34,997 nt of DNA from Pseudomonadota bacterium. Its GTDB lineage: Bacteria > Pseudomonadota > Alphaproteobacteria > HIMB59. A program made the position numbers and the translations under genes. Of this stretch, positions 1 through 34,997 are shown piece after piece. The notes beneath the pieces were generated by a model that was not told where the DNA came from, did no database searches, and saw nothing but the letters and a program-made list of their open reading frames with translations. The stretch covers positions 1-34,997 of the forward strand of contig JAQBUY010000003.1 in assembly GCA_027623775.1 (NCBI GenBank). Direction: 5' to 3'. The stretch's first letter is position 1. The number at the start of each line of letters is the position of its first letter.

Positions 1-110
1 TCCATCTTTACATTCTTTTCTTCTAGCACTTTTGCTTCTGCCTCTAATCTTGAGTCGGCATATATATTAGAAGTAAAAAATAGGGTTATAAGAATTAATA
101 AAATTTTCAT
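1..110 (-). CDS. Secreted protein, N-terminal fragment
   Basis: The first 36 codons of a gene that runs off the left edge. The minus strand from ATG at 110-108 reads MKILLILITLFFTSNIYA and continues DSRLEAEAK... to the window edge. This is a typical signal peptide: Lys2, a hydrophobic run at residues 3-12, and a probable signal peptidase I cut after NIYA (residue 18). The mature part starts acidic and helix-prone. The ATG overlaps the stop codon of the upstream hydrolase gene as ATGA, so the two are probably translationally coupled and belong to the operon that begins with the glutamine-synthetase homologue. The function cannot be told from this fragment. Confidence 0.6.
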   Translation of the reverse strand, partial: MKILLILITLFFTSNIYADSRLEAEAKVLEEKNVKM

Positions 111-1120
111 TTTAATAATATTTTGATCTGATTATTAACAAAATCAAGATCCTCTTTACTTTTTGCTGCACCAGCATAATGACCATAATTAGATGGGATA
201 ATCTCTAACTTTCCATTTTTTAAACTCTTTAATTCTTCTTTATTTTCTTCAGGTGGAAAATATAAATCATTAATACCGGGCATGAGAACAACGTTAGCTT
301 TAATAGAACTTAAAGCTTCTTCTATATTCCCATTATATTTTTCATTATTGCTAATATCGTGTTCTTGCCAAGTTCTTATCATTGCCAATAAGTCATTAGC
401 ATCTCTTTTGTAGTAAATTGTTTTCCATAATTTATCGAGAACTTCCTGAGGACTTTTATATCCATCATTGAGATAGAGTTTTTCTCTAAACCAATTTTGA
501 CCTAAAGCCCAACCTGCCCAAGCCATGGCCATTGTTGTTTTTCCAGCATTTGGTTGTTCTTTGTAATTGCCTTCATTCCAATTTAGATCTGATGTTAAAG
601 CAGCATACATTCCTTCAAGGAAAACATGAGTATGGTCACTAGTTTTTGCATGAGCGCACATCGCTGCTATATTTTCTACAATGTCTGGATACTGAGTTGC
701 CCACTGGTAAGCTTGTTGACCTCCCATTGACCAACCAACAACTAACTTAATTTTTTCTATACCAAAAAGATTAGTAACTAAATTATGTTGAGCAATAACA
801 TTGTCTTGAATTGTTATTAGTGGAAAGTTAGGTCCGTTTAAGGGCTCAATAGTATTACTAGGAGAAGATGAAACTCCATTACAAAACATATTAGGAATTA
901 TTATGAAGTAGTCTTTCGGGTTAAGAGCTAACTGTTCTCCAATTAAATAACCTTGCTCTAGATGAGTGCCGGCATAACGAGTTGGATAAATAATTACATT
1001 ATCTTTTTTTTTATTGAGCTCTCCTATTGTTAAGTAGGAGAGCTCAAGATTGATAGTTACCCCAGATTTGAGAATAAAGTTCTCAAGCTTATGGACTTTA
1101 AGATTTGTACTACTGATCAA
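107..1120 (-). CDS. Alpha/beta hydrolase, MetX-like fold
   Basis: A 337-residue alpha/beta hydrolase of the homoserine O-acetyltransferase superfamily. The nucleophile elbow is GWSMGG with Ser131. Asp285 (GINDLYFPP) and His314 (NYGHYAG) complete a plausible catalytic triad. The segment NGVSSSPSN (about residues 81-89) is typical of the hydrolase branch of this family and differs from the motif I expect in genuine MetX, so I do not call it metX. It begins with TTG directly after the stop codon of the upstream glutamine-synthetase homologue. The next in-frame Met is at residue 78, inside the fold, so TTG is the only reasonable start. It ends in an ATGA overlap with a secreted-protein gene. Being in an operon with a GS homologue, it might hydrolyse an amide or ester linked to a gamma-glutamyl intermediate; that is inference. 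Confidence 0.8.
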   Translation of the reverse strand: MISSTNLKVHKLENFILKSGVTINLELSYLTIGELNKKKDNVIIYPTRYAGTHLEQGYLIGEQLALNPKDYFIIIPNMFCNGVSSSPSNTIEPLNGPNFPLITIQDNVIAQHNLVTNLFGIEKIKLVVGWSMGGQQAYQWATQYPDIVENIAAMCAHAKTSDHTHVFLEGMYAALTSDLNWNEGNYKEQPNAGKTTMAMAWAGWALGQNWFREKLYLNDGYKSPQEVLDKLWKTIYYKRDANDLLAMIRTWQEHDISNNEKYNGNIEEALSSIKANVVLMPGINDLYFPPEENKEELKSLKNGKLEIIPSNYGHYAGAAKSKEDLDFVNNQIKILLK

Positions 1121-2518
1121 TTAAAATAGCTTTAGGTATTCTTTAATTTCCCAGTCAGTAGTTGTTGTATGATACCTGCTCCACTCGTCATACTTGTAGC
1201 CAATAAAGTTTTTAAGCATAGACTCACTAAATACTTCTTTAGTCAAAGGATCTGCCTTAAAAGCATCAATAGCCTCTAATAAGTTTCTTGGAAGAGTTTT
1301 GATCTTCTTGCCTTCTTCTTCTGTAATATCATAAAGACTTTTATTAGTAGCTTCAGGTGGTTGCATATTTTCAGTGATACCTTTAGTTACAGCAGCCGAC
1401 ATTAAAGTGAAAGTTAGATAAGGATTTTGTGTTAAATCAGAAGCTCTATCTTCTATACAAAATCTGTTTTGAGGCAATCTAATCATAGCAGATCTATTAT
1501 TACTTCCATAAGTCATGTGTGTAGGAGCCCAAGTGTGTCTACCGCCATCTAAACCTTCAACTGTAGGCACAAATCCATTATAAGAGTTAACAGTAGGACA
1601 AGCTAAAGCTGTGATTGCTGCACCATGCTCTAACATTCCAGCAACAGCATTCATAGCTCTTGATGAAAAATTATCTCCGTCTTTATATATATTTTTATTT
1701 TTTTCACTTATACATTCAACACTATGATTAATATGCGCTCCTGACCTCCAATCACTTATTTGAGTTTTAGGCATATATGAGATAAAAAAACCGTGTTTTT
1801 TTGCAATTTCTTTTAAAAGAACTCTTAAGAAAATAAATCTATCAGCCATACCAAGCATATCAGTATAACCAAAATCTAGTTCGTACTGACCATAGGCACC
1901 CTCTGCAACTACATCATGTAACTCCCACTTAAGATCTTCATTTAAAATATCAATAATCTCTTTCAAAAAATTCATTCCATCAATTGAATACTCTGAGTCA
2001 TATCCAAAAGCTTGTCTTCTTAAAGGAATAGGATCTCTATCAATGGCTTTTACAGGCTTACCATTTTCCCATTTCATTACAAAAAACTCAGGCTCTATAC
2101 CTACATAAAATTTTAGATCAGCATCTGCATTTTTCTTAATTTGTTTTTTAAGTGTTTGTCTTGGACAAACATCATAAGGCTTACCATTCCACCACAAGTC
2201 AGAAAATACCCATGCACAGGTTTTATCCCAAGGACATATCAATAAGGAATCAAGGTCTGGTACAGGAATTTGATCATTATCGGCAGCAGTTAATTCAGGA
2301 ACAAAAGAAACAGAGTGGACAGCAAACTGAGGACCTTTACCAGAGCACAGATCTTCAAAATCACTTATGGGCATAGGTTTAGTTTTTGGACTACCTAAAA
2401 AATCAATCCAATGGGAGTAGATGTATTTAACACCTTTGGACTCTAAGTCTTTTTTTACAGCTTTTACTCTTGCAGGATCCGGTAAGGCATCCTTCATATT
2501 TTCGATATATTCTCCCAT
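1121..2518 (-). CDS. Glutamine synthetase family protein (GS homologue 1)
   Basis: A 465-residue class-I GS-fold ligase. Visible motifs are the metal-binding EPE (Glu142/Glu144), the VAEGAYGQYELDF segment with Glu206 and Glu213, the ATP/metal-site His262 in GAHINH, and the phosphate-site Arg in NNRSAMIRLP. It lacks the HED-A-GQ signature shared by the other two GS homologues in this window (gmaS and the glnT-like gene), so it is a third, divergent type. It may gamma-glutamylate an amine other than ammonia, as PuuA and GmaS do; the substrate is unknown. It is the first gene of a minus-strand operon with an alpha/beta hydrolase and a secreted protein, and it diverges from a small membrane protein at 2633. 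None of the TTTCA-N5-TGAAA dyads seen elsewhere lies in its 114-bp upstream region. Confidence 0.85.
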   Translation of the reverse strand: MGEYIENMKDALPDPARVKAVKKDLESKGVKYIYSHWIDFLGSPKTKPMPISDFEDLCSGKGPQFAVHSVSFVPELTAADNDQIPVPDLDSLLICPWDKTCAWVFSDLWWNGKPYDVCPRQTLKKQIKKNADADLKFYVGIEPEFFVMKWENGKPVKAIDRDPIPLRRQAFGYDSEYSIDGMNFLKEIIDILNEDLKWELHDVVAEGAYGQYELDFGYTDMLGMADRFIFLRVLLKEIAKKHGFFISYMPKTQISDWRSGAHINHSVECISEKNKNIYKDGDNFSSRAMNAVAGMLEHGAAITALACPTVNSYNGFVPTVEGLDGGRHTWAPTHMTYGSNNRSAMIRLPQNRFCIEDRASDLTQNPYLTFTLMSAAVTKGITENMQPPEATNKSLYDITEEEGKKIKTLPRNLLEAIDAFKADPLTKEVFSESMLKNFIGYKYDEWSRYHTTTTDWEIKEYLKLF

Positions 2519-2632
2519 AATTGCTCCTATAAATTTAAAATAAAATAATATCCATTATGTACATATAGTAAATATATTTTTATTAAAAAAGTAATAGTAT
2601 GTATAGCATAGTCAATTATGTTATAAGTAATC

Positions 2633-2881
2633 ATGAATATAAATTTATTTAGAGCAAATTGGAGAAAATTTTATAAAAGAGCTTTTGTTACGACTTTTAT
2701 TATAACATCTCTATTGACAATGATAGATCAGGGCTTATCCAACCCTCTATTTGCAAATAAAATAATTAGTATGAAATCTTTTTTAGACGCACTCTTACAA
2801 ATTTTTTATTTTTCAGTCGGATCTGGACTGTTAGCTATTATAACATTAATAGCTTTAGCTTTACTTAGAAATAAAAGTTAA
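2633..2881 (+). CDS. Small two-helix membrane protein
   Basis: An 82-residue protein with a basic N-terminus (RANWRKFYKR), then two predicted membrane helices at about residues 17-33 and 53-78 joined by a short loop. The positive-inside rule puts the N-terminus in the cytoplasm. I do not recognise the family; the N-terminus and size recall DUF2798-like two-helix proteins, but this is only an impression. Its stop overlaps the stop of the convergent amidotransferase gene by a few bases (2878-2881). It is kept as a real gene because both helices are coherent and the ORF fills the gap exactly between its neighbours. Confidence 0.6.
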   Translation: MNINLFRANWRKFYKRAFVTTFIITSLLTMIDQGLSNPLFANKIISMKSFLDALLQIFYFSVGSGLLAIITLIALALLRNKS

Positions 2882-3618
2882 TTTAAATCTAATAACCAAT
2901 TTTTCAGCTCTACTAAACGATCACCTTTATCTGTAATTTCTTTTGTTTTTAAAAAATCAATTAGCGTATTAAATTCGGTTTCATTAAAGATTGCATGATA
3001 GTTATTCTTCCAAAATATCATGAGATCAGCAATATAGTCATAACCCAATTCTGGATGATACTGAGTGCAAAAAATATTTCTATTAGCTGAGAATATGGAC
3101 TGAATGCATCTATCGTTTTCAGCTATAACTTCAAAATCATCAGGAATATCAACAATAATATCGTAATGATGTGCTGGAGCATCAAAAATTAAGTCTTTAT
3201 TTTTATATATAGAATTCTCTAAAACATTATTTTTTATTTTTATATCTTTTGATATTCCAAATTCTGGATTATTGCTTTTAAATACTTTTTTTCCTAAAGC
3301 GGTAACTATAACTTGCATTCCCCAGCAGCTACCCCAAATAGGTTTTCCTAAACTTAAAATTTTAGAACATAAATTAAGTTGTGATTTATTATGTTGATTA
3401 TTTTCATAAATATTTCCACCTCCACCCGTCCACATAAAAGCTTCGTAACTATCTAATATAAATTTATTTGGACTATATGAACTATAATTATCTACAACCA
3501 CATCTGGGATTAATTCTTTAATCAGATTATTAAATATATTTTTTTGTAAAGCACATCCAGCTTTTTCATGATCTTTGTCACCATCCTCTGTCCATCCATT
3601 AACAACAAGTATTTTCAA
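2878..3618 (-). CDS. Class-I glutamine amidotransferase / gamma-glutamyl hydrolase-like
   Basis: A 246-residue stand-alone GATase1-fold protein. The nucleophile elbow is GSCWGMQ with Cys98, and the His-x-Glu pair is YHPE with His188 and Glu190, so the Cys-His-Glu triad is complete. There is no synthetase domain, so it may hydrolyse a gamma-glutamyl amide, as stand-alone GATase-fold enzymes such as PuuD do, or serve a separate acceptor subunit. It starts with TTG: an in-frame stop lies four codons upstream and there is no better start. Its first 20 bases overlap the end of a 67-residue membrane peptide gene, which puts it at the end of the amtB operon. The pairing with an ammonium channel and a nearby GS homologue fits gamma-glutamyl/ammonium chemistry, but the substrate is unknown. 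Confidence 0.8.
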   Translation of the reverse strand: MKILVVNGWTEDGDKDHEKAGCALQKNIFNNLIKELIPDVVVDNYSSYSPNKFILDSYEAFMWTGGGGNIYENNQHNKSQLNLCSKILSLGKPIWGSCWGMQVIVTALGKKVFKSNNPEFGISKDIKIKNNVLENSIYKNKDLIFDAPAHHYDIIVDIPDDFEVIAENDRCIQSIFSANRNIFCTQYHPELGYDYIADLMIFWKNNYHAIFNETEFNTLIDFLKTKEITDKGDRLVELKNWLLDLN

Positions 3619-3802
3619 TTTTATTTTTTAATTTTTTTTTTTTAAAAAAACTATCTTTTGTATAAAGATCATTATCTTTCTTTGCAAGTATTCTTAAGAT
3701 CACGCCCATAATTACGATCCACGTTACAGCAGCTAGGACTTTATTATCAATAAATGTTTGCACTAATTGCTGTACAAAAAGATTTACACCTGTGTATTCC
3801 AT
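3599..3802 (-). CDS. Small single-helix membrane protein
   Basis: A 67-residue peptide with an N-terminal amphipathic stretch, one membrane helix at about residues 22-40 (VLAAVTWIVIMGVILRILA) and a lysine-rich C-terminal tail that is probably cytoplasmic. It lies between a 60-residue membrane peptide and the amidotransferase gene, which it overlaps by 20 bp. The tail is encoded by a very A-rich stretch (3630-3655), so its exact end depends on correct homopolymer calls. I do not recognise the family. Position suggests it works with the AmtB channel or the amidotransferase, for example as a membrane anchor; this is inference. Confidence 0.55.
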   Translation of the reverse strand: MEYTGVNLFVQQLVQTFIDNKVLAAVTWIVIMGVILRILAKKDNDLYTKDSFFKKKKLKNKIENTCC

Positions 3803-3819
3803 ATAATATTTTTTTATGT

Positions 3820-3853
3820 TAAGGAGCGAATATAAAAAAATATCCGCTCCTTA
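3820..3853. other. Strong intergenic hairpin
   Basis: A perfect 9-bp inverted repeat, TAAGGAGCG at 3820-3828 and CGCTCCTTA at 3845-3853, with a further short AT pairing inside the A-rich loop. It sits between the two small membrane-protein genes downstream of amtB. There is no T-run right after it on the minus strand, so it is not a textbook terminator. It could partially terminate, mark an RNA processing site or protect the 3' end of an amtB transcript. Both arms contain or complement AAGGAG, which would be hidden when paired. Confidence 0.55.
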
Positions 3854-3865
3854 TTCAATTAAAAA

Positions 3866-4048
3866 CTACTTAGTGTTTTTATCTGTTTCAGACTCGTGTT
3901 TAGCAGCTGACCATGTCGTAAAGATCAGTATTGCTATAGAAACAAGTGTCCAAAAGATTAAGGTACCTTCACTATCAGCTGACGTGAAGTAAGCATCTAC
4001 ACCTTCGTAGCTACTTGTGGCACCTGGCCATGAATTAAATATGCTCAT
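3866..4048 (-). CDS. Small single-helix membrane protein next to amtB
   Basis: A 60-residue peptide with a polar, aromatic N-terminal half, one clear membrane helix at about residues 29-48 (TLIFWTLVSIAILIFTTWSA) and a charged C-terminus (KHESETDKNTK). It starts 20 bp after the amtB stop codon, so it is almost certainly co-transcribed with it. No family is recognised. The context suggests an accessory peptide of the ammonium transporter. No GlnK/PII gene, the usual amtB partner, is present in the window. Confidence 0.6.
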   Translation of the reverse strand: MSIFNSWPGATSSYEGVDAYFTSADSEGTLIFWTLVSIAILIFTTWSAAKHESETDKNTK

Positions 4049-4068
4049 TTAATTATCCTTTCAACCGA

Positions 4069-5370
4069 TTAATAGTTAGTGGCTCTTAAACCAAGTTCAG
4101 CTTTGTCAATACCAGCTTGTTGAACATGATCTGGCACTCTTAACCAACCCATCATTTTCATAACAAACGATACTCCGTAACCAGGTATAAATCCTACTGC
4201 AAACATAGTAATACAACCAACGAATTGACCATAAAAGCTTACTGCAGGGATAGCATCGGAAGCGCCAGGATAACCTGAAGCAAATATTCCCATTGCTAAA
4301 ACACCCCAAATACCAGCTACACCATGAACGGCAACAGCACCAACCGGATCATCCACTTTAAAGATTTTGTGAAGTAGGTCATTTGCAGGAATGATTATAA
4401 TTCCTCCAACAGTTCCTAAAACAAAAGCTAATCCTGGATACCAAATATCAAGACCTGCAGCGACAGAGAATATTCCCGCTAGTCCGCCTGACATTATCCA
4501 AAAAGGATTACCTTTACCCATCCAGAATGCACCAATCATGCCACCAGCAAGACCCATAAGAGCATTGTAAGCAAAAGATGATAGTGTTGCTGGAGCTCCA
4601 TAAATCTGAGTCCATGTGGTTACTTCTTGCATATCTAGCGCAGGCAGACCTGGCCAAATTAAGCAAGCACCTAAAAAACCAAAGAAACCTACGATTATCA
4701 TTAGTAATCCTACAAATGAAAACCTTAGATCATGGCCTTCTAATTCGTTCATTGATCCATCATCATTATATCTACCTACTCTTGGTCCTAAATTTAGGAT
4801 AACACCAAAAGCAAACCAACCTGCTATCATATGAACAACCCCAGCTGCAGCTACATCATGATAACCAAACTTAGTCACCAGCCAACCATCAAAATGCCAA
4901 CCCCATGATGCGCCTAAATTCCAACAAACAGAACCTAGTAACACTGCTAGGAAAACAAAAGAACTAATTCTAATTCTTTCGATAACAGCACCTGAAAAAA
5001 TAGAAGCTGTAGTACAAGCAAACAAAGTAAAGGCTGCCCAGAATACTCCTGTCAATTGATCAGAAAGCATTGGACCCATTGAAACGTTCCAAGGCACTCC
5101 ATAACCTTCCATATCCATAGGCACTAGACCATGAGGAAAGGCTAGATAAATATACCAACCGAATAGCCAAAAAGTCGGTATCATAAACGCAAATGCGAGT
5201 AAATTTTTAACACCAGAGGATACTGCATTTTGCATTCTAGATGCGCCTACCTCATACATTAAAAAACCGACGTGAATAGCTATCATTAACCCAGTCATAA
5301 TATAGTACCATCCTTCTGCGACGGCAGCCGACTGAGCTATAACGTAAGACGATAGTTGTTCTAAAGTCAT
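4069..5370 (-). CDS. amtB: Ammonium/methylammonium transporter (Amt family)
   Basis: A 433-residue polytopic channel of the Amt/Mep/Rh family with about eleven hydrophobic segments. The twin pore histidines are His180 (AGVVHMIAG) and His349 (VAVHGVAGIWG). No signal peptide is obvious, and the protein starts MTLEQLSSYV. It moves ammonium across the inner membrane, and Amt proteins also take methylammonium. It diverges from gmaS, the methylamine-capturing ligase, across a 186-bp region with an IclR-type dyad at 5460-5478. That pairing suggests a role in taking up methylamine or recapturing ammonia released by methylamine oxidation. Two small membrane peptides and an amidotransferase follow in the same direction. 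Confidence 0.95.
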   Translation of the reverse strand: MTLEQLSSYVIAQSAAVAEGWYYIMTGLMIAIHVGFLMYEVGASRMQNAVSSGVKNLLAFAFMIPTFWLFGWYIYLAFPHGLVPMDMEGYGVPWNVSMGPMLSDQLTGVFWAAFTLFACTTASIFSGAVIERIRISSFVFLAVLLGSVCWNLGASWGWHFDGWLVTKFGYHDVAAAGVVHMIAGWFAFGVILNLGPRVGRYNDDGSMNELEGHDLRFSFVGLLMIIVGFFGFLGACLIWPGLPALDMQEVTTWTQIYGAPATLSSFAYNALMGLAGGMIGAFWMGKGNPFWIMSGGLAGIFSVAAGLDIWYPGLAFVLGTVGGIIIIPANDLLHKIFKVDDPVGAVAVHGVAGIWGVLAMGIFASGYPGASDAIPAVSFYGQFVGCITMFAVGFIPGYGVSFVMKMMGWLRVPDHVQQAGIDKAELGLRATNY

Positions 5371-5459
5371 TTTTTATTTCTCCTAATTTATAATAAAGAA
5401 TCTAATGATTCCCATTCCATTTCTAAATTTAAACTTTTATGTACTAAAACCTATTTTAT

Positions 5460-5478
5460 TATTTCAATTAGTGAAACA
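5460..5478. promoter_or_regulatory. Putative IclR operator A (amtB/gmaS)
   Basis: TATTTCAATTAGTGAAACA, with the core TTTCA-N5-TGAAA exact. It lies in the divergent amtB-gmaS promoter region, 78 bp before the gmaS ATG and 89 bp before the amtB ATG. It shares arms and spacing with five other sites in the window, one of which overlaps the start of the IclR gene. Confidence 0.55.
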
Positions 5479-5504
5479 ATTTAAAAAAAAATACATTGAT
5501 TTCA

Positions 5505-5532
5505 TTGAATTTTTATGTGAAATCGATAGGAT
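5505..5532 (+). promoter_or_regulatory. Possible sigma-70 promoter of gmaS
   Basis: TTGAAT at 5505-5510 and TAGGAT at 5527-5532, 16 bp apart, upstream of a good Shine-Dalgarno (AGGAGA, 5545-5550) and the gmaS ATG. Operator A lies about 26 bp upstream of the -35 element, where an activator would bind. AT-rich DNA gives such matches easily, so confidence is low. A 7-bp inverted repeat, GATTTCA (5498-5504) and TGAAATC (5518-5524), overlaps the same stretch. Confidence 0.3.
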
Positions 5533-5556
5533 TTAAATAAAAACAGGAGAAAAAAC

Positions 5557-6864
5557 ATGTCAGTAAATTTACATAATTATGCTAAGAAAAATGGTATTGA
5601 ATATTTTTTCGTAAGCTTCGTTGATATGTTTGGAATACTAAGATCTAAGTTAGTTCCTGCAAGAGCTATAGATGAAATTCAATCTGAAGGAGCAGGTTTT
5701 GCAGGTTTTGCAACCTGGCTTGATATGTCTCCATCTGACCCTGATATGTTTGGAATGCCCGATGGTGATAGTGTAATGCAACTACCCTGGGATAAAAAAA
5801 TTGCTTGGGTCGCTTGCGATTTATATATGTCAGGAAAACCTGTTGAAGCCTCACCTAGAATTGCTTTAAAAAATCAAATAGAGAGAGCAAAAAAATTAGG
5901 AATGCATATGAAGTCTGGAGTAGAGTGTGAATATTTTCTTGTGAATTCCGATGGTACCGCACTTTTTGATGAAAAAGATACACAAGAAAAACCTTGTTAT
6001 GACTCAGCAGCGCTCATGCGCAGATACGATATCATCACAGAAATATGTGATGCAATGATTGAATTAGGCTGGAAGCCTTATCAAAACGATCATGAAGATG
6101 CGAATGGTCAGTTTGAAATGAATTGGGATTTTTCTGATTGTTTGACGACAGCTGATCGACATGTTTTTTTTAAGTTTATGACAAAATCAATTGCTGAGAA
6201 GCATGGTATGAGAGCAACTTTTATGCCCAAACCTTTTGTGAATCTCACAGGCAATGGTTGTCATAGTCATATTTCAGTTTGGGACAAAACGGGAAAGAAA
6301 AATTTATTTTTAGATAAAAAAGATGAATTAGGTTTATCTCAATCTGGTTATCATTTTTTAGGTGGAGTGGTTGAAAGCGCTGATAAAATGGCCGCTATTT
6401 TTAATCCAACTGTTAATAGTTATAAAAGGATTAATGGATCTGTGACAACGTCTGGCGCTACTTGGTCTCCGAGTTCCATTACTTGGGCTGGAAATAATAG
6501 AACACATATGGTTCGAGTTCCAGGTCCTGGAAGATTTGAATTGAGACTAATGGATGGTGCTGTAAACCCCTATTTACTTCAAGCGGGTAGTTTAGTTCTA
6601 GGGTTGGATGGCGTTATTAATAAAAGAGATCCAGGAAAGAGATTAGATATAAATATGTATACAGAAGGTCATAAAGCAGGAAAAGTTAAAAAACTGCCAT
6701 TAAACTTATTAGACTCTATTCGTAATTTCGAAGCTTCTAAAATCATTAGAGAAGGATTTGGGAACCAATTTGTTGATAGTTATGTAAAGCTAAAAAACAA
6801 AGAGTGGGAAGCGTTCAATAAGCACCTTTCTGATTGGGAAAGAAATGCAACACTAGACTGTTAA
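5557..6864 (+). CDS. gmaS: Gamma-glutamylmethylamide synthetase
   Basis: A 435-residue GS-fold ligase that makes gamma-glutamylmethylamide from glutamate, methylamine and ATP, the first step of the N-methylglutamate pathway. It follows the known GMAS pattern along its whole length, for example GAGFAGFATWLD near residues 45-56, NDHEDANGQFEMNW near 177-190, RATFMPKPF and TGNGCHSHISVWD. Likely metal and ATP ligands include Glu123/Glu125 (GVECEYF), Glu180, Glu187 and His236/His238; the phosphate-site Arg is in GNNRTHMVRVPGPGRFE. A good Shine-Dalgarno (AGGAGA) sits 6 bp before the ATG. It diverges from amtB and is followed after 6 bp by an unknown gene. The pathway's later enzymes (mgsABC, mgdABCD) lie 8 kb away on the other strand and share the same operator type. 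Confidence 0.95.
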   Translation: MSVNLHNYAKKNGIEYFFVSFVDMFGILRSKLVPARAIDEIQSEGAGFAGFATWLDMSPSDPDMFGMPDGDSVMQLPWDKKIAWVACDLYMSGKPVEASPRIALKNQIERAKKLGMHMKSGVECEYFLVNSDGTALFDEKDTQEKPCYDSAALMRRYDIITEICDAMIELGWKPYQNDHEDANGQFEMNWDFSDCLTTADRHVFFKFMTKSIAEKHGMRATFMPKPFVNLTGNGCHSHISVWDKTGKKNLFLDKKDELGLSQSGYHFLGGVVESADKMAAIFNPTVNSYKRINGSVTTSGATWSPSSITWAGNNRTHMVRVPGPGRFELRLMDGAVNPYLLQAGSLVLGLDGVINKRDPGKRLDINMYTEGHKAGKVKKLPLNLLDSIRNFEASKIIREGFGNQFVDSYVKLKNKEWEAFNKHLSDWERNATLDC

Positions 6865-6870
6865 AAATAA

Positions 6871-7428
6871 ATGTTATCAAAAGAAATATTAAGAGAAAAG
6901 TTTTTAGATTGGCAATGTCAATCAAGAATTCAATCTTTTAGATTGCAAAATGGAAGGCCAAATTCTTCAATGGCTCCTCTTTTATTAGACAAAAAAGGTA
7001 ATGAAATAAGTAGAATTATAGTTGTAATTACAGAAAACGATCCTGACAATACTACTAAAATGTTTGAACATATCAATAAAGAAACTTACGATCCAGCTAC
7101 TCGATTTGATAAAATGAATAAATTTCTTTCCTCTGAATATTTCATAGATAGAAATAATTTTTCCGACTCACTTTTTGCCACTTTTCCAATGAATTCTTCG
7201 ATTACTAAAAAAATACTTAAAGATATTTCTTGTACGTTAGATTTTATTCATCTCTCTACTAATTACCGTTTGATTTGCAGTGCATTTAAATTAGATATAA
7301 ATGAAGAGCATTGGGCAAATATTTACTGGCATAATAAGAACTTTAATCCTGGATTAGGGTCAGATATTGATGTAATCAAATTTATTCCCGACTGGAAAAA
7401 ATCAAAGCTTATTAGAATTACCGATTAA
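6871..7428 (+). CDS. Conserved-looking protein downstream of gmaS
   Basis: A 185-residue soluble protein without signal peptide or membrane helix. Recognisable patches are DWQCQSRIQSFRLQNGRPNSSMAP near the N-terminus (residues 13-36) and WANIYWHNKNFNPGLGSD near the C-terminus (residues about 147-164). From memory this resembles a hypothetical family found in Alphaproteobacteria with a DWQCRIRQ...GGRPSPGMRP signature; I cannot verify this or assign a function. It starts 6 bp after the gmaS stop and ends just before a bidirectional terminator, so it is the second gene of a gmaS operon and probably takes part in methylamine metabolism. Cysteines are few and scattered, so a metal cluster is not obvious. 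Confidence 0.75.
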   Translation: MLSKEILREKFLDWQCQSRIQSFRLQNGRPNSSMAPLLLDKKGNEISRIIVVITENDPDNTTKMFEHINKETYDPATRFDKMNKFLSSEYFIDRNNFSDSLFATFPMNSSITKKILKDISCTLDFIHLSTNYRLICSAFKLDINEEHWANIYWHNKNFNPGLGSDIDVIKFIPDWKKSKLIRITD

Positions 7429-7461
7429 AAAAGGGGGATAAGAATTACTCTACCCCCTTTT
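7429..7461. terminator. Bidirectional intrinsic terminator
   Basis: AAAAGGGGG (7429-7437) pairs perfectly with CCCCCTTTT (7453-7461) around a 15-nt loop. It has U-tracts in both reading directions and starts right after the stop of the gmaS-operon gene. It sits between two convergent operons, so it can stop transcription from both sides. Confidence 0.85.
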
Positions 7462-7482
7462 ATTTAAAATAATATAAATTAT

Positions 7483-7971
7483 TTATTCTACTAATTTAAA
7501 ATTATCACCCTTCCCATATGTTCTTTTTAGCTGAACAAGTGGATGATTTGGTGACATTTGAAATTTAATTAATAATTCTCTCGCTAACATATCTCTGTCT
7601 TGTTGACCTTTTGGAAGATTCATTTTTTTAGGTAATGTTATCCACGCATTCGCATTTCTATCAAAAACTGCCGGCGTATCACCTTCAAACCCCATATGAA
7701 TATCTTCTAACCAGTTAAGATCATCCCAACCCATTATATCGATATATTTTTTGAGAAATGGTGTAATGTGCTTATAATCAGGAATTAAATTTACATCATA
7801 ACGATAGCCAATATGCTGACCAATCATTTTTTCTCTTGATGATTTAATTTCCTTATCTTTTAACTTTGCTCCACCAACTACCTGATAATCAGTTTTTGAA
7901 ACTTTCTTCTTAGAAGTTGCTTTAACGCTACCGGAAGATTTTTTCTTTGTAGTTTTTTTCTTTGTTACCAT
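7483..7971 (-). CDS. Lysine-rich-tail protein, last gene of the glx-like operon
   Basis: A 162-residue protein. Residues 1-26 are a low-complexity basic tail made of Lys, Thr, Ser and Val, and the rest (about 27-162) looks folded, with YKHITPFLKKYIDIMGWDDLNWLED and LARELLIKFQMSPNHPLVQLKRTYG. There is no signal peptide, membrane helix or cysteine. A very strong Shine-Dalgarno (AAGGAGG, about 7976-7982) overlaps the stop of the glutamate-synthase-like gene, and it ends before the shared terminator at 7429-7461. I do not recognise the family. Its fixed place after the FMN-domain gene suggests an accessory subunit of that complex, and the basic tail could bind nucleic acid, membrane or an acidic partner. 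Both ideas are inference. Confidence 0.75.
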   Translation of the reverse strand: MVTKKKTTKKKSSGSVKATSKKKVSKTDYQVVGGAKLKDKEIKSSREKMIGQHIGYRYDVNLIPDYKHITPFLKKYIDIMGWDDLNWLEDIHMGFEGDTPAVFDRNANAWITLPKKMNLPKGQQDRDMLARELLIKFQMSPNHPLVQLKRTYGKGDNFKLVE

Positions 7972-7982
7972 TATTCCTCCTT

Positions 7983-9317
7983 TTATAATGAGTGATAGTT
8001 GTCAACGCCAACTGTGAGATTTGTACCTGCTAGTGGAACTTTAGCCATAGCTGATGATTCCATTGTAAGAGCTGCCAAATCTTCAGGCTCAAGTGAGTGG
8101 ATATTAGTTTTTCCACAAGCTCTTGCTAACATTTGACATTCTAATGTCATAGTACTTAATAAGTTATAAACCCTGTCTGCTGCTTCTGTAGGATCTAATC
8201 TACTTCTTAGAACGGGATCTTGAGTGGCTACACCAACTGGACATCTTCCAGTATGACAGTGGTAGCAGTATCCTGCCTCAACACCCATTTCTTTTTCATA
8301 GTCAGCCTCAGGAATGTCTTTATTACAATTCAGTGCCACTAATGCAGCTGTACCGATTGCAATTGCATCTGCGCCTAGAGCTAACGCTTTAGCCATATCA
8401 GCTCCGTCTCTAATACCACCTGCAAAAACAAGTGAAATTTCACCTGATTTTCCTACGTCATCCAAAGCTCTTCTAGCTTCTCTCACAGCAGCAATTCCAG
8501 GAATACCTGTATTTGCAGCAGCAATATGAGGACCTGCAGCTGTAGAACCTTCCATTGAGTCTAAGAAAATTGCATCTGGATCACATTTAGCAGCCATACG
8601 AACATCATCATAAACTCTTGAAGCTCCGATTTTTAATTGGATCGGCACTTGATTATCTGTTAACTCTCTTAGCTCTTGTATTTTTAAAGCTAAGTCATCA
8701 GGACCCATCCAATCAGGATGTCTTGCTGGTGATCTTTGATCAATTCCCGCTGGTAAAGATCTCATCTCAGCAACTTGATCAGTAACTTTTTGACCCATCA
8801 AATGACCGCCCATACCCACTTTTTGACCTTGCCCAATAAACACTTCAATAGCATCTGCTAATTGAGCATGATGAGGGTTAAAACCATATCTTGATTGAAT
8901 ACACTGGTAGTACCATTTATGAGAATATCTTCTCTCATCAGGTATCATTCCACCTTCTCCAGAACAAGTAGCACTACCCGCCATTGATGAACCTCTAGCC
9001 AAAGCTATTTTTGCCTCATAAGATAAAGCACCAAAACTCATACCGGTTATATAAACAGGTATATCTAGTTTTATAGGATTTTTTGCTCTAGGGCCGATAA
9101 TAGTCTTTGTTAAACATTTTTCCCTGTAGCCTTCAATAACAAATCTAGTTAATGTACCAGGTAAGAAAACCAAGTCATCCCAATGAGGAATTTTCTTCAT
9201 TAGAGCCATACCTCTCATACGGTAACGACCTAATTGAGCCTTAATATGAATATCGTCCATTACTTCTGGAGTGAAGATGGAATTTTTTCCTAATAGTTGT
9301 GTATTACGTTTTGTCAT
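7983..9317 (-). CDS. glxD: Glutamate synthase FMN-domain protein (GlxD-like)
   Basis: A 444-residue homologue of the FMN-binding domain of glutamate synthase. It has the flavin-barrel segments TGMSFGALS (91-99), KVGMGGHLMGQKV, FAGGIRDGADMAKALALGADA (298-318) and IGTAAL. It keeps three cysteines, Cys351, Cys354 and Cys359, in GYCYHCHTGRCPVG, matching the region that holds the [3Fe-4S] cluster in GOGAT. The paralogue mgsC in this window has lost all three. Together with the upstream GATase (glxB-like) and GXGXG (glxC-like) proteins it forms a GOGAT split into three subunits. The name follows the rhizobial glxBCD set; the substrate is unknown. It lies 9 bp after glxC and before the lysine-rich-tail gene. 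Confidence 0.88.
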   Translation of the reverse strand: MTKRNTQLLGKNSIFTPEVMDDIHIKAQLGRYRMRGMALMKKIPHWDDLVFLPGTLTRFVIEGYREKCLTKTIIGPRAKNPIKLDIPVYITGMSFGALSYEAKIALARGSSMAGSATCSGEGGMIPDERRYSHKWYYQCIQSRYGFNPHHAQLADAIEVFIGQGQKVGMGGHLMGQKVTDQVAEMRSLPAGIDQRSPARHPDWMGPDDLALKIQELRELTDNQVPIQLKIGASRVYDDVRMAAKCDPDAIFLDSMEGSTAAGPHIAAANTGIPGIAAVREARRALDDVGKSGEISLVFAGGIRDGADMAKALALGADAIAIGTAALVALNCNKDIPEADYEKEMGVEAGYCYHCHTGRCPVGVATQDPVLRSRLDPTEAADRVYNLLSTMTLECQMLARACGKTNIHSLEPEDLAALTMESSAMAKVPLAGTNLTVGVDNYHSL

Positions 9318-9326
9318 TATATTTTC

Positions 9327-10163
9327 CTAACCTAATATGCCTTTCTTTTCCGCTGGTTCTAAATTGTCATAATTCCATAACATTCTACCTGCTACATACT
9401 TCTTAAATTTAGAAGCCGGAACTTTACAGTTAATTTCAGCATTTTTAATTTTTTGCTCTAGCCATTTAATTTCATGATCGCTCATTTCACCTTCAATACA
9501 ATCCGTACCTAAAGATTTTGGTTCACCGCCGACAAAGATAATTCCATCATACATAGAGTCTCCCATATTTGCGCTAACATTGCCGCAAACAATAATACGA
9601 CCTCTTTGCATCATAAAACCTGTATATGCTCCAGCATTACCGCCAACTAAGATAGTTCCACCTTTCATATCAATACCAGTTCTAGCACCCGCATCACCTT
9701 TAACAATCAAATCGCCACCCCTAAGAGCTGCTCCAAAACAAGATCCTGCATTATTTTCTATTACAACTTTACCTGACATCATATTTTCAGCACATGACCA
9801 ACCTACTCTACCGTTAATTCTAACAGTAGGTCCATCGATACATCCAAGGCCAAAATATCCTAAACTTCCTTCAAAGATTAAGTTTAATTTATTTAATATA
9901 CCTACACCCAAAGAATGTTTAGCTCCTGGATTTTTAATAACTATAGAACCATAACCTTTTTTAAGTGCGTCTTTAATTTTTTGATTAAGTTCTTTAGCAT
10001 CCATACCTTCACAATCTATTGATGTCCTTTTGTTAAAATCAACATCGTGATTTCCATAATATGTAAAATTTTCTTCCTCTGTGACTTCAAAAAATAATTT
10101 TTGAGATCTACCTGATAAATTTTCATCTTGGAAAGCTGTTACTTTTTTTTCTAAACCTGCCAT
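9327..10163 (-). CDS. glxC: Glutamate synthase GXGXG-domain protein (GlxC-like)
   Basis: A 278-residue protein whose residues about 65-230 form a glycine-rich beta-helix like the C-terminal GXGXG domain of GltB. Repeating segments include GRVGWSCAENMMSGKVVIENNAG, GAALRGGDLIVKGDAG and GIDMKGGTILVGGNAG. An extra N-terminal stretch of about 50 residues is not present in the mgsB paralogue (231 residues). Such domains are structural and connect the amidotransferase and FMN modules of GOGAT. Its start overlaps the glxB stop by 13 nt, the same overlap length as between mgsA and mgsB, which suggests that the two gene sets come from one ancestral operon. Confidence 0.88.
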   Translation of the reverse strand: MAGLEKKVTAFQDENLSGRSQKLFFEVTEEENFTYYGNHDVDFNKRTSIDCEGMDAKELNQKIKDALKKGYGSIVIKNPGAKHSLGVGILNKLNLIFEGSLGYFGLGCIDGPTVRINGRVGWSCAENMMSGKVVIENNAGSCFGAALRGGDLIVKGDAGARTGIDMKGGTILVGGNAGAYTGFMMQRGRIIVCGNVSANMGDSMYDGIIFVGGEPKSLGTDCIEGEMSDHEIKWLEQKIKNAEINCKVPASKFKKYVAGRMLWNYDNLEPAEKKGILG

Positions 10164-11098
10164 ACTTTTACCTCCGCTTCATATGGGTCGTAAGTAATAA
10201 TTTCATGAGGAAAAATATTCCTGATTGCTACTTCTTCTGAAGCGCAAGCAACTATATCTTTACTCTCATAGATAACCATTGGTTTTGCAGCCATATGATC
10301 TTTGGCCATTCCTAGTTGGTTTTTAGTTGAAACAATATAAGTGAAAACACCATCTAGCTCATCTAAACTATCATTCATTGCCTTTTCTAAATCAATGCCT
10401 TTTGACATTTTATCAGCAATATAGACAGCTATAATTTCTGAATCGCAATTAGAATTAAAACGATAACCATTTCTCTCAAGTATTCTTCTATTACCCCAGT
10501 AATTAGTTAATTGACCATTATGAACAACAGCAACGTCTTGATAGGGAAATGCCCAGTAGGGATGAGCGGATTTAATATCAACATCAGATTCAGTTGCCAT
10601 TCTAGTGTGTCCAATTCCATGAGTTCCCATAAATTTATTTAAGCCATATTGATCAGCAACTTTAGTTGCATCGCCTAAATCTTTGATTAATTCAAGACCT
10701 TTTCCTATAGATAAGATCTCAGTATTTTGTACTGTTTCTATATCTTTAGCTAATGCCTCTAGGTCATCACTTTTATATGTAAATTCATAACGAAATGCAT
10801 AGGGAGTGCTTGAAGACTGTTTTAAAATCTTAGCTCCATGTTTTTTCATAATCGCATCTACTTGTTTTTTACGATCTAAAAGAACTGACGGGTCTTCTGA
10901 TTTTGATGATCCATTTTTTTCAGCTGAATTTTCAGATACTTTAAATCTCATAATAAAGCCTGTTTTTAATGGAGTACCATACATAGCGTAACCAGTTGAA
11001 TCAGGTCCTCTATGTTTTATACCCTGAAGCATCAACCTCATCTGTTCGCCAACATTTACAGTCTTCTTTCTATTAATTACTCCTGCTATTCCACACAT
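10151..11098 (-). CDS. glxB: Class-II glutamine amidotransferase (GlxB-like)
   Basis: A 315-residue Ntn-type glutaminase domain resembling the N-terminal part of glutamate synthase. I place the start at the ATG whose product begins MCGIAGVI, so that Cys2 becomes the N-terminal nucleophile after Met removal. AAGGAG (about 11109-11114) lies upstream of this ATG, and a longer in-frame extension to 11194 would bury the cysteine. Other motifs are HRGPDSTGYAMY, GHTRMATES, the oxyanion segment VVHNGQLTN and NSNCDSE. It should release ammonia or transfer a glutamyl-derived group together with the glxC and glxD products. It follows the glnT-like gene by 25 bp and overlaps glxC by 13 nt. Confidence 0.9.
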   Translation of the reverse strand: MCGIAGVINRKKTVNVGEQMRLMLQGIKHRGPDSTGYAMYGTPLKTGFIMRFKVSENSAEKNGSSKSEDPSVLLDRKKQVDAIMKKHGAKILKQSSSTPYAFRYEFTYKSDDLEALAKDIETVQNTEILSIGKGLELIKDLGDATKVADQYGLNKFMGTHGIGHTRMATESDVDIKSAHPYWAFPYQDVAVVHNGQLTNYWGNRRILERNGYRFNSNCDSEIIAVYIADKMSKGIDLEKAMNDSLDELDGVFTYIVSTKNQLGMAKDHMAAKPMVIYESKDIVACASEEVAIRNIFPHEIITYDPYEAEVKVWQV

Positions 11099-11123
11099 TT
11101 CGTTTTTCTCCTTATAATTATTT

Positions 11124-12590
11124 CTATGGTAGGCAATCCAAATATTTATCAAGATCCCACTGAGTTGGAGTTGCAAGAAATTCTTCCCACTCATCTGTCT
11201 TATACTCGGTAAAGACTCTTAACATATCGCCCGGCATTGCGTCTTGAATAACCTTATCTTTAGAAAGTTTTTCTAGAGCATCACCTAAATTCATTGGTAA
11301 CTTCTCTTTACCAGCATTTGCTTCATACATATTTGCCTGTTCTGGTTTCCCTGGATCCATTTTATCATTTATTCCATGATCAAAGGCTTTAAGTAATCCC
11401 GAACCCATTAGGTAAGGATTATGAGCTGAGTCTACTGAACGGTATTCAAATCTACCGGGAGCAGAAACTCTTAATCCACAAGTTCTATTTTGAAAACCCC
11501 AATCAGCGTAAACCGGTGCCCAGAAACCTGCATCCCATAATCTTCTATAGGAATTAACCGTTGATGAACCAATTGCAGTAAGAGCTGGAAGATGTTGCAT
11601 AACACCCCCAATTGCTTGTAAGCCAATTTTACCTGGAATTTTTCTGTCATCAGTATCAGGCATAAATACATTCTCACCGCCTCTTCTATGATGGTAAACT
11701 TGCTCCATACCTGGGAGTGCCTTCACATCATTTCCGCATGAGATAATTTCATCATTTCCTTCTCTCCATAATGAAATATTAGTATGACAACCGGATGCAG
11801 ATACGCCAACAAAAGGTTTTGATAAGAAGCATGCTATTAAATTAAATTCTCTAGCAACTTGGGCACAGATCTGCCTATAAGTAGAAAGTCTGTCCGCATT
11901 TCTCAACACATCATCGTAGTTAAAATTAAGTTCTAATTGACCTGGAGCATCTTCATGGTCTCCTTGAATGATATCAAGACCCATTAGACGAGAATACTCA
12001 ATAACCTTCATATAGACAGGTCTTAAAGATTCAAATTGATCAATGTGATAGCAATATGGCTTTGAAAAACCAGAACCTGTAGGTGTACCATCTTCATTTT
12101 TAGTTAGCCACATCATTTCAGGTTCAGTTCCAGCTCTTAATTCAAGACCATGTTTATCTTTAAATTCTTGATGGTGTCTTCTTAAGTTACCACGACAATC
12201 AGAGGTTAAGAAACCACCCGGATCCTCATCTTCTTCTCTATTTCTAAAACAAGTACAAAAAACTCTAGCTATTCTTTTATCCCAAGGAAGTTGCATAAAA
12301 GTTTCTGGGTCAGGAATTCCTACTAACTCATGTGCTTCGGGACCATATCCAATATAATTACCATGCCTATTTGTAAATAAATTTGCTGTTGATCCATAAA
12401 CTAATTGGAAGCCTTTTTGAGCAACAGTTTCCCAATGATCAGCAGGGTAACCTTTACCAACAATTCTTCCTGTTACAGAAATGAATTGAAAATAAATATA
12501 TTCAATACCAAGTTCATTAATCTTACTTCTTACTTTTTTTACGTTCTCATTTCTTTCTTTATCAGCAACGTATGATTCTAGTGCGGTCAT
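11124..12590 (-). CDS. glnT: Glutamine synthetase family protein, GlnT-like (GS homologue 3)
   Basis: A GS-fold ligase. I start it at the ATG giving MTALESYVAD (488 residues), because an upstream in-frame extension to 12665 would overlap the preceding oxidase gene by 53 bp and is basic and unlike the family. A purine-rich GGAAGG lies upstream of the chosen ATG. Motifs: EPE (Glu156/Glu158 in GTEPEMM), HEDAPGQLELNF (Glu213, Glu220), GCHTNIS (His269) and the Arg in QNRTCGLRVSAPGRFEYR. It is closer to gmaS than to canonical GlnA in the HED-A-GQ segment, but about 50 residues longer. In an operon with a flavin oxidase and a three-part GOGAT-like set it probably forms a gamma-glutamyl amide of an unknown amine. 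The glnT name is by similarity to the rhizobial arrangement. Confidence 0.85.
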   Translation of the reverse strand: MTALESYVADKERNENVKKVRSKINELGIEYIYFQFISVTGRIVGKGYPADHWETVAQKGFQLVYGSTANLFTNRHGNYIGYGPEAHELVGIPDPETFMQLPWDKRIARVFCTCFRNREEDEDPGGFLTSDCRGNLRRHHQEFKDKHGLELRAGTEPEMMWLTKNEDGTPTGSGFSKPYCYHIDQFESLRPVYMKVIEYSRLMGLDIIQGDHEDAPGQLELNFNYDDVLRNADRLSTYRQICAQVAREFNLIACFLSKPFVGVSASGCHTNISLWREGNDEIISCGNDVKALPGMEQVYHHRRGGENVFMPDTDDRKIPGKIGLQAIGGVMQHLPALTAIGSSTVNSYRRLWDAGFWAPVYADWGFQNRTCGLRVSAPGRFEYRSVDSAHNPYLMGSGLLKAFDHGINDKMDPGKPEQANMYEANAGKEKLPMNLGDALEKLSKDKVIQDAMPGDMLRVFTEYKTDEWEEFLATPTQWDLDKYLDCLP

Positions 12591-12612
12591 ATTCCTTACC
12601 TTCCCCTTTACA

Positions 12613-13959
12613 TCAACTCCACGGGAACGGACTCTTAGAGACCGGATGTAATTTCCCTTGTTCATATCTAGAAAATCTGAAAGGTTCTAGAATATCAGAT
12701 TTTCCACCTAGTAATTCATCAGAGACTAAATCGCCAATACCAGCCATCTTATAACCATGGTTAGCATCAGCAATAATATAAACATTTTCTCTGTATTGAT
12801 CAAAAACTGGGAATCGATCTGGTGTTACACAACCAATACCTCCAGCTTTTTGTTTTTTATACTTAGTGTGACAGCCTACAAATTGCTTTTGACTAAAAGC
12901 AAGAGCTGAAGTGAACTTATCTTCAAAAGATTCCCTAGGCTGAAATTCGTTTGAATCATGACCGTAAGGATCTAAAGAAACATCTTCGTTGGCCTTAGTA
13001 ACATCATAAGGAGATGAACCTCCTTGAATGCCAACTCTATAGATATCTGGTTTATAATAAAAACCCCACATTTCATTTTCATGAATTACATGGCCATTTT
13101 TATCAGAGATAAGAGTCGCTTCTGTATCTACATGAATAACAGGATATTCAGTTCCTTTAGCTGTTTTATAAGAATAAGGATCTACATCTAACTCACCTTC
13201 TTCTAAAGCCATATATGACCACATTTTTAAATCATCAGAAAATGTTCCATCTGGTTTTTTAATCTTGATTGTTTTTGGCAAATCTAACATTTCCCAGAAA
13301 TTTCTAACCCATGGTCCTGCAGCAACAACTACTTGATCACATTCAATTGTACCTTCACTTGTTTCGACTGACTTAATAGCCTGACTACCGCTTGACGTAT
13401 TTAAAGAAGTTACTGTAACTCCTTCAAAAATTTTTGCACCTGCACTAACTGCAAATTTATGAAAACCTTCAATAGCTCCCCTGTTAGCACCATAACCTGT
13501 TTTCTTTTCATGAAGAACAGAAGTTATTCCTTGAGCTTGCCAATCAGGCAAAAGCTCTTTCATATATTTATTACAATCCGCTTCACCTTCGATGAAATCA
13601 GATTCAAATCCTATTTCTTTTTGTTGATGATAAACTTCAGACATACCTTCATGCATTAACTGAGAATTAATTTGCATATATCCTACTGGCTTATAAGTGA
13701 GTGCTTCCGCATTTGCATTCCAGATTTTCACTGAATGATCCATTAGATGTCTCATTGCTGGTTGGTAATAATTATTTCTAACAATACCACAAGCTACACC
13801 GCTAGCACCTGAAGCTACTTTAGATTTTTCTAAAACTACAACTGAATTTTCTTTTAATTGGCCCTTGTTAGCTAACTTCTGACATAGATGCCAGGCTGTA
13901 CTTAGACCATGAATACCCGCTCCTATTATAAGGTAATCACATTTTGTTGGTATGCTCAT
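12613..13959 (-). CDS. FAD-dependent oxidoreductase, sarcosine-oxidase/DAO family
   Basis: A 448-residue flavoenzyme. The FAD dinucleotide fold is at the N-terminus (DYLIIGAGIHGLSTAWHL, residues 9-26), and the C-terminal FAD motif is ADANHGYKMAGIGDLVSDEL. It resembles the beta subunit of sarcosine oxidase. Where MgdA has the covalent-FMN histidine (RHDAVAWGY, His184), this protein reads NRGAIEGF with no histidine, and the operon lacks the small subunits, so it probably works alone with FAD. It would oxidise an N-alkyl amino acid or amine. It is the first gene of the operon with the glnT-like and glxBCD-like genes, has a strong Shine-Dalgarno (GGAGGAG, about 13961-13967), and carries a near-perfect IclR-type dyad 55 bp upstream of its start. 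Confidence 0.88.
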   Translation of the reverse strand: MSIPTKCDYLIIGAGIHGLSTAWHLCQKLANKGQLKENSVVVLEKSKVASGASGVACGIVRNNYYQPAMRHLMDHSVKIWNANAEALTYKPVGYMQINSQLMHEGMSEVYHQQKEIGFESDFIEGEADCNKYMKELLPDWQAQGITSVLHEKKTGYGANRGAIEGFHKFAVSAGAKIFEGVTVTSLNTSSGSQAIKSVETSEGTIECDQVVVAAGPWVRNFWEMLDLPKTIKIKKPDGTFSDDLKMWSYMALEEGELDVDPYSYKTAKGTEYPVIHVDTEATLISDKNGHVIHENEMWGFYYKPDIYRVGIQGGSSPYDVTKANEDVSLDPYGHDSNEFQPRESFEDKFTSALAFSQKQFVGCHTKYKKQKAGGIGCVTPDRFPVFDQYRENVYIIADANHGYKMAGIGDLVSDELLGGKSDILEPFRFSRYEQGKLHPVSKSPFPWS

Positions 13960-14014
13960 AACTCCTCCGATTTATAAGATATCTTCTAATGACTAGAGGG
14001 GGAAAAATATATCA

Positions 14015-14033
14015 TGTTTCATAATATGAAACA
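14015..14033. promoter_or_regulatory. Putative IclR operator B (oxidase-glnT-glxBCD operon)
   Basis: TGTTTCATAATATGAAACA. Counting one more base on each side, the arms are 10 bp, perfectly complementary around a single central A (14014-14034). It is the best copy of the six dyads. It lies 55 bp upstream of the flavin-oxidase start and 19 bp past the iclR stop. With a one-base loop it cannot act as a hairpin terminator, so a protein-binding site is the better reading. Confidence 0.7.
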
Positions 14034-14052
14034 TTATTTAGTAGTAAGAATT

Positions 14053-14820
14053 TTATTTATCAACAATTAAATTAGAAATTTTTATAGAGGCAGATTGAAG
14101 TATTTTAATGTAATCTGGCAGTAGTTTTGGGGACATTAAAGACTTACTTCCTGAAAAAGAAATTCCTGCAAATGATCTTTTTTCATGATCTAAAATTGCA
14201 ACGCCTATGCCGTAAATGTTATCAAAAGTCTCTGCATGATTAAGTGAGTAACCCTGTTTGCGAATCAAATTCAATTCTTTTTTAAGTAACTGAATATTAG
14301 TTATAGTATGATTTGTGTGAGGGTAAAAATTATAACTTTTGTATATTAAAGATATTTCATTATCTGGTCTATAGGCTAGAATAACTTTACCAATAGCACA
14401 ACAGTGAGCGTCCAATCTCATACGAAAAGTTCTAAAATTTCCACTGTCATTGTTTGATGAAATTTTATCTGAGTGAACAATTTGAGGACCTTCAAGCATA
14501 GCCAAATAAGTAATTAACCCTGTAGTTTTTGAGACTTCGTTTAAAATATCTTTTGATTCTTCAGATATAGATTGAAGATAATCTGAAATTTCTCCAAATT
14601 GAAAAGCCTTGTGCCCCATTGTGTATGTGTTGGTTGATGTATTCTTATGTATATAACCCAACTGATTTAAAACAGATAAAAGTCTAAATGTTGTTGTTCT
14701 AGATATTACAGTTTTTCTAGAAATAGAACTTGCTTTTAAGGGGAAAACGGATTGAGAAAGTATTTCTAAAATCTTGAAAGATTTCTCTAGAGATTTATTA
14801 ATATATCTATTCTGTTCCAC
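14053..14820 (-). CDS. IclR-family transcriptional regulator
   Basis: A 255-residue regulator. The N-terminal winged helix-turn-helix is at about residues 10-60 (SFKILEILSQSVFPLKASSISR then TTTFRLLSVLNQLGYI), and the C-terminal effector-binding IclR domain is at about 75-250 (with LMLDAHCCAIGKVILA-like and GYSLNHAETFDNIYGIGVAI segments). The start is GTG; an in-frame stop lies four codons upstream, so nothing longer is possible. A dyad of the shared operator type overlaps this GTG, which suggests negative autoregulation. The gene sits between the mgd-mgs operon and the oxidase-glnT-glxBCD operon, and the same dyad lies in front of each methylamine operon. It is therefore the likely local regulator; its effector is unknown and may be a methylated amine or gamma-glutamyl intermediate. 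Confidence 0.92.
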   Translation of the reverse strand: MEQNRYINKSLEKSFKILEILSQSVFPLKASSISRKTVISRTTTFRLLSVLNQLGYIHKNTSTNTYTMGHKAFQFGEISDYLQSISEESKDILNEVSKTTGLITYLAMLEGPQIVHSDKISSNNDSGNFRTFRMRLDAHCCAIGKVILAYRPDNEISLIYKSYNFYPHTNHTITNIQLLKKELNLIRKQGYSLNHAETFDNIYGIGVAILDHEKRSFAGISFSGSKSLMSPKLLPDYIKILQSASIKISNLIVDK

Positions 14821-14831
14821 ATTATGAAATT
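14813..14831. promoter_or_regulatory. Putative IclR operator C (autoregulatory)
   Basis: TGTTCCACATTATGAAATT. It matches the consensus arms with one change in the core (TTCCA-N5-TGAAA) and covers the GTG start codon of the regulator gene (14818-14820). A bound protein there would block transcription of its own gene. Confidence 0.5.
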
Positions 14832-14896
14832 ATATTAAAAATCCTTAGTATCCAATCTTATTTATATCGATCTTATAATAATAGAAAGTCTAATTA

Positions 14897-16219
14897 TTAG
14901 AATTTACTACCTGGTATCCAGCTAGTTCCAGATAAAGGTACACCTGCCATTGCTGCAGCTTCAACAGTTAGAGCGCATAAATCTTCAGGTTCAAGGTTAT
15001 GTAAATCATTTTTACCACATGCCCTCGCAATAGTTTGAGCCTCTAAAGTCATGACTTTTAAATAATTAGAAAGTCTTTTTCCTCCTGCTACAGGATCAAA
15101 CCTTTTTATAAGTTTTGGATCTTGAGTGGTAATTCCGGCAGGATCCTTACCTTCATGCCAATCATCATATGCTCCAGCAAACGTACCAAGTTTTTTATAT
15201 TCAGCTTGCCATTTGGGGTCATTGTCACCAAGAGCGATAAGAGCAGCAGAACCAATTGATACAGCGTCAGCACCTAATGCCATAGCTTTTGCTACATCAG
15301 CTCCATTTCTAATTCCACCAGAAACTATTAACTGTACTTCTCTATGCATGTCTAAATCTTGTAACGCTTGAACTGCAGGTCTTATACAAGCTAATGTAGG
15401 TTGGCCAACATTTTCAATAAAAACTTCTTGGGTTGCCGCTGTTCCACCTTGCATACCATCAAGAACGACAACATCAGCTCCCGCTTTGACAGCTAATGCC
15501 GTATCGTAATAAGGTCTTGAGCCTGCTATTTTTACAAATATAGGAACTTTCCAACCTGTAATTTCTCTTAGTTCTAATATTTTAATTTCCAGATCATCAG
15601 GTCCTGTCCAATCAGGATGTCTACAAGCAGACCTCTGATCAATACCTTTAGGAAGAGTTCTCATTTCAGCAACTCTATCACTTATTTTTTGACCTAAAAG
15701 CATTCCGCCGCCACCAGGTTTAGCTCCTTGACCAATTACAACTTCAATAGCATCAGCTTTTCTTAAATCATCAGGGTTCATTCCGTATCTTGATGGAAGT
15801 AATTGATAAACTAAATGCTTAGACTGACCTCTTTCTTCGGGGGTCATACCTCCATCCCCTGTTGTAGTTGAAGTTCCAGCTATACTAGCACCTCTCCCTA
15901 ATGCCTCTTTAGCAGGACCAGACAATGCACCAAAACTCATACCGGCAATAGTTATTGGGATATCAAGATGTAGGGGAATTTTAGCATACCTAGTTCCTAA
16001 CTTTACTTTTGTATTGCAAGATTCCCTATAGCCTTCGTAAGGATATCTAGACATAGATGCTCCTAAAAAAAGTAAATCGTCAAAATGAGGAAGTTTTCTT
16101 TTAGAACCACCTCCTCTAATATCATATATACCTGTTTCGGCAGCTCTTCTTATTTCTGAATTGGTATACTCATCAAATGTCCAAGATTGACGAGGGGTTG
16201 TTTTAAATTTATCACTCAT
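14897..16219 (-). CDS. mgsC: N-methylglutamate synthase subunit C (GltB FMN domain)
   Basis: A 440-residue homologue of the FMN-binding glutamate synthase domain. With MgsA and MgsB it converts gamma-glutamylmethylamide plus 2-oxoglutarate to N-methylglutamate and glutamate in the N-methylglutamate pathway. Flavin-barrel motifs are IAGMSFGALS (91-100), GGGGMLLGQKI, VSGGIRNGADVAKAMALGADAV and IGSAALIALG. The cluster region reads GAYDDWHEGKDPAGITTQ (349-366), so it has no cysteines where GOGAT and the glxD-like paralogue have three. An Fe-S cluster is therefore unlikely. It is the last gene of the mgdABCD-mgsABC operon, 3 bp after mgsB, and ends 76 bp before the regulator's start. Confidence 0.92.
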   Translation of the reverse strand: MSDKFKTTPRQSWTFDEYTNSEIRRAAETGIYDIRGGGSKRKLPHFDDLLFLGASMSRYPYEGYRESCNTKVKLGTRYAKIPLHLDIPITIAGMSFGALSGPAKEALGRGASIAGTSTTTGDGGMTPEERGQSKHLVYQLLPSRYGMNPDDLRKADAIEVVIGQGAKPGGGGMLLGQKISDRVAEMRTLPKGIDQRSACRHPDWTGPDDLEIKILELREITGWKVPIFVKIAGSRPYYDTALAVKAGADVVVLDGMQGGTAATQEVFIENVGQPTLACIRPAVQALQDLDMHREVQLIVSGGIRNGADVAKAMALGADAVSIGSAALIALGDNDPKWQAEYKKLGTFAGAYDDWHEGKDPAGITTQDPKLIKRFDPVAGGKRLSNYLKVMTLEAQTIARACGKNDLHNLEPEDLCALTVEAAAMAGVPLSGTSWIPGSKF

Positions 16220-16222
16220 TTT

Positions 16223-16918
16223 TTAATATTCTGACACATTATCTATATTGAAGTTATATAATTTTCTAGCAGATCCATACATTTTAAAATCCTTAGCATC
16301 AAAATTATTTATATTAGCTTTTTTTAATAATGACTTAAGAATTTCAAGATCTTTTTTATTCATTTTTTTTTCTTCACAATCTGCACCAAGAGATTTTACG
16401 AAACCCCTTACAAATAATTTAGCCTCATAAATACTATCACCTAATGCCTCACCCGCATCTCCGCAAACAACCATATTGCCAGCTTGAGCCATAAATGCAG
16501 ACATATGTCCAACAGATCCTTTTACTATAATGTCAATCCCTTTCATGGAAATACCGCATCTGGAACTCGTATTACCATCTACGATAAGGGTGCCGCCATG
16601 AGCTGTAGCGCCAGCAGATTGTGATGCGTTTCCTTTTACATGAACAATACCTGACATCATATTTTCAGCAACCCCAGTACCTACATTGCCTTCTATAGTA
16701 ATGAGTGCTTTTTGATTCATGCCTGCACAATAGTAGCCAACATGACCTTTTATTAAAACTTCCATTTCATCTTTTAATCCTGCGCAAACCGCATGATTTC
16801 CAGTTGGATTTGAAACTAAATAATTTCTTAAGTTAGACTTAGGATCTAAGTTTTGCAAAAGATCATTAACTTCTCTTAAAGTCTTTTTCTTTAAATCTAG
16901 TTTAATTAACTCCCCCAT
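16223..16918 (-). CDS. mgsB: N-methylglutamate synthase subunit B (GXGXG domain)
   Basis: A 231-residue protein made mostly of the glycine-rich GltB C-terminal beta-helix (about residues 45-185), with turns such as GNVGTGVAENMMSGIVHVKGNAS, GATAHGGTLIVDGNTS and GISMKGIDIIVKGSVG. It is the structural middle subunit of the three-part N-methylglutamate synthase. It overlaps the end of mgsA by 13 nt, exactly as glxC overlaps glxB in the paralogous operon. It lacks the N-terminal extension of about 50 residues seen in the glxC-like protein. Confidence 0.92.
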   Translation of the reverse strand: MGELIKLDLKKKTLREVNDLLQNLDPKSNLRNYLVSNPTGNHAVCAGLKDEMEVLIKGHVGYYCAGMNQKALITIEGNVGTGVAENMMSGIVHVKGNASQSAGATAHGGTLIVDGNTSSRCGISMKGIDIIVKGSVGHMSAFMAQAGNMVVCGDAGEALGDSIYEAKLFVRGFVKSLGADCEEKKMNKKDLEILKSLLKKANINNFDAKDFKMYGSARKLYNFNIDNVSEY

Positions 16919-17796
16919 GAATAAACAACTCCTGGCTCTGGTTCAAAAATTTTTGCAGTATTGACTCCTGGTAGATGAGCCATAGCTTGAAACTCAGATG
17001 CAATAGCTACATAATCTTTAGTCTCAGCAATTACTGCAGGCTTACATGCAATTTCATCTCTAACAATCGCAAAACCATATCTTGTTCCTGCAATAAAAGT
17101 ATAAAAACCATCTAAATCTTTTAATCCATTCATTAAAGTTTCTTTGAGAGATTTTTTTTTAGACAAACTATTTGAAACATAACCAGCCGCAACCTCTGTA
17201 TCATTTTCAGAATCAAAGGATTGTCCTTGTTTTAAAAGTTTTCTTCGTAAATTATTATGATTAGAAAGAGAGCCATTATGAACTAAGCATTCATCTTGGC
17301 CGGTGGAATAAGGGTGAGAACCATTTGTTGTAATGGCACTTTCTGTAGCCATTCTTGTATGACCAATAGCATGAGTACCAGAAAATTTATCTAACTGAAA
17401 ATTTTTTATAACCTCATTAGGATTACCAACTTGTTTAAAAATTTCGATGGATTTTCCATAGCCTATTAAAGATACATCTTTAAATTCTAAAGATATAAAA
17501 GAAATTATTTTTTTAGGCTCTACATCAGAAATTAATACAACATGATCGGAATGTTGCTTAAATTTTAATTTTTTAAATTTTTTAGTAATTATTTTTTTAA
17601 ATGAATTAAAAGAATAATGATTAAGAAGACAAAGCGAATATTTAAATTCCTTTGATTTTTTATTTTCAGAGTAAATAGCAAATCCCGCGCTGTCTGGACC
17701 GCGAGTAGCCATACCTTGCATCATACCAGTTAGATATTTACCTAGATCTTTTGAAAGTTTTTTATTTTTTAAATATATACCAACTATGCCGCACAT
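16906..17796 (-). CDS. mgsA: N-methylglutamate synthase subunit A (class-II amidotransferase)
   Basis: A 296-residue Ntn-hydrolase that begins MCGIVGIY, so Cys2 is the N-terminal nucleophile. Other family motifs are TRGPDSAGFAIYS, GHTRMATES, CLVHNGSLSNH and ENDTEVAAGY. In the pathway it should act on gamma-glutamylmethylamide, supplying the methylamine group to the MgsB/MgsC core. It starts 3 bp after mgdD and overlaps mgsB by 13 nt. The middle section (about residues 50-115) is lysine-rich and poorly conserved compared with the glxB-like paralogue. Confidence 0.92.
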   Translation of the reverse strand: MCGIVGIYLKNKKLSKDLGKYLTGMMQGMATRGPDSAGFAIYSENKKSKEFKYSLCLLNHYSFNSFKKIITKKFKKLKFKQHSDHVVLISDVEPKKIISFISLEFKDVSLIGYGKSIEIFKQVGNPNEVIKNFQLDKFSGTHAIGHTRMATESAITTNGSHPYSTGQDECLVHNGSLSNHNNLRRKLLKQGQSFDSENDTEVAAGYVSNSLSKKKSLKETLMNGLKDLDGFYTFIAGTRYGFAIVRDEIACKPAVIAETKDYVAIASEFQAMAHLPGVNTAKIFEPEPGVVYSWGS

Positions 17797-17799
17797 TAT

Positions 17800-18405
17800 T
17801 TATACTCCAACATAACCATACTCTAAAGTTGCATCAGTAATACTATGATAAAAAGAACCACCAAAACTTCTAAGGCAAAAGAGTCTGAATGTAGGATTTT
17901 CATCATCAGTAAAATCAACCATAAAACTGATACCGTTATATGTTGAATTGGCACAATTATTTTTTTTAAATTCTGAACTATTGAGGTTTAAAGGAGTTCC
18001 CTTTTTAAGTACATCTATTGAATGTTTTCCTGAAATCTCTATAACTGCTCTAGAGTGAGATAAATCAGTTGTAGCAAAATCTTCCTCATTAACAGCTTGT
18101 TCAATTTTATCTTTTATATTTTTATCTGAAGATACGACCATACAAATATCAGGGCCAGTCCATAAAATTCGAGTTTCATTGTTATAATTTACAGTCTGAT
18201 AAGTTTGGGGAAAATTAAGACTATCTATTTTAATTAAGTCTGTCTTAACATTACTGTTTTTAAATTTTGCTATTTGAAAAATTGAAAGATTTTTCAATTC
18301 CTTGACTGTAACTAAATTTTGTTTTTCTTTGTTTTGATAATCTCCAAAATTTCCAATTTGATGATCGTTATGTAATGCAGATAAAATTATATTTTGATCA
18401 GTCAT
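17800..18405 (-). CDS. mgdD: N-methylglutamate dehydrogenase subunit D (SoxG-like)
   Basis: A 201-residue homologue of the gamma subunit of heterotetrameric sarcosine oxidase. It has the family pattern of a GcvT-like fold: FQIAKFKN, the central DLSHSRAVIEISGKHSIDVLKKGTPLNL segment (about residues 114-141) and the ending RLFCLRSFGGSFYHSITDA. In N-methylglutamate dehydrogenase it caps the large MgdC subunit. The start overlaps the mgdC stop by one base (TAATG), so translation is probably coupled. Confidence 0.88.
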   Translation of the reverse strand: MTDQNIILSALHNDHQIGNFGDYQNKEKQNLVTVKELKNLSIFQIAKFKNSNVKTDLIKIDSLNFPQTYQTVNYNNETRILWTGPDICMVVSSDKNIKDKIEQAVNEEDFATTDLSHSRAVIEISGKHSIDVLKKGTPLNLNSSEFKKNNCANSTYNGISFMVDFTDDENPTFRLFCLRSFGGSFYHSITDATLEYGYVGV

Positions 18406-21404
18406 TAAGCTCTAACCCTTTCACCTTTAGGATCAACATAATGAGGGGGGACAACTTCAACAAGAATAGAAATATTTTTCAAAGGAGCAACAGCAAATAG
18501 TTTTTTACCGATTTTATTTTTACCATCTTTTAATACTGCTATAGAAAAAGGATTGTTGTATTCGACACTCCAACAAGATGAAGAAACATGACCTAATTTA
18601 GGATTAGGCAACTTAACCTTATCATCTTCAACTAAATGAGATCCTTCAGGTATTTTAGTTTTCTTATCAACAGGAACTAAACCTACTAAAGTTTGTCTTT
18701 CAGGATCATTGTAAGCTAATTTTTCTAAAGATCTTTTTCCAATAAAATCTTTTTTTTGACTTACCATGCCATGCAAACCAATATCATAAGGAACGGCCCT
18801 TCCATCGAGTTCAGGTCCAGAAACATGCCCCATCTCAATTCTTAAAGTAGCTAAAGCTTCTGTTCCATAAGGTTGAATACCGAATTCTTCTCCAGCTTTT
18901 ATAATTTCACTCCACATGAATAATCCATAATTTGAATCGACGTTTACTTCATATGCAAGTTCGCCTGAAAAAGATATTCTATAGATCTTCGCTTTAACTC
19001 CAACTATTTCAGCATCTTTAACACCCATGAAAGGAAAATTTTCAGTTGAAAAATCAATATTTGGAAAAAGTTTTTTCATTAAGTCTCTAGATTTAGGTCC
19101 TGCAACAGCCGCACCAGAAAATTGCTCAGTTGAAGAAACTACATTTACTTTTAATTCTGGCCATACCACTTGCAAATAATATTCTAAATGAGCTAGTACA
19201 TTAGCTGCCTGTGCAGTTGTAGTTGTCATATGAAAATGATTTTCTGACAGTCTAGTTGTAGTACCATCGTCAAATACCATACCATCTTCTCTTAACATTA
19301 CTCCGTATCTAGCTTTTCCTATAGGAAGTTTCATCCATGCATTAGTGTAAACTCTATTTAAAAGTTCTGCTGAATCAGGTCCTTTGATATCAATTTTACC
19401 CAATGATGTAACATCACAAATTCCAACATTTTTTCTAACATTTAACGCCTCACGATTAACGGCTTCAAACATACTCTCATTACCTCTTGGGTAGTAACGA
19501 GGTCTTAACCATAAACCAGCATTTGTGTACACTGCATTATTTTCTTCATGCCATTTATGAGTAGGAGTTTTTCTAGTTGGTTGAAAATGATTACCAACCT
19601 CTCTTCCAACAATAGTTCCGATTGTTACAGGAGTATATGGAGGTCTAAAAGTAGTATGACCAACTTCAGGAACAATTTTTTTTTGAATATTTGAAACTTG
19701 CTGTAAGCCATTTAAGTTACTTGTTTTACCCTGATCTCCCGCCATACCAAGAGTTGTATATCTTTTAATATGTTCGATAGATTTAAATCCTTCTCTTACG
19801 GCTAACTCAACATCAGAGACAGCAACATCATTCTGAAAGTCAATAAATCTTTTCGGATTTTCTCCATCAGGTAAAGGCATACACCAAATTTTTTCATGTG
19901 TTTCTGTTTTAGATTCTTTTGATACTGGAACTTCAGTTTTGATATTTTTTAAAGTTATTAAATTTGACAAATCAAAACCAGCTTGGAAACCTTCCTCTAA
20001 AGATTGTTTTAAGGTAAAAGAGCCATTAGCTGAACCGACCGTAGTCTCTTTTTGTTTTTTTTTATCTGGAACAAAAGCATCAATATTTTTATCAAATTTT
20101 AATTTATTGCCAGATTGAGATGATAGGTGAACTGTTGGTGTCCAGCCACCTGACATACATATACAATCACAGTTAATTTCTTCTAAATCAATAAAACTAT
20201 CTTTACTAGAATTAAGTTTTCCTATCGTTGCTTTGTTAACTTTTAAATGACCTTTAGTATTAGCTACACCAGAACTAAATCTTACTTCGATCCCTAATGA
20301 CTGTGCCTCTTTAACTAAATCTCCAGAAGAACTATCTCTTATATCAAGAACTAAAGGACTAATATTATTTTTTTTAAACTCAATTGCAGACAGGTATGCG
20401 GTATCATTATTAGTAAATATAATTGGATTTTTTCCAACTAAAGTTTCGTAGATTTTCATGTATTCATTTGCGGCTGAAGCAAGAAAGATACCAGGTCGAT
20501 CATTATTGCCAAAAGACAAAGGTCTTTCAATGGACCCAGTTGAAATAATAACTTCGCCAGCTCTTATATAATGTAATCTTTGGCGTGGAGCATACTTAGA
20601 AGGATTTTCAATATGATCGCTGACTCTTTCAAACATAACAGTCATATTATGATCATAATATCCAAATACCTGCGATCTATTTTTAAGAATTACGTTAGGT
20701 AAACTTTTAAGATGCTTGATTGTTTCTTCTGCCCATTCTGTTCCAGGCCTATTGTTAATCATGACCTCATCAGTTAAAAGAGAACCACCAAAATGAGCCT
20801 TATCTTCTGCTAAGATTACCTTGGCACCATTATTAGCAGCAGCCAAAGCACTAGCTAAGCCAGAAGGACCTGAACCAACAACAAGAACATCACAATGTTC
20901 ATAATTGTGTTCATATCGATCTGGATCTGGAGTTAAAGATGCAACACCCATACCTGCTGCTCTTCTAATTATAGGCTCATATATTTTCATCCAAAATGAT
21001 TTTGGCCACATAAAAGTTTTGTAATAAAAACCTGCAGGGAAAAAACGGTTAAGTAAATTATTGACTTCACCAATATCGAATTTCACAGAAGGCCAACAGT
21101 TTTGACTATTAGCTATCAATCCTTCTACTAATTCAACTTCAGTTGCTATAATATTTGGTTCTGATCGATCTCCCTCATGAAGTTGTACCATAGCATTAGG
21201 CTCTTCAACGCCTACTCCTAAAAAACCACGTGGTCTATGATACTTAAAACTTCTTCCAACTAAATGAATTCCATTAGCAATTAAAGCAGAAGCTAAAGTA
21301 TCACCCTCATAACCTAGATAACTTTCTCCGTTAAATTTAAAATTAATTATTTTAGATTTATTTAAAAAAGAATTTATATTTTTTGTTCTATAAGACTGGG
21401 ACAA
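18405..21404 (-). CDS. mgdC: N-methylglutamate dehydrogenase subunit C (SoxA-like)
   Basis: A 999-residue homologue of the alpha subunit of sarcosine oxidase. Order of parts: an N-terminal ferredoxin-like domain without cluster cysteines (NFKFNGESYLGYEGDTLASAL... RPRGFLGVGVEEPNA, about residues 20-72); a dinucleotide-binding domain (VLVVGSGPSGLASALAAANNGA, about 173-194) with a second NAD-type section to about 480; and a C-terminal GcvT-like tetrahydrofolate domain (about 620-985). It passes the methyl carbon of N-methylglutamate to tetrahydrofolate as methylene-THF and the electrons to NAD or another acceptor. It lies 2 bp after mgdB and overlaps mgdD by one base. Length is normal for the family. 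Confidence 0.93.
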   Translation of the reverse strand: MSQSYRTKNINSFLNKSKIINFKFNGESYLGYEGDTLASALIANGIHLVGRSFKYHRPRGFLGVGVEEPNAMVQLHEGDRSEPNIIATEVELVEGLIANSQNCWPSVKFDIGEVNNLLNRFFPAGFYYKTFMWPKSFWMKIYEPIIRRAAGMGVASLTPDPDRYEHNYEHCDVLVVGSGPSGLASALAAANNGAKVILAEDKAHFGGSLLTDEVMINNRPGTEWAEETIKHLKSLPNVILKNRSQVFGYYDHNMTVMFERVSDHIENPSKYAPRQRLHYIRAGEVIISTGSIERPLSFGNNDRPGIFLASAANEYMKIYETLVGKNPIIFTNNDTAYLSAIEFKKNNISPLVLDIRDSSSGDLVKEAQSLGIEVRFSSGVANTKGHLKVNKATIGKLNSSKDSFIDLEEINCDCICMSGGWTPTVHLSSQSGNKLKFDKNIDAFVPDKKKQKETTVGSANGSFTLKQSLEEGFQAGFDLSNLITLKNIKTEVPVSKESKTETHEKIWCMPLPDGENPKRFIDFQNDVAVSDVELAVREGFKSIEHIKRYTTLGMAGDQGKTSNLNGLQQVSNIQKKIVPEVGHTTFRPPYTPVTIGTIVGREVGNHFQPTRKTPTHKWHEENNAVYTNAGLWLRPRYYPRGNESMFEAVNREALNVRKNVGICDVTSLGKIDIKGPDSAELLNRVYTNAWMKLPIGKARYGVMLREDGMVFDDGTTTRLSENHFHMTTTTAQAANVLAHLEYYLQVVWPELKVNVVSSTEQFSGAAVAGPKSRDLMKKLFPNIDFSTENFPFMGVKDAEIVGVKAKIYRISFSGELAYEVNVDSNYGLFMWSEIIKAGEEFGIQPYGTEALATLRIEMGHVSGPELDGRAVPYDIGLHGMVSQKKDFIGKRSLEKLAYNDPERQTLVGLVPVDKKTKIPEGSHLVEDDKVKLPNPKLGHVSSSCWSVEYNNPFSIAVLKDGKNKIGKKLFAVAPLKNISILVEVVPPHYVDPKGERVRA

Positions 21405-21406
21405 TT

Positions 21407-21673
21407 TTATAATTCCTCTTCCAAACGTACAGTTTTAAAAATTTCATGTGTAGCTGTATCTCTTGAAACTTTAAACCATTGCCTACAACCTGAAATATGA
21501 TGCCATAATTCTGAATGCTTACCTCTAGGATTATCTCTGAAATAAACAAAATCATCCCAATCTTTAGTGCTTACTTCTTGTCCTAGAGCGGGCCTTTTAA
21601 CAGTTGCATCTCCACCATAGGCAAACTCATTTTGAGATCTCTTACCGCAGAAAGGACATTTAATTTCTAACAT
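21407..21673 (-). CDS. mgdB: N-methylglutamate dehydrogenase subunit B (SoxD-like, zinc)
   Basis: An 88-residue homologue of the small zinc-binding delta subunit of sarcosine oxidase. It has all four zinc ligands at the positions I recall for the family: Cys6 and Cys9 (CPFCG), His59 and Cys63 (WHHISGCRQWF). The ending RDTATHEI is also typical. It is located between mgdA (3 bp away) and mgdC (2 bp away). Confidence 0.92.
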   Translation of the reverse strand: MLEIKCPFCGKRSQNEFAYGGDATVKRPALGQEVSTKDWDDFVYFRDNPRGKHSELWHHISGCRQWFKVSRDTATHEIFKTVRLEEEL

Positions 21674-21676
21674 AAT

Positions 21677-22933
21677 TTAACCAATCCAAGGTTTTGGCCC
21701 TACACCCTTTTCGTCAATTATATTACCAGTATGAAAACGTTCTAAATTAAATGGTGCGTTCAATTCATGTACTTCGTCTTTGGCGATTGTATGTGCAAAA
21801 ACATATCCAGAACATGGAGTTGCTTTAAAACCACCGTAACACCATCCACAATTTAGATAAACACCCTCTATATGAGTTTTATCAATAATAGGGGTTCCGT
21901 CCATGGACATATCCATGATTCCACCCCAGCTTCTAAGCATTTTTAGTCTACTAAAATTTGGAAATACAGCTAGACCTCCTGATAAGACATGTTGGATCAT
22001 TGGCATGTTTCCTCTTTGTGCATAACTATTATAACCATCAAGATCTCCACCCATTACCATTTCCCCTTTATCAGATTGGCTACAATAAAAATGACCTGCT
22101 CCAAATGTCACTACGTTATCCAGCAAAGGTTTAACTGGTTCTGAAACACAAGCTTGAAGAACATGAGATTCAATTGGCAATCTCATATTTAATTTATCAG
22201 CAAGTAAAGTGGTGCTACCCGCAACACATAAACCAACTTTCTTAGCTTTAATATCTCCGCGTGAAGTTCTTACACCAGAAATTTTTCCATTACTCACATC
22301 AAATCCAGTTACTTCACAATTTTGAATTATATCAACTCCCATAGCATCAGCTTGTCTTGCATAACCCCATGCAACAGCATCGTGTCTTGCAGTTCCACCT
22401 CTAGGTTGCATTAATCCTCCAAAAATCGGAAAGCGAGAGTTTTCAGAAAAGTCTGCAAACGGAATCATTTTTTTAACTTCATCTCTATTTAATAAAACAG
22501 CATCGATTCCATTTAATCTCATTGAATTACCTCTTCTTGCGTAAGCATTAAGCTGTGCATCAGAGTGGGCAAGATTGATAATACCTCTTGGTGAATACAT
22601 GACGTTATAGTTAAGTTCTATGCTTAAGTTTTCCCAAAGTTTCATTCCGAATTCATAAAAATGAGCACTGGGGTCGAACATATAATTTGAACGAAGAATA
22701 GTTGTATTACGACCAACATTACCTCCACCAATCCATCCTTTTTCAAGGATAGCTACGTTAGTAATATTATGTTCTTTAGCAAGATAGTATGCTGTTGCTA
22801 AACCATGGCCCCCACCACCAATGATAATAACATCGTATTCTTTTTTTGGTTCTGGGTCTCTCCAAGCAACATCCCAATTTTGATGATTAGAAAATGCGTT
22901 TTTAATAAGACTAAGTGCTGAATATTTTTGCAT
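21677..22933 (-). CDS. mgdA: N-methylglutamate dehydrogenase subunit A (SoxB-like)
   Basis: A 418-residue homologue of the beta subunit of sarcosine oxidase, the flavin subunit that oxidises the N-methyl group. The FAD fold is VIIIGGGGHGLATAYYLA (residues 35-52). The covalent FMN histidine is His184 in RGGTARHDAVAWGYARQ, and the substrate-site region includes GGGNVGRNTTILRSNY (69-84). The C-terminal pattern is NCGWCYGGFKATPCSGYVFAH. It is the first gene of the seven-gene mgdABCD-mgsABC operon. Its 187-bp divergent region with tmm contains dyad D at 22993-23011, 60 bp before its start. Confidence 0.93.
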   Translation of the reverse strand: MQKYSALSLIKNAFSNHQNWDVAWRDPEPKKEYDVIIIGGGGHGLATAYYLAKEHNITNVAILEKGWIGGGNVGRNTTILRSNYMFDPSAHFYEFGMKLWENLSIELNYNVMYSPRGIINLAHSDAQLNAYARRGNSMRLNGIDAVLLNRDEVKKMIPFADFSENSRFPIFGGLMQPRGGTARHDAVAWGYARQADAMGVDIIQNCEVTGFDVSNGKISGVRTSRGDIKAKKVGLCVAGSTTLLADKLNMRLPIESHVLQACVSEPVKPLLDNVVTFGAGHFYCSQSDKGEMVMGGDLDGYNSYAQRGNMPMIQHVLSGGLAVFPNFSRLKMLRSWGGIMDMSMDGTPIIDKTHIEGVYLNCGWCYGGFKATPCSGYVFAHTIAKDEVHELNAPFNLERFHTGNIIDEKGVGPKPWIG

Positions 22934-22992
22934 AATTACTTTTTATTCTATGAGGAGAAATATATAGATCAATAAAGGATAGTGTATAATTA

Positions 22993-23011
22993 TGTTTCAA
23001 ATTATGGAACA
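22993..23011. promoter_or_regulatory. Putative IclR operator D (mgdA/tmm)
   Basis: TGTTTCAAATTATGGAACA, with core TTTCA-N5-TGGAA (one change from the consensus) and full outer arms TGTT/AACA. It is in the divergent promoter region of the N-methylglutamate operon and tmm: 60 bp upstream of mgdA and 109 bp upstream of tmm. It differs at 3 of 19 positions from operator B. Confidence 0.6.
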
Positions 23012-23120
23012 ATTTTAAGCTCTTTTTAATATTATTTAAATTAAATTATTCACAGGAAAAAGGGTTTTATTATCGATTTTTTTTTAATACGATAAGATAA
23101 TTCTAGTAGGAGTTATTAAA

Positions 23121-24461
23121 ATGGCAAGAGTAGCAATAATCGGAGCAGGTCCAAGTGGTTTAGCACAATTAAGAGCTTTTGAATCGGCAGAAAAAAAAGG
23201 AATCAAGATTCCTGAAATTGTATGTTTTGAAAAACAGGAAGATTGGGGTGGTCTGTGGAATTATACATGGCGGACCGGTACTGATGAATATGGCGAACCT
23301 GTTCATTGTAGTATGTATAGATACCTTTGGTCTAATGGGCCAAAAGAATGCCTTGAATTTGCAGATTATACATTCGAAGAACATTTTGGAAAACCTATTG
23401 CTTCTTATCCGCCAAGAGCAGTGATGCTAGATTATATTCAAGGAAGATTAGCTAAATCAAACTTTAGAAATAAAATAAAATTTAGAACACCTGTAAGAAG
23501 TGTTGTCTATAATAAAGAGGACGATAATTTTATCATCACCTCTCATGATTTAAAAAATGATCAAGTGAACTCAGAGGTGTTTGATTATGTCGTTTGTGCT
23601 AGTGGTCATTTTTCAACTCCTAATGTACCTACTTTCGAAGGTTTGGATAAATTTGGTGGTCGTGTTATGCATGCGCATGACTTTAGAGATGCTTTAGAAT
23701 TTAAAAATAAAGACTTACTGATTGTTGGAACAAGTTACTCAGCTGAAGATATAGCATCCCAATGTTATAAGTATGGAGCAAAATCAGTAACAATTAGTTA
23801 TAGAACAAATGCCACTGGATTTCATTGGCCGGAAAACTTTTCACAAGTTCCTTTAATTACAAAAGTTGAAGAAGGCAATACAGTCCATTTTAAAGATGGT
23901 TCAAAAAGAGTTGTTGACGCAATTATACTATGTACAGGATACCTGCATTATTTCCCATTCTTAACTGATGATTTAAAATTAAAAACAAATAACTGCTTAT
24001 GGCCTTTAGGAATTTATAAAGGGATTTTTTGGGTAGATAATCCAAAAATGATGTACTTAGGAATGCAGGATCAGTTTTATACTTTTAATATGTTTGATGC
24101 CCAAGCCTGGTATGCGAGAGATTATATACTTGGGAAAATTGCATTACCGTCAAAAGAAGAAATGTTAAAAAATAATCATAAATGGAAAGAAAGAGAAGAA
24201 AAACTTGAAACAGATGAAGATATGATTTGGTTTCAAGGTGATTACACTAAAGAACTGATTGAGGCGACAGACTATCCGACATTTGATATAGAGGGTGTCA
24301 ATAAAACTTTTATGGATTGGGAGCACGATAAGCACAATGACATCATGGGATATAGAAATAAATCCTATAAATCCTTAATGACTGGGACAATGGCACCTAT
24401 TCATCATACTGATTGGTTAAAAGAATTAGATGATTCCTATGAATCTTATATGAAGAATTAA
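23121..24461 (+). CDS. tmm: Trimethylamine monooxygenase
   Basis: A 446-residue flavin-containing monooxygenase that oxidises trimethylamine to TMAO with NADPH and oxygen. The FAD motif is GAGPSG (residues 8-13), the FMO signature F-x-G-x3-H-x3-F is Phe178-Gly180-His184-Phe188, and the NADPH motif is GTSYSA (203-208), with Tyr206 corresponding to the gating tyrosine described in Roseovarius Tmm. The stretch [26 protein letters not shown] is the one I know from marine Tmm. A good AGGAG lies 8 bp before the ATG. It diverges from mgdA and converges on tdm with only 4 bp between the stop codons. Confidence 0.96.
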
Positions 24462-24465
24462 ATAT

Positions 24466-26811
24466 TTAAGCTTTAACTCTTGATTTATCAGGATCATAAA
24501 AAGGAAATCTAACTACTTTTGCTTTAATTCTTTTTTGATGTCCATCTAATTTTCCAATTTCAACTTCAGTATCGATTGTGGAATAATTTATATCCATTTT
24601 ACATAAAGCAATCATCTTATTTAAAATAGGAGATTTTACTCCACTGGTAATAGTTCCAATTTGAGCTTTTGCTCCAATTTCATGCACACAATCACCATGA
24701 CCACAAAGCTCATTTCCCTCAATTTCCAAACCCACTAATGTTCTTTGAGGATTGGCTTTTCTTTTAATTAAGTTTTCTTTTCCTATGAAATCGTCTTCTT
24801 TTGATTTTAAAGGAACTGTAAAACTAATGCCAGCCTCAAAAGGATCTGTTTGATCATCAAACTCATAGTTTGCAAAAATTAATCCTGCTTCAATACGAAC
24901 TAAATCTAAAGCATCTAATCCCATAGGTGTAATTTTGAATTCTTCTCCCGCTTTCATTACTGCATCCCAAATTTCTGGCGCATGTCTTGGATGGCAAAAA
25001 ATTTCATAACCAAGTTCACCAGTGTAGCCGGTTCTCGAAACCATAATTGGAATTCCATTTATTTCATTCAGATTTCCAATAGTAAATCTAAACCACCCTA
25101 GTTCATCTAAAGAAGTTTGATGGGCTGGAGTCCATACAATTTTTTTAAGAATTTCTCTACTCTTAGGTCCTTGAACAGATACATTATGAAGATTATCAGT
25201 TGATGATTTAATCCAAACTTTTAAACCAAATTCTTTTGCTTTTTCTCTTAGCCACTCTCCACAATATTCATCTCCGCAAATCCAACGAAAGTTTGTGTCT
25301 GTCATTTTAAAAACAGTTCCATCGTCTATCATGCCCCCGTGATCATAGCACATTGCTGTATAAACAACTTGGCCAACCGCTAGTTTTCGAATATTTCTCG
25401 TACATGTTCTTTGCATTAATTCTTCAGCATCAGGTCCTAAAATTTCAAATTTTCTTAGAGCAGATAAATCCAAAATAATTGCTCTTTCTCGACAAGCTTC
25501 ATATTCCTGAAGGGCGCCATTATTATTATATTTTGTTGCAAGCCAGAAGCCCTTATAATCAATGATATTTTCTGTCAACTTAGAGACGCGTGGGTGAAAG
25601 CCTGTTTCTTTCGTTAATTTTGGTTCTGCATCGGGTTTCATTCTATAAGCTCCTCCTTTACTAAATGGCTTATTTGGTCGGTAAATTCTAACAAACATAT
25701 CTGTACAATTCCAACCATTAGCAGGATCTATATCATCAGGACAAGCTGAAGTTACACATACTAAGTTTTTTATAGCCTTCATTAAGATGTAATCCCCTGG
25801 TCTAGAATAAGGTTCATCGAAGACAATGGAATTGTTTGCATCAATACTTGTATTATAAAAAAGATTTATAGCATTCCAGCCCAATCTTTTTCTTACTGAG
25901 TAAGAGTCTAAAGCATAATTAAAATTATCAGAACAATTAGGATGTCCGAAATAGCCATGATCATCATAAAATTTAGATGTACAAGCTGTACCAAATGTAT
26001 CATGACGACCAACAGTATCTCTAATGACTTCAATTAAAGGTTCGTGATTTTCAGTAAAATATTTTGAGTGAAGGCCTGGCATTGATCCGCCACCCATAAG
26101 ATATCTTGAATTAGTAGTATCAATACCCACCTCTTTACCCTTTTGTAATAATCGAGCATCAAAAGCGGTAAAATCAGAACACTGTCTTCCGAACACATCG
26201 ATGACCTGAATATAATCTCCCTCTTCTACTTCATAGGCAATTGCTGTTTGTCTTTTAATAAAAATTTCATTGATAGGGTCTCCTATAGGGTCAGGTAAAA
26301 TATATTCACCTTCAATTCTAGACTTCGCTCTTTCCACAATTAACCTCAAGTCAGTTGCAGGAACTCCCTCTGAAAGAATATCAATTTCACCAGGAGCTGA
26401 AACAATACAAACACAATTAAGTTGTGCAGTAAATTTTTCAATTGAACCTGTTAAAGACTCATTAGAAAAAACTAAAACTGATTGATTGATAGATTTGATA
26501 TCAATTTTAAATTTTTTTAATTTTAAACGAACTACTGTCGCAGATTCATTCTCTTGATTTAAAATAAACTTTGTGAGTTTACCGTCATGCTCTTTTTTTA
26601 ATCCTAATGCCGATAGGTCATTTTTACCATTTTCTAAAAAACAAACTATTTCAGCTTTTTGATGACCTTCTAAATTAACAATATGGAAGCTATCTCCCCG
26701 TTCAAGCTTAATAGCCATAGACCCATTACCATGAACGGAATATTGCTCTTGATTATTTCCTAAAGCAGGCAATCCTGGTTCATACGGTCTAGATACCGTT
26801 GGTATAATCAT
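24466..26811 (-). CDS. tdm: Trimethylamine N-oxide demethylase
   Basis: A 781-residue two-domain enzyme that splits TMAO to dimethylamine and formaldehyde, with capture on tetrahydrofolate. The N-terminal half (about 1-390) is the DUF1989-type metal domain. Cys277 (TACTSK), Cys293 (PNCSD) and Cys357 (SACPDD) have spacings of 16 and 64, the same as the three zinc cysteines I recall for Methylocella Tdm (263, 279, 343). The C-terminal half (about 405-781) is a GcvT-like THF domain with LDLSALRKFEILGPDAEELMQR, VQGPKSREIL and GYTGELGYEIFC. The SMR gene and the tmo operon lie upstream on the same strand, but the 87-bp gap holds its own dyad E, so it probably has its own promoter. Confidence 0.94.
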   Translation of the reverse strand: MIIPTVSRPYEPGLPALGNNQEQYSVHGNGSMAIKLERGDSFHIVNLEGHQKAEIVCFLENGKNDLSALGLKKEHDGKLTKFILNQENESATVVRLKLKKFKIDIKSINQSVLVFSNESLTGSIEKFTAQLNCVCIVSAPGEIDILSEGVPATDLRLIVERAKSRIEGEYILPDPIGDPINEIFIKRQTAIAYEVEEGDYIQVIDVFGRQCSDFTAFDARLLQKGKEVGIDTTNSRYLMGGGSMPGLHSKYFTENHEPLIEVIRDTVGRHDTFGTACTSKFYDDHGYFGHPNCSDNFNYALDSYSVRKRLGWNAINLFYNTSIDANNSIVFDEPYSRPGDYILMKAIKNLVCVTSACPDDIDPANGWNCTDMFVRIYRPNKPFSKGGAYRMKPDAEPKLTKETGFHPRVSKLTENIIDYKGFWLATKYNNNGALQEYEACRERAIILDLSALRKFEILGPDAEELMQRTCTRNIRKLAVGQVVYTAMCYDHGGMIDDGTVFKMTDTNFRWICGDEYCGEWLREKAKEFGLKVWIKSSTDNLHNVSVQGPKSREILKKIVWTPAHQTSLDELGWFRFTIGNLNEINGIPIMVSRTGYTGELGYEIFCHPRHAPEIWDAVMKAGEEFKITPMGLDALDLVRIEAGLIFANYEFDDQTDPFEAGISFTVPLKSKEDDFIGKENLIKRKANPQRTLVGLEIEGNELCGHGDCVHEIGAKAQIGTITSGVKSPILNKMIALCKMDINYSTIDTEVEIGKLDGHQKRIKAKVVRFPFYDPDKSRVKA

Positions 26812-26864
26812 AAATTTATTTTAAACATAAAATCAAAAATAATCTTTATGTTAATATTATTTTT

Positions 26865-26883
26865 TGTTTCATATAGTGGAATT
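26865..26883. promoter_or_regulatory. Putative IclR operator E (tdm)
   Basis: TGTTTCATATAGTGGAATT. The left arm is identical to operator B over nine bases; the right arm is weaker (TGGAAT). It lies 53 bp upstream of the tdm start, in the gap after the SMR gene. Confidence 0.5.
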
Positions 26884-26898
26884 ATGTGCAAATTATGA

Positions 26899-27231
26899 TT
26901 AAGTAGATATTTTAGAAAAAATATTTAAAATTATCACACCAAGTAAAATCAAACTTAGTCCTATGATTCCTGCAATATCCATTTGATTTTTAAAATAAAA
27001 AATACCTACTAAAGTTAATAACACTATTCCAAATCCTGACCATACCGCATAAACATATCCAATAGATTCAAAATTTTTAAAGGTTAAAGCTAAAAAATAA
27101 AAACAAGCAGAATAAGATATTACAGTTAGAATGCTTGGTTTAAGAATAGTAAATCCTTCTGACGCCTTCAAAGAAGATGTTCCTATCACTTCTAGGGTAA
27201 TTGCTAAGAAAAGGTATAAATATTTAATCAT
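26899..27231 (-). CDS. Small multidrug resistance (EmrE-type) transporter
   Basis: A 110-residue, four-helix protein of the SMR family. The essential membrane glutamate is Glu14 (AITLEVIGTS), and the signature YAVWSGFGIVLLTLVG is at about residues 61-76. SMR dimers export quaternary and other cationic amines in exchange for protons. It starts 7 bp after tmoW, so it is the fourth gene of the TMAO-uptake operon. That suggests a methylated amine as substrate, for example export of excess amine or of a demethylation product. The substrate is inference, and drug export is the default annotation. Confidence 0.85.
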   Translation of the reverse strand: MIKYLYLFLAITLEVIGTSSLKASEGFTILKPSILTVISYSACFYFLALTFKNFESIGYVYAVWSGFGIVLLTLVGIFYFKNQMDIAGIIGLSLILLGVIILNIFSKIST

Positions 27232-27238
27232 TTAACTA

Positions 27239-29296
27239 TCACTCTATGCCAAGTAATTTTTTTTGTCTGTCAGCCCAGGTTCGGATTAAATGATCCACCG
27301 CAAGACACATGAACGATACAAATATTCCAAGAGTCAGTGCAACTCCAGCTCCATCACTTCTCGATAATGCTCCCATTATTACCTGACCTAAATCTTCAGT
27401 GCCGATTAAAGCCCCAAGAATTACCATGAATAGTGAGAAAATAACGGTTTGATTAATTCCTAACATTATATGAGGAAAAGCTAAGGGTATTTCAATATTT
27501 GTCCATCTTTGTAACCTGGAAACGCCCGACATTGACCCTGCCTCATGAAGAGATAAGGGAACACTCCTAAGTCCTTCTATAGTATATCTTGTTGCTGGTA
27601 TTGTTGCATAAACAATAGCTGCAAGTAAAACAGAAGTATCCGTTATTCCAAAAAGAAGTATTACGGGTATTAAATAAACAAAAGAAGGAAATGTTTGAAA
27701 AAAATCACAAATAAAAAGCATAAATTTAGTAGATTTAGAATTTTGTGCACAAATAGATCCAACTACTAAACCTATCACTGCAGAAATAAGAACGGCAAAT
27801 GTTGCCATATAAGCTGTAATTAAAGCTCTATCCCAATACTCAGATAAAGCGATAAATAAAATTAATAGGCCTACAATTACGGCTGATCTAATACCACCAA
27901 TAATATATCCAACTCCCATCACTAAAATAAAAGTAGAGATAACGGGCATTCCCAAATAAGCATTTTTCATAGGAACCAAGACATTAGTAATTAAAAAAAT
28001 ATTAAATGAATTTAAATAGTAAAAAAACGTTTCCCATACCCAATCAACAGCAGAATCAATTAAAGGAGAAATGCTAAAACCTTTTTCGTATGGAATAAGA
28101 TATAAATAGTTAATATTATTGAAATAGAGACTGCCTAGATACGCAAAGACAGAACCTATAATTAAAATTACTACAAAATAAATTAGATTTTTATTTCTTT
28201 GAAAAAAATTCAAGTTTGCAAAATAATTTTTTTGTTTATTAGCCCATGCAAGAGAGAATTTATCTAAAACGACAGCTATAATCACAATGCAAATTCCTAT
28301 TTCTGCTGCTTTTCCAATCTTTAATGAATTTAAGGCTAGTTTTAAATTAAAACCTAAACCTTTCGCTCCAATAAAGGATGCGATAACTGTCATTGCTAGA
28401 CACTGCATAATAACTTGGTTAACTCCGATTAAAATATCTGTTCGTGCCGTAGGAATAAGAACTTTGAACAATAATTGAAATTTATTGCATCCACTCATCA
28501 ATCCAGACTCAACAACTTCAGGAGATATTTTTTTTAATCCAAGAATAGTTAATCGAACCATTGGAGGTGTCGCAAATATAATAGTTGCAATAGCACCTGC
28601 ATGATCTCCAATACCAAATAATATCATAACAGGAACTAAAAAAGAAAAATGAGGCATTGTTTGAGCAATATTTAAAATAGGTTGCAAAGCGTTTTCAACT
28701 TTATTATTTAAGTAACCCCATATTCCAAGACTTAGGCCAAAAATAAAACAAATTGGTGCTGTAATCAGAACGAAAGATAAAGTTTGCATTGAAGGCTGCC
28801 ATTGTCCAAAAAAAGATAAATAAAATGCTCCAATTCCAGCTAGTAAAGCTAGTCGAATACCTTGCAGTTGCATACCTATTAACATAAAACCAGCAACTAC
28901 TACCGTCCAGGGAAGAGCTGGCCATGTGAACCATTTATTGGCGCTCATCCAAGACCCATCGACAAAAACACCTATAGTCTGAGCACCACCTAAAAAAATC
29001 TCTCTAATAAAAACAATTAAAAATAAGACCCCTCTTGAAATAGCTCTGGTTACCTCTCTAAAAATAGGTTTATCTTCATACATTTCAAATACAGGGTCCC
29101 ACACCTTCAGAGGAAACCACTCGTACAAAGCATTATAAATTAAGTTATTAATAAATAAGGGGAAGCCTTTAAATAAAGGCGGGAATCTCCATAAGTAATT
29201 ATTTTCTGAATGAGGAATTATGAAGTAAAAAAATAAAAAAACTAAAATCAACAGACCAAACTGCATTGGTCTAGAGTTTTTAAGATTATTAATCAT
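27239..29296 (-). CDS. tmoW: TMAO ABC transporter, fused double permease
   Basis: A 685-residue inner-membrane protein made of two ProW/OpuAB-like permease units in tandem. Each unit has its own cytoplasmic EAA-type loop that contacts the ATPase: residues about 262-283 (VESGLMSGCNKFQLLFKVLIP) and about 583-604 (LHEAGSMSGVSRLQRWTNIEIP). A single chain thus supplies both halves of the channel. This long form is what I know from TmoW of marine TMAO transporters. It follows tmoV by 13 bp and precedes the SMR gene by 7 bp. Confidence 0.9.
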   Translation of the reverse strand: MINNLKNSRPMQFGLLILVFLFFYFIIPHSENNYLWRFPPLFKGFPLFINNLIYNALYEWFPLKVWDPVFEMYEDKPIFREVTRAISRGVLFLIVFIREIFLGGAQTIGVFVDGSWMSANKWFTWPALPWTVVVAGFMLIGMQLQGIRLALLAGIGAFYLSFFGQWQPSMQTLSFVLITAPICFIFGLSLGIWGYLNNKVENALQPILNIAQTMPHFSFLVPVMILFGIGDHAGAIATIIFATPPMVRLTILGLKKISPEVVESGLMSGCNKFQLLFKVLIPTARTDILIGVNQVIMQCLAMTVIASFIGAKGLGFNLKLALNSLKIGKAAEIGICIVIIAVVLDKFSLAWANKQKNYFANLNFFQRNKNLIYFVVILIIGSVFAYLGSLYFNNINYLYLIPYEKGFSISPLIDSAVDWVWETFFYYLNSFNIFLITNVLVPMKNAYLGMPVISTFILVMGVGYIIGGIRSAVIVGLLILFIALSEYWDRALITAYMATFAVLISAVIGLVVGSICAQNSKSTKFMLFICDFFQTFPSFVYLIPVILLFGITDTSVLLAAIVYATIPATRYTIEGLRSVPLSLHEAGSMSGVSRLQRWTNIEIPLAFPHIMLGINQTVIFSLFMVILGALIGTEDLGQVIMGALSRSDGAGVALTLGIFVSFMCLAVDHLIRTWADRQKKLLGIE

Positions 29297-29309
29297 AATT
29301 TATTGATAG

Positions 29310-30344
29310 TTAATGGCCAAATAAAACTTTAATTACTTTTGATGGATAAAGAGTTCCGACTACTTGGTTATTTTTGGGATCGATGACTGAAATTGGTTCT
29401 TTACTATTTAAAATTGATTCAGCAACTGTTTGAATTATAGCATCCTTAGAAATTTTTAATGAGTTAGAGTTATTTCCATCAGGAGGATCCATAATGGATT
29501 CAATTTTAAGAATTTTTTCTCTTGGAACATCTTTTGTAAATTTTTTGACATAGTCAGTTGCAGGATTTAAAACAATATTATCGGGTGTGTCTAACTGTTC
29601 AATTATCCCATCTTTCATAATTGCAATTCTATCTGCCAAACGAAGAGCCTCATCAAAGTCATGAGTGATAAACATAATTGTTTTATTTAAAACTCCTTGT
29701 AATCGTAAAAATTCATCCTGCATCTCTTTACGAATTAATGGATCAAGAGCAGAAAAAGGCTCATCAAGAAACCAAATGTCTGGTTCGACAGCAAGTGAAC
29801 GGGCAATACCTACTCTTTGCTGCTGTCCTCCGGAAAGTTCTCTTGGAAAATAATTCTCCCTTCCCTTAAGACCTACTAGTTCGACCATCTCCATAGCCTT
29901 GTTTACACTTTCTTTTGTAGCCATGCCTTTAACTTGAAGTGGGAACGCAATATTTTCTAAAACTGTTTTATGAGGCAACAAGGCAAAATTTTGAAAAACC
30001 ATTCCCATTTTATTTCTTCTAAGTTCAATGAGCTCTTTACTATTCATGGCATTGAGATCTTCTCCATCAATATAAATTTTTCCAGATGTTGATTCAGTCA
30101 GTCTTGAAATGCATCTTAATAATGTAGATTTACCAGAGCCTGATAAACCCATAACTACTAGCATCTCACCTTTATAAACTTCTAAGGAAGCATTATTTAC
30201 ACCAACAATACATCCTGCTTCTTGAAAGGCTTTAGCGTCAACTTTGCCATTAGAATCATCAAGTAGCTTTTTGGCATTTGGTCCAAATATTTTATAAACT
30301 GACTCACATTTAATGACAGGTTTTGAATTATTAGCGTTTTGCAT
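29310..30344 (-). CDS. tmoV: TMAO ABC transporter, ATPase
   Basis: A 344-residue ABC ATPase of the ProV/OpuAA type. Walker A is GLSGSGKST (residues 66-74), the Q-loop is in VFQNFALLPHKT, the signature is LSGGQQQRVGIARSL, Walker B is IWFLDEPFSALDP and the switch histidine is in FITHDFDEAL. The C-terminal section (about 285-344) keeps a single short CBS-like piece, less than the two CBS domains of osmoregulated ProV. It powers TMAO import with TmoX and TmoW. An intrinsic terminator-like hairpin separates it from tmoX upstream. Confidence 0.92.
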   Translation of the reverse strand: MQNANNSKPVIKCESVYKIFGPNAKKLLDDSNGKVDAKAFQEAGCIVGVNNASLEVYKGEMLVVMGLSGSGKSTLLRCISRLTESTSGKIYIDGEDLNAMNSKELIELRRNKMGMVFQNFALLPHKTVLENIAFPLQVKGMATKESVNKAMEMVELVGLKGRENYFPRELSGGQQQRVGIARSLAVEPDIWFLDEPFSALDPLIRKEMQDEFLRLQGVLNKTIMFITHDFDEALRLADRIAIMKDGIIEQLDTPDNIVLNPATDYVKKFTKDVPREKILKIESIMDPPDGNNSNSLKISKDAIIQTVAESILNSKEPISVIDPKNNQVVGTLYPSKVIKVLFGH

Positions 30345-30378
30345 ATTTATAATAATTATAATCTCAAAATAAAGAAAA

Positions 30379-30400
30379 ATCCCCCCAGAAAAGGGGGGAT
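30379..30400 (-). terminator. Attenuator/terminator between tmoX and tmoV
   Basis: On the minus strand, ATCCCCCC and GGGGGGAT form a perfect 8-bp stem around a 6-base loop, followed by TTTTCTTTATTTT (down to about 30366). It lies in the 82-bp gap after the binding-protein gene. It should stop most transcripts after tmoX and let a fraction continue to tmoV and tmoW, which gives excess binding protein. Confidence 0.85.
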
Positions 30401-30426
30401 AATAAATTAAATTTAATTGGAGCTTA

Positions 30427-31380
30427 TTACTTCAACCACTGGTCAACAGCACTTCTGTTGTTAGTGATAAAAGCAGTTGCTGCATCGGCATGCGTCATAC
30501 CTAAGTTATCAACGTTGTTAGCCATTTCACCGATTTGACCGGCAGTAGCTTCCATTTTAGTTAAGAACTTATATGCACTAGGATGAGTAAGAGGGAACTT
30601 AATATTAGCGGCCTTCTTTAACCAACCTATTGGAGAACCACAACCTGTTGTTTCAACAGATCCACCATCTTCAATTCTACACCCTTGATAAAAAGTAGGG
30701 AATTTGATGAATGTAAATCCTTCTGCATCAGTAAAGTTTGGTGTCCAGTTAAAAATCACTGTTCCACGTCCTTCTTTTTTAGCAGCAGCAAGTTCAGCCC
30801 AAAGAGCATCAGCACTTCCTGCAAACTTAACAGTCCACTTATCATCTAAGCCAAGACCTTTAAGTCTGTTAGGCATAACATCACCATGCCACTCTTGAGG
30901 TCCTTCTAACCAACGGCCTTTTCCTTCTGAGTCAGCAGTAGCAAAGTTTGCGCTACAATCTTTTAATGCTTCCCAAGCTGGAAGACCAGGACATAAGTCT
31001 TGCTCAATAACCCAGTTAGGTACACCCATATCTTCTAGAGTTGGAGCTGCATGGCTACCGGCATCAATTAAGCCACCTTTATCCATTGCTTCATACATAG
31101 GCTTAGCCATAGTTGACTGCCATGTTTCGTGAGCTAAATGAAGATCACCTACTCTTACAGCTTCATATCTTGAAGCGGATTCAGCAGGAACTAATTCAAC
31201 ATTGTAACCTAATTCTTCATATACCTGAGCAATAACATTAGCCATTACAACTTGACTTGACCAGTTTAACACTGGGATTCTAATTGGATCTGAGCTAGCA
31301 GCTTTTGCAATATTAGCAAAACTTGATAATGCAATAACTAATGTAGCGATTAATCCAACAATACTATTTCTTACTTTCAT
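30427..31380 (-). CDS. tmoX: TMAO-binding periplasmic protein
   Basis: A 317-residue OpuAC/ProX-like binding protein. The signal peptide is residues 1-27 with a cut after IAKA. The mature part has several tryptophans that could form the aromatic cage for a trimethylammonium-type ligand: LNWSSQ (Trp40), HETWQSTM, GRWLEGPQEWHGD and FNWTPNF. Two cysteine pairs (CPGLPAWEALKDC and GCRIEDGG...TTGCGSP) may form disulphides. It is the first gene of the tmoXVW operon and has a strong GAGGAG Shine-Dalgarno (31387-31392). Glycine betaine or choline binding is the alternative, but the tmm/tdm neighbours favour TMAO. Confidence 0.92.
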   Translation of the reverse strand: MKVRNSIVGLIATLVIALSSFANIAKAASSDPIRIPVLNWSSQVVMANVIAQVYEELGYNVELVPAESASRYEAVRVGDLHLAHETWQSTMAKPMYEAMDKGGLIDAGSHAAPTLEDMGVPNWVIEQDLCPGLPAWEALKDCSANFATADSEGKGRWLEGPQEWHGDVMPNRLKGLGLDDKWTVKFAGSADALWAELAAAKKEGRGTVIFNWTPNFTDAEGFTFIKFPTFYQGCRIEDGGSVETTGCGSPIGWLKKAANIKFPLTHPSAYKFLTKMEATAGQIGEMANNVDNLGMTHADAATAFITNNRSAVDQWLK

Positions 31381-31530
31381 ATCGTTCTCCTCTGTTTTAA
31401 TTAACTTTTAGTATAATTTTATAATAAAATTACCAGCAGTTAGAATACATCCAATAAAAATAAATATAGAATGCACTTTATTATTCATAACTTTATTATA
31501 TATCTGAAAGGCATGTGGGATAAAGCAAAA

Positions 31531-31549
31531 AGTTTCACAAGTTGAAACA
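31531..31549. promoter_or_regulatory. Putative IclR operator F (tmoX/alr)
   Basis: AGTTTCACAAGTTGAAACA, with 6-bp perfectly complementary arms GTTTCA/TGAAAC and the same 5-bp spacer as the other sites. It ends 7 bp before the alanine racemase ATG and lies about 150 bp upstream of tmoX, so it may control either or both. Confidence 0.55.
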
Positions 31550-31556
31550 GAAAAAT

Positions 31557-32660
31557 ATGGACAAAATTAATACATATATAGAAACTATTGAAAAAGCTCA
31601 ATTATATATAGATTTAAAAGCTCTTAAGTATAATTATAAATTAATTAATCAATTAACCAAAGAATCTGTCATTATTGGTATCGTCAAAGGTGATGCATAT
31701 GGGCATGGAATGCTACAATGCTCTAAAACATTAATTAAATCAGGATGTAAACATTTATATGTAGCTAATATAGAAGATGCCCTAAAATTAAGAAGTTATT
31801 ATAGAAAAGTAAGAATTTTTGTTCTCTCAGGACCAATCAATCCTCATGAAGTAGAAACTTTAGATAGCAATAAAATCACTCCTATTATTAATAACCCTGC
31901 CCAATTAGAACTCGTTTTAAAATACAGTTTATTAAAAAATAAAAAAATGAATGCAATTATACAGATAGATACTGGAATGAATAGAATGGGCTTTAAACAT
32001 AATGAATTTTCTTATCTAAATGAAAAATTAAAAATGTTGAATGTATCATTTTTAATGAGTCATTTTACTTCAGCTGATGAAAAAGATAAGAAAAATAGTA
32101 ATAAACAATTAAAGCAATTAGTAAATTTAAATCAAAATCTTAATTATAAATTAAGCATCGCTAATTCATCAGGTTGCTTCTTAAATTCAAGTTATCATTT
32201 AGATTATGTAAGACCCGGTAAGAGTCTTTATGGTATGAACCCTTTTAAAAAAAAATCATTTAAACTTAAGCAAGTTGCTTCATTGTATGCACCTATAATT
32301 CAAACCTCTTCCATTAATAAAAATGAAACGGTAGGTTATGGGAAAACATATACAGCTCAAAAAAAAATAAAAACTGCCACTATTAATTTTGGTTATGCGA
32401 ATGGATATATGAGATCAGGAAGTAGTCGGGCAGTCACTTATATAAATAGTATTCCGGCTAAAGTTCTTGGAAGAATCTCTATGGATTTAATTACGATCGA
32501 TGTTTCAAACATCCCTGATCAATTTTTGTACTTAGGGTATCCTGTTGAAATATTAGGGAAAAATGCAACTTACGAAAAAGTTTCAGAATCCTTGGGAACG
32601 CACGAGTTAGAGACTTTAATTTCGATAGGTCTTGGGACTCAAAAAAAATATTTATCTTAA
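31557..32660 (+). CDS. alr: Alanine racemase (PLP)
   Basis: A 367-residue fold-type III PLP enzyme. The PLP lysine is Lys44 in GIVKGDAYGHGM, the substrate segment is IDTGMNRMGF, and the catalytic-tyrosine region is NFGYANGYMRSG; the C-terminal motif GRISMDLITIDV is typical. I start it at the ATG at 31557; a TTG at 31542 would give five more residues but falls inside dyad F. It interconverts L- and D-alanine for peptidoglycan. It lies between tmoX and a BHMT-like gene, diverges from the first and is followed by the second after 24 bp. Whether the methylamine context is meaningful (a racemase for another amino acid) cannot be told from sequence. Confidence 0.88.
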   Translation: MDKINTYIETIEKAQLYIDLKALKYNYKLINQLTKESVIIGIVKGDAYGHGMLQCSKTLIKSGCKHLYVANIEDALKLRSYYRKVRIFVLSGPINPHEVETLDSNKITPIINNPAQLELVLKYSLLKNKKMNAIIQIDTGMNRMGFKHNEFSYLNEKLKMLNVSFLMSHFTSADEKDKKNSNKQLKQLVNLNQNLNYKLSIANSSGCFLNSSYHLDYVRPGKSLYGMNPFKKKSFKLKQVASLYAPIIQTSSINKNETVGYGKTYTAQKKIKTATINFGYANGYMRSGSSRAVTYINSIPAKVLGRISMDLITIDVSNIPDQFLYLGYPVEILGKNATYEKVSESLGTHELETLISIGLGTQKKYLS

Positions 32661-32684
32661 TACAAAAAAATATAACTTAGTTTA

Positions 32685-33732
32685 ATGAATCTTATTGAGA
32701 GATTAGACCAAGGTCCTGTTATTTGTGCAGAAGGCTATTTATTTGCTATGGAGAGAAGAGGCTATCTTTCAGCAGGAGCTTATGTACCGGAATGTTGTTT
32801 TAGAACATCCTGAAGTAGTGACTCAATTACATCGTGAATTTATTAGATCTGGTTCTGATGTTGTTGAAGCCTTCACTTATTATGGGCATCGTGAAAAATT
32901 AAAACTAATTGGGAAAGAACATCTTTTAGAGTCTCTTCAAACGAATGCTTTAAAAATTGCTAAAGCGGCAGCTGATGAATTTCCAGAATTAAATTTGATG
33001 GTTGCGGGCAATGTTGCAAATACGAACATATACGATCCCGCAGATAAACAATCCCATATCTATTGTCAAAAAATGTTTGAAGAACAGATTGGTTGGGCAA
33101 AAGATGCAGGAGTTGATTTTGTAATAGCGGAAACAATTAATTGGACCGGTGAAGCTCAAATAGCTCTTAAAGCTATTAAGGATGCTGGAATGATCGCTGT
33201 GGTTAATTTAGCAATCCCGGCTGGTCCATTTGGAGATAAAACAAGAGACGGTCAATCAGCTAGTGAAGCTTGTAAAATATTAGAAGATCATGGGGCAGAT
33301 GTAGTTGGCTTAAATTGTTATCGTGGCCCTACTATGATGAAAAAACTACTCCCCGAAATAAGAAAAAGTGTTTCTTGTCATGTTGCTGCCCTGCCCGTTC
33401 CCTTTAGAACAAATGAGCAATATCCAACTTTTATGTACATTAAAGATGAAGGTTGTGATTGTATTGACGGTAATGTTTCTCATATTGCCCTAGATGGTCT
33501 AACATGCACAAGGTTTGAAATGGGGAATTTTGCGAAAGATTGTGCTGAAATGAATGTAAATTTTATTGGTATTTGTTGTGGGGCAGACCCTCACCACGTA
33601 AGAGAGATGGCTGTTAGCTTAGGCAGAAAGCCAATCGCCTACAAATATTATCCCGACATGAACAAGCATTTCGCTTATGGTAATGACAAACAACTTAAAG
33701 AAATTAATGATTCTAAATATTTAAAACCATAA
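32685..33732 (+). pseudogene. bhmt: BHMT-like homocysteine S-methyltransferase, single-base frameshift
   Basis: A methionine-forming methyltransferase of the betaine-homocysteine/S-methylmethionine type. The N-terminal 36 codons (from ATG 32685: MNLIERLDQGPVICAEGYLF... up to AGAYVPE) are in one frame. The remainder, starting VVLEHPEVVTQLHREF, is in the +1 frame. The join reads VPE, one extra T at 32793, then VVLEHP, which is exactly the expected family sequence once that base is dropped; left in place it gives a stop at 32811-32813. The rest is intact, including the zinc ligands Cys in GLNCYRGP and the Cys pair in GICCGADPHH. A shorter ORF from 32725 carries an out-of-frame N-terminus and is not a proper start. 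It could be a real mutation, a sequencing/assembly error, or a frameshift signal. It follows alr by 24 bp. Confidence 0.8.
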
Positions 33733-33760
33733 AAGCGATCAATAATAATTAAGAGTTATC

Positions 33761-33800
33761 TAAAAAAAACTACACTCTGACTTTAAAGAACAGAGTGTAG
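33761..33800 (-). terminator. Intrinsic terminator of the cold-shock gene
   Basis: CTACACTCTG (33770-33779) pairs perfectly with CAGAGTGTAG (33791-33800) around an 11-nt loop. On the minus strand it is followed by a run of eight T (33762-33769), so it ends the first cold-shock transcript. It may also stop read-through from the convergent bhmt gene. Confidence 0.85.
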
Positions 33801-33827
33801 CTATAAAATTTAGCTATTAAAAAAAGA

Positions 33828-34031
33828 TTAAACCTTTTTTAATTTCTCAGCTTTGCTTTTTCCTCTATCTTCAACAATTTCAAATTCAACCTTATCTCCT
33901 TCGTCGAGACGATCAATTCCTGCTTCTTGAAGAGCTGTGATGTGAACGAAGATGTCTTGATCGCTACCTTCTGGTGCGATAAATCCAAATCCTTTTTGTG
34001 GGTTAAACCACTTTACTGTTCCTGTAGTCAT
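33828..34031 (-). CDS. Cold-shock domain protein, copy 1
   Basis: A 67-residue single CSD protein, an RNA/ssDNA-binding OB fold. The RNP1 motif is KGFGFI (residues 13-18), RNP2 is DIFVHITA (26-33), and aromatic contacts are Trp8, Phe9 and Phe15/17. AAAGG lies 8 bp upstream of the ATG. The second copy lies 168 bp upstream and is closely similar at both protein and DNA level, so this is a recent tandem duplication. The 168-bp leader region contains an AU-rich hairpin close to the ribosome-binding site. Confidence 0.95.
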
Positions 34032-34047
34032 GTTAGTACCTTTCTGT

Positions 34048-34067
34048 ATTATATATTTTTATATAAT
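34048..34067 (-). promoter_or_regulatory. AU-rich hairpin in the cold-shock leader
   Basis: ATTATATA (34048-34055) and TATATAAT (34060-34067) form an 8-bp AU-only stem with a 4-base loop. It lies 17 bp upstream of the ATG of copy 1 and next to the Shine-Dalgarno. It is weak and temperature-sensitive, as in some cold-shock leaders, but it may also be only AT-rich promoter DNA. Confidence 0.3.
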
Positions 34068-34199
34068 GTTTGTTTTTAGTTAAGAGCCATACACTGAATT
34101 TTATAAACAGAGTATTTCTCGAGAATAATTATTTAATCTAAAGACGATCATCTACGATAAACCGGACCTGCGATAAAATAAATTGTTCGAGGGAATAAA

Positions 34200-34403
34200 T
34201 TAGATCTTTTTTAAGTTCTCCGCTTTATTTTTTCCTCTATCTTCAACAATTTCAAATTCAACCTTATCTCCTTCGTCGAGATGGTCTAATCCGGCTTGTT
34301 GAACAGCTGTGATGTGAACGAAGATGTCTTGATCGCTACCTTCTGGTGCGATAAATCCAAATCCTTTTTTTGGGTTAAACCATTTCACTGTTCCTTTAGT
34401 CAT
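34200..34403 (-). CDS. Cold-shock domain protein, copy 2
   Basis: A 67-residue CSD protein almost identical to copy 1: [14 protein letters not shown] and the ending [12 protein letters not shown] are shared. I start it at the ATG giving [11 protein letters not shown]; an upstream extension to 34457 would add an 18-residue tail unlike any CSD protein. AAAGG precedes the chosen ATG. The differences are concentrated in the loop between residues 34 and 41 and in the tail. No clear terminator lies between this copy and copy 1, so read-through is possible. Confidence 0.95.
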
Positions 34404-34548
34404 TTCGTAACCTTTCTTATTAGTAAAAATAAAGATTAATAAATCTAATATCTGCAAACAATGTTTTTTTGGAAACTAAGTAATGAATATTCAATAAAAT
34501 TAACCTTAAGTATTCTAATATTAATATAGATTTCTTTCTAAAAAACAA

Positions 34549-34997
34549 ATGGTATTTATACATATGGCTAGCTCACTAATTGTATTTCCAGAACACCATA
34601 ATGGAGTATTTAGTAAATCATATTTAGGAAAAATAGCTAAAAAACAGGCTTTTTTTAAAATCTATCAAAAGAATAAGACAAAAACATTCAATAGGAACAT
34701 AAATAGATACCATCAAATAGTATTGAAAAAAGCTTCTGAACTAAAATTAACACCTAAATTACTCTATTCAAGTGAAAATATAATTATTCAAGAATTCATT
34801 GAAAATAGAAATTTAGTAAAAATTCAATTCTTTAAAATTCCCTATCTTCAAAGTTTTAAAAAAAAAATAAAGATATTTCACAAAATAGAAAAAACCAGAA
34901 TACCTACATTATATAGTCAGATAATTGATTATAAAAAAACATTAAAGAAAAATAATTTTTTTAAAATAATATTAAATTATACAGAAAATATCAATAG
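34549..34997 (+). CDS. Phosphotransferase-like protein, N-terminal part
   Basis: A reading frame with no stop to the right edge of the window, so the C-terminal part, including any catalytic motif, is missing. Two in-frame ATGs are possible, 34549 and 34564, the second giving MASSLIVFPEHHNG; an in-frame stop lies just upstream at 34522. The translated part (about 145-150 residues) is very lysine- and asparagine-rich. The stretch ASELKLTPKLLYSSENIIIQEFIE (about 62-85 from the first ATG) resembles the N-lobe of choline/ethanolamine kinase and aminoglycoside phosphotransferase-like proteins. Choline kinase would fit the neighbourhood's interest in choline-derived amines, but the assignment is tentative. 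Confidence 0.5.
   Translation, partial: MVFIHMASSLIVFPEHHNGVFSKSYLGKIAKKQAFFKIYQKNKTKTFNRNINRYHQIVLKKASELKLTPKLLYSSENIIIQEFIENRNLVKIQFFKIPYLQSFKKKIKIFHKIEKTRIPTLYSQIIDYKKTLKKNNFFKIILNYTENIN

Follow-up and report, generated by a model that had tools for sequence, protein, structure and literature searches.

The betaine-homocysteine methyltransferase (BHMT)-like gene that starts at ATG 32685 of the window, by which we mean the whole stretch of 34,997 nucleotides analysed here, is of a kind common in marine bacteria and is broken by a single surplus T at position 32793. A consensus or assembly error at this position is the best explanation of the broken frame, and we give it a probability of about 0.65. 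The feature is most likely a draft error, with a very recent mutation as the next possibility; either way it is ordinary and represents no new kind of thing.

Reading frames, family and neighbourhood

After 36 homocysteine S-methyltransferase codons, the frame of the BHMT-like gene breaks. When read directly, the frame that opens at 32685 gives MNLIERLDQGPVICAEGYLFAMERRGYLSAGAYVPE, then CCFRTS and a TGA at 32808-32810, and the frame from 32794 reads VVLEHPEVVTQLHREF and continues to a TAA at 33730-33732. The initial annotation had proposed that these two parts encode one protein family in different frames and that a single extra T separates them. Both proposals agreed with a tblastn comparison using the intact orthologue of the nearest relative, G023: residues 1-36 matched 32685-32792 in frame +3, residues 37-344 matched 32794-33726 in frame +1, and exactly one base, T 32793, was left between the two segments. 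Such a split of one protein is far beyond chance, as the N-terminal 36 residues are identical in a relative whose gene is intact at full length. The start of the gene is common to same-genus relatives. The features of the gene are as follows.

32685..32792, + strand: opening 36 codons of the BHMT-like gene, with intact start and first barrel strand ICAEG; 100% amino acid identity to G023 residues 1-36
32793..32793, + strand: surplus T breaking the frame; missing in G023 (alignment L002) and in all ~40 homologous copies compared
32808..32810, + strand: premature TGA in the starting frame, past the extra T, from direct reading; preceded by an in-frame TCC
32794..33732, + strand: remaining 311 codons and TAA in the shifted frame; PF02574, 143.8 bits; 93% identity to G023 residues 37-344; human BHMT 1lt7, E 8e-32
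32725..33732, + strand: mechanical ORF of the shifted frame with a GTG start; Pfam match from residue 22

The first ~22 residues of the mechanical ORF are non-family sequence, and an internal ATG at 32782 is in frame with it. As had been observed from the letters, the site lies outside any long homopolymer: T 32793 is flanked by A and G (GGAA-T-GTTGTTT) and belongs to no homopolymer at all. Placement of the surplus base in the TT or TTTT run was also considered, but this would yield VPECV or VPECC; neither was present in any homologue, and 32793 is therefore the right base.

The shifted-frame part alone belongs to PF02574 (143.8 bits, cut-off 22) and its similarity to human BHMT (1lt7) reached 113.8 bits. 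Its GLNC and GICCG motifs align with the human zinc-site motifs GVNC and GGCCG, and the cysteines are present downstream of the T, which bears out the earlier remark that the zinc ligands are kept. The NCBI BHMT equivalog model NF005718 scored 83.1 bits, under its cut-off of 338, and ‘BHMT-like’ is therefore the safe name: the family assignment of the initial annotation fits, and the name BHMT itself is a functional guess. The enzyme is predicted to use betaine; the nearby betaine/choline-type transporter and the bhmT assignments in HIMB59 (PMC5069961) suggest glycine betaine as the methyl donor. The window copy alone carries an in-frame three-residue insertion at 33214-33250 (AIPAGPFGDKTRDG; AGPFGD) where relatives have AIPVGD or AIPKGD.

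The surroundings of the gene fit with betaine use, as the divergent betaine/choline-type transporter sits past the alanine racemase gene.

31542..32660, + strand: alanine racemase gene just upstream; PF01168, PF00842; alignment L002; order kept in the nearest relative
27239..31380, - strand: divergent glycine betaine/choline-type ABC transporter genes (binding protein, ATPase, fused permease); PF04069, ABC_tran, BPD_transp_1; NCBIfam choline/ProW permease matches

The transporter is part of a methylated-amine island (17800-31380) that also holds genes for sarcosine oxidase subunits (alpha and beta; gamma weakly), trimethylamine monooxygenase, TMAO demethylase and an SMR transporter. On the other side of the BHMT-like gene, two cold-shock protein genes stand in tandem at 33828-34457, as they do in G023. 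No riboswitch over the Rfam threshold was found upstream of the BHMT-like gene, here or in the related loci tested.

The site in relatives and selection on the gene

The site was aligned across ~40 homologous copies, comprising same-genus orthologues, the tandem paralogue of G029 and proteobacterial relatives at ~50% identity. Every one of them runs in a single frame across the site and reads VPEVV or VPEVL, never VPEC, in keeping with the earlier expectation that removal of the T would restore VPE-VVLEHP. Comparison of related genomes, which had been put forward as a check, thus found the extra base in none, from the closest relative out to distant Gammaproteobacteria. Neither the extra base nor relatives of the gene were found in viral contigs. 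The nearest relative, G023 (JAQWMI010000041.1; L002/L013), has an intact orthologue with 93% amino acid identity over the whole gene and the same neighbours as the window, namely the alanine racemase gene, the cold-shock genes and the betaine transporter; its copy has neither the extra T nor the three-residue insertion.

The window gene and its G023 orthologue gave a dN/dS of 0.036, and comparisons between intact copies gave 0.023-0.068. No second lesion was found in the BHMT-like gene. Purifying selection acts in full on the rest of the reading frame, and the gene is not decaying. An old pseudogene is excluded by these two results, and the frameshift, if real, must be very young. Assignable residue changes were few, numbering 5 on the window branch and 2 on the G023 branch, or 10 and 5, respectively, with G013 alone as the outgroup.

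Origin of the surplus base

The draft genome consists of 153 contigs, and 477 kb of it, when scanned for frameshifts against the ORFs of G029 and G023, revealed four further convincing single-base frameshifts.

C28 near 7,210 (7207-7219, L128): proS frameshift; lacks one base after ATTGA, within a short ATTGATTAGG stretch; relatives are one base longer, in frame in G013
C11 near 3740 (L071): M32 carboxypeptidase frameshift, in an A11 run
C5 near 590 (L065): FMN-dependent dehydrogenase frameshift, in an A9 run
C2 near 4930 (L062): frameshift in the gene for a 339-aa protein, in a T9 run

Three of the four thus coincide with A or T runs 9-11 bases long. The fourth lies in proS, an essential tRNA synthetase gene with no second copy in the genome, and should be read as an error on both counts. 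Two other apparent frameshifts, at C5 near 10,488 and C13 near 9,300, were set aside as probable over-extended reference ORFs. The same scan over 261 kb of G023 found no frameshifts; counted per gene match, the draft had 5/336 and G023 0/186, a difference that is not significant alone (Fisher p = 0.17). The orthologue in another draft genome, that of the relative G038 (C1:50870-51801; L195, L196), is otherwise 99% identical to the G029 copy but frameshifted near codon 113. This is also a one-base change, but at another position, so the event is not shared and breaks in the BHMT-like gene are sporadic. The G038 genome comprises 7 contigs and is rated only 69% complete, which together with its frameshift suggests many indel errors there.

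The frameshifts elsewhere in the draft, including that in single-copy proS, the clean scan of G023 and the different position of the G038 break together favour an error, and we infer that T 32793 is itself one. Accepting this, the window comes from a marine alphaproteobacterium of the HIMB59 type and would hold an ordinary gene for a BHMT-like homocysteine S-methyltransferase, close to glycine betaine uptake genes, with its frame broken in the draft by one wrong base of consensus or assembly origin. In the living population the gene would most likely be intact and encode the usual enzyme of ~347 residues, which would transfer a methyl group from glycine betaine, the presumed substrate, to homocysteine. 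Against an error, three of the four other frameshifts fall in homopolymers and the T does not, which makes it a less than typical sequencing error. We also considered whether a mosaic or chimeric assembly join lies at the T. The 108 bases before it (32685-32792) are 94% identical to G023, where the surrounding genes are mostly ~80% identical, and rank in the top 0.6% when the aligned stretch is divided into windows; equally similar blocks occur in the transporter and cold-shock genes, however, leaving only a weak hint.

A genuine loss-of-function frameshift that arose very recently and is fixed or common in the population sampled is the main rival reading, with roughly half the weight of an error. 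The cell would then have lost the methyltransferase and would obtain its methionine through other pathways. The draft encodes MetY/MetB-family enzymes and an intact MmuM-like homocysteine S-methyltransferase (C43:311-1186), so that the loss need not be lethal. There was no match in the draft to MetE-type (PF01717) or B12-dependent MetH (PF02965) enzymes. The position of the T outside a homopolymer, the slight excess of residue changes on the window branch and the lineage-specific AGPFGD insertion also speak for such a loss. Selection is nevertheless not relaxed across the gene overall, none of the relatives shows decay of its copy at the site, and only one BHMT-like gene was found in the draft, with no close paralogue to provide cover; the draft-wide frameshifts offer an alternative source for the extra base. 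If the T is genuine, a streamlined ocean bacterium would have freshly lost a route from glycine betaine to methionine, a point of modest ecological interest. Caution is due here, as the loss of the only BHMT-like route would hang on one base of a draft in which an essential tRNA synthetase gene likewise comes out broken.

The initial annotation had listed an error, a young pseudogene and a translational frameshift as options; this was the right set, with the draft-wide frameshifts favouring the first and the relatives excluding a conserved or programmed form of the last. A +1 shift, programmed or tolerated, could in principle restore a full-length product, for instance at the in-frame TCC-TGA (32805-32810), which resembles the antizyme shift site and where slippage would rejoin the frame at EVVTQLH. 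The same TCC-TGA, however, simply arises when the conserved CAT-CCT-GAA (HPE) codons are read at +1, and 12 of 30 intact copies have the same letters in the same out-of-frame register. The product would have CCFRTS in place of the conserved VVLEHP, the 70 nt downstream have a fold of ordinary stability (z -1.5), and no Shine-Dalgarno-type stimulator is evident directly upstream of the site. With the extra base in no homologue and TCC-TGA formed only by out-of-frame HPE codons, programmed frameshifting in this gene is unsupported and very unlikely. We consider it highly improbable that a +1 shift of any kind rescues the gene, and just as improbable that a strain-specific antizyme-like shift at TCC-TGA keeps the enzyme at a reduced level in this lineage. 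Least probable of all is internal initiation at ATG 32782, which is in the downstream frame and preceded by AGGAGCTT, with AGGAG just upstream: the shortened enzyme would have neither the first barrel strand nor the conserved ICAEG motif, the AGGAG letters are sufficiently accounted for as Ala-Gly codons of the normal frame, and no homologue begins there.

Comparison with known systems

HIMB59 has been described as having three bhmT genes, one mmuM and no metE or metH (PMC5069961). The complete genome G029 (1,410,127 bases) has three BHMT-like genes, in agreement with that bhmT count. In HIMB59 and ‘Ca. Pelagibacter’, the bhmT genes (PMC5069961) belong to the same family as the window gene and the reaction is likely the same, although the Pelagibacter gene sits behind SAM-II and SAM-V riboswitches and the window gene has no riboswitch above threshold. 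Human BHMT (1lt7) is a distant relative with a chain longer than the product of the BHMT-like gene, but the two align across most of the barrel, with cysteines aligned at the zinc-site motifs.
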